A DNA stretch of 64,000 bases from Syntrophotalea carbinolica DSM 2380 (lineage in GTDB: Bacteria > Desulfobacterota > Desulfuromonadia > Desulfuromonadales > Syntrophotaleaceae): contig NC_007498.2 in NCBI RefSeq assembly GCF_000012885.1, positions 2,480,001 through 2,544,000 on the forward strand, given 5' to 3'. The position numbers and the translations under genes are program-made. The notes below the pieces were generated by a model. It searched no databases. It saw only the letters and a program-made list of their open reading frames with translations, and had not been told where the DNA came from. How positions within the stretch are numbered: position 1 is the first letter of the stretch; each line of letters starts with the position of its first letter. Below, piece by piece: positions 1 to 64,000 of the stretch.

Positions 1-203
1 GCAACGGCAACAGGCGCAGGAGCGGCTGCCGCAGGAGCCGCAGGCACAGTCGAGATGGCCGGTGCAGCAGCAACGGCGGGAACGGCCTCAACGATCTGAC
101 CGCGCCGGATAACGATGCGTTCCTCTCCCTGCTCCCATTCGAATTCACTGATATCGGTGGCGGTTACCATCTTGATCAGGGTTCTGAGGTCTTTGATATC
201 CAT
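1..203 (-). CDS. accB: Biotin carboxyl carrier protein of acetyl-CoA carboxylase, N-terminal part (runs off the window start)
   Basis: Only the first 67 codons are present. The protein begins MDIKDLRTLIKMV and continues with an acidic segment (EFEWEQGEERIVIRR), then an Ala/Pro-rich stretch. This is the usual AccB layout: a short N-terminal part that binds the carboxylase, a flexible Ala-Pro linker, and a C-terminal biotinyl domain with the EAMKM lysine. The biotinyl domain would lie beyond position 1 and is not seen. A strong ribosome site (AAGGAGATTAG) precedes the ATG at 203. By family knowledge it carries biotin for the first step of fatty acid synthesis. It lies 92 bp downstream of the proline peptidase gene in the same orientation. 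Many relatives have efp between these two genes; here there is none. Confidence 0.88.
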   Translation of the reverse strand, partial: MDIKDLRTLIKMVTATDISEFEWEQGEERIVIRRGQIVEAVPAVAAAPAISTVPAAPAAAAPAPVAV

Positions 204-295
204 AAGAGCTAATCTCCTTGTACCAATTGAAAAGTTACCAACTGCAGCTTTGGTTGTTCCTCCCGGGTCCTGCAGTCGTTATGACTTCATCCATT

Positions 296-1387
296 TCAAA
301 CGACAATTGAGGGAAAATCTTTGCAGATGGCCGTCAGGCGTTGGTAGCCATCGGCCGTAACAAGCACGGTTTCTTCCAACCGCACCCCTCCCAATCCCGG
401 CACATAAATACCAGGCTCCACAGTAAAAACCATACCTTCTCGTGCGACATCCTCGGAACGCGGTGAAACAACGGGGAATTCATGCACTTCAAGTCCGACG
501 CCGTGGCCCAGACCATGACCGAAGTATTCGCCGTACCCACATTGGTCGATATAGGATCGGGCGACCTGGTCGATATCCTTCAAAGCCACATCCGGTTTGA
601 TAGCGTTCAAAGCCGATTGCTGAGCCTGAAAAACCGTATCGTAAATTTCACGCAATCGCGGCGATACCTTCCCCAGGGCAAGGGTAACCGTTTCATCGGA
701 ACAATACCCCTGCCACCGTGCACCGAAATCGAAAGTAACCAGTTCGCCATACTCCAAACGCCGGTCGCTGGCCACACCATGCGGCAGCGCACCCCGCTCT
801 CCGGAAGCGACGATAAACGGAAAGGATTTTTCCTCGGCGCCACGACGACGCATGGCAAACTCGAGGGCCAGGGCCAATTCACGTTCCACCGCCCCCGGGC
901 GAATCTGCGGCCTAATTTCCTCGAAAGCCTCGCCGGCAATACGCGCCGCCTGTTTCATGGCGACAATTTCATCGGCATCTTTGATGCCCCGCAGGCCCCT
1001 GAACGTCCCCGGCAACGGATGCCACTGGCAAGCAGACGAACATTTGGCACGCAACGATTCAAGAGTAGCACAGCTCAAGGCATCGGCATTAAAACCGATA
1101 GAGGTGACGCGCCACTCGTCCAGCAACGCGGCAATCCCCTCAATCTTACCACCATGCTGGACGATCCGGTCTGCCGTAACTTCCTGTTGTGCCTGGCTGG
1201 TATAACGGGAATCGGTCAGAAAGACAACCGTATCCTCACTAACCAGTAAAGCTCCGTCGGAACCGCTGAATCCGCAAAAGTAGCGAAGACTCGGGGTATC
1301 CATGAGCAGTGCCGCGCTCAACCGGTTGGACCGCAGCAGTTGACGCAGCGCAGGAATTCTGCTTTTTAGCACAAAGTCGCTTGGCAC
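296..1387 (-). CDS. Xaa-Pro aminopeptidase/dipeptidase family metallopeptidase (M24B)
   Basis: A cytoplasmic 363-residue M24 'pita-bread' peptidase that should remove N-terminal residues next to proline. The N-terminal third is the creatinase-like domain (LRYFCGFSGSDGALLV). The C-terminal catalytic domain shows the expected metal ligands: Asp in VTFDFGARWQGYCSDETVT, His in EYFGHGLGHGVGLEVHE, and Glu in VFTVEPGIYVPGLGGVRLEE. Length fits the short PepP/PepQ-like bacterial proteins. The start is a GTG at 1387 (GTG CCA AGC GAC) with GGAG seven bases upstream; no ATG start fits as well. It is followed by accB on the same strand, a conserved neighbourhood in many bacteria. Whether it prefers di- or tripeptides cannot be read from the sequence, so no gene symbol is given. 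Confidence 0.9.
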   Translation of the reverse strand: MPSDFVLKSRIPALRQLLRSNRLSAALLMDTPSLRYFCGFSGSDGALLVSEDTVVFLTDSRYTSQAQQEVTADRIVQHGGKIEGIAALLDEWRVTSIGFNADALSCATLESLRAKCSSACQWHPLPGTFRGLRGIKDADEIVAMKQAARIAGEAFEEIRPQIRPGAVERELALALEFAMRRRGAEEKSFPFIVASGERGALPHGVASDRRLEYGELVTFDFGARWQGYCSDETVTLALGKVSPRLREIYDTVFQAQQSALNAIKPDVALKDIDQVARSYIDQCGYGEYFGHGLGHGVGLEVHEFPVVSPRSEDVAREGMVFTVEPGIYVPGLGGVRLEETVLVTADGYQRLTAICKDFPSIVV

Positions 1388-1611
1388 TCAATATCTCCGG
1401 CGGGCTCAGTTGCAGAGTTCTCGTCAACCGCGATGAATTCCGACGGTTCCGGAACTGAAATTGAAATCACGATCATGAAACCTGTACGCAAAACATGGTG
1501 GGGAAAATTTCCGAATTTCGATAGGTAAAAGATGAAACGCACAGGTAGGAAGTTCAAAGGCAGCCGGAACATCCTGCAAAGGTCTACAGGTATGGTCACA
1601 AGCGGCTGACT

Positions 1612-1971
1612 TCATGCCAACGCCTCGCGAAGACGAAAGGATTCTTTTGCCAGCATATAGCGAGCCTTGCCAAAATTACCATTACGCCCCAAAGTCAAAG
1701 TGACGAAATATTCGTCCGTCAAGGCACGGATCAGAACGGTAAATCGCTCGGTGCGAATGGCAACTTCTTCCATATCCCCGGTTTCGAGAATCTCCACCGT
1801 CCTTTTGACTTCCTTAAGCACATTGGCATACTCGACGGCTATCAACTGCAGATCGATGCCCTCGCAAGGCTTTTCATACTGGTCGATGGCAATACCGTCA
1901 TATCCCATCACCGCCGAGCTGATACCGCCACCGGACTGTTCAACAATGTCCTGCAGAATGTTTTTGAACAT
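1612..1971 (-). CDS. Roadblock/LC7 domain protein (MglB-like)
   Basis: A 119-residue single-domain protein. The pattern VEQSGGGISSAVMGYDGIAIDQY near the N-terminus, followed by a long helix (EYANVLKEVKRTVEILETGDMEEVAIRTE) and the strand FTVLIRALTDEYFVTLTLG, is typical of the roadblock/LC7 fold. Family members include MglB, the GAP/GEF partner of the polarity GTPase MglA. The start ATG at 1971 has a strong site (AAGGAGAGAGC). It overlaps the 3' end of the upstream TPR gene by 32 bp, so the two are almost certainly co-transcribed and translationally coupled. No MglA-like GTPase lies in the window. A role in polar placement or control of the adjacent pilus machine is an inference from context only. 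Confidence 0.8.
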   Translation of the reverse strand: MFKNILQDIVEQSGGGISSAVMGYDGIAIDQYEKPCEGIDLQLIAVEYANVLKEVKRTVEILETGDMEEVAIRTERFTVLIRALTDEYFVTLTLGRNGNFGKARYMLAKESFRLREALA

Positions 1972-2737
1972 GCTCTCTCCTTACCTGGATAGCCTGTAAC
2001 CATCTGTGCAGCAGGGCAACGACATCGCTCCGAGAATCAACGTGAAAACTCTCATCGACGAAATCCGGCGCGGCGCTCTCTATAGCGCTTTCGGGAACCG
2101 GTTGTTCGGCCAGCAGTGTCTCCACATGGGTAAGACGTTGTTCCAGGGAGACATCGTCAGGTTGCGCCTGCAGCAGTTGCCGATAGATATCCCTGGCTTG
2201 CTCCAAATGGCCCTGCCGTACATACAGATCCGCAACCGTAGCGGTGGCGAAGGGAGCCGTGTGCTCAGAGGTATCCGAACAACTGGCGGTCGCGCTGACA
2301 GGTTCGGGTGCGTTGGCCGCCGTCAGCAGGGATTTGTGCAGATTGGCCAGAACCGGATCTTCCGGCGTAGAATCAACGGCACGGGCCAAAAGTCCGCAGG
2401 CTTGTTCCCGCTCTCCGCGAAACACATACAGCTTGGCCATATTTTTAAGTGCAGCAACGCTTTGCGGATCGATATCCAAAGCTTTCTGAAAAGACCGCTC
2501 GGCATTATCGAGTTCGCCGTATTGCATCTGGGCGCGCCCCAGAACGACGTAACCGGGACCGAAAAAAGGCAAGGCCTCAATCCCTTGACGCGCGACAGAC
2601 AGAGCTTCTTCGAGCATGCCCAGGCTGCAATATGCATCGCTAAGGGGGACAAAGGACGTGGAATGGGGATCCTTTTGAACGATTTCCAGATACCCGGCAA
2701 TCTTTCCAAGCAGCTTTGTTGCCTCTTCTTTTGTCAT
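1940..2737 (-). CDS. Tetratricopeptide repeat protein
   Basis: About 265 residues with several TPR units. Clear examples are PLSDAYCSLGMLEEALSVAR, YVVLGRAQMQYGELDNAER, AALKNMAKLYVFRGEREQA and ATVADLYVRQGHLEQARDIY. They follow the W/L-G-Y-A pattern with about 34-residue spacing. No signal peptide or membrane helix is visible, so it should be a cytoplasmic scaffold. Two ATG codons are adjacent (2740 and 2737). The second is chosen because AGGTGG lies at a workable distance from it. Its 3' end overlaps the roadblock gene, and aroB ends 20 bp upstream. The paired TPR and roadblock proteins next to pilQ and aro genes suggest a protein-protein interaction module; partners are unknown. Confidence 0.78.
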   Translation of the reverse strand: MTKEEATKLLGKIAGYLEIVQKDPHSTSFVPLSDAYCSLGMLEEALSVARQGIEALPFFGPGYVVLGRAQMQYGELDNAERSFQKALDIDPQSVAALKNMAKLYVFRGEREQACGLLARAVDSTPEDPVLANLHKSLLTAANAPEPVSATASCSDTSEHTAPFATATVADLYVRQGHLEQARDIYRQLLQAQPDDVSLEQRLTHVETLLAEQPVPESAIESAAPDFVDESFHVDSRSDVVALLHRWLQAIQVRREHVQKHSAGHC

Positions 2738-2757
2738 CATTCCACCTGATTACGTTG

Positions 2758-3846
2758 TTAAAACTGTTTCAAAGCCTCGGCAAACAACATAGCCGGAGCG
2801 TCGATTTCCTGCACCAGACAATCGCCTATTCCTTTGTTCAGAACCAACCGCAGTTTACCTTGTTGAACCTTTTTATCCCTTTGCATGGCCTCAAGGTAGG
2901 CTTCAAGAGAATAATCCGGAGGGGTAACGGGGAGATCGAAAACCTGTAAAAGCCGCTCTATAGCTCCCACTTCATCTGCGGTGCATAAATCCATGCGCCG
3001 GGAAACGTGCGCTGCGACCATCATTCCGATGGCGACGGCTTCACCGTGCCGGTATGTCTGGTATCCAGACAAGTTTTCGATGGCATGTCCGAAGGTATGA
3101 CCGAAATTCAGAATAGCCCGTAAAGCCTGTTCTTTTTCGTCAACTTCTACAATATTAGCTTTAATTTGGCAAGCTCTCTTTACAGCGCTAATCAGGGCTT
3201 CGGTATCCCGCCTTTGCAAAGCTTCACGGTGCGTGTAGAGCCAATCGAAAAAGGCCTTGTCCTTGATGATGCCGTATTTTATAACTTCAGCCATCCCTGT
3301 GGCAAACTCACGCGCATCGAGACTTTGCAGGGTATCGACATCGATATGAACATGCCGCGGCTGATAAAAGGCTCCGATAAGGTTTTTACCTTGAGGATGA
3401 TTAATGGCAGTCTTTCCGCCTACAGAGCTGTCAACCTGAGCCAGCAACGTGGTCGGCACCTGGATATATGGGATCCCGCGCAAAAAGGTAGCTGCGGCGA
3501 AACCGCCCATATCTCCCGTAACCCCGCCACCCAGGGCAATGAGACCGCAATGGCGATCAAACCCCTTGGCGATCAGCCCATCGTAAATCGTCTGCAGGGT
3601 TGTCCAGTTCTTGTGTTCCTCGCCATCCGGAATGCTGATGAAGTGGTGATCATAACCGCTGGATTGCAAAGCATCGGCCAGCGCTTGCCCATACAGGGAT
3701 TGCACCAGAGGGTTGGAAACTACGGCGATTTTTTTAGGGAAGTTCACTTCCTGCAAAGCTTCAGGAAGTCGCGAAAATATTCCCCCGCCAATCCAGATGG
3801 GATAACTGCGTTCACCAAGCCCGACAACCATTCTTTTTAATTTCAT
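2758..3846 (-). CDS. aroB: 3-dehydroquinate synthase
   Basis: Converts DAHP to 3-dehydroquinate, the second step of the shikimate pathway, using NAD and a divalent metal. The 362-residue protein has the family signatures: IPDGEEHKNW, the glycine-rich GGGVTGDMGGFAAATFLRG with PTTLLAQVDSSVGGKTAIN for substrate and NAD binding, and the metal-binding histidines of NFGHTFGHAIE. An in-frame extension to 3888 exists, but the ATG at 3846 is preferred: MKLKRMVVGLGERSYPI is the normal AroB N-terminus and GGAG lies upstream. It sits 107 bp after aroC and 20 bp before the TPR gene on the same strand, so aroC-aroB-TPR-roadblock is probably one transcript. Confidence 0.96.
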   Translation of the reverse strand: MKLKRMVVGLGERSYPIWIGGGIFSRLPEALQEVNFPKKIAVVSNPLVQSLYGQALADALQSSGYDHHFISIPDGEEHKNWTTLQTIYDGLIAKGFDRHCGLIALGGGVTGDMGGFAAATFLRGIPYIQVPTTLLAQVDSSVGGKTAINHPQGKNLIGAFYQPRHVHIDVDTLQSLDAREFATGMAEVIKYGIIKDKAFFDWLYTHREALQRRDTEALISAVKRACQIKANIVEVDEKEQALRAILNFGHTFGHAIENLSGYQTYRHGEAVAIGMMVAAHVSRRMDLCTADEVGAIERLLQVFDLPVTPPDYSLEAYLEAMQRDKKVQQGKLRLVLNKGIGDCLVQEIDAPAMLFAEALKQF

Positions 3847-3953
3847 TGTAAAAACTCCATAAAATCGCCTGGAGCAACCTACGGACAAACTTTAAAGAGA
3901 GTTTCTTCGTGGGCCTCGCGGAAACAGATCATCCATGCCGATGCAAAGGTATT

Positions 3954-5117
3954 TTAAAAGCGCTGGACATATTCGCCGTAAGCCTGGAGATTCTGTTTAA
4001 CCTCCTCCATGGCATCTCCGCCAAACTTCTCCAGCATAGCCTGGGCCATTTCGATAGCGACAACGGCCTCCGCGACAACAGCGGCAGCCGGAACAGCACA
4101 CACATCCGACCTCTCCACCACGGCAGCGAAGGCGTCTTTAGTGCGAAAATCAACGGTCTGCAACGGCTGATACAAGGTGGGAATCGGCTTCATGGCTCCC
4201 CGAACGATAATGGGAGCGCCGTTGGTCATGCCGCCTTCAAGACCACCTGCCCGGTTGGTTTTCCGTACAAACTCATCGCCCTGATGAAATATTTCATCAT
4301 GCACCTGAGAACCGGGACGGCGTCCGGCTTCGAATCCGAGACCGATTTCGACGCCCTTGAAAGCCTGAATGCTCATCATGGCATAGGCCAAGCGCCCGTC
4401 CAGTCGACGGTCCCACTGCACATAGCTTCCAAGCCCTACCGGCGCCCCCAGGACTGCCACCTCGACAACACCTCCCAGGGAATCGCCGTCTTCCTTGGCC
4501 CGGTCGATAGCTTTAATCATGCGCTGTTCCGCCTCGGCATCGAAGGTCCGGCAAGGGGATTCCTCACTCAGGGCAAATCGTTCGTGGTAATCTTCCAGAG
4601 AAGCATCGGCGCAAACCCCGCCGAGCTCAGAGACATAACCCAGAACGGACATACCAAGATCGGCGAGAAATTTTTTACAGAGAGCCCCCACGGCAACCCT
4701 GGCAGCGGTCTCCCGCGCACTGGAGCGTTCCAGGATATTGCGTGCATCGTCCTGCCGATATTTAATCACTCCGGTAAGATCGGCATGGCCGGGTCGCGGA
4801 TGCGTAATGGCCATCCCCTCAACAAAATCCTCGGCCACGGGTGACATTTTTTTACCCCAGTTTTCCCAATCCCGATTCTGAATGGAAAGGGTAATGGGGG
4901 ACCCCAACGTCTTGCCCCAACGCACACCTGAGGTAAAGTTTACCTTATCCTTCTCGATGAGCATCCGCCCACCGCGACCATACCCCAACTGGCGGCGAGC
5001 AAGGTCCCGGTTGATATCCCCTTCATTCAATTCCAAATTCGCCGGCATCCCCTCGATAATAGCCGTCAAAGAAGGGCCATGAGATTCCCCGGCAGTCAAA
5101 TAACGCAACCTGTTCAT
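3954..5117 (-). CDS. aroC: Chorismate synthase
   Basis: Removes phosphate from EPSP to form chorismate, the last common step of aromatic amino acid synthesis, with reduced FMN as cofactor. The 387-residue protein starts [23 protein letters not shown], holding the GESHG signature. It also has [21 protein letters not shown], the motif RHPRPGHAD in the variant [22 protein letters not shown], and the late [17 protein letters not shown]. All are expected in AroC and the length is normal. It begins 92 bp after pilQ, with a strong intrinsic terminator between them, so it likely needs its own promoter or depends on read-through. The shikimate neighbour aroB follows. Confidence 0.97.
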
Positions 5118-5138
5118 TTATCCATCCTGTCAGCATAA

Positions 5139-5167
5139 AAAAGGACAGGCAAAACACCTGTCCTTTA
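5139..5167 (-). terminator. Intrinsic terminator after pilQ
   Basis: On the minus strand AAAGGACAGG pairs perfectly with CCTGTCCTTT across a 7-base loop and runs into a T tract. It sits between pilQ (stop at 5210) and aroC (start at 5117) and should end the pilMNOPQ transcript. Confidence 0.85.
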
Positions 5168-5209
5168 GTTTTTCAAGATGTAGAGAATAGCGAAATCAGG
5201 ATCGTTTGG

Positions 5210-7834
5210 CTAGTCCAAAATGCGCGGGGTGATGAACACCAGCAACTCACGCCGCTCTTCGCTGACCGACTTGGATTTAAACAAGTGGCCCAAAATGGGG
5301 ACATTCATCAACCAAGGAACGCCGGAGTCACTTTCAGATTTATCCTGGATAAAAATACCACCGATGACGGTCGTTTCGCCATCTTTAACCAAAACCTTTG
5401 TTGTTGCACGTTTGGTATCTATAGCGGGTGCTTCAGACAATCCTGTATTAGCCCCCCTAGAGTCATTTTTAGCCTCAATTTCAAGTATGACACTACCATC
5501 CGGATTTATTTCAGGCGTAACCTTAAGACTCAACTCCGCTTTCTTGAATTCTGTTTTGGTTCCGTCGTCGCTAACAGACAAATAAGGGATCTCAGTACCC
5601 TGAGCAACCTCAGCCTCTTCACCATTGAGCGTAGACACTCTTGGAGTTGAAACAATCCGACCGTGTCCAGACTGTTCTAATGCGGCGAGCCTTAAGTCAA
5701 GAACTGTTTTGTCCACTCCAACCTGTCCAAATGTCAATCCACTGACGATACCAGAGGAAACTTCGCCCGGTGAAACGGGAATACCTACCAAGGTCCCCCC
5801 CATACCGATACTTGCGTCATTGCCTTCGACATCGCTGCCAGGATTATGTTGATAACTAATACCCCAATTAACCCCGAGGTCACGCGAAAACGTTGCACTC
5901 GCCTCAACGATACGTGCTTCAATCAAAACCTGACGCACCGGTGTATCCAAAAGCCGAACCAATTGCTTAATATCGGCAACAACGGAAGGGATATCAGTAA
6001 CAATCAGCTTTTTATCCCGAACATCACCAATAACTTTGCCCCGATCCGACAAGCGCTTTTTACAGGCTTCAACAAGCCCCTCAACATCAGTGTAACTCAC
6101 CGGAATCAAATCGGTAACGAGATCTTCAAGTTTCTCCTTGGCGCGGGCAGCAGCAAACTGTTCCTGCTGCATCTGCCTGATTTTAGCGAGAGGAAGAATC
6201 CTCAGCACATTCCCTTCCTGTAACTTGCCGAGTTCCCGAATTTCAAGCACGAGGTCCAAGGCCTGGTCCCACGGAACATCGATGAGACGCAACGTCATAT
6301 TTCCCTTAACATCGTCTCCAACGATAATATTTAAATCACTGACTTCACCGATAAGTTGGAGAATATTCCGAATATCAGCATCATCAAAAACCAGGGATAT
6401 TTTTTGGCCAACATATTCTTTTTTACGTTGAATTGTAATCGTATCAGCATCCATTTGCAGGGGCACGTTACCATCCGGCTTTATACCATCCTTTCCATTT
6501 TCCGGCATATCATTTCCGGGGAAAAGCCCCTGTCCGGATACGGCAGGCACATTTACGGGAACCACCTCATGCTGAATCCCTGAAGGCAGCCCCTCGACAA
6601 AATGTCCGTTATCTACAATAAAAAGCAGGGCATCTTTTTCCTGACGCAATTCATAAGTCTGCATCTCCTTCATTTCGACCGCAAAGCGTACTTCATCACC
6701 CCCGTTTTTCCTGATAGTGTAAGGGGTTATAAGCCGCACAGAGGTCGGAAAAACCGACGGATCAATCGTACGGCGATGCTGCTGACCGATAGAAGCTCTT
6801 TTAATACCAAACTGGATGATATTACCTGTGCTGAGCGGCTGTACAATATCTCCAGGAGAGGAAAGGCCTATTGAAAGTATAGATTTATGACCCTCAACGC
6901 GAAAATCGACGGAAGTTACACTGACCTTATCAGACATGGACTTTTTCGCGGATGTCGCCATCAGCGGAGCAGGTGCAGCCACCGCATCAGGAACAGGTTT
7001 TCCTGAAACGGCAACGCCTCCCCATGCTACGGTCATAGTATTGCCGGCTTTATCAACGGAATAGGCAGGCAAACCTGAATCCGCGGCATCATAAACAAAC
7101 CGTAATTTATCCGGATAAGCACCAACCCTCATTTTTTTAAGGCCCGAATTCAACCCGAAACTTTTGTCATCAAAACCGGCTTTTACACCATAAACATCAA
7201 CAACGAGCCTTGCAGGATCGACAAGGGCAAAATGTTTCACCTTCCCGATAAGACCATCGGCAATCACGGTTGTTTTCCCGGTTTCAACCTGAACGCTACC
7301 GATAATCTTGGCATCGTCCATAGAGACAGAAGACTGTTGAATCGATTCCTCATAAGACCGAGTCGTTACAGCAACATCAGCCTCACTGGTCCCGGCAAGT
7401 CCAGAGGCATTCGCTTTCAAACCGACTCTGATTCCATTTTCGGTCGAAACAACTTCAGACGTCATGGGCTTTGTTAAAAAAATTTCCACCCGCCCCAACT
7501 GACCGGAAGACAACTGAAACTCAGAAAGCTTGATTTGTTCAACGACACCATCGAAAACCTGAATTTCAGGATCAAGACCATCGACCCCCACACCGGATAT
7601 ATCTACGACAATACGCAGAGGATCCAATGCATCATACACAGAATAAGCATCACCAACGGCCCCGGAGGTAGAAATCAACACCCCACCTTGGTCATGAACC
7701 ACCGAAACGATCCTGTTTGAATCGATTCCGCCCGGTTCTGCAAATACAAATGCCGGCAGAAAAACCGCCCAGACAACCAAAAGCAAACCGGTAAACACGC
7801 GTCTTCCTTCATTTAAAAACGGCACACATCGCAT
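5210..7834 (-). CDS. pilQ: Type IV pilus secretin PilQ with three AMIN domains
   Basis: Forms the outer-membrane ring through which the pilus leaves the cell. The 874-residue protein starts with a signal peptide (hydrophobic FTGLLLVVWAVFLPAFVFA). Three AMIN-type repeats follow (roughly residues 30-140, 155-270 and 305-415), which in this family bind peptidoglycan. A linker leads to the STN/secretin N-domains (ISLVFDDADIRNILQLIGEV, VPWDQALDLVLE, and DLIPVSYTDVEGLVEACKK) and then the secretin barrel (VLIEARIVEA, GTEIPYLS, VLVKDGETTVIGGIF, VPILGHLF, ELLVFITPRIL). The start at 7834 is used because GGAGATAACTGAT precedes it and it overlaps the end of pilP; a longer in-frame reading to 7930 would add a segment before the signal peptide. 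It is the last gene of pilMNOPQ. Confidence 0.96.
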   Translation of the reverse strand: MRCVPFLNEGRRVFTGLLLVVWAVFLPAFVFAEPGGIDSNRIVSVVHDQGGVLISTSGAVGDAYSVYDALDPLRIVVDISGVGVDGLDPEIQVFDGVVEQIKLSEFQLSSGQLGRVEIFLTKPMTSEVVSTENGIRVGLKANASGLAGTSEADVAVTTRSYEESIQQSSVSMDDAKIIGSVQVETGKTTVIADGLIGKVKHFALVDPARLVVDVYGVKAGFDDKSFGLNSGLKKMRVGAYPDKLRFVYDAADSGLPAYSVDKAGNTMTVAWGGVAVSGKPVPDAVAAPAPLMATSAKKSMSDKVSVTSVDFRVEGHKSILSIGLSSPGDIVQPLSTGNIIQFGIKRASIGQQHRRTIDPSVFPTSVRLITPYTIRKNGGDEVRFAVEMKEMQTYELRQEKDALLFIVDNGHFVEGLPSGIQHEVVPVNVPAVSGQGLFPGNDMPENGKDGIKPDGNVPLQMDADTITIQRKKEYVGQKISLVFDDADIRNILQLIGEVSDLNIIVGDDVKGNMTLRLIDVPWDQALDLVLEIRELGKLQEGNVLRILPLAKIRQMQQEQFAAARAKEKLEDLVTDLIPVSYTDVEGLVEACKKRLSDRGKVIGDVRDKKLIVTDIPSVVADIKQLVRLLDTPVRQVLIEARIVEASATFSRDLGVNWGISYQHNPGSDVEGNDASIGMGGTLVGIPVSPGEVSSGIVSGLTFGQVGVDKTVLDLRLAALEQSGHGRIVSTPRVSTLNGEEAEVAQGTEIPYLSVSDDGTKTEFKKAELSLKVTPEINPDGSVILEIEAKNDSRGANTGLSEAPAIDTKRATTKVLVKDGETTVIGGIFIQDKSESDSGVPWLMNVPILGHLFKSKSVSEERRELLVFITPRILD

Positions 7835-7835
7835 A

Positions 7836-8369
7836 TCAGTTATCTCCTGCCTTTTTAATAAACCCAAGTTCAAGACTCGTCTTAGATAATTTACCGGTAA
7901 AGTCATAATATTTTTCTTCCACATGCACAAGGTCGGGAGAAATCTTGGTCACAACGCCTCCATTCTTCCCGATCTTTACACCTCTTTTTAGAACATATGC
8001 CTTACCGCCAGGGGCGGTAACCATAGCCATCGGCTCTTCCTTACCGACAACTATGGCGCTCAGTCGGAATTGAGAAAGGTCAAATTTCTGAAGTGGCGTC
8101 AAGGGCTGCCCATCATCCAAGACGGGCTTCCTTATCATAACCAGAGCTTGAAAAGGGTCACGCAACCCGGCAGGGTCATAAACATAACCCGCGGGAGCCT
8201 TTTGCTCGTCTTCAACGGCTTTTACATCTGCCGACGAAGGACGCGGGGCAACTTTAACTTTTTGCCGAGGAGGAACCGGCACTGAGGCCTTTTCATCGTT
8301 TCCACAGGCGGAAACCATCAAAACAATCATGCCGAGCGTAATCGACAGTAACAATGATCGGCAAATCAT
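7836..8369 (-). CDS. pilP: Type IV pilus inner-membrane lipoprotein PilP
   Basis: A 177-residue lipoprotein linking the inner-membrane PilNO platform to the PilQ secretin. The signal sequence ends in the lipobox VSAC with Cys at residue 22, then a Pro-rich disordered linker. A compact C-terminal beta domain follows: LRDPFQALV, FDLSQFRLSAIVVGKEEPMAMVTAPGGKAYVLKRGVKIG. The 'GLRDPF' and 'L..F.L..L.L.G' patterns are hallmarks of PilP. Its ATG overlaps the pilO stop by one base and its stop is one base before the pilQ ATG, so the operon is tightly coupled. Confidence 0.93.
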   Translation of the reverse strand: MICRSLLLSITLGMIVLMVSACGNDEKASVPVPPRQKVKVAPRPSSADVKAVEDEQKAPAGYVYDPAGLRDPFQALVMIRKPVLDDGQPLTPLQKFDLSQFRLSAIVVGKEEPMAMVTAPGGKAYVLKRGVKIGKNGGVVTKISPDLVHVEEKYYDFTGKLSKTSLELGFIKKAGDN

Positions 8370-8980
8370 TATTTTCTACCCTTCCTTTTTCCCGTTTTGG
8401 CCTTATCGACAGGAGTGTCGATAAACTGAAAGGTCGTCGCCTTACATTCAACACTCAATAAATTTCTACCATCTTCGACCTTGGCATTTCCCATCCTGAG
8501 ATTACTGAGATTGACTATGCGAGTCATGTTTCCGACATGGTATGAAAACATAGCAATCTCATGGAATGATCCTTTTAATCTTAAAGAGACAGGTACCTGA
8601 GCATAAAACCCCTGAGGAACCGGAGCGGAGGGCTTAAATTCGACGACCTCCAAACCGGTATTTTTAGCAAGAGAAGAAATTCCGACCAGAAGCGAAGATA
8701 TCTCTTTTTTGTTGGGCAACTCCCTAAGGGCTACCTCAAGCTGTTTTTCTAGTTTTTCGTATTCCGCACGAAATTTCGGCAAATTATCGGCAATTCGCCT
8801 GTCCTCGGCAAGCTTCCGCTCTAACCCTCCTTTTTGCCTTTGCAATCTATCGAGCTCTTTCCCCATCGGTTGATAAACAACGAGCCAAAAAAGGCCAAAA
8901 ATAACAGAACAGACCAGCAACAGCAAAAGAAGTTTTTGATAATTCGGAAGGCTAAGAACCTTGTCCAGTTTAGGATTCAT
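8369..8980 (-). CDS. pilO: Type IV pilus assembly protein PilO
   Basis: A 203-residue bitopic inner-membrane protein. A short cytoplasmic tail (MNPKLDKVLSLPNYQK) precedes one membrane helix (LLLLLLVCSVIFGLFWLVVY). A periplasmic coiled coil follows (GKELDRLQRQKGGLERKLAEDRRIADNLPKF...), then a ferredoxin-like domain (EISSLLVGISSLAKNTGLEVVEFKP, GSFHEIAMFSYHVGNMTRIVNLSNL). It is expected to dimerise with PilN and bind PilP. Overlaps pilN by ATGA at its start and pilP by one base at its end. The C-terminus is basic (KTGKRKGRK). Confidence 0.94.
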   Translation of the reverse strand: MNPKLDKVLSLPNYQKLLLLLLVCSVIFGLFWLVVYQPMGKELDRLQRQKGGLERKLAEDRRIADNLPKFRAEYEKLEKQLEVALRELPNKKEISSLLVGISSLAKNTGLEVVEFKPSAPVPQGFYAQVPVSLRLKGSFHEIAMFSYHVGNMTRIVNLSNLRMGNAKVEDGRNLLSVECKATTFQFIDTPVDKAKTGKRKGRK

Positions 8981-9555
8981 ATCTTTGAACCTTCCTTCCC
9001 GGAAACTTTAATAGGCGGCGCATCCTGTTTACAGTAGATTTCAAAAGACTGTAACTTCACCCCATCCTGCTCAACCTGTTTAGTAACTTTAAGATCAACA
9101 TCACGAAAATAAGGAGAGGACTCCAGTGCAGTAATGAAACCAGCCACAGATTTTTCGCTAACACCAACACCCTTAATCTTCACACCACCCGACTCCTCCT
9201 GAAAACTTTCAAGCCACAACTTGTCGGGAAGGGCCCTATTTAGATCATCCAGCAAATGGATCGGCCCGTTTTTTTTCCGTTTAAGATCAGCCAAAACGTT
9301 CAGTTTATCCTGGTATTCGGTCTGTTTCTTTTTAAATTCGGCGACCTCGCCGAGAACCGATTTAAGACTGGCGATCTCCTTATTATATTCCGCAATCAGT
9401 GCCTTTTCCCCGGCAATTTTTATCCTTGATTGAACATAAAGAGCCGAACACACCAGCAAAGCAAAAACAACGGCAACAACACAGAAGAAAATTTCCCGCT
9501 GAAACCTGGCACGTTTCTGGGCGGCCCTGACAGGCAAAAGATTAATACGTATCAT
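8977..9555 (-). CDS. pilN: Type IV pilus assembly protein PilN
   Basis: A 192-residue inner-membrane protein. It opens MIRINLLPVRAAQKR; the INLLP motif is the peptide that inserts into PilM in the cytoplasm. One membrane helix (IFFCVVAVVFALLVCSALYV), a coiled coil and a ferredoxin-like periplasmic domain (ALPDKLWLESFQEESGGVKIKG, SVAGFITALESSPYFRDVDL) follow. It couples PilM in the cytoplasm to PilO and PilP in the periplasm. The ATG overlaps the pilM stop in an ATGA junction. Confidence 0.95.
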   Translation of the reverse strand: MIRINLLPVRAAQKRARFQREIFFCVVAVVFALLVCSALYVQSRIKIAGEKALIAEYNKEIASLKSVLGEVAEFKKKQTEYQDKLNVLADLKRKKNGPIHLLDDLNRALPDKLWLESFQEESGGVKIKGVGVSEKSVAGFITALESSPYFRDVDLKVTKQVEQDGVKLQSFEIYCKQDAPPIKVSGKEGSKI

Positions 9556-10616
9556 TTATCGCCAAGCCTCCTCATCGCAAGTCCGGTACCGATAGCCAGG
9601 AAAGGCAACACCGACTCTACATACTCCATATCAAACTTATCACCATCTATGGACACATTCCGCAAAGGATTCATAATTTCAACGGGAATCCCCAGCTGTT
9701 TCTGCAATGCATCGACCAATCCGGAGGTCTTCACAACCCCGCCAGAAAGATAGACCTTTTCAACCTGCTTATCGGAAGAAGTTGCCGCGAAAAAGTCAAT
9801 GGAACGTTGAATCTCTTGCACTAGTTGCTCCATGGAATCGGATACAATTTCGGCAACCACATCGGGTTGAACCTCCTCTATGGTTCCACCGAGTTTAACC
9901 AACTCGGCTTCTTCACTATTGAGGCCCAGTCTTTTTTGGATTTCATCATTGAACATATTTCCGCCTACTTGTATATCACGAGTAAAAACGGAAAGACCTT
10001 CGTGCAAAACATTTATATTCATCGAACTGGATCCAACATCTATCAGTCCGACAACAGCCTCCTCCTGCTCATAGTTTGCCTGAAAGACGTTCTCGAGGGC
10101 GAAACAATCAATATCCATAACGACCGGATTCAATCCACATTCGTTAAACACGGAAAGAAATTCATCTATAAAATCTTTTTTGGCTGCAACAAGCAGTACT
10201 TTTATCTGAGATGGATCTTTTGGATCAGGCCCGAGAATTTGAAAATCGAGATTAACATCAGAAAGCTCAAAAGGTATATACTGTTCCGCTTCCCATTCAA
10301 TGGAGACTTCAACCTCATCATCGCTCATCGTCGGCAAAAAAATATTTCGGATAATAACAGAATGTCCGGAAACGGAAGTTGCGACATTTTTTGTCTGGAC
10401 CGATTGGCTTTCCACCAGGCTCCGAACACATTCAGCCACGGCTGCCAAATCCATGATTGCATGGTCAACTATGGCACTGGTTGGCAATTGGGCAATCCCC
10501 AAATTTACCAACTGATATTTACCCTTCACCTGCTTCAATTGAACCAGCTTGATAGACCTGGTACCGATATCGATACCGACGACATCCTCGCTCGCTCCAA
10601 ACAGTCCGAAAAACAT
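9552..10616 (-). CDS. pilM: Type IV pilus actin-like ATPase PilM
   Basis: A cytoplasmic actin/FtsA-like protein of 354 residues and the first gene of pilMNOPQ. Visible actin-fold motifs are the phosphate-1 loop VVGIDIGTRSIKLVQLK, the phosphate-2 region GLIDVGSSSMNINVL, and YLSGGVVKTSGLVDAL (adenosine motif). It should bind the PilN INLLP peptide and connect the alignment complex to the motor. Start 10616 (MFFGLFGASED) is preferred: a GGGGATG site lies just upstream and it matches family N-termini. An earlier in-frame ATG at 10658 would add 14 residues. A near-consensus promoter lies about 310 bp upstream, leaving an unusually long leader. Confidence 0.95.
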   Translation of the reverse strand: MFFGLFGASEDVVGIDIGTRSIKLVQLKQVKGKYQLVNLGIAQLPTSAIVDHAIMDLAAVAECVRSLVESQSVQTKNVATSVSGHSVIIRNIFLPTMSDDEVEVSIEWEAEQYIPFELSDVNLDFQILGPDPKDPSQIKVLLVAAKKDFIDEFLSVFNECGLNPVVMDIDCFALENVFQANYEQEEAVVGLIDVGSSSMNINVLHEGLSVFTRDIQVGGNMFNDEIQKRLGLNSEEAELVKLGGTIEEVQPDVVAEIVSDSMEQLVQEIQRSIDFFAATSSDKQVEKVYLSGGVVKTSGLVDALQKQLGIPVEIMNPLRNVSIDGDKFDMEYVESVLPFLAIGTGLAMRRLGDK

Positions 10617-10697
10617 TCGACATCCCCGATCGTGATAAATTGAGAACAAGGCAATCATTCAACCGACACCTGTTGCCACAAAATGACAAACAAGCAA

Positions 10698-10775
10698 TCA
10701 TGCAACTTGCATACCACAACCACCTAAATACTCAGAAACCATGGCATGCAGAATCTTACCCTGACGAGGCGGCAT
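10698..10775 (-). other. Possible small leader ORF (25 codons) in the pilM 5' region
   Basis: An ATG at 10775, preceded by GGTGGT, opens 25 sense codons that end in TGA at 10698. It lies inside the transcript predicted from the 10927-10954 promoter and ends about 80 bp before the pilM start. The peptide would contain HAMVSEYLGGCGMQV. There is no homology evidence; a random ORF of this size is quite possible. If translated it could act as a leader peptide for pilM expression. Confidence 0.25.
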
Positions 10776-11292
10776 GACCACCATATGCACCACTGAAACC
10801 TGCCGGCATAATAGCATTTGTCATGTCACCAAATAAAACAAGGCCATTAAATATCCAACAAACGTGGAACGGATTGATGCCTCAACAGCGCATCTATCAG
10901 GTCCCCCTCAGGAAAAGTTAAACAATATTATAGAATTATAAATTCATGTGTCAACAACTCAATTAATCTTTACGTAATTCAAGGAAAAGCACACCACATG
11001 ATAAAGAAAAGAAACAGTCAACACCATATATCGGCACAAAGAACAAGGGCGTTTCCTAAAAGTCACCGTTATCAGAAATCAAACACCCTTATTCAACACT
11101 GACAATCACAAGCCCTTTTCTCGGATCACACCATGGCATAAAGGCTTAAAATTGAATTAAAATAGAGGCGGGTGGCAACCTACCAACAGATCTAAAAACC
11201 TGAACGGGGAAAGAACAAAAATCCATCGAAGAGAATCGGTTATTAAAAACAGCGGTTCAACAGATAAACACCCCGGAAGACGCCCCCGTGGG
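10776..11292. other. AT-rich intergenic stretch between pilD and pilM
   Basis: No convincing gene is present here on either strand. It holds the pilM promoter (listed separately) and AT-rich DNA. Searching by eye for a GEMM-type cyclic dinucleotide riboswitch core, a T-box or an RNA gene in the leader gave nothing that could be supported. No clear terminator after pilD was recognised. Confidence 0.5.
10927..10954 (-). promoter_or_regulatory. Consensus sigma-70 promoter for pilMNOPQ
   Basis: On the minus strand a perfect TTGACA (10954-10949) and a perfect TATAAT (10932-10927) are 16 bases apart. The region around them is AT-rich. Transcription would start near 10920 and read into pilM. This is the strongest vegetative promoter seen in the window. 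Confidence 0.7.
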
Positions 11293-12072
11293 TTATTCAG
11301 GAAAGGCAAAAGAAATGTACCATTGGATGAGCTGTTCCCCCAAAAGCAGGTAAATAACGGCTCCAGTAGCCAAAAATGGTCCAAACGGAATCGCTAGTTT
11401 TCCACCGGCCCGTTTATATAACATAAGGGGAACCCCCACCAAGGCTCCGGATAACGAACCCAGAAAAATGACAGGCAGAATTGCTTTCCATCCAAGAAAG
11501 GCACCGATCATGGCAAGCAACTTAACATCTCCGCCACCCATTCCCTCGACGTGAGTCATCCAATAGTAAACCTTCGCAACGAGATAGAGACTCCCTCCAC
11601 CTAAGAGTATACCCAAAATGGAATCCTGCCAGGTTAACCAAGGAACGGCGAAAGATAGAAGGAATCCGAGAACGATCCCCGGCAAGCTGATAACATCCGG
11701 AATAATTTTATGATCCAAGTCAATAAAGGAGATCGTCACCATGGAGGCAACAAACAACCAATAGACAGGGATCACAAATAGACCGCTGAGGTCATGCCAC
11801 ACCAAAGCAAACAAGACACCTGTTAAAACCTCAACCATGGGATAACGTATGGAAATACCGACCCCGCAGGAGGCACAACGCCCACGCAAAAATAAATAAC
11901 CGAAAATCGGAATGTTTTGATACCAACGAATAGGCGTCTTGCATTGAGGACAATGGGAGGAAGGTGAAATCACGGACAATCCATGAGGAACCCGATAAAT
12001 ACAAACATTGAGAAAAGACCCGATTACGGTTCCAAAAAGGAAAACCACCGCACCAACCGAATAAGAATCCAT
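11293..12072 (-). CDS. pilD: Prepilin peptidase / N-methyltransferase PilD
   Basis: A 259-residue polytopic inner-membrane aspartic protease. It cleaves the leader from type IV prepilins and methylates the new N-terminal Phe. The N-terminal cytoplasmic loop has the zinc-type cysteine pairs CPQC and CASC (CPQCKTPIRWYQNIPI...RGRCASCG). The catalytic Asp residues are in SFIDLDHKIIPD and in the GxGD motif GMGGGDVKLLAMIGAF. About seven to eight hydrophobic segments fit the family. It should process all pilins encoded in this window. The ATG at 12072 follows a G-rich ribosome site; the gene lies 61 bp after the pilG-like gene. Confidence 0.96.
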   Translation of the reverse strand: MDSYSVGAVVFLFGTVIGSFLNVCIYRVPHGLSVISPSSHCPQCKTPIRWYQNIPIFGYLFLRGRCASCGVGISIRYPMVEVLTGVLFALVWHDLSGLFVIPVYWLFVASMVTISFIDLDHKIIPDVISLPGIVLGFLLSFAVPWLTWQDSILGILLGGGSLYLVAKVYYWMTHVEGMGGGDVKLLAMIGAFLGWKAILPVIFLGSLSGALVGVPLMLYKRAGGKLAIPFGPFLATGAVIYLLLGEQLIQWYISFAFPE

Positions 12073-12133
12073 GTTTACACCCCCCCCAAATCGTCGACAA
12101 TGTACTCATTTCGTTCACCACAAAAAGGGAAAA

Positions 12134-12997
12134 TCAATATTTACCCTTTTTGTAGGTCAGGTCGCTCGTAGATTTTATCAACCCGTCTTCCGCCAGAAAA
12201 AACTCCCCGCCGTAGGGATCATCCGGTAACTTCGGAATGACCCCCAGAAGAATCAATTCATTCAGGTCCATCGGCTCTCTTTCGTGTTTTTGACGGAAAT
12301 ATGCAACAGCCCTCTCGAGATAAAGGATTTGTTCAAGGGCCTCAAGTCGGGTTTTATAAAGTTCAAGCGTTTGTTTATCTTTGGTCTTGACGATAATGCC
12401 ACGCAGAAAAAGAATGGCATTTTCAGTCCTGTGCCCACGATATGCAAGCCGGCTCGCAAGTGTCGCCAGCAAGGAAAGAGCCCCGGGGCGCTTAGCACCA
12501 ACCATCAAATACTGAACGGCACTATAATCATCATTCAAATAGTAAAAATAATTAAACCCTAAATAAAAAGGAATCATCCAATCCCAATCTCGGGCATCCA
12601 TTCCTTTAACAAGAAGATCGTTGATAATCGGAACCATCGAAGGATTGCGAGCCAGAGCTGAATTGGCAAAATAGTACGGATCGAAAAAATAAGGATCGAG
12701 ATCTGTTGCCACGTCAAGCAGATTATATACACGCTGCCATTCTAACTCTATGGAACGATCCGAAGATACTCCCTCCAGGGTTCGTCCGTACGCCACTAAA
12801 CCCTTTAAAAAACACAAATCTGCCACGATCCCACGATACTCAACCGCAAAAACCCTGAGCATGTTTCCCGGCAAAACATAACCTTGATCCAATGGCACCG
12901 GCAGGTCTGAATGAGCCCGAGAGACATTAGCTAAAGAATAAACATGGCCGTAACCCAGAGCTGCGACAACGACCAGAAACAGGAATGTGCGCTTCAC
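12134..12997 (-). CDS. Conserved TPR-like pilus-cluster protein next to the ABC exporter (possible PilG counterpart)
   Basis: A 287-residue protein with an N-terminal hydrophobic helix (TFLFLVVVAALGYGHVYSL) acting as signal or anchor. A mainly helical, TPR-like body follows: WQRVYNLLDVATDLDPYFFDPYYFANSAL, WMIPFYLGFNYFYYLNDDYSAVQYL. The C-terminal part ends in PYGGEFFLAEDGLIKSTS, reminiscent of pilin-like or secreted tails. The GTG start at 12997 is inferred from a GTGA overlap with the permease stop and a GGGAG site. By position it corresponds to PilG of the Myxococcus pilGHI set, whose products are needed for pilus assembly. That match rests on synteny recalled from memory, not alignment, so no symbol is assigned. 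Confidence 0.65.
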   Translation of the reverse strand: MKRTFLFLVVVAALGYGHVYSLANVSRAHSDLPVPLDQGYVLPGNMLRVFAVEYRGIVADLCFLKGLVAYGRTLEGVSSDRSIELEWQRVYNLLDVATDLDPYFFDPYYFANSALARNPSMVPIINDLLVKGMDARDWDWMIPFYLGFNYFYYLNDDYSAVQYLMVGAKRPGALSLLATLASRLAYRGHRTENAILFLRGIIVKTKDKQTLELYKTRLEALEQILYLERAVAYFRQKHEREPMDLNELILLGVIPKLPDDPYGGEFFLAEDGLIKSTSDLTYKKGKY

Positions 12998-13806
12998 GGA
13001 AACTCCCTGCGTGAAAAAATAAACCCGGCTACCGTTACAGCTAATCCCGAGTATATTATCCCATAAACCACGATCCAAAACATGTACATCAGAGAAAGCG
13101 GAAGATTATGGGCAGCCTGTATCTTGATATCGAACACGGATAAATTAGGAAAAAGATAATAAGCCGTCTCCACCAATCGCACGGTGGTTGCAGACACTTC
13201 TATTCCGACCGTCTGCGGTGCTTCAACTAGGACTTTAATAGCTGCAACGCCATGGCCAATGAAATAACTAATAACCGTCAATATCAAGGTAACAAAAGAA
13301 CTGGAAGCAAAGGAGGCAAAGAGAAAACTCAGCGCAGACAACAAAATAAGCATAAGAGCAATGAGTGCAAGCGCCCACAAAATACCACCCCAGGCGAACC
13401 TCGAAAAATAACTTGGATAAGCCCACTTCACCGAAGCGATGGAAAGCAAAGCCCCTCCTCCCAAAAAGGATACCGATACAATGATCAGCAAGGCCATTCC
13501 TAAAAACTTACCCCAAATGTATTGCGCCCTGGAGATTGGCCTCGCCAGGACCATATAAATGGTCCGACGATCAAGGTCTTTCGCCAAAAGATTGATACCG
13601 ACAAACAAGACCAATAAAAGCCCGGAAAAGGAAACCGCTGACAAGGCAACATCAACAGCAACTTTCCCAACTTCCTGCATAATCATGCCACATATCAAAA
13701 AATTGGCTGCAAACAAAGAAAGCGCCAACAAAAAAATACCAAAGATAGCGCGGTTCCGGATGCCTTCCTTAAAGGTGATAACCATCAACGGTACAAGTGA
13801 CTTCAT
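12994..13806 (-). CDS. ABC-2 type permease in the pilus cluster (PilI-like)
   Basis: A 270-residue membrane protein with about six hydrophobic segments. Examples are FGIFLLALSLFAANFLICGMIM, FSGLLLVLFVGINLLA, MALLIIVSVSFLGGGALL, GILWALALIALMLILLSALSFLF and a late FWIVVYGIIYSGLAVTVAGFIF. The N-terminal LVPLMVITFKEGIRNRAIF and the DLDRRTIYMVLARPISRAQYIWGKF motif are typical of the ABC-2 family. It overlaps the ATPase gene by 4 bp upstream and the TPR-like gene by 4 bp downstream, so the three form one translational unit. Its cargo is unknown. The setting matches PilI of Myxococcus, and export or membrane insertion of a pilus-related factor is the simplest inference. Confidence 0.8.
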   Translation of the reverse strand: MKSLVPLMVITFKEGIRNRAIFGIFLLALSLFAANFLICGMIMQEVGKVAVDVALSAVSFSGLLLVLFVGINLLAKDLDRRTIYMVLARPISRAQYIWGKFLGMALLIIVSVSFLGGGALLSIASVKWAYPSYFSRFAWGGILWALALIALMLILLSALSFLFASFASSSFVTLILTVISYFIGHGVAAIKVLVEAPQTVGIEVSATTVRLVETAYYLFPNLSVFDIKIQAAHNLPLSLMYMFWIVVYGIIYSGLAVTVAGFIFSRREFP

Positions 13807-14546
13807 GATATCTGCCCTCCGTCCTCTGCAGAAACAGAGCGCAAAAAAAGTCTCTCAAGAGTATCCTCGGACGAAACAAGTTCCGACAACTTGCCCGTAA
13901 GACGTAAACGCCCTTTGGCAATGATACCAATGCGATCACAGAATCTTTCGATGTCATTAAGGATGTGGGAGGAAAAGAACACCGTCTTACCCTCCCCTCT
14001 CAGACTGAGGATCATATCCCCGACCATTTTTCGTCCCAGGGGATCTAAACCGCTCATTGGCTCGTCAAGAATGACCACATCGGGATCATGCACAATGGCA
14101 AGAGCCAAGCCTGCGCGTTGCACCATACCTTTGGAATAAGTGCGTAAATGCCGTTTTCCGGCATCAGTCAACCCGACCTGCTCCATCAACAGAGGAATAC
14201 GCTTTTTGAGAACCTTCTTTGCTACCCCCGAAGCCCGACCTCCGAACCAGAGCAATTCTTCGCCGGTCAAATAATCGTAAAAATATGGATTTTCGGGCAG
14301 GAACCCGACACGGTTTCTAACCGAAGGATCCCGGACATCCCGGCCGAGAATCGTAGCCTTACCGACATCCGGGCGAATCAGATTTAACAGCACTTTAATC
14401 GTGGTGGATTTCCCGGCTCCATTAAGTCCGAGGAATCCGAAAACTTCACCTTGGTGTACACTGACACTTACGCCCTGTAACGCTTGAACTTTCCGGCCAC
14501 GCAGCCCCTCCCGAAAAGTCTTACATACCCCATCAACAATAACCAT
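13803..14546 (-). CDS. ABC transporter ATPase in the pilus cluster (PilH-like)
   Basis: A 247-residue ABC ATPase of the CcmA type. Present are Walker A GLNGAGKST, the Q-loop region VGFLPENPYFYDYLTGEEL, the signature in the form TYSKGMVQRAGLALAI, Walker B VVILDEPMSGLDP and switch histidine FFSSHILNDIERF. The signature reads YSKGM in place of the classic LSGGQ; this variant is common in the CcmA/NatA group. It pairs with the overlapping permease gene. Start ATG 14546 has CGGAGAG upstream and lies 27 bp after the second pilin gene. By synteny it corresponds to PilH of the Myxococcus pil cluster. Confidence 0.85.
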   Translation of the reverse strand: MVIVDGVCKTFREGLRGRKVQALQGVSVSVHQGEVFGFLGLNGAGKSTTIKVLLNLIRPDVGKATILGRDVRDPSVRNRVGFLPENPYFYDYLTGEELLWFGGRASGVAKKVLKKRIPLLMEQVGLTDAGKRHLRTYSKGMVQRAGLALAIVHDPDVVILDEPMSGLDPLGRKMVGDMILSLRGEGKTVFFSSHILNDIERFCDRIGIIAKGRLRLTGKLSELVSSEDTLERLFLRSVSAEDGGQIS

Positions 14547-14573
14547 TCCAACTCTCCGTACCGGGTACTTTTG

Positions 14574-15131
14574 CTAAAAATGCTGCCATCCTGCAGCACT
14601 GAAATCATCACCAGCAGTTGACGCTACGTTGGCCCCCGATGCCAGCAAGGTCTGCCCCGAGACGCCGGGGATCTGAAAAATACCGAAAGTATCACTATCA
14701 ACACCATAAATCCGTGTTCCACTTACATGTTTAAAAATGGCACTGAAACCGGAACCGTTGGCGGCCTGGGTATTGGATAAAAAATGGACGCCACTGCTCA
14801 GCCCCACTCGGACATAACCATCCGGACAGGCAATAACCATGGTATTGTCCGCCGGACCGATTAAAATCGCCCCGACTCCATGAGCAGCAGCAGCAGCAGC
14901 ATTGTTGGTTCTTCCATACTGTGAAAAGTCTCCCATAAAAGCCGCTTCGAGTTTGCAGTGTTGTCCGAGATCCGCAAGAGCTGCACCGTTATCGGCACGG
15001 GCCACAAGTTCCCGATACTTGGGAATAGCAACCGCTGCCAAAACAGAGAGGATAAAAACAACGATGACCAGTTCAATAAGGGAGAAACCACCAATTTTGT
15101 TATTCTTTGAGCTGACACACATCATCGACAT
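14574..15131 (-). CDS. Second type IV pilin, paralogue of PilA
   Basis: A 185-residue prepilin. A 14-residue leader ends in Gly before FSLIELVIVVFILSVLAAVAIPKY, the class IVa cleavage and hydrophobic helix, with the required Glu at mature position 5. The globular part resembles PilA in order: ALADLGQHCKLEAAFMGDFSQYGR, an Ala-rich run, a Pro-Asp-Asn segment, VGLSSGVHFL, IFKHVSGTRIYGVDSDT. The two genes therefore look like a tandem duplication that has diverged. It has two extra cysteines (one in QHCKLE, one in IACPDG) that could form a disulphide; PilA has none. ATG 15131 is chosen for the GGGAGGCGCT site. Strong hairpins separate it from pilA, so it may be expressed at a lower level, as a minor or alternative pilin. 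Confidence 0.85.
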   Translation of the reverse strand: MSMMCVSSKNNKIGGFSLIELVIVVFILSVLAAVAIPKYRELVARADNGAALADLGQHCKLEAAFMGDFSQYGRTNNAAAAAAHGVGAILIGPADNTMVIACPDGYVRVGLSSGVHFLSNTQAANGSGFSAIFKHVSGTRIYGVDSDTFGIFQIPGVSGQTLLASGANVASTAGDDFSAAGWQHF

Positions 15132-15247
15132 AGCGCCTCCCGAATTCTGATTTTTATCAGAAAAGCCCTCATTATTCAAGCCTAAGACCACCCCTTAAAT
15201 ATCCTGATGTCCTAAAATTGTATTGTAATTCAAAATATAACTACTAT

Positions 15248-15279
15248 AAAAAAAGTCCCCGCCTTACGACAGGGACTTT
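15248..15279 (-). terminator. Intrinsic terminator between pilA and the second pilin
   Basis: On the minus strand AAAGTCCC (from 15279) pairs with GGGACTTT (to 15252) and leads directly into seven T residues. It lies 30 bp after the pilA stop. It should end most pilA transcripts, leaving only read-through for the downstream pilin and ABC genes unless they have another promoter. Confidence 0.8.
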
Positions 15280-15282
15280 CAG

Positions 15283-15309
15283 ATGATCTTCAGGATTTCT
15301 GAAGATCAT
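15283..15309 (-). repeat. Perfect 11-bp inverted repeat at the pilA stop codon
   Basis: ATGATCTTCAG and CTGAAGATCAT pair perfectly around a 5-base loop, starting at the pilA stop codon. There is no T run, so it is probably an mRNA-stabilising 3' hairpin stacked just before the terminator. Confidence 0.7.
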
Positions 15310-15899
15310 TACATCATGGTGAAGGGATTACCATCATTATTGTTTTGACCATTAAAATCGTCATTCTGGGCAACGGGATTGATAATGTCACCGGCAACCA
15401 GATTGTTTCCGACGGTAGCCTCCGCCATGTAGGTAGCGGTCAGATCGGCGTCAACGGCGTAGGAACGGGATCCCTGAACATGCTTGGTAGCGGCGTTAAA
15501 AGAATCACCGCCGGCATTGGTGTGGGCGATCATATCAACATTGTTGCTCAAGCCGGCCTGCAAAGACTGGGCATTACCGGTGACCCAGATCACGTTACCG
15601 GCGACACCGTTATCGGGACCGGTAACGATGGCACCGGCGTTAGCGGCGGTAGCAGCATTAGGCGCAGCACCTGCTGCTGCAGCGGCAGAGTGACCGAACA
15701 CCTGCCAATCGGTAAAGAAAGCAGCTTCGGATTTCTGCAGATTGTTAATATCGGTCAGGGCGGCGGAGTTGAAGGCGCGCTGACGATAGGCGGCAAACTG
15801 GGGAATGGCAATGGCGGCCAAGATACCGATGATCGCAACAACGATCAACAGTTCGATGAGAGTGAAACCCTTTTCGTTCTTACGAAGTTCTTTCAACAT
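15309..15899 (-). CDS. pilA: Major type IV pilin PilA
   Basis: A 196-residue class IVa prepilin. The short leader [11 protein letters not shown] is followed by [31 protein letters not shown], a textbook N-methylated N-terminus with Glu5. The mature protein is long, about 185 residues, unlike the short pilins of some electroactive Geobacter species. It has an Ala-rich segment ([21 protein letters not shown]) and few aromatic residues after the helix. No disulphide pair is seen. It is preceded by a sigma-54 promoter and by pilS-pilR, so transcription is expected to depend on PilR and RpoN. A TAAGGAGATAAAC-type site lies upstream of the ATG (AAAAGGAGATAAAC). Confidence 0.94.
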
Positions 15900-15986
15900 A
15901 GTTTATCTCCTTTTCGTGGTTAAATTATCGGAATCGACCATTCGATTTCCGGTTATGGGTTGCCTCGCAAAGTCACATTCTGTATG

Positions 15987-16002
15987 TGCATTGGACATGC
16001 CA
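15987..16002 (-). promoter_or_regulatory. Sigma-54 (-24/-12) promoter of pilA
   Basis: Minus strand TGGCATGTCCAATGCA matches the RpoN consensus TGGCAC-N5-TTGCW with the invariant GG and GC exactly ten bases apart. Transcription would begin about 75 bp before the pilA ATG. The adjacent pilR encodes the matching type of activator. Two TAATGTC direct repeats (16102-16108 and 16134-16140 on the minus strand, 32 bp apart) lie 100-140 bp upstream and are candidate PilR sites. Confidence 0.8.
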
Positions 16003-16137
16003 AATCCGGGCAAACAAAACACTTTCACTCAACTTACTGTTTTTTATTACCTTATTTTACTCCATGTGCTGCAACACCAAAGTTCGGGTTCTCTCCTCGA
16101 CGACATTAGGAACAATACACGTCAACGAAAACTGACA

Positions 16138-17559
16138 TTATTTGTCACACCCGAGCCCAGATCGTTCGTCCCCACCTTCGGCCTCAATCCCGAATTTTGC
16201 CAAACGATAGCGTATGGAGCGGAAGGTGATATGGAGAAGTTCGGCGGCCCGCTTGCGCACCCCGCCAGTCCGATCCAGAGCCTTGAGGAGGATATCCTTT
16301 TCAATAGCCCCTAAATAATCATCGAGATCAAGCCCCTCCTCCGGCAACTCCGTAAGTTGCTGATCTCCTGTCCCGCTTATACAAAGCATATGGGGCGGCA
16401 GACTATCCTCGGTGATTTCTCCCTTGCCGCCAAGAACGACACAACGCTCCACGGTATTTTCAAGTTCGCGTATATTGCCCGGCCAGTGATAATCGAGAAA
16501 TCGCCGCATCACGCCGTCAGGAATCGTTGTACTAAAACCGGGGGTTAACTTTTGCAGAAAATGACTAACCAGCAGAGGAATATCTTCCCGGCGGTCCCGC
16601 AATGGGGGCAATCCAACCTGAATAACGTTGAGCCGGTAATACAGATCTTCTCGAAATTGGTCTTCGGTTACCGCCTGCGCCAGGTCTTTATTGGTAGCCG
16701 CCACCAGGCGTACGTCGACTTTGAGATCCCGGGTGCCGCCAACCTTGCGAAATTCATGTTCCTGAATAACCCGCAGCAATTTCACCTGCATCATAGGAGG
16801 CAATTCGGCGATTTCATCAAGAAACAGAGTCCCCCCGTCTGCCACTTCGAACAAGCCTTGCTTCTGTTGCACCGCACCGGTAAAGGCGCCTTTTTCATGA
16901 CCAAAAAGTTCACTCTCCAATAAGTTTTCTGGAATGGCCCCGCAATATATGGCTACAAAAGGCCGATCGTGCCTATCGCTATTGTAGTGAATCGCGCGAG
17001 CGACCAATTCCTTGCCGGTACCGCTCTCTCCGGTAATAAGAACGTTGACCTTACTCGCGGATACCTTTTCAATCAGGTCATAAACCCCCTGCATGACTTT
17101 GCTTTTGCCGATAATATTAGCAAAGGAGAAACGCTGGCCCAGTTCTTTTTTGAGTTGCAGGTTTTCCCGGCGCAAATCCATACGCTCCAGGGCATTTTCA
17201 ACCACCAGACGAATTTCTTCGTTTTTAAAAGGTTTGGTTATATAATCGTACGCGCCCTTTTTCATGGCATCGACAGCCTGCTCCGCGGTTGAAAATGCCG
17301 TGATCATAATCATGGCCGTACTTGCAAATCGTTCCTTAACATGATCCAACAATCCAAACCCATCCAACCTCGGCATTTTAATGTCACTGATAATAAGGTC
17401 GTAGTTTTGCTCTTTAAGGCATGCAACTGCCTGTTGACCATCACTTACAGCATCAACAAGATATCCGTCCCTCTTCAGGAGAATGCATAGGAATTCTCGC
17501 ATACTCTCTTCATCATCAACTACGAGAATGCGATGCTGATTTTCCTGTCTATTTTCCAT
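16138..17559 (-). CDS. pilR: Sigma-54 dependent response regulator PilR
   Basis: A 473-residue NtrC-family activator. The receiver domain (about residues 8-125) has the acidic pocket VVDDEES and phospho-Asp in LIISDIKMPRLDG, plus conserved Lys in ITKPFKNEE. The AAA+ domain has Walker A GESGTGKE, the sigma-54 contact loop GAFTGA (in KGAFTGAVQQKQG), and Walker B GGTLFLDEIAEL. The C-terminus is a Fis-type helix-turn-helix (DILLKALDRTGGVRKRAAELLHITFRSIRYRL). The start at 17559 (MENRQENQHRILVV) places the receiver normally; the upstream extension to 17625 has no good site. It follows pilS by 128 bp and precedes pilA and its sigma-54 promoter. Confidence 0.95.
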   Translation of the reverse strand: MENRQENQHRILVVDDEESMREFLCILLKRDGYLVDAVSDGQQAVACLKEQNYDLIISDIKMPRLDGFGLLDHVKERFASTAMIMITAFSTAEQAVDAMKKGAYDYITKPFKNEEIRLVVENALERMDLRRENLQLKKELGQRFSFANIIGKSKVMQGVYDLIEKVSASKVNVLITGESGTGKELVARAIHYNSDRHDRPFVAIYCGAIPENLLESELFGHEKGAFTGAVQQKQGLFEVADGGTLFLDEIAELPPMMQVKLLRVIQEHEFRKVGGTRDLKVDVRLVAATNKDLAQAVTEDQFREDLYYRLNVIQVGLPPLRDRREDIPLLVSHFLQKLTPGFSTTIPDGVMRRFLDYHWPGNIRELENTVERCVVLGGKGEITEDSLPPHMLCISGTGDQQLTELPEEGLDLDDYLGAIEKDILLKALDRTGGVRKRAAELLHITFRSIRYRLAKFGIEAEGGDERSGLGCDK

Positions 17560-17687
17560 AGCCGACTTTTTCAATGGAATAACTATCCTTTTTTGTTCTT
17601 CCCCGCGACATGACAAGGATGCCACTCCCGGTTAACATAATATTCGATCGAAAACCATATTCCGTGTTTAAAGGCGGCCAACTAAAA

Positions 17688-19367
17688 TCAGCAGGAAGCC
17701 CTATCCGCATGAACATCAGCCTCATCAACCGGCAGACAAACAACAAATGAGGCCCCGCCCTGTTGGCTACCTTGAAGCTCAAGAGTCCCCCCATGCGCTT
17801 CGACAATATTATGTACCGTTGCTAATCCCAGGCCGGTGCCATGGTCCTTAGTAGTAAAAAATGGATCGTATATTTTCTGTCGAAGATATTCAGGAATTCC
17901 GGGCCCAGTATCACTAACCACCAATCTCGGAGGATTCGGAAGAAAATCGAATATCAAACGACCTCCATCAGGCATGGCCTCAGCTGCATTAATCAGGAGG
18001 TTCCACAGAGCCTGGCGCAACTGTCCTCTGTCACCTAACAGTTCATCATCCGGAGAACAATGCCTTTGAATATCGATATTGTTAAAGCGTTTATCTGCCG
18101 AACATAAATTAGCGAGCTCAGAGACAAACTCCTCGGCCCTAAACCATTGCTTTTCCGGAGGCGAAGGGCGTGCGAACAACAAAAATTCCCTTAACAGGCC
18201 ATTGAGGCGGTCCGCTTCCTTAACCACTATATTCATCAGGCTACGATCTTCTTCCCCAAGAGCAATATTTTCTTTGAGTAGTTGAACGGAGCCGCTTATC
18301 GAAGCCAGGGGGTTGCGAATTTCATGTGCCAACCCGGCTGCCAGTTGACCAACGGCCGCCAAACGGTCACTGCGCTTCAACCGCTCTTCCATTTCCTTAA
18401 GATCCGTCAAATCCTGAAAGGTAACCAGCAACCCGTCAACCTGCCGATCCGGATCGGTCAATATGGATGTATTGTAACCGATGGGACGGCGACAATCATG
18501 CCGGTCGACAAGCCAGCCTTCCCCTCGGGAAACCACCTGGAATTGTCCCTCTTGAACGAACATCTGGTCCGGGAAAAAACGGGAAATTGTGGCATTGTAC
18601 AATTCATTAAAACAGCCACCGAGCATCTCTTGTGCGGCAGCATTTAGTGACCGAATGCGCAATTGGCGATCCACGATCACCAATCCACTGGTCAAGTTCT
18701 CCAGTATTGCACGGTTGAGCCGCTCTAGTTCCTCATAGTCGATGGTGATCTGTTGCCGCACATCCTCGCTGTGAAGCAAACGCCCAACCAGAATACCTCC
18801 GAGGATACCGACAACCAAAAACGCGACAATATTGATAAATAGCGTATAAAGTGTTTCGGCCCCACCGACATCTGTCGGAAAAACAACACCAAGAAGCTGT
18901 GGAAGCTGTCGATAATATTGAAAGTTTATCAGACTACCATAAAGAATGGCAGCAGCGGAGGCTACTAGAATTACATCCCTGCGGGACAAAAGCAGGACAC
19001 TGGTCAAAATAACCAGGATATAAAATGACGAAAAGATACTTGCAATACCACCGGTAAGATAAATTAAAAATGTGGCAAAGACCAGGTCCCAGACAACCTG
19101 ACTCTGGGCCAACCATCTCAGAGGCCCGACATATTTCACCAGAACCAATGAAACCATCGCCTGAAGATAGGATACAGCAACGAGCAAATATAAATATCGG
19201 AGCACAATCCACTGAGCCCCTGAGTCACCGCGAATCTGAAATAAAATTGAACCGCAGAGAAACAGGCTGATAACCAGCATGCGCAGTCCAAAGAACCAGC
19301 GCATCAACCGTGGAGTCAACCGTTGACTATCCATACAGGTTGATGAATCAAAAAGGTGGAGGGACAT
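17688..19367 (-). CDS. pilS: Sensor histidine kinase PilS
   Basis: A 559-residue membrane kinase. The N-terminal part has about six hydrophobic helices ([101 protein letters not shown]). A PAS domain follows ([23 protein letters not shown]). The dimerisation/phosphoacceptor H-box is [19 protein letters not shown]. The ATPase domain shows the N-box [11 protein letters not shown]1 [13 protein letters not shown] and G2 [19 protein letters not shown]. The ATG at 19367 overlaps the pilC stop (TGATG). It should phosphorylate PilR; in other species PilS monitors pilin in the membrane. Confidence 0.95.
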
Positions 19368-20584
19368 CAACCACCAACGGTTCCGGCAATCTTGAAGATC
19401 GGCAGATACATGGCGATAACCAGACCACCGACTGTCGTACCGAGAAACAACATGAGCATCGGCTCCATCATGGCAGTAAGATTTCCAACCGCTTCATCAA
19501 CCTCGTCATCATAAAAATCAGCAATTTTATTCAACATGCCATCGATAGAGCCAGACTGTTCACCAACCCCTATCATTTGGCATACCATAGGAGGAAAAAC
19601 CCCTGTTTTTTCTAATGGTTCAGCGATTGTTTTACCCTCGCTTATACTTTGTCTGACTTTATACACAGCATTTTCCACCGTTTTGTTGCCAGCAGTTTTA
19701 GCCACAATATCAAGTCCATCGAGAATCGGCACACCGCTGGAAATCATGGTCCCCAAAGTACGAGAGAATTTGGCCACGGCCACTTTACGGATCAAAACGC
19801 CAAACACAGGCAATTTCAGCGCATAAGCATCGACAAGGGTTCGGCCCTTGGGGGTCGCATAAAAGCGTTTAAAAAGGAAGCTAGTCAATAGCACTCCGCC
19901 TATAATGGCAAAAATCCAACTTTGAATAAAATTACTTATGGCAATAACGATACGGGTCGGCAATGGCAACACGCCACCGAAATCGGCAAACATTTTTTCA
20001 AAGGCAGGAATAACGAAAACAAGAATAACCCCAATAACAATGACGGCAATACCAACAACCGTAGCAGGATAGGTCATAGCGCCCTTAACTTTTTTCTTAA
20101 GCTTATGGGCTTTTTCGAGATAAGCAGCCAATCGGTTGAGGATGGTATCCAAAATACCGCCAACTTCACCGGCGGCCACCAGGTTAACAAACAGCTCGTC
20201 AAAGATCTTGGGATGTTTGCTTAAAGCATCGGCAAAAGTGGAGCCGGACTCTACCCCCTCTTTAACTTCTACCAATACCTTTTTTAACACTTGATTTTCT
20301 TGCTGCCGACCCAGAATATCAAGACACTGAACCAATGCCAGGCCTGCATCGATCATGGTGGCGAACTGCCGTGTAAAAACAACCAGGTCCTTGGTGGTTA
20401 CCTTCCCCCCCATACCCGGAATTTTTATCTCGACATCGAGGCCCTTACCGCGCTCTTTTATTTTGGAGGGCATGATGCCCTGACGACGTAGCTGTGCGCC
20501 GACAGCTGCCTCATTGGGTGCATCCATCTCACCTTTTTGGACATCTCCGCCGCGAGTCTTGCCTTCCCACGCAAACTTGGCCAC
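19367..20584 (-). CDS. pilC: Type IV pilus inner-membrane platform protein PilC
   Basis: A 405-residue polytopic protein with two GspF domains. The first includes FTRQFATMIDAGLALVQCLDIL and the second FSRTLGTMISSGVPILDGLDIV; both carry the family F-R-L-x-M-I-x-x-G-x-P-L-x-L-x pattern. Hydrophobic segments are TYPATVVGIAVIVIGVILVFVIP, WIFAIIGGVLLTSFLF and MLMLFLGTTVGGLVIAMYL. It forms the platform turned by PilB and PilT. The start is a GTG at 20584 (GTG GCC AAG) with GGAGG upstream. The end overlaps the pilS start. Confidence 0.95.
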   Translation of the reverse strand: MAKFAWEGKTRGGDVQKGEMDAPNEAAVGAQLRRQGIMPSKIKERGKGLDVEIKIPGMGGKVTTKDLVVFTRQFATMIDAGLALVQCLDILGRQQENQVLKKVLVEVKEGVESGSTFADALSKHPKIFDELFVNLVAAGEVGGILDTILNRLAAYLEKAHKLKKKVKGAMTYPATVVGIAVIVIGVILVFVIPAFEKMFADFGGVLPLPTRIVIAISNFIQSWIFAIIGGVLLTSFLFKRFYATPKGRTLVDAYALKLPVFGVLIRKVAVAKFSRTLGTMISSGVPILDGLDIVAKTAGNKTVENAVYKVRQSISEGKTIAEPLEKTGVFPPMVCQMIGVGEQSGSIDGMLNKIADFYDDEVDEAVGNLTAMMEPMLMLFLGTTVGGLVIAMYLPIFKIAGTVGG

Positions 20585-20709
20585 ACGTCACCTCCATATA
20601 TAAAAGCGCTGCCTATTCAAACATGCAGCTTGTCGAGTTAATCTAATTTGAAAATCAAAATCCTTACAACCGTTATTCCCGACCGATCCAGGTGAGCCTT
20701 CCCCGCCCA

Positions 20710-21834
20710 CTACTGACCGACATGAAGCTGCCGCTTCAAAATGGCATTGGGATTGGCCAGCATCTGCTTGAGTTCATCCGGCTCCGGGGAGCGCGTCAAA
20801 GCGGTATCCACCGAAATCATTTTACGATAGGCGAGCATGAACAACGATTGATTCATGGTCTGCATACCGTAACGTTCCTGACCCATCTGCATCTGGGAAT
20901 AGATCTGGTGGATCTTGTCGTCGCGAATCAGCGCCCGGATGGCCGCATTAGGTATCATGACCTCAAGGCACAGCACACGCCCCTGGCCTCCGGATCGGGG
21001 CAACAGGTTCTGCGACAAAACCCCTTCGAGCACAAAGGACAGCTGGGTGCGGACCTGGGCCTGTTGATTGGTGGGAAAAACGTCAACGATACGGTTGATG
21101 GTCTGTACACAGGAATTGGTATGCAGCGTGGCAAAACAAAGATGCCCGGTTTCGGCAATGGTCAAAGCTGCCTCGATGGTCTCGAGATCGCGCAACTCGC
21201 CGAGCAACACCACATCCGGATCCTGGCGCAGAATATATTTCAGGGCCTTTTTAAAGGAGTGCGTATCGGACCCGACCTCGCGCTGGTTTACCAGGCAGTT
21301 CTTATGTGGGTGAATATATTCGATCGGATCTTCGATGGTAATGATGTGGTCGTGACGTTCCATGTTGATGGCGTCGATAATGGATGCCAGGGTGGTGGAC
21401 TTGCCGCTGCCGGTCGGGCCGGTGACCAGGATCAAGCCACGAGGTTTGCGCGAAATATCCTTGACGACCGGCGGCAGTCCAAGTTCCTCAAAACTGCGAA
21501 ACTTGTACGGAATCATCCGGAAGGCACCGGCCAAGGCCCCGCGCTGTAGAAAGATATTGCCGCGAAAACGCGCCAGGCCCTTGACGCCAAAGGAAAGATC
21601 GAGTTCGTTCTCCTCTTCGAACTTGCGTTTTTGCGCATCGGTCAAAATGCTGTAACAGAGTTGCTTGGTTTCGGCCGGCTGCAAAGGAGGATGCTTCAGC
21701 CCGGTAACCTGACCATCGACTCTGACCTGAGGAGGAGCTCCGGTAGTGATATGAAGGTCGGAGGCCCCCATCTCAACCATTTTAAACAGAAGCTCACGAA
21801 TTCCGAGTTTAACCTGCTGTTCCGGTTCCTGCAT
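20710..21834 (-). CDS. pilT: Type IV pilus retraction ATPase PilT
   Basis: A 374-residue hexameric ATPase powering pilus retraction. It has no N-terminal MSHA-type extension, the main difference from PilB. Motifs: N-terminal MGASDLHITTGAPPQVRVDG, Walker A VTGPTGSGKST, Asp box TIEDPIEYIH, Walker B DPDVVLLGELRDLETIEAAL, His box TGHLCFATLHTNS. The C-terminal AIRALIRDDKIHQI corresponds to the AIRNLIRE motif needed for retraction. It lies 125 bp upstream of pilC and about 95 bp after pilB. A cytoplasmic membrane-associated location is expected. Confidence 0.95.
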   Translation of the reverse strand: MQEPEQQVKLGIRELLFKMVEMGASDLHITTGAPPQVRVDGQVTGLKHPPLQPAETKQLCYSILTDAQKRKFEEENELDLSFGVKGLARFRGNIFLQRGALAGAFRMIPYKFRSFEELGLPPVVKDISRKPRGLILVTGPTGSGKSTTLASIIDAINMERHDHIITIEDPIEYIHPHKNCLVNQREVGSDTHSFKKALKYILRQDPDVVLLGELRDLETIEAALTIAETGHLCFATLHTNSCVQTINRIVDVFPTNQQAQVRTQLSFVLEGVLSQNLLPRSGGQGRVLCLEVMIPNAAIRALIRDDKIHQIYSQMQMGQERYGMQTMNQSLFMLAYRKMISVDTALTRSPEPDELKQMLANPNAILKRQLHVGQ

Positions 21835-21929
21835 GACTTAACAACTCCTCACTTACAAACATAACTGGCACAAACCTGTTCCCGCGGCAAAAAGCCGAGA
21901 GAGACTGCCAAGGTTGACCACCCGGACCA

Positions 21930-23630
21930 TTAATCATCCGATACGGTGCAGCGTAAAACTTCCTCGAAAGATGTAACGCCTTCCTTAAGCTTGATCAACG
22001 CGGATTGACGCATGGTGTTAACCCCGAGACGCATCGATTCGCGTTTGATTTCGGAGGTATTGGCCCCAGCCAGAACCAGTTCGCGGATTTCCTCGAACAT
22101 GGGCATGATCTGATAAATGCCGACACGCCCTTTGTAACCGGTATTATTGCAGACATCGCATCCGGCACCGCGGTAGCAGACATACTCGTCCACGGCTTCC
22201 GGAGACACACCCGCATCGATCAAGGCCTGTTTGGGGATTTCCTCAACCTCTTTGCATTCTTTACAGACGCGCCGCCCCAGGCGCTGTGCGGTAATCAGGT
22301 TGACCGCCGATGCTACCAGGAAGGGTTCGATCCCCATGTTGAGCATACGGCTGATGGTGCTGGGGGCATCGTTGGTATGCAGGGTCGATAACACCATGTG
22401 ACCCGTCAATGCCGCCTTGATGCCGATCTCGGCGGTTTCAAAATCGCGGATCTCGCCAATCATGATGATATCGGGATCCTGCCGCAAAAAAGAGCGCAAC
22501 GCCGCGGCGAAGTTGAGGCCGATCTCCTCGTGCATATGCACCTGGTTGATACCGGCAAAGTTGAATTCGACCGGGTCCTCGGCGGTTGAGATGTTGAGGG
22601 AGGTATCGTTCAGTTCCGCAAGCGCCGAATAAAGCGATACGGTTTTGCCCGAACCGGTCGGCCCGGTAACCAGAACCATGCCGAAAGGCTTATGAATGGC
22701 CTCCTTGAACCACTGCAGCGGCTGCGGATCATACCCCAGCTTGGTCATATCGAGCTGCAGGTTGGATTTATCGAGCAACCGGCAGACGATCTTTTCACCG
22801 AACAGGGTCGGCAGACAACTGACCCGGTAGTCCATGTCCTTGCCGCCGGGCAGTTTGATCTTGATACGACCATCCTGCGGCAAGCGACGTTCGGCAATAT
22901 CCAGTTCCGCCATGATCTTGATACGGGATGTTATGGCCGCCTTGAGTTTCATGGGCGGCTTCATCGCCTCATAGAGCACACCGTCGATACGGTAACGGAC
23001 CCGGAACGACTTTTCATAGGGCTCGATATGAATATCGGAGGCTTTTTTCTTGATGGCGTCGGTCAGGATAAGGTTGACCAGCTTGACAACTGGCGCGTCC
23101 TCCGTGGCCTTTTCCAGAGCATTAACATCAACGTCATCTTCCTCGTCGACAACCTCGAGATCTATATCTTCGAGATCTTCCATAACATCGGCGAAGGTGG
23201 CACTCTGGTCGTAATATTTATCGATCGCCGCCTTGATCGCCGACTCGGTGGCGACCACCACCTCGATATTGAACCCGGTCATGAACTTGAGATCGTCAAT
23301 CGCAAACAGATTGGACGGATCGTTCATGGCCACGATCAGCGTGGAACCCGCCCGGTTGACGGGAACAATCTGATATTTCTGGGAGATTTCGGCAGGTACG
23401 TGACGAATGACGTCGGGATCTATTTCGAAATCGTTGAGATTGATGGACGGGACACCGTACTGTTTGGACAGAAATGCGGAAAGTTCCTCTTCCTTGACAA
23501 AACCGAGGCGCACCAGGCAGGTGCCGAGGCGCCCGCCGTTCAGCTTTTGATCCTCCAAAGCCTGGTTCAATTGCTCGGCACTTATCAAATCATTGCGAAC
23601 CAGCAATTCGCCGAGTCGGTTACTTGTCAT
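21930..23630 (-). CDS. pilB: Type IV pilus extension ATPase PilB
   Basis: A 566-residue GspE-family ATPase that powers pilus assembly. The N-terminal MshEN/T2SSE_N-type domain (LGELLVRNDLISAEQLNQALEDQK...FVKEEELSAFLSKQYGVP) is of the kind that binds cyclic di-GMP in relatives. The core has Walker A VTGPTGSGKT, Asp box AEDPVEF, Walker B DPDIIMIGEIRDFETAEIG and His box GHMVLSTLHTNDAPS. A tetracysteine metal site is present (CKEC and CDVC, separated by about 30 residues). The ATG at 23630 follows AGAGGGA. It is the first gene of the main pil cluster, 112 bp after aroE. Confidence 0.95.
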   Translation of the reverse strand: MTSNRLGELLVRNDLISAEQLNQALEDQKLNGGRLGTCLVRLGFVKEEELSAFLSKQYGVPSINLNDFEIDPDVIRHVPAEISQKYQIVPVNRAGSTLIVAMNDPSNLFAIDDLKFMTGFNIEVVVATESAIKAAIDKYYDQSATFADVMEDLEDIDLEVVDEEDDVDVNALEKATEDAPVVKLVNLILTDAIKKKASDIHIEPYEKSFRVRYRIDGVLYEAMKPPMKLKAAITSRIKIMAELDIAERRLPQDGRIKIKLPGGKDMDYRVSCLPTLFGEKIVCRLLDKSNLQLDMTKLGYDPQPLQWFKEAIHKPFGMVLVTGPTGSGKTVSLYSALAELNDTSLNISTAEDPVEFNFAGINQVHMHEEIGLNFAAALRSFLRQDPDIIMIGEIRDFETAEIGIKAALTGHMVLSTLHTNDAPSTISRMLNMGIEPFLVASAVNLITAQRLGRRVCKECKEVEEIPKQALIDAGVSPEAVDEYVCYRGAGCDVCNNTGYKGRVGIYQIMPMFEEIRELVLAGANTSEIKRESMRLGVNTMRQSALIKLKEGVTSFEEVLRCTVSDD

Positions 23631-23742
23631 AAGAAATCCCTCTGGACAATGAAATAAGCAGGTGTAAGTTCAAACATATTATCATTAATAGCGCTACAGA
23701 CTAGCCAAACATTAAGAAGAAGTCAAGAAACCAAAAAACTTT

Positions 23743-24594
23743 TCATGGCAGACCAAGCGCCCGCTGCATGGCGCCTTCAGGGGGATCCTGTCCGGTCCAG
23801 ATGCGGAAAGCATCTTCCCCTTGAGCAATGAGCATACCCAAACCGTCTGCCGCCCGATATCCATATTCGCGAGCCGTGGTCACCAGAGGGGTTACCGGGG
23901 TCCGGTACACGATATCATAGACAACGGCACTACGATTGAGCCGCGACCATGGTATTTGCGTAAAGACCTCCCCCTTCATGCCAACGGCCGAGCTGTTGAG
24001 AACCAGGTCGACGGATGGGCAGACCTCCGCCAGTTCCGTTTCATCCAGGCCTACCACAGCAAAAATCGTTCCCGGAAAGCTGTCTCGAAAAGACCGTGCA
24101 AGATCTTCGGCTTTTTCCCGGGTACGATTGACGATACCAATCCAGCGGGCTCCCATTTCCGCCAGGGCCACCAACGCGGCGCGACCGGCGCCGCCGGCGC
24201 CGAGCATCAGAATGCGCCTCCCCTTGGGACAAAAATCCAGATCCCTGGCCAGCGACTTTATGAGACCGGTCTCGTCCGTATTATAACCGATCAAATAGCC
24301 ATCCTTATTGACGACGGTATTCACCGCCCCGATCATGCGCGCTTTTCGATCGAGCTCATCGAGAAACTCAATGATTTTCTCTTTATGGGGAATCGTGACA
24401 TTCACCCCCCGAATCCCCAGCGCACGCACTCCATCCACTGCATCGGCAAGCTTTTCCGGTGCAACGGGAAAAGGCACATAAACGGCATTCATGCCAAGCG
24501 CCTGAAAAGCGGCGTTCTGCATAATCGGAGACAAGGAATGTTCGACCGGATGACCGAAAATACCGAAAACCTGCGTGGTGCCGCGTAAAATCAT
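23743..24594 (-). CDS. aroE: Shikimate dehydrogenase
   Basis: Reduces 3-dehydroshikimate to shikimate with NADPH. The 283-residue protein shows GHPVEHSLSPIMQNAAF for substrate binding, the catalytic Lys in NVTIPHKEKI, the NADP motif LGAGGAGRAALVAL, and a late DGLGMLIAQGEDAF. The start ATG at 24594 overlaps the ribF stop by 4 bp, so the two are translationally coupled. Length and motifs are normal for AroE rather than the YdiB or Ael1 variants, though paralogue type cannot be settled by eye. Confidence 0.95.
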   Translation of the reverse strand: MILRGTTQVFGIFGHPVEHSLSPIMQNAAFQALGMNAVYVPFPVAPEKLADAVDGVRALGIRGVNVTIPHKEKIIEFLDELDRKARMIGAVNTVVNKDGYLIGYNTDETGLIKSLARDLDFCPKGRRILMLGAGGAGRAALVALAEMGARWIGIVNRTREKAEDLARSFRDSFPGTIFAVVGLDETELAEVCPSVDLVLNSSAVGMKGEVFTQIPWSRLNRSAVVYDIVYRTPVTPLVTTAREYGYRAADGLGMLIAQGEDAFRIWTGQDPPEGAMQRALGLP

Positions 24595-25583
24595 AGATCC
24601 TGTCCTTCTCTATCCACTGGTGTTCCACAATCGAGATATTCCCAATATTTAACGATTTTTTCACAGGGCAGTAATGCCCGCGCCCTGCGGATATCTTCCC
24701 GAATGGCATCCATCAACGACTCCGGGCCATCGAAACATTTTTCATCGCGCAATCTTTCGACGAAATACACGCGCAGCTTTTCCCCGTAGAGATCCCCTTC
24801 GAAATCGAGGAGATGGACCTCAATAAAAGAACCGGCCGCGCAAAACGTGGGATTCTGGCCAAGATTCAACACCCCGTCGATCAGCACGCCGCCCCGCTTC
24901 ACCTTGACGGCATAAACACCGGGACAGGGCATTAATTCCTTGTCGGTTTTGAGGTTGGCCGTGGGAAAACCCAGCTTCGATCCGCGCCCGAAACCGTGCA
25001 CGACCCTACCCTCAAAAGTGTAATGCCGGCCGAGGACCTGAACCACATCGCGCATTTCACCCCGGCGAACCAGTTCCCTGACCCGGGTTGAGCTGTAGAC
25101 CGTATCTCCTGTGGCAATGGGATCCAGAACCTCAACGGAAAAACCGAGGTGCTCACCCATGCGACGGAGCAACTCGATGTCGCCGGACCGATCCTTGCCG
25201 AAAAGATAATCGTAACCAACGACAAGATGGCTAACCCCGATTTTTTCCACCAGGACCTCGCGGACAAAACGATGCGCCGGAAGTTCGGCCAAATCACGGC
25301 TAAAGGGTGCGCAAATCAGCACATCTATACACGAGGCCTCGATCAACACTTCTTTTTCGGGATAGGTGTTGATCAGTTCCGGTGCGCGCTCCGGTGCCAA
25401 GACCTTTAACGGATGAGGCACAAATGTGTAGACCACAGATGTGCCTCCGATTTCGCGACTACGCGTGACAATGCGTCTGAAAATTTCACGATGCCCCAAA
25501 TGAATGCCATCAAAATTACCGATGGTGACCACAGCTTTATCGATGGGGGTTTCCAAATCTTGCAGATCTCGGATAATTTTCAT
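24591..25583 (-). CDS. ribF: Bifunctional riboflavin kinase / FAD synthetase
   Basis: Makes FMN from riboflavin and then FAD. The N-terminal nucleotidyltransferase domain carries TIGNFDGIHLGHREIF (the GxFDxxHxGH motif) and VGYDYLFGKDRSGD. The C-terminal kinase domain carries GRGSKLGFPTANL (the PTAN motif) and GVYAVKV, NLGQNPTF, EVHLLDFEGDLYGE. Length is 330 residues from the ATG at 25583 (MKIIRDLQDL); the in-frame extension to 25667 overlaps the rnr stop and lacks a site. It lies 10 bp after rnr and overlaps aroE by 4 bp. Confidence 0.95.
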   Translation of the reverse strand: MKIIRDLQDLETPIDKAVVTIGNFDGIHLGHREIFRRIVTRSREIGGTSVVYTFVPHPLKVLAPERAPELINTYPEKEVLIEASCIDVLICAPFSRDLAELPAHRFVREVLVEKIGVSHLVVGYDYLFGKDRSGDIELLRRMGEHLGFSVEVLDPIATGDTVYSSTRVRELVRRGEMRDVVQVLGRHYTFEGRVVHGFGRGSKLGFPTANLKTDKELMPCPGVYAVKVKRGGVLIDGVLNLGQNPTFCAAGSFIEVHLLDFEGDLYGEKLRVYFVERLRDEKCFDGPESLMDAIREDIRRARALLPCEKIVKYWEYLDCGTPVDREGQDL

Positions 25584-25593
25584 GGTTTTGGAT

Positions 25594-27756
25594 TCAACAC
25601 TTCTTTTTACTGCGCCGGCGACCGGCAGTGGCTGATGCCATATCGGTCCGCATCCCTTGCAGTTCAAAATCGAGCTCTCTGCGCTCCAGGTTTACTTTCA
25701 CAAGTTGTACCGTCACCACCTCGCCGATACGAAAAATTTTTCGGCGTCGCTGACCTACCAGACGATGCAACTCCTCGTCAAATTCATAATAATCGTCAGT
25801 CAAGGTGGCAACATGCACCAGACCTTCGACAAAAACATCCTTGAGTTCAACAAATATCCCGAAAGGCTGTACATCGGCCACGCACGCATCGAAGACCTGT
25901 CCAACTTTATCGGCCATGAACTGGCACCGTCTAAGTGCTACGATGTCCCGTTCAGCTTCCATGGCGCGCCGCTCTTTTTGAGAGGTAAGGTCACCAAGTT
26001 CTTCAAGGTTGACCGTTGCAGAGGATCTCTTTGAAGTCGACAGTGCCCTGCTCAAAATACGATGCACAACCAGGTCGGGATAACGCCGGATAGGTGACGT
26101 AAAGTGGCAGTAGCAGTCGGAAGCAAGGCCGAAATGTCCGAGATTATCGGAACTGTAACGCGCCTGCTTCATGCTTCGCAGCAAAAACTGGTTGACCATG
26201 CGTTCTTCGGGACGATCACGAACCGTTTCAAGCACTCCCTGCAACACGGTCGGCGATACGGAATCGTCAGTCACCACCAGGCCAATGTTCAAATGGGCAA
26301 GAAACGTCTGAAAAGCGAAAAGTTTCTCCACTTCCGGAGATTCATGTATCCGGTAAAGCAGAGGGATATTTCTATCCGACAAAAACTTGGCCACAGCTTC
26401 ATTGGCGGCCAACATGAACTCTTCGATCAAACGATGAGCCACCGTACGTTCGGCACGCAAGATCTGATCGGGCCGCCCCTGGAGATCGAGAACGATTTCC
26501 GGCTCCGGCAAATCAAAGTCGAGGCTGCCCCGGCGAAAACGCATGGCCTGCAATCGTGAGGCGAGTTCGGACATATGATGCAGCTGGGAAATCAGCGGAT
26601 CCGACAAAGCGGGGTTATGAATTGCCCCCGCGGCCAACACATCGGCCACCTCACGATACGTCAACCGTGCCTTGCTGCATATGACCGCATGAAAAAAGCG
26701 GCTTTCCAGCATGACTCCCTGTTTATCAAAAAGCATCTCGGCAGTCAGTACCAGGCGGTCAACGCCGGGATTCAGCGAACAGATGCCGTTACTCAGCGCC
26801 TCGGGCAGCATCGGCAAACAACTGCCGGGGAAATAAACACTCGTTCCGCGCTCTTTGGCATCCCGGTCAATAGGACTGTCAGGTGCAACGTAGTGACCGA
26901 CATCGGCGATAGCCACCCACAGCCGCATGCAACCACCGGGTTCCCGGCTGACGGCCACCGCATCATCAAAATCCTTCGCGGTCTCTCCGTCGATGGTCAC
27001 GAACAGCGTGCTGCGCAGATCCTCGCGACCGGCGAGGTCTTCCTCCCTAACCACCGGGGCGATGGATCGTGCCTGCTCCAGGGTTGCGGTGGAAAACTCG
27101 CGGGGGAGATTGAATTTATAGGCAGCAGCCAGGATTTCTACTTGAGGATCGGCAGGATCTCCAAGCACCTCAACCATGACACCCCGGGGGGGCTCCCGAC
27201 GGCCAGGGTACTGTGCAATGGACACAACAACAAGATCCCCGGCATGAGCATCGCCTGGCGCCGGGGACAAAAGCATTATGCCATGGGAAAGCGCTGGATC
27301 GCTGGGCAACACCATGCCGTATCCATGTCCGGGACGATACGTGCCAACGATCGTTTGATGGGCCCGGGACAGTACCCGAAGAACTCGCCCCTCGTATCCG
27401 CCTCGGGAAGAACGCTGGACACGAACGGCGACACGATCCCCATCCATGACTTCCCGCATATACCTGGCCGGTATAAACACATCGGCTTGACCGGCAGCTT
27501 CGGGAATGACAAAGCCATACCCCTGCCGGTGCACCGACACTTTGCCGACAACCATTTCGCTCGACCTGGGCAAAGAAAAGAGTCCTTTTCTAACCCGCCG
27601 CACCAATCCCTCATCGGCCAGGGAATCCAGCATGCGCAACGCATGCTGACGCTGATCTCGCGAAAGCTGGAATTGTGAAACGATCTGCCGTCCGGATAGT
27701 GGCTTCCCCCGGTTTTGACTCAATAGTTTCAAGAGATCATCGGGCGTCAGATTCAT
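25594..27756 (-). CDS. rnr: Ribonuclease R
   Basis: A 720-residue processive 3'-5' exoribonuclease that degrades structured RNA. Domain order: N-terminal winged helix (LSGRQIVSQFQLSRDQRQHALRML), cold-shock domains (GYGFVIPEAAGQADVFIPA; HGYGMVLPSD), the RNB catalytic domain with the acidic cluster DGETAKDFDDAVAV and PIDRDAKERGTSVYFPG, ITSP-type segment HFTSPIRRYPDLVVHR, then an S1 domain (FDACVADVQPFGIFVELKDVFVEGLVHV). The tail is short and basic. First gene of an rnr-ribF-aroE operon, behind a terminator that isolates it from the DUF1015 gene. Confidence 0.95.
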   Translation of the reverse strand: MNLTPDDLLKLLSQNRGKPLSGRQIVSQFQLSRDQRQHALRMLDSLADEGLVRRVRKGLFSLPRSSEMVVGKVSVHRQGYGFVIPEAAGQADVFIPARYMREVMDGDRVAVRVQRSSRGGYEGRVLRVLSRAHQTIVGTYRPGHGYGMVLPSDPALSHGIMLLSPAPGDAHAGDLVVVSIAQYPGRREPPRGVMVEVLGDPADPQVEILAAAYKFNLPREFSTATLEQARSIAPVVREEDLAGREDLRSTLFVTIDGETAKDFDDAVAVSREPGGCMRLWVAIADVGHYVAPDSPIDRDAKERGTSVYFPGSCLPMLPEALSNGICSLNPGVDRLVLTAEMLFDKQGVMLESRFFHAVICSKARLTYREVADVLAAGAIHNPALSDPLISQLHHMSELASRLQAMRFRRGSLDFDLPEPEIVLDLQGRPDQILRAERTVAHRLIEEFMLAANEAVAKFLSDRNIPLLYRIHESPEVEKLFAFQTFLAHLNIGLVVTDDSVSPTVLQGVLETVRDRPEERMVNQFLLRSMKQARYSSDNLGHFGLASDCYCHFTSPIRRYPDLVVHRILSRALSTSKRSSATVNLEELGDLTSQKERRAMEAERDIVALRRCQFMADKVGQVFDACVADVQPFGIFVELKDVFVEGLVHVATLTDDYYEFDEELHRLVGQRRRKIFRIGEVVTVQLVKVNLERRELDFELQGMRTDMASATAGRRRSKKKC

Positions 27757-27780
27757 AACCTAAAAACCTTTATCTTCTAC

Positions 27781-27810
27781 AAAAAAAGAAGCAGCAGAGT
27801 TTCCCTGCTA
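27781..27810 (-). terminator. Intrinsic terminator after the DUF1015 gene
   Basis: On the minus strand AGCAG pairs with CTGCT across a short loop (GGGAAACT) and is followed by TTC and seven T residues. It lies between the DUF1015 stop and the rnr start. Confidence 0.65.
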
Positions 27811-27835
27811 CGCCCCGCCCCTTTCGTCAATCGAC

Positions 27836-29185
27836 TCAATCCTCAACCATCTCGTCACGAGCAATCTGATTTATCACCAGACCACTGAGCAGCTTGGGAT
27901 AAAAATAAGTCGATTTCTGCGGCATTTTTTCGCCGGCATTGGCCACATCCCGGACCTGGGTCATTCGTGTGGAGTTCATCAGGAACGCCATTTGATACTG
28001 TCCCGATTGTACCAGAGAGAACGGCTCGTCAAAATTTTTAATGTATTTAAGGTTGGTCTGCTGTTCCTGGGCTTCCGGGGTTATATGAAGCATCTTTTCC
28101 AAGACCAGGCGGTGCAGTATCGACACATCGAGAGTGCGCAGTGCCTTGGAAGCCTTTTCATCAAAAAAAGCGTCCATGCAGTGTTCATCCTTGAGGGTTA
28201 GAAAGTATGTAGTCCGTCCGCCCGCAAAAAGCCCCACAGAGGGTCGGGCCTCCCCTTTTTTCTGAAGGATGTTACGCACCTCGCGCCTGGATTCGGCATC
28301 ATTCGGATCCATGGAGTGAGCCTCGACCTCAAAATAATCGCTTAATTCGGAAAGAAACGGTTCCAACCTGAAAGATTGCAATCCATACACCAGGCGATGC
28401 GTGGGAAAGATCAACATCCCCTGGTCTTCCATGTTGGCAAAGTACATCAAAACGTAATTAAACAGTTCCTTGCCGCTGAAATCGTCGCACTGTCCCCGCC
28501 TGAAATCGCGGTAATTCAAAGCGGTCTCGTAACGATGGTGACCATCGGCAATAAATACAGGTTTGTTTTCCAGTAATTCGCAGACCTTTTGAATAACGGT
28601 GTCGTCAGTCACTTGCCATAAACGGTGTATGACCCCGTCGTCATCGGTGACTTCAAGATCGGGAGTCCGCTTTTTCAATTCCCAGGTCAGGGCCTCCTGC
28701 ACGCAACATGGATCGGAATACAGACCGAAAATGGGGCTGAAGTTGGCTTCGCAGGCTTTGGTCAACTGCAACCGATCAGCCTTGGGGCCAGAGAGGGTTT
28801 TTTCATGGGGTTTGACCATGCCGGTTGCAAAATCCTCCAGGCGCGCCAGAGCCATGAATCCTTTGCGCACCACCGCCCCCAATCCCTCGGCCTGATATTC
28901 CTCATCGTAGAGATAAATGGATGGCTGCATATCCCTGACGAGAATATCGTCCGTCATCCACTGCCGAAACAAACCTGCCGCACGCACATAACGGTTACAG
29001 CCCTCGTTATCGCCCTCTTCGATTTTGCCCAAAATAAGGCGAACCAGGTTAAACGGACTGCGCTGATACAACTCCTCCTGCAACTGCGAAGAAATGACAT
29101 CATACGGTGGTGCCGTAACGCGGGTAGGATCCTGGATTTTCTCAAGATTATAGCGAACGGCCCTGAACGGAGCGATCTTTGCCAT
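27836..29185 (-). CDS. DUF1015 family protein
   Basis: A 449-residue protein of the widespread DUF1015 family, of unknown biochemical function. Recognised by the opening APFRAVRYNLEKIQDPTRVTAPPYDVIS, the central KPHEKTLSGPKADRLQLTKACEANFSPIFGLYSDP, and FIADGHHRYETALNYRDF. The HHRYETAL segment resembles conserved catalytic-looking residues across the family. No signal peptide or membrane helix is seen. In other bacteria members often lie near serine biosynthesis genes (serA/serC); here it stands alone between terminators, with its own AAGGGAG site. Function is not assigned. Confidence 0.85.
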   Translation of the reverse strand: MAKIAPFRAVRYNLEKIQDPTRVTAPPYDVISSQLQEELYQRSPFNLVRLILGKIEEGDNEGCNRYVRAAGLFRQWMTDDILVRDMQPSIYLYDEEYQAEGLGAVVRKGFMALARLEDFATGMVKPHEKTLSGPKADRLQLTKACEANFSPIFGLYSDPCCVQEALTWELKKRTPDLEVTDDDGVIHRLWQVTDDTVIQKVCELLENKPVFIADGHHRYETALNYRDFRRGQCDDFSGKELFNYVLMYFANMEDQGMLIFPTHRLVYGLQSFRLEPFLSELSDYFEVEAHSMDPNDAESRREVRNILQKKGEARPSVGLFAGGRTTYFLTLKDEHCMDAFFDEKASKALRTLDVSILHRLVLEKMLHITPEAQEQQTNLKYIKNFDEPFSLVQSGQYQMAFLMNSTRMTQVRDVANAGEKMPQKSTYFYPKLLSGLVINQIARDEMVED

Positions 29186-29316
29186 ACGTCGAGACTCCCT
29201 TGCGGTTGGTTTTACCAGCAGATTAAATACTTAACTATACGCAAGGGGCCATGGAAGGCGCAAGGGAAATCCTGCCTATAATCCTGGTCACCTAATATCC
29301 GCTACTATGCAACAAA

Positions 29317-29353
29317 AAAGACCTGGTCGGCAATAATTGCCGACCAGGTCTTT
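29317..29353. terminator. Strong bidirectional terminator after pilE
   Basis: A near-perfect 16-bp stem (AAAGACCTGGTCGGCAA with its complement) closes on a 3-4 base loop and is flanked by T runs in the minus direction. It ends the minor-pilin operon, whose last gene pilE stops at 29412. Confidence 0.9.
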
Positions 29354-29411
29354 AGAAGATAATCTTTTCAACCTTATTTAAAAAAGAGCTTAAAAAAACC
29401 CAGCCTCCTAA

Positions 29412-29828
29412 TCACCAGCATCCTGCCTGCGCTGCATTTCTTGCCCCGGCCTGATTGATCGACATAGTCCCACAGTCATCCCCGGCCTGTCCTGCCTGCG
29501 GTACAGCCTCGAGGATAAAAGATGTCGCATCCGGAGCACCGCCTGCCTGAAAATGAAAACGATAACGTCGGGACTCAATTTCGTTAGCATTGATAATTGT
29601 CACTCCGGTAACCATGTCCTGCACATCGAGACCCGCATATGTATTATTACGGGTATAATGACGTTCCAAACGTTGGGCCATCTCCGTAAGAAGACCTTTT
29701 GCAGCAGCACGGTTAGTTCGCAGAATATGTTGATTGTAAATCGGTACGGCGATAGCACTCAAAATGCCGATAATCGCAACCGTCACCAACAGTTCGATCA
29801 AACTGAAACCACTCTCTTTTGTTTTCAT
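29412..29828 (-). CDS. pilE: PilE-type minor pilin
   Basis: A 138-residue prepilin with a 7-residue leader ending in Gly before FSLIELLVTVAIIGILSAIAVPIYNQHILRTNRA, Glu5 present. The body fits the PilE family: AAAKGLLTEMAQRLERHYTRNNTYAGL, RYRFHFQ, AVPQAGQAGDDCGTMSINQAG, ending Ala-Gly-Cys-Trp. The two cysteines near the C-terminus (DDCGTM and GCW) are the usual disulphide loop. It is the last gene of the fimT-pilV-pilW-pilX-pilY1-pilE operon and should form part of the pilus-tip initiation complex. Confidence 0.88.
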   Translation of the reverse strand: MKTKESGFSLIELLVTVAIIGILSAIAVPIYNQHILRTNRAAAKGLLTEMAQRLERHYTRNNTYAGLDVQDMVTGVTIINANEIESRRYRFHFQAGGAPDATSFILEAVPQAGQAGDDCGTMSINQAGARNAAQAGCW

Positions 29829-29877
29829 TATCTACTCCGTAGATCCGTTATTCAATTGGCATCTAAAACCCCAGTGA

Positions 29878-32800
29878 TCATCGTATCTGTCGCCAGGATG
29901 AGCGTCCCAGGAAACTACCGTCACCGGGTTTTTCCGTTGTCGTTTCGATAGTACCGGAGGAGGTACTCGACAATTTGTATTCCTTCGTTCCCGCAGAAAT
30001 TACACCGGGGGTCGTAATGATGCCGCTTTGAGAACGTTTTCCGCTGACCGGAACTTTAACTTCTTTGCCATCGATCTCCACGGTAACATAATCCCCTTCG
30101 TCAAATAGATCATCACCATCGAGATCAAAAACGCTGTAGGTAACCCGTCCTCCGGTGAGGGGATCTACCTCATACAACCAACCGGTCCCGCCGAATTCGC
30201 AAGGATTTCCTGACGGTACAACCGAAGTGTAAACCAGATGATCGCCAATCAACAACGGCGAATCGACGACCCTTTCGCCTTCCGCACCGTTTATCGGGGA
30301 AACCATATCCATGTACCAGCCTTTCACATCGGAACCGTAGACCACATCGTAGTCCGAAATAACCCGGAGATCGTAATCGAAGGCATTGAGCTCTACAAGA
30401 ATGGATTGTTCCACGAGAACGCTACGATCAGTTTCAGCGATCTGAGCGTTGTTATCACGGCTGTCTCGAATACCGTAAAAACTTTGTACCGGCGGATTTG
30501 TCCCCACCACATTATCAAACTTTTCAAAATATTGCCCGGTACCAAAATAGACCATGACCTCGACACTATTTCCATTCGGACCGTATCCTACATTGGGCCG
30601 ACTGGTAATCGGCTGAATTTCCCCCGAGGGTCCCTTGGCTGTAAATAAAGGCATATAAGTACTGCCCTTTTTTAGAGCAATCACCCAACTATTGATATTG
30701 GTTGCACTGACATCAAATTTCCACATATTGCCATGCAGGTCGCCGGCATATATGGCATCAACGATACGGTCCCCGTCATAATCAACAGGCGCTGGGGTCG
30801 CTAAACCATTCGGTTGAGCCGAACTCCCGGTGCCTGTATCGATCTTTTTGATCAAAGCTCCCGTCTCCAGATCGACGATATAAAGGGCAGCTGTATAGTT
30901 AGTACTGTTGTAGCCATTACCGAACACGGCAGCCCATCTACCGTTGGCCATGCGGACGATATAGGCCTGGCCGATAGTATAGCCTAGATCCGTATCGGCG
31001 TATTCCCACAGGATGTTATCTTCGGTAAAGCTGTCCGGTTCGGTAACATCGAGAGCGAAAACCGACTTACCACCCGCACCCAACGTGCCGACGAGAACGG
31101 TTCTCCATTCTGGAATACTATCACCGGAAATATCGATATAGGCATCGGTCGCCCGGGGGGAGCCGTCGACATACATTTGGTGTTCGTAAGTCGGATCGGT
31201 AAGGGCGCTCAGATTTGGAAAGACACCGAGAGGAACATAGGCAAACTTCTCTTCCCCGTTTCCGGCATCAAAAGCGTGTAACATACCGTCGTTAGCACCC
31301 ACATACAACATTTTGGGGCGGTTTTGGTAAACGGCCGATTCCCGGTAGCTAAGATAGGTTGACCCTTCCAGATCCGGAAGATCGCCGTAACCATAATTTT
31401 GCGTACCGACAAACCACGGATCCGAATTAACGATATCCCCCAATACACTATCACGATTCCTGAAAGGACCACCGTATTTTTGCTCTTCAGACTGGTCTCC
31501 GCGCAAATAATTCAATCGTTCTTTCCCCAAGCCATCCACTGCGCCCGAACCGTTTTGATTCAGCAGGGCTTGCTGAGTTGTATGCAATTCGGTCGTTGTC
31601 GTCCAGGTAAAAGGAACGCCCTGCGGAGTTCCGGATACATCAGGGTTGAGAGTATAAATATCCCTATTGATGGGCAAGGGCAACAACTCTGCCGCATCCC
31701 AGACAGGCAAACCGACGGAGCCATCTTCGTTCACTGGATAAGCCAGCAACTGTCCGAACCAATCACCGCTCTCAAACCGCGCCTGGTAGATAAGGGTATC
31801 GGTATCGAGCCGGGTAGAGTTGGTTGCGATAGCGGCAGCCGAAGACGTCATCCCAAGAATTTCGCTAAAAGCTTCGGACAATTGGTCTGTAAGGGTCAAG
31901 GCATTGGTAACCAGAAAATAGTTATCCGGTTGTCCATCGCTATCAGCATCCCATTCCCCGTCATCGGGCAACCCATTTTCGTCCAGGTCTTTAAAATTCC
32001 CGTATTTCGCAGCGTACCACAGTGGGTTTTTCAGGAAAAAAGCGGAATTATTCCCCGAAACCTTAAAGGAACGGCTTGCCGTAAGGGGCAACGGTTTATC
32101 ATCGTCCCAGTCAACACCGATAGTCCCCCCGGGAGGAGTGTCGAGAAAATAGTCAGGATCGGAAGCTTCAGTGGTATCCACATCCCGCACTTCGAGATAT
32201 GTCCCGTCCGCTGTAGTCCCGGATATAACATATCCCATGTGCTGAATAATCGACCCAGCGGCATATGTCGATTCCACATTTATTTTTACCGTATCGCTAT
32301 CGATAACTTCATAGGTGTATTCGACTATCGCATCCATATCATGGTCAGCACCCTGTTCAACGTCTTCAAAATTGATACGGAATTTTCCCGACGTTGACGA
32401 CAGGCTTTCGACATAAAAATCGACGATGGAGTTGGTCGGTTGGAACGATCCTTGAGTCGCGTTTATCGAATACCCTCCTACCGATTTGGCAAAAGGGACC
32501 AAGGTTATCGTACTATCACCCACCGGAATCTTGATCTGGGGCAAAGGCGACGCAAGAGCCACGGCAAAGGTAGTCATCTTCTGCTCTTCCTCGGCATCGC
32601 TGATGTCATTTTGATTGGCGAATAGGCTGATACTTCCGGCATAATATCCACCGTGCTTAGTCGGTTCTTCCGGAGCAAGGCCGCGCACGGAACCGAAGCT
32701 TTCGGCCGCTTTCGGAGTCGGCGCCCCATCATACACCGAACCCGATTGCCCAATAAAAATCTTTTGATCCGAGCCGTATTCATGACCCCATATCTTTTGC

Positions 32801-34692
32801 CCCAGAGAATCGACGTCGAGATCACTGACATCACCGGAAAAAGAGTTAAAATAACTCCCGGGCAATTGTCCGGTGTCATAGGAGGGGTTGATATCACTAA
32901 TAATAAGCTGGAAAGGTTTTGCACAATATTCATTATTTCCCTCGGCAAAGGGATCGTCCCAACTCGCCAAAGGCAAGCCCAAGGTAGCATCATCGTTGCC
33001 GCTGGAAGCAATATCAAACGCGGAGGTCGGACTGCCTTTGCCGGAAAAATATCGCACGCCTTCATACATCATCTCGGCAATAGGATTCCCCCACATCCGA
33101 CATTCGCCATCGTTGATGGGGCGAGTAGTGATCCATCCGCAATTTTGATTATAAGTATATCCGGTAGAAAATCCGATGGTTCTCAGCTTATCGATGGTCT
33201 TGACAATGCCATTAACCGAGGTGAATTGACCGGTTTCGGCATCAACCTCATCGGAGAAACTCCCCATTTTTTTGCGCAACACACCACCAGAGGTGTTTTT
33301 TGTATAGGATCCCGTCAACAGACCGAACAACATTTGATCGTCTTCACCATACTCCTGCAACAATCCTGCAGGTTTGTAATGGTCGACACTGCTTGCATCG
33401 GTATATTGGCGGCAATTACTTTCTAACATGCCGCTTTTACACACCTCTACCCGCACGGCATAGTCTGTGATGACGGAGTTGCTGGTGCTCACATCATATA
33501 CCGATTGAATTAACCCGGAATAGGATGCGGCAGGTACAATTTGCCATGAACTTCCGGAATCGGGTCCGGACCACCATAGCTCATAGCTGTCCGAGCCGGA
33601 AGCTTCCTGGTGACGAAATTCCACTTTGTGGTTGCCACTACCCAGGGATATCGTGCCGACACCGGAAGGGGGCACAGTGGAAGAGGCACCGTGTCCACTA
33701 TACCATCCGGTCACCACCGTGCCATCGACAAGGACTTCTACCGCATCGTCCCCGTTAACCGAAAAAGAATAGGTTCCCGCCGTAGATACGACCAGGTAAC
33801 CCTTAAAAACCGTAAGGTAATAATCATCGGAACCAAAGGGGTTTCCACTACCATCGATCAAGGAAACCGATTGAGATCCCTGCAAATGACTCGCAGTAGC
33901 AAATTGATTCACCAGATCTTCATAAGCCGAATGGCTCGCGGGATAACCCGTATAACTGGTACCTGACGATTCGAGACTACTATCGAGAACTGGCTGTTCC
34001 TTGGAAACCCACTCCCAGATGCGATGGCTGCTGTTTGGGAGAACCCTCAGTCGCGGAATAGTATCATCGGCACGCAGAGTCGTATTGCCGAACAAATGAC
34101 GATTACCGCTATCCGGCAGAGCCAGGGGTGTATAATCCTGAATATCATAACCATCGACGGCAACACTGGCGTATTCCTTCCCCCAACTGTGGGCATCCTG
34201 GGGGACATGCGAACGCTCCAGGACTGTTTCAGTGGCGGTATCAACCGAGCGATAACCGCCATAAAGAACTTTTCGCAGAGCATCGATGCGGGCGGTGGTC
34301 AGATAATTGAGGAAATCTCCGCTCCACTCATTCGATCCGGAGCAGGTTTTATCGGCAGAGACACTGCTGGGGTCAAACCTTGCGGGACTCGCCGAGCCAT
34401 CATATTCGTAACACTTGTAAGAATCAAAATAACCGAAATATTCGATGGCGGGATCGTAGCGGATATCCAATTTACCATCGTTATTGAGATCCGATGCATC
34501 GTTGTAGGCTTCGTAATACAGCTTATGATCCCGCCCCATAACAATCAGATTCAGGGGAGGAACCTCCTGGGTCAAAAACAGGGGGGACTGGGCAACCTCA
34601 CCGGCAACGGCAGACGTTGTCATACCTGCAACCCAAAGTACCAAGAGTCCCTCAAAAAGCAATGTTTGCCATTTATTTACAGTGAATCTCAT
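29878..34692 (-). CDS. pilY1: PilY1-family pilus tip protein with PA14-like insertion
   Basis: A very large exported protein of 1604 residues. It has a signal peptide (LLFEGLLVLWVAGMTTSAVA) and an N-terminal region with a calcium-type motif (DLNNDGKLD, about residue 70). A PA14-like beta domain follows at about residues 285-390 (DDYYLTVFKGYLVV, GTYSFSVNGDDAVEVLVDG, HKVEFRHQEASGSDSYELWWSG). The C-terminal half is a Neisseria PilC/PilY1-type beta-propeller (KMLYVGANDGMLHAFDAGNG, GSPRATDAYID, DYDGDRIVDAIYAGDLHGNMWKFD). A calcium-loop-like DLDGDDLFDEGD lies near the end. The start at 34692 has GAGGAG upstream. No vWA domain with MIDAS motif was recognised. Expected role: tip adhesin and regulator of extension and retraction. 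Confidence 0.9.
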   Translation of the reverse strand: MRFTVNKWQTLLFEGLLVLWVAGMTTSAVAGEVAQSPLFLTQEVPPLNLIVMGRDHKLYYEAYNDASDLNNDGKLDIRYDPAIEYFGYFDSYKCYEYDGSASPARFDPSSVSADKTCSGSNEWSGDFLNYLTTARIDALRKVLYGGYRSVDTATETVLERSHVPQDAHSWGKEYASVAVDGYDIQDYTPLALPDSGNRHLFGNTTLRADDTIPRLRVLPNSSHRIWEWVSKEQPVLDSSLESSGTSYTGYPASHSAYEDLVNQFATASHLQGSQSVSLIDGSGNPFGSDDYYLTVFKGYLVVSTAGTYSFSVNGDDAVEVLVDGTVVTGWYSGHGASSTVPPSGVGTISLGSGNHKVEFRHQEASGSDSYELWWSGPDSGSSWQIVPAASYSGLIQSVYDVSTSNSVITDYAVRVEVCKSGMLESNCRQYTDASSVDHYKPAGLLQEYGEDDQMLFGLLTGSYTKNTSGGVLRKKMGSFSDEVDAETGQFTSVNGIVKTIDKLRTIGFSTGYTYNQNCGWITTRPINDGECRMWGNPIAEMMYEGVRYFSGKGSPTSAFDIASSGNDDATLGLPLASWDDPFAEGNNEYCAKPFQLIISDINPSYDTGQLPGSYFNSFSGDVSDLDVDSLGQKIWGHEYGSDQKIFIGQSGSVYDGAPTPKAAESFGSVRGLAPEEPTKHGGYYAGSISLFANQNDISDAEEEQKMTTFAVALASPLPQIKIPVGDSTITLVPFAKSVGGYSINATQGSFQPTNSIVDFYVESLSSTSGKFRINFEDVEQGADHDMDAIVEYTYEVIDSDTVKINVESTYAAGSIIQHMGYVISGTTADGTYLEVRDVDTTEASDPDYFLDTPPGGTIGVDWDDDKPLPLTASRSFKVSGNNSAFFLKNPLWYAAKYGNFKDLDENGLPDDGEWDADSDGQPDNYFLVTNALTLTDQLSEAFSEILGMTSSAAAIATNSTRLDTDTLIYQARFESGDWFGQLLAYPVNEDGSVGLPVWDAAELLPLPINRDIYTLNPDVSGTPQGVPFTWTTTTELHTTQQALLNQNGSGAVDGLGKERLNYLRGDQSEEQKYGGPFRNRDSVLGDIVNSDPWFVGTQNYGYGDLPDLEGSTYLSYRESAVYQNRPKMLYVGANDGMLHAFDAGNGEEKFAYVPLGVFPNLSALTDPTYEHQMYVDGSPRATDAYIDISGDSIPEWRTVLVGTLGAGGKSVFALDVTEPDSFTEDNILWEYADTDLGYTIGQAYIVRMANGRWAAVFGNGYNSTNYTAALYIVDLETGALIKKIDTGTGSSAQPNGLATPAPVDYDGDRIVDAIYAGDLHGNMWKFDVSATNINSWVIALKKGSTYMPLFTAKGPSGEIQPITSRPNVGYGPNGNSVEVMVYFGTGQYFEKFDNVVGTNPPVQSFYGIRDSRDNNAQIAETDRSVLVEQSILVELNAFDYDLRVISDYDVVYGSDVKGWYMDMVSPINGAEGERVVDSPLLIGDHLVYTSVVPSGNPCEFGGTGWLYEVDPLTGGRVTYSVFDLDGDDLFDEGDYVTVEIDGKEVKVPVSGKRSQSGIITTPGVISAGTKEYKLSSTSSGTIETTTEKPGDGSFLGRSSWRQIR

Positions 34693-34768
34693 CGCATATC
34701 TCCTCTGCTCCGATAACACGGACCGCCCATCGATCCCTATCCGCAGATGCTATACATAATCCTTCGGT

Positions 34769-35305
34769 CTATTTTTTAAATGTGGTCTGCAGTATAACCG
34801 TCGCAGTGGAGGCACCACCCACCCCGCGGGCGGTCACTCTATAGACCCGGTTGTCGGCAACCGCCTCACCTGCAACCAGCGATCGGTTGTTGCCGGTTTC
34901 AAGTTCTCCGAGATCCTCGACAATATACCGGGGTTGCTCCGCAACTCCATCGATAGTATTGGCCCCGGAAATAATACGGGAATCATTTTCATCCCAATTG
35001 ATAAGTTCCCAACGGGCCGTTGTCCCGGCGGTGGTCGGCTGATAGAGACCACCGCTCCCGTTAAAAGACGGAAGAGCCGCACTCTCCAGATAATATTCGG
35101 CGTCGCGCAATGCGGCTTCGGCAGCCTGGAACGCTAAGTTGCGATTGCTCATATTGCCGGCCATGCGTTCTTCCAGAACGCTGCCCTGCATCCCCGCCAG
35201 GGCAAGTAGCGACAGAACCAGCAAAATAACCAGACTGGTAACGAGAGCCGCACCTTTCTCGCTTTTTCCGGAACCAACATTCAATGGTTGAACATATTTT
35301 CTCAT
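34769..35305 (-). CDS. pilX: PilX-type minor pilin assembly protein
   Basis: A 178-residue protein with a hydrophobic N-terminal helix preceded by a charged leader: GSGKSEKGAALVTSLVILLVLSLLALAGMQGSVLEERMAGN. It lacks a Phe/Glu5 prepilin site; the GAALVTSLVILLVLSLL pattern with the following ERMAGNMSNRNLAFQAAEAALRDAE is diagnostic of PilX. The C-terminal part ends ARGVGGASTATVILQTTFKK, another PilX trait. It sits between pilW and pilY1 in the usual order and should join the tip complex that primes pilus assembly. Confidence 0.88.
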   Translation of the reverse strand: MRKYVQPLNVGSGKSEKGAALVTSLVILLVLSLLALAGMQGSVLEERMAGNMSNRNLAFQAAEAALRDAEYYLESAALPSFNGSGGLYQPTTAGTTARWELINWDENDSRIISGANTIDGVAEQPRYIVEDLGELETGNNRSLVAGEAVADNRVYRVTARGVGGASTATVILQTTFKK

Positions 35306-35329
35306 TTATTAATCAACCTTTCGGTATTA

Positions 35330-36391
35330 TCAGGGTAAACGGTTGCGCAGAGCCACAGTCGTAGTAAAGACCTGGCGCAAGCGACGATCATTAGCAGCCG
35401 CGATATTCGTTCCATTTAACGTATAGGCTGCTGCATCGACTTCGCCACGAAGAACTTCATCCATACTCGCCACGAGTAAGCCGACGCGTACAGCCAGAAC
35501 CGTTGCCCAATCCGCAACCCCGGCAGCCGTTACATAACTATCGATATCGCGATCGCTATCGGCGTCGATGCCATAGGTAATCTGCATCGATTCGATACCA
35601 CCGACAATCTCCTGTGCTACCCCAGAACTAACCTTATAATAAAGACCGGGCTCGCCATCGGCATTCGTACCAATAAAATAGACATAGGTGGTCATTTTAG
35701 CGATTTCGGCCCCAGGCCCGAAGGAATGGCCGAGATCCTTGGTCGCATTGCCGGGGGAACCAACCCCGGAGTTATGAACAACGTCTGCTTTAATCGACCC
35801 ACCACCGTCGGTATAATTCGTGACCTGAAATACCGCTGCAGCCTGACAATCGGAGACCATGACGATATCAAAATCGGCAATCGGGGCCGGATTAATCCCA
35901 CCGGTGATCTTAATGTCGGCGGAGGTATCGGGCATCTGCTCGACGATTTCTACCATCACATCACTATCCATCTTGCGGAGAATAAGAACATCTGAACCGA
36001 TTATGGGTGTAATACCCATAGCTACAAAATCGGCCGCGTTCGGATCGGCAACATCGTCATAACCTTCTACCGCACGATCGAAATCAAACAGGGCTCCGGC
36101 TCCGGCATTCAGGGTATTGGTTACCGATACCCCGCTCCCCGCACAGCCTCTGTATCCGGTCTGTCGTGTATCACGGGTTAAGAACTCCATGGCAAAGCGC
36201 CCGTTCTCCTGCAAATTGGACAGTTCCTCCTCAAATCGGTAGGAGGTCGTAGTACTGATAAATATCCGGTATACTCCCCCGAGTAACAACATGCCTATAA
36301 GCATCGCTATCATCATTTCGATCAGCGAAATTCCCCTCGAGTTGCCAGTGATCGTAAACCCTATCGGCATCTTCATTCCTCTATCTTTCAT
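35330..36391 (-). CDS. pilW: PilW-type minor pilin
   Basis: A 353-residue prepilin. The leader ends before ISLIEMMIAMLIGMLLLGGVYRIF, with Glu5 in place and Ile instead of Phe at the mature N-terminus. It continues TTTSYRFEEELSNLQENGRFAMEFLTRDTRQTGYRGC, the PilW hallmark, and ends with a segment like VRVGLLVAS and RLRQVFTTTVALRNRLP. The ATG at 36391 overlaps the pilV stop (ATGA). Later in-frame ATGs at 36376 and 36370 follow an AGAGGA site and are also possible. Part of the minor pilin tip complex. Confidence 0.9.
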   Translation of the reverse strand: MKDRGMKMPIGFTITGNSRGISLIEMMIAMLIGMLLLGGVYRIFISTTTSYRFEEELSNLQENGRFAMEFLTRDTRQTGYRGCAGSGVSVTNTLNAGAGALFDFDRAVEGYDDVADPNAADFVAMGITPIIGSDVLILRKMDSDVMVEIVEQMPDTSADIKITGGINPAPIADFDIVMVSDCQAAAVFQVTNYTDGGGSIKADVVHNSGVGSPGNATKDLGHSFGPGAEIAKMTTYVYFIGTNADGEPGLYYKVSSGVAQEIVGGIESMQITYGIDADSDRDIDSYVTAAGVADWATVLAVRVGLLVASMDEVLRGEVDAAAYTLNGTNIAAANDRRLRQVFTTTVALRNRLP

Positions 36392-36855
36392 AAAATCGTC
36401 TCAACGGTAATGAGTTGCGGGTCTCCCTTTTCGTCCCAGCGCACTTGAATAGTGGCACGGATACGACCATTACCGAGATTAGTCATGGTAATTGCTCCCT
36501 CGCCGTTGGGAAGATCATCTACGCTACCTAACCAACCGGTTAGATCCTGTTGCACCAGTGTGGGCAACCCACCATCCGGGGTATTACCAAAGTCGATTTC
36601 ATAGGGCCAGGAAGACAGACGTGCTGTTTCCCGATTGGCTCGCATACGCTCAACAATGTCGTAGGCATAGAGGGTAGCCTGCGAACGTTGCAATGCACTG
36701 TAGTTGGTCGTAACGCCACGGGTCTGAACACCGGCAAGCCCAATAAGCCCGATCGATAGAATCAATAAAGCCACCAGAACCTCGATAAGGGAAAAACCTG
36801 GGGGCCCGGAGGGTGTTCCGTCGACTTCAAATACGGATTTATCGATCATGGACAT
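36388..36855 (-). CDS. pilV: PilV-type minor pilin
   Basis: A 155-residue prepilin. The leader MSMIDKSVFEVDGTPSGPPG is followed by FSLIEVLVALLILSIGLIGLAGVQTRGV, the typical PilV start with Glu5 and the L-I-G-L-A-G-x-Q pattern. The middle has RSQATLYAYDIVERMRANRETAR, also conserved in PilV. GGGGAG lies upstream of the ATG. It overlaps the fimT stop by 10 bp and the pilW start by 4 bp. Confidence 0.9.
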   Translation of the reverse strand: MSMIDKSVFEVDGTPSGPPGFSLIEVLVALLILSIGLIGLAGVQTRGVTTNYSALQRSQATLYAYDIVERMRANRETARLSSWPYEIDFGNTPDGGLPTLVQQDLTGWLGSVDDLPNGEGAITMTNLGNGRIRATIQVRWDEKGDPQLITVETIL

Positions 36856-37418
36856 TGGGCAGCTCCCCGGTCGGCTCTAACGCGACCGACAGAATTTATG
36901 ACAATAGAAAAAGCATTGGCGGTACCCCGCTGATCGCACATACGAAAGGTATCGTTCGGAAGCCCTCCTCCCCCGCGGCTGATGCCGTTGGGCAAGTAAC
37001 TGAGGGAATTTGTAAAATTGGCCCCGGTACGCAGCGTCACAAGACCGCCCAAACCGTTATTGACGAACAAAATGGTCTCGGCGGCATCCGGAGCGGCATT
37101 GGCGTTTGGATCGTTAAAAACGATCCAACCCTGTTCCCAGGTCCCTGCACCGCTACAAGTCGCTCCATCGTTGCTCGGACAAATGGTCACCCTGACACCG
37201 CGCTTAATCGCTTCCTGACGAGTCAGATTCAAAGTCCTAACCACTTCGTTGGTCTGTGTCATGAGCCTGTTTGAGAGAACTAATCCCCTGAAAGCAGGCA
37301 CGGCAATAGCCAACAAAATACCTGCCACAACAATGGTTACGATGAGCTCAATGAGGGTAAAGCCGGCCCTGCATAAACCTCTGTCCCTTGAGCTGGGTGA
37401 AACATTTCGTATAGCCAT
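36846..37418 (-). CDS. FimT/GspH-type pseudopilin, first gene of the minor pilin operon
   Basis: A prepilin of 190 residues. The leader ends in Ala-Gly before FTLIELIVTIVVAGILLAIAVPAFRGLVLSNRLMTQTNEVVRTLNLTRQEAIKRGVRVTICPS, the classic FimT/GspH pattern. The tail reads MCDQRGTANAFSIVINSVGRVRAD, again typical of GspH. Two starts are possible: ATG 37418 (GGAGG four bases upstream) and ATG 37445 (GGAGAA eight bases upstream). The shorter one is chosen because a sigma-54-like promoter at 37455-37470 would start transcription at about 37444, inside the longer version. Leader lengths would be 19 or 28 residues. Confidence 0.85.
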   Translation of the reverse strand: MAIRNVSPSSRDRGLCRAGFTLIELIVTIVVAGILLAIAVPAFRGLVLSNRLMTQTNEVVRTLNLTRQEAIKRGVRVTICPSNDGATCSGAGTWEQGWIVFNDPNANAAPDAAETILFVNNGLGGLVTLRTGANFTNSLSYLPNGISRGGGGLPNDTFRMCDQRGTANAFSIVINSVGRVRADRGAAQCP

Positions 37419-37454
37419 GCTGCCTCCGGTAAGCTTGTACTGCATATTATCTTC

Positions 37455-37470
37455 TCCAAAATCCATGCCA
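37455..37470 (-). promoter_or_regulatory. Candidate sigma-54 promoter of the minor pilin operon
   Basis: Minus strand TGGCATGGATTTTGGA differs from the RpoN consensus (TGGCACG-N4-TTGCW) at two of twelve positions, C to T in the -24 box and C to G in the -12 box. Spacing is correct. The adjacent upstream gene encodes an NtrC-family activator with an intact GAFTGA loop. The imperfect -12 element keeps confidence moderate. Confidence 0.5.
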
Positions 37471-37543
37471 TTTTTGCAACCCGCTAATCTTACGAAATTT
37501 CAAACGGTTACGAGTGACAAATGAAGTTACCCTCAACGCCAAC

Positions 37544-37576
37544 CATGCAAATTTTGCACGATCATGCAAATTTTGC
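37544..37576 (-). repeat. Tandem 14-bp repeats, candidate activator sites for the minor pilin operon
   Basis: CATGCAAATTTTGC occurs exactly at 37544-37557 and again at 37563-37576, 19 bp start to start (about two helical turns). A weaker copy, CATGCCATTTTTGC, is at 37464-37477. The exact pair lies 75-105 bp upstream of the candidate -24/-12 promoter, the usual distance for enhancer sites of NtrC-family proteins. Confidence 0.55.
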
Positions 37577-37578
37577 CT

Positions 37579-38934
37579 TTATTCCAAATCATACTCCCTT
37601 ATTTTGTAATGCAGGTTTCTGAGGCTGATATCGAGCAATTGCGCAGCCTTCGTCCGGTTACCGCCGGTTACCGACAGCGCTCTCCTGATATATTCGGGTT
37701 CTATCCGCGATACGGCTTTTTTGAGAGACATATCCTGTCCTCTATCCCGAGGGTGCCGCCGGATTTCCCAGGGCAGATGCTCCATGCATATTTTGTCATC
37801 ACGACAAAAAATGGCAGTCTTTTCCATAAAATTGGCAAGTTCGCGTACATTGCCCGGCCAGGCATAACGTTCGAGAGATTCAACCGCTTCCGGGGTCAGT
37901 GATGGGCAACTACGCCCCTCCCTTAAAGCAAGACGGGAAAGAAAATGTTCAGCAAGTAAGGCGATATCGCCCTTGCGTTCACGCAAAGGCGGAAGATGGA
38001 TTTCAATAACCGCCAACCTGAAAAACAGGTCGGAGCGAAAACGCCCGGCATTGATTTCTTCTTGCAGGTTTCGCGCCGTTGCGGCGACAATGCGCACATC
38101 GGTGGGTCTCGGATTCACCGCACCAACGGGACGCACCTCTTGCTCCTGAAGAGCCCGTAGTAACCTGGGCTGCAATGTCATTGGCAATTCTCCGATTTCA
38201 TCCAGAAACAAGGTCCCGCCTTCGGCCGCAACAAATAAGCCATCATGACCGCGGTTCGCTCCGGTAAAGGCACCCCGAATATGGCCGAAAAGTTCGCTAT
38301 CGATAACCCCGGCGTTCATTCCACCGCAATTGATAGCTATGAAGGGTTTTCCCCGCCGCTTGCCCTGTTGGTGCAAGGCACGCGCAACCAATTCCTTACC
38401 GGTTCCGGTTTCGCCTGTAACAAGAACCGGCGAATTTACCTGCGCCGCACGCCCGACCAGGGTCATTGCCTGCTCCATACCCGAGCATGCATAAACCATC
38501 TGCCCTGATTGCGCCGTGCGATTTAGCTCCTGACGTAACAGGCCGTTTTCTTCCCGCAATCTCAAACGTTCTTCCGCCTTGCGTAAAGTCAACACAACTT
38601 CATCGGGTTTGAACGGCTTACTGATATAATCAAAAGCACCTTCTTTAAGACACTCAACAGCAGTATCTAGATTACCGTAGGCACTCATCATTATAACGGT
38701 GGGGGACACATTGCGGGCCCTTAATTCCTTTAAAAATCCCGGTCCGTCCAAAGTCGGCATGCAGACATCGCACAAAACGACATCAAACATTTCTTTCTCC
38801 AGGCGGATCAAAGCCTCCTGCCCATTTGCGGCCTCGGAAACAACATATTCCGCCCTTTGCAATACCAGCCTAAGCATATGCCGCATGCAAGACTCATCAT
38901 CAACGACAAGAATTTTTTTGACCTTGTCTCCCAC
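37579..38934 (-). CDS. Second NtrC-family sigma-54 response regulator
   Basis: A 451-residue activator. Receiver domain: VVDDESCMRHMLRLVLQ, phospho-Asp in VVLCDVCMPTLDG, and YISKPFKPDE. AAA+ domain: Walker A TGETGTGKE, the GAFTGA loop in RGAFTGANRGHDG, and GGTLFLDEIGEL. Fis-type DNA-binding end: PEYIRRALSVTGGNRTKAAQLLDISLRNLHYKI. The start is a GTG at 38934, directly after the kinase stop codon, with AGAGGG upstream. It is distinct from PilR in this window and sits immediately before the fimT operon, which it probably controls. A target beyond that operon cannot be excluded. Confidence 0.9.
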   Translation of the reverse strand: MGDKVKKILVVDDESCMRHMLRLVLQRAEYVVSEAANGQEALIRLEKEMFDVVLCDVCMPTLDGPGFLKELRARNVSPTVIMMSAYGNLDTAVECLKEGAFDYISKPFKPDEVVLTLRKAEERLRLREENGLLRQELNRTAQSGQMVYACSGMEQAMTLVGRAAQVNSPVLVTGETGTGKELVARALHQQGKRRGKPFIAINCGGMNAGVIDSELFGHIRGAFTGANRGHDGLFVAAEGGTLFLDEIGELPMTLQPRLLRALQEQEVRPVGAVNPRPTDVRIVAATARNLQEEINAGRFRSDLFFRLAVIEIHLPPLRERKGDIALLAEHFLSRLALREGRSCPSLTPEAVESLERYAWPGNVRELANFMEKTAIFCRDDKICMEHLPWEIRRHPRDRGQDMSLKKAVSRIEPEYIRRALSVTGGNRTKAAQLLDISLRNLHYKIREYDLE

Positions 38935-40497
38935 TTACAACCCTCTGTTCGGAATGATGGGAAGCCGAACGGTGAACTCGGTCCCCCTCCCCTTATCGGA
39001 AACGACTTCAATATAACCACCGGCCTCTCTGATAACCCGATAACAAACCGCAAGTCCCAGCCCCCTCCCTTTGCCGGGTTCTTTGGTCGTAAAAAATGGG
39101 TCGAAAATGTGTTGAAGGCTCTCCTCTTCGATACCGATCCCATTATCGGCAACATTCAAGGATACCCACCCCTCCAAAACACCAGCGGACAATCGGATCG
39201 TCCCGGGGCCGACAAGAGCATCCCGTGAATTTGAGACCAAATTAATAAACACCTGCAATAGACGGTGACGAACCATATGCACCGGTGCAAGAACCGGTGG
39301 TAAATCGTTTTGAATCATTTCCCCGGAAATCTTACCCTGATGAGTCAGAATATCGATAGCTTCTTCGAACACTCTTATCGGATCAAACAACTCTGCCGTT
39401 GTAGAAGCCGGTGATGCAAAGTCGAGCAAATCCCTTACCAATCGATCTATCCGGTTTGCTTCGCCGGAAGCTCTTTCAACCAGTCCGGTTTGAGGCCCGG
39501 AGCGTAATTCTGCTTTTAGCAAGGAAAGATAGCCAATAATAGCGGTTAAGGGATTCCCTATTTCATGGGCCAATCCCGCCGCCAAATGGCCGACCGTGGC
39601 CATCCGCGCCGTATGGATTAACTCATCCCGGGTTTTTTTAAGTTCGCCATTGACCTGTTGTAAGGACAATATGTATTCATCCGTTTTTTTGCGGCTATTT
39701 TTTAAAGTTTCGACCATCCCATTGTACGCCTTGGCCAAAGAAGCAATTTCCCGGGGTCCTGCTTCTGGAACGTGTTGCTCCAGATTTCCGGCGGCAATGG
39801 CCATGGTCGAAGTTAGAAGGCGGGCGGTAGGACGCACCACATGGCGATTCAAAAGGTATATACCAAAAATAAGCACCACCATGCCGTAGAGAAATGCGTA
39901 TAATATGACCATGCGACGGGCTCCCTGCAATTGGTCCCTGATTTCCCGCAGAGACAACCAACTTTGCAAAACGCCAACCGCTTGTCCGTTAAAACGAATG
40001 GGAACTTCGATTTTTGCCAAAAAATCGCTACGGTTTTTGCCCGCCGGCCACAGGGGAGGATACATGACCATGGAACGAGTTTCTGTGATAACTTCGGGAT
40101 TCCAGCGACGGTTTGAGCGAGAAGCAAAAACATCCTTCTTATCACTGGATGCAACGCGCTCCAACATGTTTCCTTTTTGTAACCACAGTTCGGCGCTGGC
40201 TACTCCCAGTAAAGAACCGGTCCGATGAAACATTTCATTCAATTGAATATTAAAAGGACGTGCACTTACACCATCCCGTGAAGATAGGTTAGTCATCGTC
40301 TCCAAAACGGTTTGAAAGATGGCAACCCTTTGATCGATAAGTTCCTTTTCACCGAGACGTAGAAGAAGGAACCCTCCCATTAGCAAAGCAGCTCCGACCA
40401 AAAACACCAAATGCATGATAAGTTCAGACCGGAGACCGAGGGACCGGGTTTTGAAAATAAACAATATCGGCGTCAAGAAAAAATTGATTTTTATCAT
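38935..40497 (-). CDS. Membrane sensor histidine kinase paired with the second NtrC-type regulator
   Basis: About 520 residues. A first membrane helix (LIMHLVFLVGAALLMGGFLLL) and a second (MVILYAFLYGMVVLIFGIYLLN) flank a periplasmic sensor region of about 150 residues. A HAMP segment follows (NRHVVRPTARLLTSTMAIAAGNLEQHVP), then a short coiled coil. The H-box is LAHEIGNPLTAIIGYLSLL and the ATPase boxes are NLVSNSRDAL, VADNGIGI and GKGRGLGLAVCYRVI. The start is uncertain; ATG 40497 (MIKINFFLTP) is used, with only a weak site, and the reading frame extends to 40548. It is divergent from the MFS gene. The signal sensed is unknown. Confidence 0.88.
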   Translation of the reverse strand: MIKINFFLTPILFIFKTRSLGLRSELIMHLVFLVGAALLMGGFLLLRLGEKELIDQRVAIFQTVLETMTNLSSRDGVSARPFNIQLNEMFHRTGSLLGVASAELWLQKGNMLERVASSDKKDVFASRSNRRWNPEVITETRSMVMYPPLWPAGKNRSDFLAKIEVPIRFNGQAVGVLQSWLSLREIRDQLQGARRMVILYAFLYGMVVLIFGIYLLNRHVVRPTARLLTSTMAIAAGNLEQHVPEAGPREIASLAKAYNGMVETLKNSRKKTDEYILSLQQVNGELKKTRDELIHTARMATVGHLAAGLAHEIGNPLTAIIGYLSLLKAELRSGPQTGLVERASGEANRIDRLVRDLLDFASPASTTAELFDPIRVFEEAIDILTHQGKISGEMIQNDLPPVLAPVHMVRHRLLQVFINLVSNSRDALVGPGTIRLSAGVLEGWVSLNVADNGIGIEEESLQHIFDPFFTTKEPGKGRGLGLAVCYRVIREAGGYIEVVSDKGRGTEFTVRLPIIPNRGL

Positions 40498-40635
40498 GTT
40501 TTTTATCTCATAAATCTTGAGCATAGCATAGACTTTCATCCACAACAATAAATCAATATCTTCAATAAAAAAGGCACCTTCACTTTAAATACAAACACCT
40601 TCCAGACCGCTAAATGAATTGCAGGTACAAAACCA

Positions 40636-41817
40636 TTGAAACAAATAATCTCTGCCAACGTCTACAAACTTTACATCTTCGCCTTCCTGAAGATGACCCT
40701 GTTTCCCATGGCGATCATCACCCTGTTCTGGAAGGATCATATCGGCCTGAGCCTGACCGAGATTCTGGTGCTGCAGGGATTGTTTTCCCTCGCCAGTGTG
40801 GTGATGGAATACCCTTCAGGGTACCTCAGCGACCGGTTGGGATACCGTGCCGCGCTGCTGGTGGCGGCCTTGTTTGGCATTATCGGCTGGACATTTTACC
40901 TGTTTGCGGATTCCTTTGCGAGTGTCCTGCTGGCGGAATTGCTGCTCGGGGTATGCTACGCTTTCATCAGCGGATCCGACAGCGCACTGCTGTTCGAAAC
41001 GCTGCAGGCCGAAAAACAGGAGGAACAATATGCGCGATTTGACGGGCGCATGACCAGTTGGGGGCAGACCGGCGAAGCGGCCGGCGCACTGTTTGCCGGG
41101 CTGATGTACGCCACCTCGCCGCTGCTGCCCTTTGCCCTGCAGATCGTGATCTGGATCCTGGCTTTGGGAATTTGTCTGACCTTGCGTGAATCGCCGACCG
41201 AACAAGGCCCGGCCATCCAGTCCCATCTGACCGAAGCGCTGGGGGTATGCCGCTATGCCTGGCGCGACAATCCGGCCATTCGCACCACCATGGTATTCGG
41301 CACCCTGCTGGGACTGGCATCGTTTTACACCGTATGGATGATTCAACCCTTCATGCAGCAATGCCAGGTCCCTCTTGCCTGGTTCGGGCCCATATGGGCC
41401 GGCGCCAATCTGACCATCGCCGTCTTTTCCCTGCTCAGTCACAGACTCCAGTACTACCTCGGCATGCGCGGCATGAGCGTGCTGTTCATCTCCCTGATTG
41501 TCATTGCCTACAGCGGTCTCGGCCTGACCGCGGGGCTGGGCAGTTTTGTGTTTTATTACCTGCTCACCGCCATGCGCGGTCTGCAAGGCCCCATGATGCG
41601 ACACCGGCTGCAACAAGCCAGCGCACGTCGCAATCGCGCCAGTATTCAATCGTTGCACAGCCTGTCTTTTCGCATCGGCTTCATCGCCAGCGGCCCCCTG
41701 ATCGGCATGGTCGCAGACCGCTGGGGGATGGATGTCGCCTTCCTGCTGCTGGCAGGAGTATTTGCATTGCTACTGCCGCCCATGGCGAAAAAGTTTCTGG
41801 CATACGCCACAACGTAA
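40636..41817 (+). CDS. MFS family transporter
   Basis: A 393-residue protein with about twelve hydrophobic segments. The MFS loop 2-3 motif is present as YPSGYLSDRLGYRAALL, and a related segment GPLIGMVADRWGMDVAFLLL in the second half. The residue set fits small-molecule or drug efflux MFS carriers, but no substrate can be named. The start is a TTG at 40636 (TTG AAA CAA) with AGGT nine bases upstream; the N-terminus then reads ISANVYKLYIFAFLKM, entering the first helix. GC content and codon use look higher than in the minus-strand genes before it. A heptamer repeat follows its stop codon. Confidence 0.85.
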   Translation: MKQIISANVYKLYIFAFLKMTLFPMAIITLFWKDHIGLSLTEILVLQGLFSLASVVMEYPSGYLSDRLGYRAALLVAALFGIIGWTFYLFADSFASVLLAELLLGVCYAFISGSDSALLFETLQAEKQEEQYARFDGRMTSWGQTGEAAGALFAGLMYATSPLLPFALQIVIWILALGICLTLRESPTEQGPAIQSHLTEALGVCRYAWRDNPAIRTTMVFGTLLGLASFYTVWMIQPFMQQCQVPLAWFGPIWAGANLTIAVFSLLSHRLQYYLGMRGMSVLFISLIVIAYSGLGLTAGLGSFVFYYLLTAMRGLQGPMMRHRLQQASARRNRASIQSLHSLSFRIGFIASGPLIGMVADRWGMDVAFLLLAGVFALLLPPMAKKFLAYATT

Positions 41818-41829
41818 AATAGGTATACC

Positions 41830-41913
41830 TTGGTCCTTGGTCCTTGGTCCTTGGTCCTTGATCCTTGTCACTTGTCACTTGTCACTTGTCACTTGTCACT
41901 TGTCACTTGTCAC
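41830..41913. repeat. Two-tone heptamer tandem repeat (12 units)
   Basis: Twelve uninterrupted 7-bp units: four TTGGTCC, one TTGATCC, then seven TTGTCAC, 84 bp in total. It lies between two convergent genes, 12 bp after the MFS stop and 9 bp from the stop of the LOR/SDH gene. The two halves share the TTG...C frame, suggesting expansion from one ancestral unit with a switch in sequence. No hairpin terminator is seen. Confidence 0.95.
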
Positions 41914-41922
41914 TTGGGGATT

Positions 41923-43140
41923 TTACCGTTGCCCCAGCCCATCCGCCAGATATTCAAGAAACGAGGCAGCGTCCATGACGATACCGAGGGACTGACGGCT
42001 GCCGCGGTCCTGCAGTTTGGTGACGACCGCCGGGTTGACATCGACGCACACGGTTACGACACCGGCAGGCAAAAGATTGCCGGTGGCGATGGCATGCAGG
42101 GTGGTGCCGACCATAATGGCCATCCCAACACCCTGGACATGGCTACGCATGGCACGTTGGGCCGTCAGGGTATCGGTAATCACATCGGGCAGAGGACCGT
42201 CGTCGCGAATCGAACCGGCCAACACAAAAGGTACCGACCGGCTTATGCAGGCATGCATCACCCCTTTGGTCAGGCTGCCAAGCTCCACGGCCCCGGCGAT
42301 GGAACCGGCCCTGCGGATTCGGTTGATGGCCCATAAGTGGTGGGCATGGCCTTCGCCACCCGGCGGACCGCCCTCGACAGGCACGCCAAGAGAGGTACCG
42401 TACAGGGCGGCCTCGATATCGTGAGCCGCCAACGCATTACCGGCGAACAGTACATCGATCCAACCGTCCCGAATAAGTTTTTCCAGTACCGGTCCGGCAC
42501 CGGTATGAATAATCGCCGGGCCGCCGACCAGCAGGACCTTGCCACCTTCGGCCTTGATCCGGCGCGCCGTGGCAACGATCCGCTGCAACAAGGGCCGTTT
42601 GGGTTTTTCTGCCGAGACGGCACTCTCCATAAAACGGAAACCGGTGCTGTCCTGTTGGCGCGGAGGATAACTGACACGCACCCCTTCGGTTGCCACCACC
42701 ACCCTCTGCCCCGCCCTGACGTCGGCCATGGGCACGGTCCACGCCCTTTGCATCGATTCGTCAAGCACAATGGCCAGATCCATTTCCTGACCGGTTACCG
42801 AAAGCCAGCGGCCTTCGACGAAAACCTCCGTGGGGAGATTGGTTGTGGCATAGAAGCGATCCGGCAATACCCCATCGGCCGGAGCATCTTCCCATTTCGC
42901 CGGTATCGGCATCACGGGCTCAACTCCCAGCAACGCCAGATTCTGCAATACCGATTGAAGCGTCGCTTCATCATCCGCCTTAACGCAAAGCAGCGCCCGG
43001 CTCTCAGCTTTGCGTGTTGTGCCGATATCCAATTCGACAATTTCGTAACACCCACCGAAACGTTCCACGGTGTCGAGTACCCGGGAAAGGATCGGCTGAT
43101 CGATAATGTGTCCCTCAAGTTTGACATGCTGCGCTGGCAT
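41923..43140 (-). CDS. LOR/SDH-family (TIGR00300-type) protein, possible ornithine cyclodeaminase
   Basis: A 405-residue cytoplasmic protein. The N-terminal part (VKLEGHIIDQPILSRVLDTVERFGGCYEIVELDIGTTRKAESRALLCVKAD) matches the 'LOR/SDH conserved region' of TIGR00300 proteins. The C-terminal part has a nucleotide-binding look: KVLLVGGPAIIHTGAGPVLEKLI, DVLFAGNALAAHDIEAALYGTSLGV, VVTVCVDVNPAVVTKL. Related domains form the C-terminal half of cyanobacterial ArgZ/AgrE and of archaeal proteins reported as ornithine cyclodeaminases. The protein here is the stand-alone version without the guanidine-modifying domain. Conversion of ornithine to proline is therefore an inference. It is divergent from the HD gene and ends at the heptamer repeat. 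Confidence 0.7.
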   Translation of the reverse strand: MPAQHVKLEGHIIDQPILSRVLDTVERFGGCYEIVELDIGTTRKAESRALLCVKADDEATLQSVLQNLALLGVEPVMPIPAKWEDAPADGVLPDRFYATTNLPTEVFVEGRWLSVTGQEMDLAIVLDESMQRAWTVPMADVRAGQRVVVATEGVRVSYPPRQQDSTGFRFMESAVSAEKPKRPLLQRIVATARRIKAEGGKVLLVGGPAIIHTGAGPVLEKLIRDGWIDVLFAGNALAAHDIEAALYGTSLGVPVEGGPPGGEGHAHHLWAINRIRRAGSIAGAVELGSLTKGVMHACISRSVPFVLAGSIRDDGPLPDVITDTLTAQRAMRSHVQGVGMAIMVGTTLHAIATGNLLPAGVVTVCVDVNPAVVTKLQDRGSRQSLGIVMDAASFLEYLADGLGQR

Positions 43141-43248
43141 TTACACCTTCCTTCAGGACTAAGGCCGAGGACTACGAAAATCCCCTCTGGCGCAACACAT
43201 ACCTAATGCAGTAAAATGGTGAAAATGCATGCACAAGGATATGCGACC

Positions 43249-43797
43249 ATGATCGATGCCATTGCCCTTTTAGATAAGTACTATATCCCCGCCAGCCAAG
43301 CCCATCGGATCCTGCTGGCGCACAGTCGAAGCGTTGCCGCAAAGGCCACCGATATTGCAGGCAGCCTGCCAGATGGGTCTGTCGACGTAACTTTCGTCAC
43401 CGAGGCGGCATTGTTGCATGATATCGGCATATGTTACACATCGGCGGCGGCCCTTGGTTGTTTCGGAGACTTGCCCTATTTGTGTCATGGCCTGAAAGGA
43501 CGGCAACTGCTCGAAGCCGAAGGGTTGCCACGTCATGCCCTGGTATGCGAACGGCATATCGGCGTCGGACTGACCTCGGCCGAGATTATCCGGCAACAAC
43601 TCCCGCTGCCCGAGCGGGACATGTTGCCGACAACTCTCGAGGAACAGATTATCGCCTATGCCGACCTGTTTTTCTCCAAAAACCCCGCCAACCACGGTCG
43701 CGAACGAACCCCGGACGAAGTGCGCGCTTCCCTGATGCGCTTCGGATCCGACAAGGTGGACATATTCGACCGGTGGCACAGCATGTTCACGGTATGA
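43249..43797 (+). CDS. HD domain protein (predicted metal-dependent phosphohydrolase)
   Basis: A 182-residue single HD domain. The metal-binding set is visible: His in ILLAHSRSVAAKA, the HD pair in EAALLHDIGICYT, a further His in VCERHIGVGLTSAEI, and Asp in IAYADLFFSK. This matches the small TIGR00295-type HD group. The substrate is unknown; nucleotides or phosphomonoesters are usual for the superfamily. ATG 43249 is chosen because AAGGA lies nine bases upstream; earlier in-frame starts at 43216 and 43225 have weaker support. It is divergent from the LOR/SDH gene with about 108 bp between them. Confidence 0.75.
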   Translation: MIDAIALLDKYYIPASQAHRILLAHSRSVAAKATDIAGSLPDGSVDVTFVTEAALLHDIGICYTSAAALGCFGDLPYLCHGLKGRQLLEAEGLPRHALVCERHIGVGLTSAEIIRQQLPLPERDMLPTTLEEQIIAYADLFFSKNPANHGRERTPDEVRASLMRFGSDKVDIFDRWHSMFTV

Positions 43798-43920
43798 ATT
43801 CAATCCCGCCTGCTGTACCCCCCCCCTGGTTCGCCAATGATTGCGGAAAGCTGTTGCAGGACCGATGCTGGCTGGATTGAATAATTCGACAACCGGCCTG
43901 TGCCGAGGACTTTATCTTCC

Positions 43921-43960
43921 GAAAAAACGATGGCCGCCCCCCCCTGAGGGAGACGGCCTT
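43921..43960 (-). terminator. Probable intrinsic terminator after acnB
   Basis: On the minus strand GGCCG pairs with CGGCC around a G-rich loop, with TTTTTT a few bases after the stem. It lies just past the acnB stop at 43973. Confidence 0.55.
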
Positions 43961-43972
43961 AGTCGCAACAGA

Positions 43973-46504
43973 CTACCGAAGCGCTTCCTTCTCATCCAGT
44001 TGCAGATAACGATATATATCCTCAGTCCGAGAGGATATCCGCTCCTCGTAAATCGCAAAGTACCGCTCCACTGTCGGAATGCGACCAAGCCAGCCGATAA
44101 TGGCCGCCAGCTCCGCCGAACCGAGATAAACCTGAGCATCATCGCCGAGTCGATTATCGAAATTACGCGTGGAAGTGGAAAACACCCGCGCGCGGGCCGG
44201 AACCCGCGCCTGATTCCCCATACACAGGGAACATCCGGGCAGTTCAATACGGGCGCCAATGGCGCTGAAGGTTGCAAACAACGCTTCATCCTTCAACTGC
44301 TGATGGTCCATGCGGGTCGGCGGACAGACCCAGGTACGCACTCGGTCATTGAAATGTCGCCCCTCCCAGATGGCCGCAGCAGCACGAAAATGACCGATAT
44401 TGGACATACAGGAGCCGATAAAAACATCGTCGATGGCTTCGCCGGCAATTTCCGACAACGGATGCACGTCATCCGGGTCGTTGGGGCAGCAGATAAGAGG
44501 TTCATTCAGCTCATCGAGATCCACCTCGATCACAGCCGCATAACGGGCATGGGCGTCGGCGCGCAACAAAGTGGGATTTTTCAGCCACTCTTCGACGGCG
44601 TCGATGCGATTTTGCAACGTTTCGGACGCTTCGTACCCATCCTCTATCAAACTCTTCATCAGCGCCAGGTTGGAACGCAGGAAGGTGGCCACCTGCTCCT
44701 CGTTCAGCTGGATGCAGCCGGCCGCGGCGCTGCGTTCGGCTGCCGCACAGGTTAACTCGAAAGCCTGCTCGACGGTTAAGTCTTCAAGCCCTTCCATTTC
44801 AAGAATACGGCCGTTGAAAATGTTTTTCTTATTCTTTTTCGGAACCGTCAGAAGCCCCTGGTTAATAGCCGTGTAGGGGATGGCATTGACCACATCGCGC
44901 AGGGTGATGCCCGGCTTCAGCGAGCCCTTGAAGCGCACCAGTACCGATTCCGGCATGTCCAACGGCATAAAACCCAGCGCTCCGGCAAAGGCTACCAGGC
45001 CGGAACCCGCCGGGAAAGAAATGCCCATGGGAAAGCGTGTATGGGAATCGCCGCCGGTACCAACCGTATCGGGCAGCAACAGGCGGTTCAACCAGCTGTG
45101 GATCACGCCGTCGCCAGGGTGCAGGGCGACCCCGCCGCGCTCTGCCATGAACTCCGGCAGACTATGGTGCATCTTGACATCCGCCGGCTTGGGATAGGCG
45201 GCAGTATGGCAGAACGACTGCATGAACAGCGGCGTCTGAAATTTGAGACAGGCCAGCTCCTTCAGTTCGTCCGCGGTCATCGGACCGGTGGTATCCTGCG
45301 AACCGACCGTGGTCATACGCGGTTCGCAGGCTGTTCCGGGCAGCACTCCGGGTAATCCGCAGGCCTTGCCCACCAGTTTCTGGGCCAGGGTGTAACCCTG
45401 ATCGGGCTGGGGTACGGGGTTGTCCGGCAAGGTGAAAAAGTCGGCGGGTTCCACCTTTAGCACCTTCCGCGCCCGCTCCGTCAGGGAACGACCGATGATC
45501 AAAGGGATTCTGCCACCGGCCTGATACTCGTCCGGCAGGGTATTGGGCGCCAATTCGAAAGAGGTCAGCAGCTTCCCCGCAGAATCCAGAATACGCCCAG
45601 ACAGAGGTTCGATGGTCACCTCCGCGCCATGCTCGAGCTTGTCGACCTCGGCATGGATAGGCAGCGCACCGGAATCCTGTGCCGTATTGAAAAAGATCGG
45701 GGCAATGGCGCCGCCGATGATCACCCCGCCTCGACGCTTGTTGGGTACGCCGGGTATATCTTCACCGATGTGCCAGAGCAGACTGTTGCAGGCCGATTTG
45801 CGCGAAGATCCGGTACCGACCACATCCCCGACAAAGGCCACCTGATGGCCGGCTTTGCGCCATGCCGCTATGGTTTCGATACCGCCGGCGAAGCGGCTGC
45901 CGCCCATACTTAAGGCATGCAGAGGAATATCGGGACGACTCCAGGCATCGCCGGCCGGCGAAAAGTCATCGGTGTTGATTTCACCTTCAACCTTGAAAAC
46001 TTTCACCCGGATGCTCTCGGGCACCTTCGGGCGGGATGTAAACCAACTGGCCGCAGCCCAGTTTTCCAGAACCTGACGGGCATAATCATTGTTCTCAGCC
46101 AAGGCCACGATATCATCGAAGGCATCGTAAACCAGAGTCATTCCGCTCAAGGCTTCGACCGCCAACGGTGCCAACTCCGCATCACGCAATGCCCCCAGCA
46201 GCGGCGCTATATTGTAGCCCCCCAGCATGGCACCCAGCAGCTCGACGGCGGTGGTTTTGTCGACCAGGGGACTGACAACCCCACCGCGCAGAATGCGTCC
46301 GAGAAAATCCGCCTTGACCTGAGCCGCCGGATCGACTCCGGGCGACACCCGGTTTTTCAATAGATCCGCCAGCAGCGTCTCCCGACCGGACGGAGGAGCG
46401 GTCAACAACCGGCAGAGTGCTTCCGTCTGTTCTGCAGACAGCGGCAGAGGCGGGATCCCCATTGCTGCACGATCATCAACATGTTGCAAATATTCATTGA
46501 GCAT
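43973..46504 (-). CDS. acnB: Aconitate hydratase B
   Basis: Interconverts citrate and isocitrate in the TCA cycle through a [4Fe-4S] cluster; AcnB can also act as 2-methylisocitrate dehydratase. The 843-residue protein has the AcnB order: N-terminal HEAT-like domain (MLNEYLQHVDDRAAMGIPPLPLSAEQTEAL), then the swivel domain (NTDDFSPAGDAWSRPDIPLHAL), then the catalytic domains. Cluster cysteines are in DVFIGSCMSNIGHFRAA and in CSLCMGNQ. Other active-site segments are VGTGGDSHTRFP and GTGSSRKSACNS. The ATG at 46504 follows TGAGGAG. It appears to be monocistronic, with its own promoter and terminator. Confidence 0.96.
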   Translation of the reverse strand: MLNEYLQHVDDRAAMGIPPLPLSAEQTEALCRLLTAPPSGRETLLADLLKNRVSPGVDPAAQVKADFLGRILRGGVVSPLVDKTTAVELLGAMLGGYNIAPLLGALRDAELAPLAVEALSGMTLVYDAFDDIVALAENNDYARQVLENWAAASWFTSRPKVPESIRVKVFKVEGEINTDDFSPAGDAWSRPDIPLHALSMGGSRFAGGIETIAAWRKAGHQVAFVGDVVGTGSSRKSACNSLLWHIGEDIPGVPNKRRGGVIIGGAIAPIFFNTAQDSGALPIHAEVDKLEHGAEVTIEPLSGRILDSAGKLLTSFELAPNTLPDEYQAGGRIPLIIGRSLTERARKVLKVEPADFFTLPDNPVPQPDQGYTLAQKLVGKACGLPGVLPGTACEPRMTTVGSQDTTGPMTADELKELACLKFQTPLFMQSFCHTAAYPKPADVKMHHSLPEFMAERGGVALHPGDGVIHSWLNRLLLPDTVGTGGDSHTRFPMGISFPAGSGLVAFAGALGFMPLDMPESVLVRFKGSLKPGITLRDVVNAIPYTAINQGLLTVPKKNKKNIFNGRILEMEGLEDLTVEQAFELTCAAAERSAAAGCIQLNEEQVATFLRSNLALMKSLIEDGYEASETLQNRIDAVEEWLKNPTLLRADAHARYAAVIEVDLDELNEPLICCPNDPDDVHPLSEIAGEAIDDVFIGSCMSNIGHFRAAAAIWEGRHFNDRVRTWVCPPTRMDHQQLKDEALFATFSAIGARIELPGCSLCMGNQARVPARARVFSTSTRNFDNRLGDDAQVYLGSAELAAIIGWLGRIPTVERYFAIYEERISSRTEDIYRYLQLDEKEALR

Positions 46505-46585
46505 AAAGTCTCCTCATATTTCATGGGCCGACAACGGCCGTCAGCCAGGATTTCGCCTATTGTCACATTGTCCACACTTCAATAA

Positions 46586-46613
46586 ATTTAAGGACATATT
46601 CAGTCCCGGTCAA
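46586..46613 (-). promoter_or_regulatory. Candidate promoter of acnB with a palindrome in the spacer
   Basis: Minus strand TTGACC (46613-46608) and TTAAAT (46591-46586) are 16 bases apart. The spacer contains GGAC-N7-GTCC, a small palindrome that could bind a repressor. The ATG is about 80 bp downstream. Confidence 0.4.
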
Positions 46614-46667
46614 GCTTCCTGTGATCTAAAAAAACCTGACGCCCCTCGAATAACACGCAAATGTATA

Positions 46668-46709
46668 AAAAACGCCCGCCGGGCGTGAACCCGGGCGGGC
46701 GTTTTTTTG
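46668..46709. terminator. Bidirectional GC-rich terminator
   Basis: AAACGCCCGCC pairs with GGCGGGCGTTT, flanked by A and T runs on both sides. It ends the OmpA-like lipoprotein gene on the minus strand. Confidence 0.9.
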
Positions 46710-46729
46710 AATGACATTGCTTATGCTTA

Positions 46730-47404
46730 TCAGTAAGGCTGGGTGGACATCTGCTGCTGATTCGGCGTAATGGTGATAGCCACACGTCGGTTGATCTGAC
46801 GACCGGCCTCGTTGGCATTGCTGGCAATGGGCTTGCTTTCGCCGTAGCCGACGGTCATCAGGCGAGCGGGTGCCACCCCATAACCGACCAGCACATTCTT
46901 AACCGCCTCGGCGCGCTGCCGGGACAACTGCATATTGTATTGCTCGGAGCCGGTGCTGTCGGTATGTCCGGCAATCTGGATGCTGGTCTGGGGATAATTG
47001 TTGAGCACCCCGGCAACTCGCTGCAACTCGTCGTAACCGCCGGATTTGACGGAATAGGAATTGACATCGAACAGCACGTCGGACTTGAACGTCACCGCCA
47101 GCACTTCGGCATCACGTTGAATACTGGCCCCTTCGACCCCGGCCAATTGCTGCCGCATGGCCTGTTCCTGCTTTTCCATATAATTGGCATAGAAACCGCC
47201 TACCGTCCCTCCCAACGCGGCACCGATACCGGCACCGATAAGAGTACCCTCGGTATCACCGCCGATGAGTTGTCCCAATCCTGCGCCTACGGCCGCACCA
47301 GCCCCCGCGCCGATGGCCGTGCCTTTCTGGGTCCGCGTCATGGGCTGGCTGCAACCGGCAGCAACCAGGGAAAGCACCGCAACAACAGTCAAAAATCTTT
47401 TCAT
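46730..47404 (-). CDS. OmpA-family outer-membrane lipoprotein with glycine zipper
   Basis: A 224-residue lipoprotein. The signal peptide ends in the lipobox VAAGC (Cys18). A glycine-zipper stretch follows (GAGAGAAVGAGLGQLIGG, GTLIGAGIGAALGGTVGG), suited to membrane insertion or oligomers. The C-terminal OmpA domain starts at about residue 105: VLFDVNSYSVKSGGYDEL, IAGHTDSTGSEQYNMQLSRQRAEAVKNVL, VGYGESKPIASN, RQINRRVAITI. The Asp and Arg that bind diaminopimelate are in the H-T-D-S and N-R-R segments. This architecture (YiaD/Pal-like) tethers the outer membrane to peptidoglycan. An AAGGAG site and a likely sigma-70 promoter lie upstream. Confidence 0.9.
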   Translation of the reverse strand: MKRFLTVVAVLSLVAAGCSQPMTRTQKGTAIGAGAGAAVGAGLGQLIGGDTEGTLIGAGIGAALGGTVGGFYANYMEKQEQAMRQQLAGVEGASIQRDAEVLAVTFKSDVLFDVNSYSVKSGGYDELQRVAGVLNNYPQTSIQIAGHTDSTGSEQYNMQLSRQRAEAVKNVLVGYGVAPARLMTVGYGESKPIASNANEAGRQINRRVAITITPNQQQMSTQPY

Positions 47405-47438
47405 AGCCTGCTCCTTCCTAGAACAAATTATGGTTTTG

Positions 47439-47466
47439 AGTATAACGATGGCGAAACCTTATTCAA
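47439..47466 (-). promoter_or_regulatory. Sigma-70 promoter of the OmpA-like lipoprotein gene
   Basis: Minus strand TTGAAT (47466-47461) and TATACT (47444-47439) are 16 bases apart, about 35 bp before the start codon. Confidence 0.55.
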
Positions 47467-47913
47467 ACCCACATATTTCTAACATGCCTCAGGAAAAATT
47501 CCTAGATCGTTTCAATAATACTTCACTCACAAACAGCCTGTATTCTTGAGACGGATTATCTTGAGGAAAGTTTACCAGCTACCCGCATTTTTTCTTATCC
47601 GCGTAATCAATTATGCCCGAGGTGCAAACCAGTTTTGTCTAAAAGACGAGGCGAGGCGATCGCAGCGCCCCCCATGACGAAGCCGCTCCCCCATCGGGGG
47701 CAGGCGAATCATCGTATATCCATACCTCCGAACAAAGTTGATCCGATGGACGAAAAGGCAGCGGCCTTGTGACAAAAATCGCAAGGACCTTTAGCAACCA
47801 GAATTCGCAACGGTCGATCAACCCGCTCCGGCTTAAAACTTGAAAATCTCGCCTTTTCCATGCTAGTTTGACGGTTTGTGAAAATGGGACACCAAATTTA
47901 CGGAGGTTGACCG
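47467..47913. other. Intergenic stretch between the OmpA-like gene and gatC
   Basis: About 450 bp without a supported gene. It contains a CCCCC-AT-GGGGG inverted repeat at about 47690-47701 and a weak promoter-like TTGAAA upstream of gatC. A short minus-strand reading frame here has no family match or ribosome site. No T-box or tRNA-like structure was recognised. Confidence 0.45.
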
Positions 47914-48201
47914 ATGAAAATAAACAGAGAACAGGTTGAGCATGTCGCGCGACTGGCGCGGCTGGCATTGTCGGAGGATGAACTGGCCAGCCTGACCGAC
48001 GACATGGATGCCATCCTCGGCTATGTCGAAAAGCTCAACGAACTCGATACCGATCATATTATCCCCACCGCCCATGCCGTACCTGTGGAAAACGCCTTTC
48101 GCGAAGATTGCGCCGGATCATCCATCGGCACGGACAAGGCCTTGCAGAATGCCCCCGAAGCTTCGGATAACTGCTTTGTCGTCCCCAAGGTTATCGAATA
48201 A
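47914..48201 (+). CDS. gatC: Asp-tRNA(Asn)/Glu-tRNA(Gln) amidotransferase subunit C
   Basis: A 95-residue subunit that stabilises GatA and helps fold the complex. The sequence MKINREQVEHVARLARLALSEDELASLTDDMDAILGYVEKLNELDTDHIIPTAH is a textbook GatC N-terminus, ending with the A-P-x-x-x-x-N-C-F-V-V-P-K-V-I-E tail (ASDNCFVVPKVIE). GGAGG lies upstream of the ATG. First gene of the plus-strand set gatC-gatA-gatB. With it the cell can make Gln-tRNA and/or Asn-tRNA by transamidation. Confidence 0.95.
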   Translation: MKINREQVEHVARLARLALSEDELASLTDDMDAILGYVEKLNELDTDHIIPTAHAVPVENAFREDCAGSSIGTDKALQNAPEASDNCFVVPKVIE

Positions 48202-48296
48202 CATTGACTCCAGGGAACCTGGGCATGGCCTGACATCTGCCGCAGTTTCTGTCGCAGGCCGGCTCCGATCGCCCTGTACGCATACAGGAGAGCAAC

Positions 48297-49754
48297 ATGG
48301 CATTAACGGATTTGACTATCCACGAATTGCAGGCGCTTCTGAAAAACCGGGAAATCTCCTCTCGCGAGCTGACCCAGGCTTTTTTGACGCGCATTGCCGA
48401 TACCGACCAGCGCATCGGCGCCTTTATCACCCAAAGTGAAGAAGCTGCCCTGAAAAACGCGGAGGCCGCCGACGCACGTCTCGCCGCCGGCAATGCGGCC
48501 AGCCTGACCGGTATCCCCTTGGCCCTCAAGGATATTTTTATCACCGAGGGCATGCGCACCACCTGCGCCTCGCGTATTCTTGACAACTTTGTTCCGCCGT
48601 ACTCCGGCACCGCCGTGCGCAAGCTGCAGGAGCAGGACGCGGTTATCCTCGGCAAACTGAACATGGACGAATTCGCCATGGGCAGTTCCAACGAAAACAG
48701 CGCCTTCGGCACGGTCAAAAATCCATGGAACCAGGACTGCGTGCCCGGCGGCTCTTCCGGGGGCTCGGCGGCCTGCGTGGCGGCGCGTCAGGCTGTAGCC
48801 ACACTCGGCACCGATACCGGCGGCTCCATTCGCCAGCCGGCATCCCATTGCGGCGTCGTGGGACTCAAACCGACTTACGGCCGCGTTTCGCGTTACGGGG
48901 TCATCGCCTATGCTTCGTCCCTCGACCAGGTCGGGCCGCTGACCCGTGACGTCGAGGACTGCGCCCTGATGCTTGGCGCCGTGGCCGGTTACGATCCGGC
49001 CGATTCGACCTCCATCAACACGCCGGTCCCCGACTACCAGGCCGCACTGAAACAGGGGATCCAAGGTCTCAAAATCGGATTGCCCAAAGAATATTTCATC
49101 GAAGGCCTGGATACGGATATTCGCCAAACCATCGACAAGGCTATCGCCACCTTACGGAAACTCGGTGCCGAGCCCGTCGAAGTCTCCCTGCCCCACACCG
49201 AATATGCCGTGGCCTGCTACTACCTCATCGCCACCGCCGAGGCGTCCAGCAACCTGGCCCGCTATGACGGCGTACGTTATGGCGAGCGGGTCGATCAGGG
49301 CCGCGGCTTAATCGACATGTACATGCAAAGCCGCGCCGCCGGTTTCGGCCCCGAGGTCAAACGGCGCATCATGCTCGGCACCTATGCCCTGTCGTCGGGT
49401 TACTACGATGCTTACTACCTCAAAGCCCAGAAAGTGCGCACCCTCATCCGCCAGGATTTCCTCGATGCCTTCAATCAGGTTGATGTCATCCTGACCCCGG
49501 TGGCACCGACTCCGGCCTTCCGTATGGGCGAGAAGACCGCCGACCCGCTGCAGATGTACCTTTCGGACATCTTCACCATCCCGGTAAACCTCGCGGGCAC
49601 CTGCGGCATGAGCGTCCCCTGCGGATTCTCCCATGACGGTTTGCCTATCGGCCTGCAACTCATCGGCCGGCCGTTCGGTGAAGAAACGATTCTCAGGACC
49701 GCCTACGCGTACGAGCAGGCTACCGACTGGCACCGCCACTGCGCGCCCCTGTAG
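48297..49754 (+). CDS. gatA: Asp-tRNA(Asn)/Glu-tRNA(Gln) amidotransferase subunit A
   Basis: The 485-residue glutaminase subunit, an amidase-signature enzyme that releases ammonia from glutamine. The Ser-cisSer-Lys triad is visible: Lys in [10 protein letters not shown], the serine-rich loop [16 protein letters not shown], and the nucleophile region [31 protein letters not shown]. The C-terminal [25 protein letters not shown] is typical of GatA. GGAG precedes the ATG at 48297. It lies 95 bp after gatC and 106 bp before gatB. Confidence 0.96.
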
Positions 49755-49798
49755 CCACGGATCGGGGAGCAAAGCCCCCGGTTCCAAGGGCATCGACC

Positions 49799-49864
49799 AT
49801 GACATCCATGCAGGCACAGGCGAAACCCGGCCGGCATCCTGCGTGCGGAAGGAATCGACCATGA
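49799..49864 (+). other. Small ORF (21 codons) created by a duplicated gatB start region
   Basis: The 15-mer ATCGACCATGACATC occurs twice, at 49793-49807 and 49855-49869. The second copy carries the real gatB start. The first copy opens a 21-codon frame that ends in TGA overlapping the gatB ATG (ATGA). AAGGG lies upstream of the first ATG. It may be a decaying duplicate start or a coupling leader. Confidence 0.35.
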
Positions 49865-51297
49865 CATCGCGATACGAAGTTGTTATCGGGCTGGAAGTTC
49901 ACGTCCAGCTCACCACCCAGACCAAAATTTTCTGTAACTGTTCCATCGCCTTCGGCAACCAGCCCAACAGCCAGACCTGCCCGGTATGCCTGGGCCTGCC
50001 CGGAGCGTTGCCGGTTCTCAACCGCAAGGTCGTCGAGTACGCCATCAAAACCGGCCTAGCGACCAATTGCAGCATCGCGCCGCGTTCCATTTTCGCGCGC
50101 AAGAACTACTTCTACCCCGACCTGCCCAAAGGCTACCAGATCTCCCAGTTTGAACTGCCGATCTGCGAACACGGGCGCCTCGATATCGACGTCGATGGCA
50201 CCAGCAAATCGATCGGCATCACCCGCATTCATATGGAGGAAGATGCCGGCAAGCTGCTGCACGACGACGGCGACACCTCGCGGGTCGACCTCAACCGCGC
50301 CTGCACGCCGCTGATGGAAATTGTTTCCGAGCCGGACATGCGTTCCTCGGATGAAGCCATCGCCTACCTGAAAAAGTTGCATCAGATCGTCGTCTACCTG
50401 GGCGTCTGCGACGGCAATCTGGAAGAAGGTTCCTTCCGCTGCGACGCCAACGTATCGATCCGACCCTGGGGACAGAAGGAATTCGGCACCCGTGCCGAGC
50501 TCAAAAACATCAACTCCTTCCGGTTTATCAAGCAGGCCATCGATTACGAAATCGAACGCCAGGCCGACATCCTCGATGACGGTGGCACGGTCGTCCAGGA
50601 AACCCGCCTGTTCGACACCGCCAGCGGCACCACCCGCTCCATGCGCAGCAAGGAAGAAGCGCACGACTACCGCTACTTCCCGGATCCCGACCTTGTGCCG
50701 TTGATCGTCTCGGACGACTGGGTTGAACAGATACGCCGCGAGCTGCCCGAACTGCCGGAAGCCAAGATTGCCCGGTTTGTCGGCGAGCTGGGTATTCCCC
50801 AATACGATGCCGAGGTTCTGGCCGCGGATCGGGCCATGGCCGAATACTATGATAGTCTGGTTAAAGCGCATGGCAACGCCAAGCTGTGCGCCAACTGGGT
50901 CATGGGCGAACTGCAGCGCGCACTCAACGACAGCGGCGCAGGTATTGCCGAGTGTCCGGTAACCCCGCCGATGCTGGCCGGCATTCTGCAACGCATCGAC
51001 GACAACACCATCTCCAACAAAATCGCCAAGACCGTCTTTGATGCCATGTGGCAGAGCGGCAAGGATGCTGATACGATTATCGAGGAGCAGGGCCTCAAGC
51101 AGGTCACCGATACCGGGGCCATCGAAGCTGTCATCGACGAAGTACTGGCGGCCAACCCGAGTCAGGTTGAAGAATACCGAGGCGGCAAGGACAAGCTGAT
51201 GGGCTTCTTCGTCGGACAGGTCATGCGTGCCACCAAGGGCAAGGCCAATCCAAAGACCCTGAATGAACTGTTGAAGAAAAAACTGACAGGGGAATAA
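49861..51297 (+). CDS. gatB: Asp-tRNA(Asn)/Glu-tRNA(Gln) amidotransferase subunit B
   Basis: The 478-residue subunit that binds tRNA and phosphorylates the misacylated Glu or Asp. It begins [32 protein letters not shown], with the zinc-type cysteines CNC and CPVC. Further signatures are [46 protein letters not shown] and [10 protein letters not shown]. The C-terminal YqeY-like domain ([41 protein letters not shown]) is complete. The frame is open to 49633 over the gatA end, but the ATG at 49861 with GGAAGG upstream matches the family start. Confidence 0.96.
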
Positions 51298-51410
51298 TCG
51301 GGGCGCCTTATTTATTTTCTGACCGCCTATGTCCTGCGCGCCCCATCGGACGTATAATGGGGCAAGGCGGCCAACCAGACAGACATCACAGCCCGTTGGA
51401 GAAAATCAGC

Positions 51411-52445
51411 ATGTCCATCAAGCCTATCGAATACCGTGACGGAGTCGTGCGCATGATCGATCAGCGCCTGCTCCCCACGCAGGAGCTATGGCTCGAATAC
51501 CGTGATTACCAGGCGGTTGCCGAGGCCATCCTTACCATGGTGGTACGTGGAGCGCCGGCCATCGGTGTGGCGGCGGCCTATGGCGCCGCCCTCGGTGCCC
51601 GCGACATCGAAGCCGACAGCTTCGAGTCTTTTCTCGCCGCCTTGAAAAACGTCTGCGACACCCTCGCCGCCACCCGCCCCACGGCCGTCAACCTGTTCTG
51701 GGCTCTTGAGCGCATGCAAGCCAAAGCCCGCGAACTCGCTGCGCTGCCGCTGGACGCCATCAAGGCGGCCCTGATGGACGAGGCCCAGGCCATCGCCGCC
51801 CAGGACGATGCCATCAACCGTGCCATGGGCCGGCATGGTGCCGAGCTCATCGCCGACAACGCGCGGGTGCTGACCCACTGCAACGCCGGAGCTCTCGCCA
51901 CCGGCGGCTACGGCACCGCGCTGGGAGTGATCCGCGCAGCGGTGGAAAGCGGCAAAAAAATCAGCGTTCTGGCCGACGAAACCCGCCCTTTTTTGCAGGG
52001 ATCCAGGCTGACCGCCTGGGAACTGCACAAAGATGGCATCCCCGTCACCCTGATCTGCGACAACATGGCCGGTGCCCTCATGCGCCAGGGCGAAATCGAC
52101 TGCGTCATTGTCGGCGCTGACCGCATCGCCGCTAACGGCGATGTCGCCAACAAAATCGGCACCTACAGTGTAGCGGTACTGGCCAAAGAACACGGCCTGC
52201 CCTTTTATGTGGCCGCCCCCCTGTCGACCATCGACCTGAAAATTCCCGATGGCGATCACATCCCCATCGAGGAACGGGATACCAGCGAGGTTACCCATTG
52301 CGGCCCGACCCGATTGGCCCCCGAAGGCATCAACGTGCGTAACCCGGCCTTCGATGTCACCCCGGCAGGCCTGATAACTGCTATCATTACCGAACGCGGT
52401 GTGGTTCGGGGGGACTATGTCCGCGGCCTGGCCAACCTCTTTTAG
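51411..52445 (+). CDS. mtnA: S-methyl-5-thioribose-1-phosphate isomerase
   Basis: Methionine-salvage isomerase of 344 residues, related to the eIF-2B alpha/beta/delta fold. Signatures: [18 protein letters not shown], the catalytic-Cys region [34 protein letters not shown], the catalytic-Asp region [21 protein letters not shown] and [12 protein letters not shown]. The start at 51411 ([18 protein letters not shown]) matches family N-termini and has GGAG upstream; an in-frame extension to 51357 is not needed. No other methionine-salvage gene is nearby. It ends 15 bp before glnE. Confidence 0.94.
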
Positions 52446-52460
52446 GAGATGCCCTGATTC

Positions 52461-55400
52461 ATGAGCCCGGAAAGCCTATCGGCGCAACTGGAGAGCTTCT
52501 GTAAACAAGGCGACGAGAAAGCCCTGGCTCATCTCGCCGCCGAGCTCGGCTTTGTCCAAAGCTCCAGAAGCGCCGCCAACCTTCTGTTGCTCTACCCGTG
52601 GGCCGGCAGCGGCGCCAATCTGGCTCAACTGGCGCAACAGGCCCTCGCTGCGGCAGACCCCGACCAGGCCCTCAACGGCCTGGAACGTCTGGCCGGCATG
52701 CTGCAACCGGAGGATCGACAGGCCCTTTTTTCCTCGACGCAGGCTTGCTGGCATGTGCTCATCGTTCTGGGAGCGTCCACCTTCCTGACCAACATCCTGT
52801 GCCGACGCCCCACCCTTTGCCGCCCCCTGTTTGTCGATGGCGGACTGCTGAAAAACAAAAATACCGCCGACATGCTGGACGACCTGTGCCGGCAATCTGA
52901 CCGTCCCCGGAATTTTCCCGCCCTGCAAAAAGAGTTGCGCCTGTACAAACAGCAGGAGATCCTGCGCATCGCAGGCCGCGATCTTGGCGGCCTGGCGCCA
53001 CTGGAAGAGGTCACCGCCGAACTGTCCGACCTGGCCGCAGCCTGCCTGCAGCGCGCAGTCGACATCTGCGGGGAACTGCTGCAAACCGAACATGGTGCCC
53101 CGCTGATCGACACGCCCGACGGTAACCCCGGAATCGAGGCAGAGTTCGTGGTGCTGGCCATGGGCAAATTCGGTGGCCGCGAACTCAATTTTTCCTCCGA
53201 TATCGACCTGATTTACTGCTATTCAAGCGATCAGGGACAAACAACCGGAACCCCTGACGGCAAAGGCGGCATGAAAAACCGCCTGCGGCTCCACCAGTAC
53301 TTTGTCAAACTCGCAGAACTGGTCACCCGCGCCATCGGCCAACGCACCGAGGAAGGATTGGTGTTCCGGGTCGATCTCGACCTGCGTCCGGAAGGCAAGA
53401 GCGGCGAAGTGGTCAACTCGCTGAGTAACACCGAAGCCTATTACGAACATTGGGGGCAGAGCTGGGAGCGCTGCGCCATGCTCAAAGCCAAGCCGATAGC
53501 CGGCTCTCTGGCCCTGGGCGAACAACTGCTTGACTATCTGGAACCGTTTATCTACCGCCGGTTTCTCGATTACACCATGATCGAAGACCTTAAATTGATG
53601 AAGCAGAAGATCAACCGCAACCTGACCCGTGAACGAGAAGGCGAGCTGAATCTCAAACTCGGTCGCGGCGGTATCCGCGAAATCGAATTCTTCATCCAGG
53701 CCATTCAACTGGTCCACTCCGGCAAGAAACCGGAATTGCGCGAACGAAACTCCCTCAAGGCACTGGCGCTGCTCCGCCGGGAAGGACTGGCCGACGAAGA
53801 AACCTACAACACCCTGTCCGAGGCCTATATTTTCCTGCGCACCACCGAGCATCGCATCCAGGTGGAGCAGGAACGCCAGACCCATAACCTGCCGCTGAAC
53901 AGTCATGAGCTGTCGCTGCTGGGACGCCGCTGCGGTTTCGCCGAGCAAGGTGCGTTCATGGCCGAACTGGAGCGTCACCGCCAGGGTGTGGAAGCGATCT
54001 ACCACGACCTGTTCTACACCGGTGAAGAGGAGGCCGCCATCGAAGTCAGTCGCGAGGTGCGCATGCTGCTCGATCCGGCCCTTGACGAAGATCTGGCCAA
54101 GGACCTGCTGGAAGAAAAAGGCTTCAGCCTTCCGGATGCGGCCTATACCAATCTACTGACTCTGCGGGACGGTCCGCCCCATGTGAGATTGTCGCCCATG
54201 GGCCGGCGCCATCTCGAGCGTATCGCACCGCTGTTGCTGCAGGAGGTCCTTGATTTTCCCGAACCGGACATGGCGCTGAGAAACCTGGAGCATTTTTTAT
54301 CCGGCCTGCATGCACGGGCCACCTTTTACGCGCTGCTGGCTGAAAATCTGCAGATTCCCAAGCTGCTCATTTCCTTGTTCGGCACCAGCCAGTTTTTGTC
54401 CCGCAATCTCATCCAGCATCCGGAAATCCTCGACATGCTGGTGGCCCGGGCCCATGCCGTGGAACGCAAAGACCGCGACACCATGAAACAGGATCTTGAA
54501 CGCCTACTGCAATTGGCGCCCGATTACGAAGGCCAGCTCAATGCCTTGCGCCGCTTTCGCAACGAAGAATTCCTGCGCATCGCCCTCAACGATCTGTATG
54601 GCAAAATGGCTCCCCAGGAAGGCCCACGCCAACTGACGCAAGTGGCTGAAATTTGCCTTGAAAAAGCGGTCTTCATTGCTCGTCGGGAACTGCTGCCGCG
54701 CTTCGGCATCCCGACATGCCAGAACCCGGATGGCAGCATCGGCGAAGCTGCATTTGCGGTTGTCGGCATGGGAAAACTCGGGGGCTGCGAACTCACCTAC
54801 CACTCGGATCTGGACATCATTTTCATTTTTGAGGGGGAAGGGAACACCGCGGCGGCACCGGAAAGCGACCCCGAGCGATTCCGGCCACGCAGCAATCAGG
54901 AATATTTTGCACGACTGGCCCAGCGTATCATCTCCATATTGGGCCTGATTACCGGCGAAGGTTACGTGTACCAGCTCGACACCCGTTTGCGCCCTTCGGG
55001 TCATCAGGGTCCGTTGGTCACCAGCCTGTCTGCCTATCGTGCCTACCACGCTACATCGTCACAGCTCTGGGAACGCCAGGCTTTAATCAAAGCGCGGGTG
55101 GTGGTCGGGCCGGCCCCGCTGGCCGAACGTATCGCCGCATGCAATCATGCGATTGTTTACCAGAGCCCCCTGCCTGCAGATCACAAACAGGAGATTTATC
55201 GTCTGCGTCAACGCATGGAACAGGAAATCGCCCGCGAGGACGGCGGCCGGCTCAATATCAAGACCGGCCGCGGCGGGCTTGTCGATGTGGAATTTCTCGT
55301 CCAGTACCTGCAACTTTTGCATGGCGACAGCTGCCCGGCGCTACAGACTCAGAACACGCTGACGGCCCTGAAGGTTTTGCATCGCCAGGATCTGCTGAAT

Positions 55401-55655
55401 AAAACCGACTATCGTCTGCTGGCCAGCGGTTACCAGTTTTTACGTCGTCTGGAGAACCGTCTGCGCCTGGTTCACGACCAATCCATCAACGCCTTCACCG
55501 ACGACCCCGCCGGCCTGGCAAAAATGGCCCGACGCCTCGGCTACCAGCAAGACCGGGCCGACCGCCAATTGCTGACCGACTACCACAACGCGACGGAAAA
55601 CATCCGCGCCATCTTCGATCGTTATCTGGCCCCGGAAAAAATGACTTCCGACTGA
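52461..55655 (+). CDS. glnE: Bifunctional glutamine synthetase adenylyltransferase / deadenylase
   Basis: A 1064-residue two-headed nucleotidyltransferase that adenylylates and de-adenylylates glutamine synthetase in response to PII and glutamine. Both catalytic halves are intact. The first (deadenylase) has MGKFGGRELNFSSDIDLIYCY and RVDLDLRPEGKSG. The second (adenylylase) has MGKLGGCELTYHSDLDIIFIF and QLDTRLRPSGHQGPLV. The linking segments NLKLGRGGIREIEFFIQ and NIKTGRGGLVDVEFLVQ are also conserved in both halves. AGGAG lies upstream. It is just downstream of mtnA and may share its transcript. Confidence 0.96.
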   Translation: MSPESLSAQLESFCKQGDEKALAHLAAELGFVQSSRSAANLLLLYPWAGSGANLAQLAQQALAAADPDQALNGLERLAGMLQPEDRQALFSSTQACWHVLIVLGASTFLTNILCRRPTLCRPLFVDGGLLKNKNTADMLDDLCRQSDRPRNFPALQKELRLYKQQEILRIAGRDLGGLAPLEEVTAELSDLAAACLQRAVDICGELLQTEHGAPLIDTPDGNPGIEAEFVVLAMGKFGGRELNFSSDIDLIYCYSSDQGQTTGTPDGKGGMKNRLRLHQYFVKLAELVTRAIGQRTEEGLVFRVDLDLRPEGKSGEVVNSLSNTEAYYEHWGQSWERCAMLKAKPIAGSLALGEQLLDYLEPFIYRRFLDYTMIEDLKLMKQKINRNLTREREGELNLKLGRGGIREIEFFIQAIQLVHSGKKPELRERNSLKALALLRREGLADEETYNTLSEAYIFLRTTEHRIQVEQERQTHNLPLNSHELSLLGRRCGFAEQGAFMAELERHRQGVEAIYHDLFYTGEEEAAIEVSREVRMLLDPALDEDLAKDLLEEKGFSLPDAAYTNLLTLRDGPPHVRLSPMGRRHLERIAPLLLQEVLDFPEPDMALRNLEHFLSGLHARATFYALLAENLQIPKLLISLFGTSQFLSRNLIQHPEILDMLVARAHAVERKDRDTMKQDLERLLQLAPDYEGQLNALRRFRNEEFLRIALNDLYGKMAPQEGPRQLTQVAEICLEKAVFIARRELLPRFGIPTCQNPDGSIGEAAFAVVGMGKLGGCELTYHSDLDIIFIFEGEGNTAAAPESDPERFRPRSNQEYFARLAQRIISILGLITGEGYVYQLDTRLRPSGHQGPLVTSLSAYRAYHATSSQLWERQALIKARVVVGPAPLAERIAACNHAIVYQSPLPADHKQEIYRLRQRMEQEIAREDGGRLNIKTGRGGLVDVEFLVQYLQLLHGDSCPALQTQNTLTALKVLHRQDLLNKTDYRLLASGYQFLRRLENRLRLVHDQSINAFTDDPAGLAKMARRLGYQQDRADRQLLTDYHNATENIRAIFDRYLAPEKMTSD

Positions 55656-55736
55656 CACCAAAGGCCTGCGCATCCGGACTTGTACTTCGCTATTTCGATG
55701 TTTTAATGGAAAGGTGACTCGTAGCAAGGAGAAAGT

Positions 55737-56588
55737 ATGATCCGGATATCGTTTTTCCTATGGATAATCCTGATACTGCTACCCGGTCCGGCCTTGGCTC
55801 TGGCTCCCGAGTTGACTGGCGTATTCCCCGCCGTTGCAAGCCCCGGAAGTCCCGTGAGCATCATCGGCGGTCCTTTCGAGCAACAAGTCCGGGTCGTTTT
55901 CGGAGACCTCACCTTGCAACCAGCCAACATCACGCAAAAGCGGATCACCTTTTCCGTGCCGGAACTTCCGGAAGGCGATTATCTGCTGTTTTTGCAACAG
56001 GGGCAGGAAAAATCGGCACACAGTCTGTTTTTCCGGGTTGCCCTTCCGGCCCCGGGCATTGTCAGCCTGGTCCCATCAAAAATTGAGGCGTGTGTGACCG
56101 GCTCTCAGAGACAAGTGACGATCCAGGGTAGAGATATTCTGCCCGGAGTTCAAGTACTGCTGGACGGCGTAGCTCTGGCGGCAGACCGTGATGACGACAG
56201 TCTGGTCATCACTTTACCCGAGCTGACACCGGGCATGCACCAGGTTCAACTGGTCAATCCCAATGGCAAATATTCCCTGCCGGTAGCCCTGCTCATCGAT
56301 GCCCTGCCCGAAATCCAAAACGTGTCCCGAGGGGAGGAAAACGTCAATTATTACGAACTACGAATCTCCGGGAGAAATTTTTTTCACAACTCCACGCTGA
56401 TGGTCAACGGACAACCAATTACCCCTTTTTATCCTGGCTCGTTAAAGGTTGACAGCCTCTCTTTTCTGGATTGCAACACCCTGATCTACAAACGTTACCC
56501 GCCCAGCAGCCAACCGACCCAACTGACCCTGCAAATCGTCAATCCGGACGGCAGGGAAAGTGCCGTTTATTCTCTGAGCGCACCGTGA
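55737..56588 (+). CDS. Exported IPT/TIG-domain protein
   Basis: A 283-residue protein with a signal peptide (ISFFLWIILILLPGPALA). Three IPT/TIG-type immunoglobulin-like units follow: PELTGVFPAVASPGSPVSIIGG..., PGIVSLVPSKIEACVTGSQRQVTIQG... and PEIQNVSRGEENVNYYELRISG.... Each shows the P-x-I-x-x-V-x-P...G...V-x-I-x-G pattern. One Cys is in the second unit and one in the third. No anchor is seen at the C-terminus, so it is probably periplasmic or secreted. AAGGAG lies upstream of the ATG. Function is unknown; such domains often occur in adhesins or envelope scaffolds. Confidence 0.75.
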   Translation: MIRISFFLWIILILLPGPALALAPELTGVFPAVASPGSPVSIIGGPFEQQVRVVFGDLTLQPANITQKRITFSVPELPEGDYLLFLQQGQEKSAHSLFFRVALPAPGIVSLVPSKIEACVTGSQRQVTIQGRDILPGVQVLLDGVALAADRDDDSLVITLPELTPGMHQVQLVNPNGKYSLPVALLIDALPEIQNVSRGEENVNYYELRISGRNFFHNSTLMVNGQPITPFYPGSLKVDSLSFLDCNTLIYKRYPPSSQPTQLTLQIVNPDGRESAVYSLSAP

Positions 56589-56765
56589 ATGCCAAGAAAC
56601 CGGCAGCACGCCTTGCCGAACTCTTCAGACAGGCCCCACCCCAAGCCCTATCCTTATCCAAATTAACTCTGATAGCCTCCCGACAAAGCGGATTAACGCA
56701 TCAATGGTCTTGCCGTCCATGGCCGGGCTGTGGTACCAATGCGGAACTTTTTTCTGAGAGGCGCC

Positions 56766-58415
56766 ATGATTCACGTTACCAATATTTCCAAACAGTACGG
56801 CTCGCAGGTTCTTTTTCAAGGGGCCAGTTTTCAACTTCCCGCCGGTACGCGCACCGGTCTGGTCGGCCCCAACGGTGCCGGCAAGACCTCCATTTTCCGG
56901 TTGGTAACCGGCGAGGAGACGGCGGACAGCGGCGATATTGCCTGCGCAAAAAAAACCGTCATCGGCTATTTTTCCCAGGATATCGGCGAAATGGCCGGCC
57001 GCTCGGCCCTTGCGGAGGTCATGTCCGCCTCGGCCCGCACCATCGAACTCGGTGAGCAGATTCGCGATATGGAAGCCGCCATGTGCGAACCGATGGAGGA
57101 CGATGCACTGGCTGCGCTTCTTGAACGTTACGGCGACGCCCAGGAAGAATTCGAGCATCGCGGCGGTTACGATCTCGAAAGCCGCGCCCAGGCGGTTCTA
57201 ACGGGTCTCGGTATCGACCCGGAGGCCCAGGCCCGCCCGGTGGAAACCTTCAGCGGCGGTTGGAAGATGCGTATCGCTCTGGCCAAAATCCTGACCCTGA
57301 ACCCCGACGTGCTGTTGCTCGACGAACCGACCAACCACCTCGATGTCGAATCCATCATCTGGCTGGAAAACTGGTTATCCGAGGACTACCAGGGGGCGGT
57401 GCTGTTGACCAGCCATGACCGCGACTTCATGAACCGTCTGGTGACACGCATCATTGAGGTCGGCAACCAGACCGTCACCACCTACGGCGGCAATTACGAT
57501 TTTTACCTGCGGGAGCGACAGATCCGCCGCGAACAACTGATGGCCAGCTACCGACGCCAGCAGGAAATGCTGGCCAAGGAAGAAGAGTTCATTGCCCGCT
57601 TTGCCGCCCGCGCCTCGCATGCGGCCCAGGTGCAGTCGCGGGTCAAAAAACTCGAAAAGATCGAACGCATCACCTTGCCGCCCGAGCAGAAAGTCATGCG
57701 TTTCGAATTCGCCGAACCGCCGCGCAGCGGTGACGACGTGGTGGCCATGCAGGATCTGGCCAAGACCTGGAAAACCCCGGAAGGCGGGGAAAAACATGTT
57801 TTCAGCGGCGTTTCGGGACTGATCCGGCGTGGCGAAAAAGTCGCCGTGGTGGGCGTCAACGGTGCCGGCAAATCGACCTTTCTCAAGGTGCTGGCCGAAC
57901 AGACCGACCCCACCTCGGGCACGGTAACCATTGGCGCCAACGTACATCCGGGCTATTTCAGCCAGCACTCCATGGACATCCTCGACCCTCAAAAAACCGT
58001 ATTCGAAACGATCAGCGAAGCACTGCCCATGGCCACCGTCGGCGTGGTGCGCAACCTTTGCGCCGCGTTTCTGTTCCAGGGGGACGATGTCGAAAAACGC
58101 ATCGGCATCCTGTCCGGGGGAGAAAAAAGTCGCGTTGTGCTGGCAACCCTTCTGGCCAGACCGATCAATTTTTTAATTCTCGACGAACCGACCAACCACC
58201 TGGACATCGTCTCCCGCGAAATTCTGCTCGATGCCCTGAAAGAATTTGCCGGCACAGTGGTGCTGGTCAGCCATGACCGACACTTTCTGCGTTGTCTGGT
58301 CAACCGCGTTCTGGAAGTCGACCACGGCCGGATGCTAGCCTACGAAGGCGATTACGATTATTACCTGCACAAATCGGGACGCGACCCCCTGCACAACCCC
58401 ACCGCCCAGCCTTGA
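56766..58415 (+). CDS. ABC-F family ATPase
   Basis: A soluble 549-residue protein with two ABC domains and no membrane segments. First domain: Walker A GPNGAGKT, signature [15 protein letters not shown], Walker [16 protein letters not shown]. The inter-domain linker (about residues 240-320) is basic and helical ([52 protein letters not shown]), the part that enters the ribosome in this family. Second domain: [38 protein letters not shown]. The gene set does not tell which ABC-F subtype (EttA, Uup, YbiT, or a resistance type) it is. ATG 56766 has GAGAGG upstream. Confidence 0.9.
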
Positions 58416-58503
58416 ACCCCGAAGTGCCGTCCGGTTTATCGCATCAACTGTAGTTGCCGGGCACATTTCCGATGTCTCGGCAATAATTCGCGTGCACCAT
58501 GTA

Positions 58504-58543
58504 AAAAGACCTCTCCAGCGTTGCGCATCCGGAGAGGTCTTTT
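58504..58543. terminator. Bidirectional terminator between the convergent ABC-F and aroL genes
   Basis: AAAAGACCTCTCC pairs with GGAGAGGTCTTTT around a 14-base loop, with T-rich flanks in both directions. It serves the plus-strand ABC-F gene and the minus-strand shikimate kinase gene. Confidence 0.9.
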
Positions 58544-58569
58544 GTTGCAATATTATGCAGGACTGCGGC

Positions 58570-59088
58570 CTAGGCCTGTTTTTTCAAAAGCTCCAGCGCC
58601 TGGACCAGTACGGCTTCCGGAGCGACGGAAGCATCCAGGACATGATGCGCGGCACTGCGATAGAGATTTTCGCGGGCAGCCAGAACTTCGCTCACCTCTT
58701 CAACAATGGGGCGCCCGGTAAGGGTCGGCCGCTGGCCGGCATCGGGATAGGCTTCGAGACGGGCGGCCAGAACTTCTGCCGGTGCGGAAAGGTAAAAAAC
58801 CGTACCGTTGGCGCGCATGAAGTCACGATTTTCCTCGGACAGGACCATCCCGCCGCCGGTCGCGACGACGATGCCAGGCTTGGTTACGGTACGCAACGCT
58901 TCACTCTCCCGGCGCCGGAAACCTTCCCATCCCTCCGTGACCACGACATCGGCCACCGTCAGATTGGTCGTTTCCAGCATGTACAGGTCCGTATCTACAA
59001 AGGGGTAACTCAATGCGTTTGCCAGGGCTTGTCCAATCGTTGTTTTTCCTGCCGCACGGGCACCGACCATGAAAATGGTTTGAGTCAT
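58570..59088 (-). CDS. aroL: Shikimate kinase, AroL-like
   Basis: Phosphorylates shikimate at O3. The 172-residue protein starts [23 protein letters not shown], with Walker [10 protein letters not shown]. Other motifs are FVDTDLYML (Asp pair for shikimate and Mg), [32 protein letters not shown] and [13 protein letters not shown] (lid). The sequence is much closer to AroL of enterobacteria than to the AroK form, including the TLTG lid. ATG 59088 is chosen because AAAGGA lies nine bases upstream; the ATG at 59097 is directly on the site. It is the last gene before a convergent terminator. Confidence 0.93.
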
Positions 59089-59176
59089 CCTAGTCATTCC
59101 TTTCGCTTCAAGTTTATTTGACCCTGAATTTTCCATATAAAATTCCGGGGGACTTAATTTACAAGCTAAAAGCAAT

Positions 59177-59220
59177 GGGTTTGTTTACAAATCTTGAATA
59201 TCTACCTTTTCAACAAACCC
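59177..59220. repeat. 9-bp inverted repeat in the aroL upstream region
   Basis: GGGTTTGTT (59177-59185) and AACAAACCC (59212-59220) form an inverted repeat with a 26-base loop. It lies about 90 bp upstream of aroL and could be an operator or a leader hairpin. Confidence 0.35.
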
Positions 59221-59256
59221 TGTTACAGAATATTTTCAATAATATAAGGGTTCATC

Positions 59257-59285
59257 AGTATAGAAAATTTTATCCTGCTCAGCAA
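59257..59285 (-). promoter_or_regulatory. Candidate sigma-70 promoter of aroL
   Basis: Minus strand TTGCTG and TATACT are 17 bases apart in AT-rich DNA, about 170 bp before the aroL start. The rest of the 59089-59424 intergenic stretch shows no gene. Confidence 0.35.
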
Positions 59286-59424
59286 TGTCATTTTGCCTGT
59301 ACAACAAAATTACTCATAACGTTAACACCTTCTTTCCATACGCGGTGGTAGGCTGAATAATCGAATCTATTTATCTCTCATCTTTTCGAAAAGGCTTTAA
59401 TCTTCGCCGACACCTCAAGCTCGA

Positions 59425-61482
59425 TCAATCATTGGCCGCGCGTGGGGTATATTTATCCTTTGCCTGATCGACCTTGGCAATGGTGGTAAGAATATCCCTT
59501 CCTTCTTTGGTTCCATTGATAATTCTTCTGGCGATTTTACCATCGCCGATATTGACGACTTCCACTCCGGTTTCCCGCTTGTAGGACAGCAGATCCGGCC
59601 AGAGAGATTGATCGGCGCGCATGCCCAGGCAGACAAAACCGTAATCGAAGGGAAGGTCAAATTCTGCTCCGGCGAAAGGCATATCCGCATCCACCCCGGC
59701 ATGTTTGAGTTTGAAATGATCGGCCGCAATTTCCGTCAAAGCCGTGTTGGTGTGGACCTCGACACCATACTCTTTCACCATGTTCATCATGGAGAGCCTG
59801 GTGATCAGATCAAGGTCCTTGCCGAGCATAGGCATCATTTCCACGATGGAAACCTTGGCGGCCCCCCGTTTGACGAAGAACTCCACGACATCCAGGCCGA
59901 CGGCTCCACCGCCGATAACGGCGATGTTTTTACCCACCATATCGTTCCACCTGTCCATATCCCCAAGCAGGTCGAAAATCGAAAACACCTTACTGTTTTC
60001 ACGGCCCATTTCTTCATGCAACCCTTTAATCGGCGGCAACAAAGGCTTAGCTCCGGTGGCATTCACGACGATATCGGGCTGCAGGGCATCAATAGTCTTT
60101 ACGTCCGCTTTGGTACCGGTGGCGATGTGCAGATTATCCAGAGTCTTGGCCCGTTCAATCAGGTAATCGGGAAAATCGTTGATGCGATTCTTATCGGGAA
60201 GCCTGGCAATCTCGCGAGCCAGACCGCCCAGGTAATCTTTTGATTCAAACAAATGGACATCGCATCCGACTTCCGCAGCGGTGCATGCCGCCTCCAGCCC
60301 CGCGGTGCCACCGCCGATGACGACGACATTCATGGGATGCTTGACTTGCTTCTGCTTGTAGGCATCTTCCGAAACAACATCGGGATTGATGGTACAGCGA
60401 ATCGGCTCCGATTTGGCGATGCGATGATCGGCACAGCCGATATTGCAGGAGATGCATTTGCGCAACAGGTGTTCGTGGCCGTGCTCGACCTTTTCGACCC
60501 AGTTCGGATCGGCAATCAATCCGCGTCCCATGGCAATCAGATCGGCCTCGCCATCGGCCAGAATTTTTTCGGCAACACGCGGATCCCTGATATTGCCCGA
60601 GGTGATGGTCACCTTGCCGAACTTTTCCCTGACCGCTTTTGCCATATAGGAACGCCAACCATCGGCCAGGTTCATTTCGTCGATCTGGAACTGCAGAGTG
60701 TCATTCAGAGCGGCAGACACGTTGAAAATGTCGACCCCCTCGGACAGATACTCCAGATTTCTCAGGGTGTCTTCCAGGGTGTTTCCACCCTCCATGAATT
60801 CATCCGCACTGAAACGCAGACCGATAGGGAAGAAAGGCCCAACCACCGAACGCACTTCGTCAATAACCAGGCGGGCAAAACGGGCGCGATTTTCCGGGCT
60901 TCCGCCGAACTCATCGGTACGTTTGTTATAAATCGGCGACAGGAACTGACTGAGCAGATACGAATGCCCGGCATGAATTTCAACGCAATCGAACTCGGCG
61001 CGCTGGGCACGACCGGCGGCCTCGCCAAATTTTCTGACGATGGCATATATTTCATCCTTGGTCAGCGAACGCGGCACCGACCCTCCGGTTTTGGAAGGAA
61101 TATTGGAGGAAGAAACCTGCTGCATACCATTGAGGCGGCCAGGATAGGCGGAGGCCCCGGCATGGTTGAGCTGAATGGATACGCAGGCGCCGTACGCATG
61201 CAGCGCTTCGGTCAGTTTATACAACCCGGGAATGTACTGATCGTTGTCGATGCGCAACTGAGTGGTACCGTTGGTGCCCAGGGGAAAATCGAGACAGGCG
61301 TTTTCCACCGTGATCAGCCCGGTGCCACCTTTGGCACGTTGCACGTAATATGCAATATGTTCCGTGTTGAACTTGCCGTCGAGGCCGGCCAGATTGGTCC
61401 CGATGGGCGGCATCACAATGCGATTTTTGATCGTCATGCGCTTTACGGTCAGCGGTTCAAAAATGTTCGGATAGTTTTTCAT
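59425..61482 (-). CDS. OYE-family 2,4-dienoyl-CoA reductase-like flavoenzyme
   Basis: A 685-residue NADH:flavin oxidoreductase of the FadH/BaiCD/TMADH type. The N-terminal TIM barrel binds FMN (KNRIVMPPIGTNLAG, HAGHSYLLSQFLSPIYNKRTDEFGGS, DLIAMGRGLIADPNW). A cysteine set for one [4Fe-4S] cluster follows: KCISCNIGCADH...RCTINP, pattern C-x2-C-x3-C-x11-C. The C-terminal half has two dinucleotide sites (VVVIGGGTAGLEAACTAAE and IAVIGGGAVGLDVVEFF). It is likely to reduce an activated double bond such as a dienoyl- or enoyl-CoA or an enoate; the exact substrate cannot be read. AGGAGG precedes the ATG. It is divergent from a LysR gene, its likely regulator. Confidence 0.9.
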   Translation of the reverse strand: MKNYPNIFEPLTVKRMTIKNRIVMPPIGTNLAGLDGKFNTEHIAYYVQRAKGGTGLITVENACLDFPLGTNGTTQLRIDNDQYIPGLYKLTEALHAYGACVSIQLNHAGASAYPGRLNGMQQVSSSNIPSKTGGSVPRSLTKDEIYAIVRKFGEAAGRAQRAEFDCVEIHAGHSYLLSQFLSPIYNKRTDEFGGSPENRARFARLVIDEVRSVVGPFFPIGLRFSADEFMEGGNTLEDTLRNLEYLSEGVDIFNVSAALNDTLQFQIDEMNLADGWRSYMAKAVREKFGKVTITSGNIRDPRVAEKILADGEADLIAMGRGLIADPNWVEKVEHGHEHLLRKCISCNIGCADHRIAKSEPIRCTINPDVVSEDAYKQKQVKHPMNVVVIGGGTAGLEAACTAAEVGCDVHLFESKDYLGGLAREIARLPDKNRINDFPDYLIERAKTLDNLHIATGTKADVKTIDALQPDIVVNATGAKPLLPPIKGLHEEMGRENSKVFSIFDLLGDMDRWNDMVGKNIAVIGGGAVGLDVVEFFVKRGAAKVSIVEMMPMLGKDLDLITRLSMMNMVKEYGVEVHTNTALTEIAADHFKLKHAGVDADMPFAGAEFDLPFDYGFVCLGMRADQSLWPDLLSYKRETGVEVVNIGDGKIARRIINGTKEGRDILTTIAKVDQAKDKYTPRAAND

Positions 61483-61587
61483 TGTAAGCCTCCTGTCGTT
61501 TGGTCCGATGGGGGTGACCTTTAATGGGTTTCCGCAGCGGGGGATGCGGACGATGTCTCTAGGGTGATTTCGTTATACCGCACCCTT

Positions 61588-61605
61588 GATATTCTGAAAA
61601 ATATC
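61588..61605. promoter_or_regulatory. LysR-type palindrome near the reductase promoter
   Basis: GATATT-N6-AATATC, a perfect inverted repeat that includes a T-N11-A core. It overlaps the place of the -35 box for a TATAAC -10 element (minus strand, 61577-61572), which lacks a good -35 match. This fits an activator-dependent promoter. Confidence 0.55.
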
Positions 61606-61622
61606 GTTTTACTCTTGAATGC

Positions 61623-61637
61623 ATATCAGAATGATAT
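61623..61637. promoter_or_regulatory. Second palindrome in the LysR/reductase intergenic region
   Basis: ATATCA-GAA-TGATAT, a perfect 6-bp inverted repeat. Its centre is about 33 bp (three helical turns) from the first palindrome. The pair resembles the recognition and activation sites of LysR regulators. Confidence 0.5.
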
Positions 61638-61759
61638 ATGATGGTCAGCCATCAGCAGCGATGCCGTCCCAGAGGTTCTGCCCATGGGCGAAGGAAGAAA
61701 AACGGCATCCGATGCGGTTAACTTCCCCTGCCGGACCTCGCAAAAGGAGATAGTCAAGA

Positions 61760-62659
61760 ATGGACATTAAACGACTGAGGTACTTTTGTACCATCGTGGA
61801 GCAAGGTCAGATCAGTCGCGCCGCCCAGGTTCTGCACATGTCCCAACCTCCTCTGAGCCAACGACTGCAGGAGCTGGAAAACGAAGTCGGCGCTCAACTC
61901 ATCATTCGCAACGGGGGCAACTGGCAGGTAACCAAGGAGGGGGAGTTTTTATATCAGAAAGCGCAGGCTGTGCTGTCGCACATGGATGCATTGGCGGATG
62001 AAGTACGCCAGGTCGGAAAAAGCGTCAAGGGATTGGTTCGTATCGGTGTCGCGCCACCCAACCTGCCCACGATTCAGGGGGCGTTGCCCATAATCCACGA
62101 GGCCTATCCCGAATTGCGATTTCGCATTTTCGTCTCGGGAAACCCGGCCCTGGAGGAGCAAATCAGACAACGACTGCTCGATTTTGCGCTGGTGTTTTTA
62201 CCGATCGCCGATGCGCATGTCGAAGTGACGCCATTGCCCATTCAAGAGTATATGGCGGTTTACGGCGAGGGGCTTATACCGCCGGACACGGAACGCATCG
62301 GCGTAGCGGAACTGGCCTCGGTGCCCTTAATGCTATTGCGACGCGAAGATGGCGGCGGTGGCTACGAATTACTTAAAAGAACGTTCCAGGAACAGGGGCT
62401 GCGACCCGACATCATGATCGATTCCCCGGACAGCCGTATCATAGTCTCTTTGATGGAGCGAGGTATGTCGGCGGTAGCGCTGCTGCCGGCTTCGGAGATA
62501 TCCTCCCTGCAACTTGCTCAATATCCCACGCGGCGCGTGGATATCCCCGGGTTTCGCATTCACCCGGTCATTATCCGCCTGCGGGATACCTATATTCCGT
62601 CCCATGTACAAGTTGCGTTAAGCCAGCTGCTTGTTTATTCAGGGGCCAGCCTTCTGTAA
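61760..62659 (+). CDS. LysR-family transcriptional regulator
   Basis: A 299-residue regulator. The N-terminal winged helix-turn-helix reads MDIKRLRYFCTIVEQGQISRAAQVLHMSQPPLSQRLQELENEVGAQL, a close fit to LysR proteins. A linker helix and an effector-binding domain follow (LVRIGVAPPNLPTIQGALPIIHEAYPELRFRIFVSGNPALEEQI...; VSLMERGMSAVALLPAS). AAAGGAG lies upstream of the ATG. It is transcribed away from the OYE-family reductase gene, with two palindromes in the 277-bp gap. It most likely activates that gene in response to its substrate, and represses itself. Confidence 0.9.
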   Translation: MDIKRLRYFCTIVEQGQISRAAQVLHMSQPPLSQRLQELENEVGAQLIIRNGGNWQVTKEGEFLYQKAQAVLSHMDALADEVRQVGKSVKGLVRIGVAPPNLPTIQGALPIIHEAYPELRFRIFVSGNPALEEQIRQRLLDFALVFLPIADAHVEVTPLPIQEYMAVYGEGLIPPDTERIGVAELASVPLMLLRREDGGGGYELLKRTFQEQGLRPDIMIDSPDSRIIVSLMERGMSAVALLPASEISSLQLAQYPTRRVDIPGFRIHPVIIRLRDTYIPSHVQVALSQLLVYSGASLL

Positions 62660-63131
62660 TCGTCTGCCCGCAACCTGACAATGCAACATCTGCACAGGGC
62701 TATATTCCACGAAAAAGGTGCGGATCTTTCACAAAGTCTCCGAACACACCGCACCCGCCCTGCATATCAATACAATATACGCCAAAGACCAAAACGATAT
62801 TTTTCAGAATATGGGCTGCGTTGGTATAAACACCCTTGAGACTTTTTCCGCGCTCCCCCCCGATGCGGAAACCCTAAGGCTGACCATGAACGAATCTTTC
62901 GACAGGAGGTCTGCACAGAGACAACTCCCCAAAACCGCACCATGCAAACTTGACGTAACCTGGCAGAAAAGCGATAAACAGTGTACCGGCCGCTTCACCA
63001 AAGACAAAAACCGTTGCCTTTGAGTGTGCCGCCGCTCTCAAACGAAACCGTGCATCCTGCCCACCGACCTTTCCTTCCGACAGGATGCCTCATTGTTTTT
63101 CACAGATGTTGGTCATATTCAGGAGGACCAA
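62660..63131. other. Intergenic stretch between the LysR gene and aroQ
   Basis: About 470 bp. Open frames of about 100 codons on the plus strand and 67 on the minus strand lack a ribosome site and any recognisable motif, so no gene is called. An AGGAGG site at its end belongs to aroQ. Confidence 0.5.
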
Positions 63132-63578
63132 ATGAAAAAAGTTCTTGTCCTGCACGGAATCAATCTCAATATGTTCGGCAAACGGGACCCCGCCCACTAC
63201 GGCACCACTACCCTTAAAGAAATCGATGCCCGCATCTCTGAATGGGCTGCGGAGCTCGGTTTCGAGGTCGAATGCTTTCAGACCAACCATGAAGGTGAAA
63301 TGGCTTCTCGAATCCATGCGGCGCATGAAGAAAACGTCGACGCCGTCGTCATCAACGCCGGAGCCTGGACCCATTACAGCTATGGCATTGCCGACGCCCT
63401 GGCTATCCTGAAGGCACCGATCGTCGAAGTACACATGTCCAATATTCATGCCCGGGAAGAGTTCCGCCATCATTCCGTCATTGCCGGCCTGGCCAAAGGT
63501 CAGATCTGCGGCTTTGGCGTCGACAGCTATCATCTTGGACTGATCGCCGCGTCGAATCTGATCAAAGTTGAAAACTGA
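63132..63578 (+). CDS. aroQ: Type II 3-dehydroquinate dehydratase
   Basis: Dehydrates 3-dehydroquinate to 3-dehydroshikimate, the third shikimate step. The 148-residue protein has the dodecameric type II fold signatures: VLVLHGINLNMFGKRDPAHYGTTTL (normally GPNLNLLGxREPxxYG, with catalytic Arg and Tyr), ECFQTNHEGEM, VINAGAWTHYSYGIADAL (catalytic Asn region) and VEVHMSNIHAREEFRHHSVIA (catalytic His). The usual P-N-L-N is I-N-L-N here, and F-x-S-N-x-E is F-x-T-N-H-E; both are conservative. ATG 63132 has a perfect AGGAGG. It appears as a single gene. Confidence 0.93.
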   Translation: MKKVLVLHGINLNMFGKRDPAHYGTTTLKEIDARISEWAAELGFEVECFQTNHEGEMASRIHAAHEENVDAVVINAGAWTHYSYGIADALAILKAPIVEVHMSNIHAREEFRHHSVIAGLAKGQICGFGVDSYHLGLIAASNLIKVEN

Positions 63579-63655
63579 TAGCATACTTTTTTCAAAAGCA
63601 GCCGACCTTGTCCGCATGAAACAGGGATCTGTCGTTTTTTGGCGAGGGGGCCCGT

Positions 63656-64000
63656 TTACGTGTCAGGTCCCGCATGATTCCTGACCTGTTTACGGAAAAG
63701 TTTTGGTTTCTTTTTTTGCCAATCCTTCAGAGCTTGTATGGGAGTTTTATGCCCCAACGCTCGCTGAGGAATATGCTGGTTGTATAGATAACCATAACGT
63801 AACAATGTCTGCTCCAAATTTTCGGCGGAATCGAACCGGGTTGTTGCCAAAACCTCGCTGATGCGACCGTTGAATCGCTCAACCATCCCGTTGGTCTGAG
63901 GGTGGCGTGGAGGAATAAGCCGATGTTCAATACCATGCTGAACGCAGGTTTTGTCGAATACATGATTCCCTGTTGGCTTTCTCTCTCCAGCAGTGGAAAA
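63656..64000 (-). CDS. IS481-like transposase, C-terminal part (runs off the window end)
   Basis: The last 114 codons of an integrase-core transposase; the frame is open without break to position 64000. It contains VQHGIEHRLIPPRHPQTNG followed by MVERFNGRISEV, with the third catalytic acid (Glu) of the DDE triad in VERFNGR. LLRYGYLYNQHIPQRALGHKTPIQALKDW follows, the usual end of IS481/IS3-type proteins. The upstream catalytic Asp residues lie outside the window. The stop codon at 63656 is just outside a GTCAGG/CCTGAC inverted repeat. The missing 5' part means intactness cannot be judged. Confidence 0.8.
   Translation of the reverse strand, partial: FSTAGERKPTGNHVFDKTCVQHGIEHRLIPPRHPQTNGMVERFNGRISEVLATTRFDSAENLEQTLLRYGYLYNQHIPQRALGHKTPIQALKDWQKKKPKLFRKQVRNHAGPDT
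63656..64000 (-). mobile_element. Partial IS481-like insertion sequence at the window edge
   Basis: Defined by the transposase fragment. A GTCAGG-N12-CCTGAC inverted repeat at 63662-63685 overlaps the end of the coding region and may be part of the element's terminal repeat (starting about 63661, TGTCAGGTCC). The exact end and any target duplication cannot be fixed because the other end is outside. Confidence 0.55.

Follow-up and report, generated by a model that had tools for sequence, protein, structure and literature searches.

A PA14 domain inserted into a split vWA fold of the type IV pilus tip adhesin PilY1 of Syntrophotalea carbinolica

The PilY1 protein encoded in the stretch of the Syntrophotalea carbinolica genome analysed here (the window, 64,000 nucleotides) contains a PA14 domain that, according to structural models, lies inside a split vWA fold in the N-terminal half of this type IV pilus tip adhesin. 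We think it probable that the domain serves as a calcium-dependent glycan-binding cassette, which the vWA scaffold would display at the tip of the pilus. DUF4114, another domain known from PilY1 proteins, has been suggested to bind EPS. According to a 2026 survey, vWFA and DUF4114 are the only N-terminal domains identified in published PilY1 proteins (PMC13190605), and no published PilY1 with a PA14 domain was found in our literature search, outside which subscription journals and preprints lay. The combination of vWA and PA14 in PilY1 is thus undescribed in the literature searched; any Pfam run will show it.

The protein belongs to the PilY1/PilC family both by its C-terminal PF05567 propeller (194.7 bits), the only match to this profile in a genome-wide search, and by the grouping of its gene with those of FimU, PilV, PilW, PilX and PilE (Table 1). 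These genes follow each other on the minus strand in an operon-like order (FimU/GspH type, PilV, PilW, PilX, PilY1, PilE/ComP-like) that runs out in a terminator-like site, and reading of the sequence upstream of the pilin run points to a sensor kinase and an open reading frame for a sigma-54 type regulator. An alternative GTG start at 34719 would extend pilY1 (29878-34719, minus strand) to 1613 amino acids. According to the Pelobacter carbinolicus genome paper, that genome has a single FimU/PilV/PilW/PilX/PilE/PilY1 set, which differs greatly from those of Geobacter (PMC3543383). The pilin gene beside pilY1 (29412-29828) scores 80 bits against the model of the ComP DNA-uptake-sequence receptor (PF16732).

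Table 1. Features of pilY1 and its neighbours; positions are those of the window, residues those of the 1604-residue PilY1.
Feature	Position	Strand	Basis or remark
Minor pilin FimU/GspH type	36846..37466	minus	PF12019
Minor pilin PilV	36388..36855	minus	TIGR02523, 83.8 bits
Minor pilin PilW	35330..36391	minus	PF16074
Minor pilin PilX	34769..35305	minus	PF13681, PF14341
pilY1	29878..34692	minus	tip adhesin of type IV pili; 1604 aa with ATG start at 34692
Putative signal peptide, residues 1-30	34603..34692	minus	hydrophobic stretch to AVA|GE, by reading
vWA first part (predicted), residues 37-236	33985..34584	minus	AlphaFold2 models, VIA-align vWA matches
EF-hand-like Asp loop D65-ASDLNNDGKL-D76	34465..34500	minus	just after first vWA strand, adjoins degenerate MIDAS (53-57)
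PA14 cassette, residues 238-409 (fold core 246-394)	about 33466-33981	minus	PF07691, fold match, missing from collinear homologues
Asp315-Asp316, at the place of the DcisD pair that binds calcium and the sugar diol in PA14 lectins	33745..33750	minus	aligns with DD of PfLap and MpPA14
Loop E363-ASGSDS-Y370, putative counterpart of lectin loop L11	33583..33606	minus	family consensus E-x-T-GGD-N-Y
Permuted segment W383-QIVPAASYSGLIQSVY-D400	33493..33546	minus	C-terminal end of window cassette; N-terminal end of form B
vWA second part (predicted), residues 410-725	32518..33465	minus	AlphaFold2 models, VIA-align, homologue profile
Beta-sandwich insertion near vWA end, about residues 726-885	32038..32517	minus	strand-rich in both models; collinear in homologues
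C-terminal PilY1 beta-propeller (PF05567), residues 1084-1421	30430..31443	minus	profile match
Minor pilin, PilE/ComP-like	29412..29828	minus	downstream of pilY1; PF16732 80.1 bits, N_methyl
Terminator-like site, 17-bp stem	29353-29317		after PilE/ComP-like gene

An earlier note, made from the sequence, had described residues about 285-390 as PA14-like (window 33520-33840, which encodes residues 285-391), and profile search, predicted fold and comparison with PDB structures all bear this out. A PF07691 search matched residues 274-381 with 26.2 bits (E 7.8e-6, cut-off 24); the isolated cassette reached 30.8 bits against the same cut-off, and a six-frame scan of the 3,665,893-base genome returned the PilY1 domain at 30.7 bits as the only PA14 found. 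An AlphaFold2 model of residues 31-985, built with 66 sequences (mean pLDDT 89.7, pTM 0.82), predicts a PA14 beta-sandwich at residues 246-394, which are numbered 216-364 in the model. In VIA-align comparisons about this region of the model matched the PA14 lectin of an RTX adhesin (6m8m) with Z 14.3, the MpPA14 structures, most of them solved with bound sugars, with Z 13.3-13.7, and the Flo/Epa adhesins with Z 10.5-12.6, the fold being recognised at Z 13-15 across about 122-138 residues. The closest PA14 by both profile (E 1e-10) and fold (Z 15.5) is the ectodomain of an RsgI3-type anti-sigma factor. The unit is wider than the earlier note had it: the fold match covers 246-394, and the gap seen in homologues that lack the domain runs from about 238 or 248 to 409.

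That PA14 is an insertion is visible in those homologues, as some PilY1 proteins of relatives match the N-terminal half on both flanks without any match in the middle. In a scan of named genomes that yielded 79 loci, about eleven are collinear with the window protein up to about residue 240 and again from about residue 405, at ~50-60% identity, and lack the stretch between; proteins without PA14 occur in Legionella, Psychromonas, Methylovulum and Uliginosibacterium, among others. When aligned to a profile made from the PA14-less proteins, almost every PA14-bearing protein has its insertion at one and the same point, about profile position 212 to 215. The vWA-PA14 form was found in Pseudomonas, Xanthomonas, Methylomonas, purple sulfur bacteria and sulfate reducers. 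A metagenome-assembled contig labelled Klebsiella pneumoniae (L104) also bears a PilY1 of this family, and the label looks doubtful. The 66 proteins of the alignment used below are the strongest hits of a query that itself carries PA14, and the 54 of them with the cassette therefore do not measure its prevalence.

The earlier note had further supposed that PA14 takes the place of the vWA domain, which proved wrong, since in the AlphaFold2 models, compared by VIA-align, PA14 is inserted within a split vWA fold. The PilY1 model matches the vWA region of the pilus adhesin SpaC over 217 residues that span model positions 9-921 (Z 14.6), and also ITIH1 (Z 11.6). A homologue without PA14 (L109), modelled separately (pLDDT 87.9), finds its best matches among vWA domains, namely those of PilB of Streptococcus sanguinis (Z 13.3), Mfa5 (12.4), the integrin alpha-1 I domain (12.1) and the vWFA of AhLap (11.6), and the modelled proteins of the family thus have the Rossmann-like vWA fold. 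Going by the models, the N-terminal half of PilY1 folds as a vWA domain that has lost the classical metal site. No MIDAS motif had been recognised at the outset, rightly so: residues 53-57 read GRDHK, where the MIDAS signature DxSxS...T...D would begin, and none of the 66 aligned proteins, whether they carry PA14 or not, has DxSxS. The whole family, PA14-less members included, shares this loss, which the insertion therefore did not cause. Conserved instead is an EF-hand-like loop, D68-x-N/D-x-D72-G73-x-x-D76, in which D68 occurs in 66 of 66 proteins, D72 in 64, G73 in 62 and D76 in 61. The beta-sandwich insertion towards the end of the fold (about 726-885) is likewise present with or without PA14 and shows a weak resemblance (Z 6.6 at best) to beta-sandwich domains of glycosidases. 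This conserved insertion (32038-32517) contains the motif EDVEQGADHDMDA, which possibly binds calcium.

Among known systems, the vWA-bearing PilY1/PilC proteins of Pseudomonas aeruginosa, Legionella pneumophila and Myxococcus xanthus (PilY1.3) share with the window protein the PF05567 propeller, the minor pilin operon and a vWA fold in the N-terminal half, but the window protein differs from them in having PA14 inside the vWA and the conserved EF-hand-like loop in place of the MIDAS DxSxS. The nearest solved vWA folds are also those of pilus tip proteins, the minor pilin PilB of S. sanguinis and SpaC/Mfa5. These are not PilY1 proteins, however, but either pilins or subunits that belong to different types of pilus; we know of no PA14 in PilB, SpaC or Mfa5. 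For the inserted domain, the PA14 lectins of RTX adhesins (MpPA14, MhPA14, 6m8m) have in common with it the fold, the DcisD position, the budding from a split host domain and, as far as a weak sequence alignment shows, the Gly-Asp positions of L11. Here, in contrast, the host is a type IV pilus adhesin, and one segment stands at the C-terminus of the domain in one form of PilY1 cassette (form A) and at the N-terminus in another (form B). The yeast flocculins and Epa adhesins (Flo5, Epa1; Z as above) likewise share the fold and the position of the DcisD calcium lectin site, whereas identity is about 9-12% and the host protein is different. The RsgI3-type ectodomains of Clostridium, closest of all, belong to a membrane-bound anti-sigma factor rather than to a pilus protein.

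The residues that would bind calcium and sugar are the conserved ones of the cassette. Asp stands at the 315 position in 52 of the 54 cassettes and at the 316 position also in 52, and the loop that would correspond to L11 has E363 in 49, G366 in 51 and D368 in 46, its equivalence to the L11 of MpPA14 being drawn from a weak sequence alignment. Direct sequence comparison of the cassette with MpPA14 is indeed weak (E 0.2-0.3; profile E 0.02). Within this loop the window cassette reads ASGSD and so departs from the GGD consensus, and the position of Gln156 of MpPA14, occupied by Ser365 in the window protein, is not conserved among PilY1 cassettes. In MpPA14 the calcium ion that binds the sugar is held by Asp110-Asp111 (cis) together with Gln156, Gly157 and Asp159 of loop 11 (PMC8092209). 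The suggestion of the earlier note that the tip adhesin may bind a glycan has accordingly gained ground: judging from the presence of PA14 and the conservation of the calcium and sugar site residues, we infer that glycan binding is the most likely role, and calcium and sugar binding by the PilY1 domain would be expected. For some PA14 domains no sugar ligand is known, which counts against reading the domain as a lectin.

In the Myxococcus models cited in the 2026 survey, PilY1 occupies the distal tip and its N-terminal domain forms the outermost point of the pilus (PMC13190605). FimU, PilV, PilW and PilX would hold the C-terminal propeller on the pilus, so that by analogy the vWA fold with its budding PA14 would lie outermost and be the first to meet a surface. 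A calcium ion would be held by Asp315-Asp316 and the Gly366-Asp368 loop and would in turn coordinate a vicinal diol of a sugar; the extended pilus could thereby grip a glycan, be it the cell's own or a partner's exopolysaccharide or a cell-wall or plant polysaccharide, before it is retracted.

The main rival to glycan binding holds that PA14 is a real folded insert that binds a protein surface, or else modulates the vWA as a spacer or a mechanical part. The vWA of PilY1 has been discussed as a force sensor (PMC5339237, PMC9210963), and a PA14 located within the vWA chain could be coupled to it mechanically without any ligand; we nonetheless consider such a role rather unlikely, because the conserved positions are those of the calcium and sugar ligands, because many homologues lack the insert altogether, and because a purely structural role would not predict a conserved DcisD. 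Quite improbable is a role as in secreted toxins and proproteins, where PA14 is an N-terminal piece that is removable or controls oligomerisation. The likeness of the fold to the PA14 of protective antigen (Z about 10) speaks for it, but adhesin lectins and the anti-sigma factor ectodomain match better, cleavage in the middle of the vWA would split that fold in two, and no associated translocation component was noticed. That an ordinary beta-rich segment of PilY1 should match PA14 by chance or composition might be suspected from a single-sequence score just 2 bits above the Pfam cut-off. This explanation is already refuted by the match of PF07691 to 25 of 25 PilY1 segments (window and 24 homologues; best E 1.2e-13), together with the confident model and its Z values to PA14 structures.

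The distribution of the PA14 cassette differs between close relatives. A protein with PA14 (L044) and one without (L102) are sisters joined by scaffold branches of 0.11, and those of Methylomonas (L049/L053, with PA14) cluster with that of Methylovulum (L103, without). Mapped on the scaffold tree, lack of PA14 calls for 7 changes, at least 5 of them forced by well-supported branches. The cassette moreover exists in two circularly permuted forms, A (n=25, including the window) and B (n=29), which were assigned by reading the sequences, the assignment of a few divergent ones being less sure. The segment W-x-x-V-P-x-S-x-x-S-G-L-x-x-T-T-Y is the last in form A and the first in form B; a profile of the form A tails finds its matches in the N-terminal part of the form B cassettes, at residues 11-45, the best with E 2e-10 (9 of 29 at about 1e-3 or better), as against a best E of 0.37 among 580 shuffled sequences. 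Permutation relative to the Pfam PA14 model found no such support: a cassette re-joined in canonical order scored no higher, and support for the permutation is thus confined to the comparison of form A with form B.

Form A requires 11 changes on the scaffold tree, of which 9 are forced, and form B requires 13, of which 12 are forced, as compared with 6 each (1 forced) on the PA14 tree. Across the 107 columns of the PA14 alignment, the scaffold tree fares 393 log units worse and is rejected. Five scaffold segments of equal length also reject the tree of the rest of the gene, with smaller log-likelihood losses of 79-205, so that the conflict between trees is in itself no proof of exchange. Exchange of cassettes between pilY1 genes is the reading that fits these sequence comparisons best, although the PA14 alignment is short.

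Other loops of the vWA fold are used as well. Five Desulfobacterota homologues (L147-L151) carry a PA14 with a DD motif in a second loop that comes earlier in the chain, at about position 142 of the scaffold profile and close to window residue 176; it was recognised by a profile of the PilY1 PA14 cassettes (E 2e-13 to 1e-24) and by the visible motif; Pfam at E 0.01 did not report these inserts. Most of the five also have a GGD-like loop. In the PilY1 of an Aeromonadaceae metagenome-assembled genome (L098, open reading frame residues about 225-400), a domain resembling the glycogen-binding type CBM48 (AMPK1_CBM; 23.8 bits, below threshold) occupies a third loop near window residue 217. The repeated use of vWA loops by carbohydrate-binding folds argues for the display of a ligand-binding domain, as has been described for RTX adhesins, where ligand-binding domains budding out of split domains count as a recognised sign (PMC12077191).

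Further additions to the N-terminal half were seen in homologues. In an order-level relative (L033; G032:C1:1995500-2003500), whose PilY1 is ~60-65% identical, more than 500 extra residues with three MopE metal-binding motifs (PF11617) precede vWA-PA14, and two proteins from metagenome-assembled genomes (L101, L056) bear long, stalk-like N-terminal extensions of the pilus tip protein, which contain four InlB B-repeat-like domains (PF18998) or three Calx-beta domains (PF03160). For other large inserts in this half (L113, L127, L129-L131, L142, L143, L152, L153) no Pfam family was found; several of them (among L113, L127, L129-L131, L152 and L153) share a GNYxLWAxxExxQC-like motif.

Altogether, the presence, absence or rearrangement of the module in related bacteria suggests a swappable grip. 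It is plausible, and in our judgement evenly balanced, that the vWA half acts as a docking scaffold for exchangeable glycan-binding cassettes, which would accept PA14 in at least two loops and a CBM48-like domain in a third, and whose main cassette would have been gained or lost several times, permuted and exchanged between distant bacteria from one pilY1 gene to another; in this way pili could switch their sugar target by recombination. The 54 cassettes and the natural siblings without PA14 (L044 versus L102; Methylomonas L049/L053 versus Methylovulum L103) offer a ready-made comparison. What type IV pilus tips bind is a long-standing question, which a separable, conserved and lectin-like domain whose calcium site can be recognised makes directly testable.
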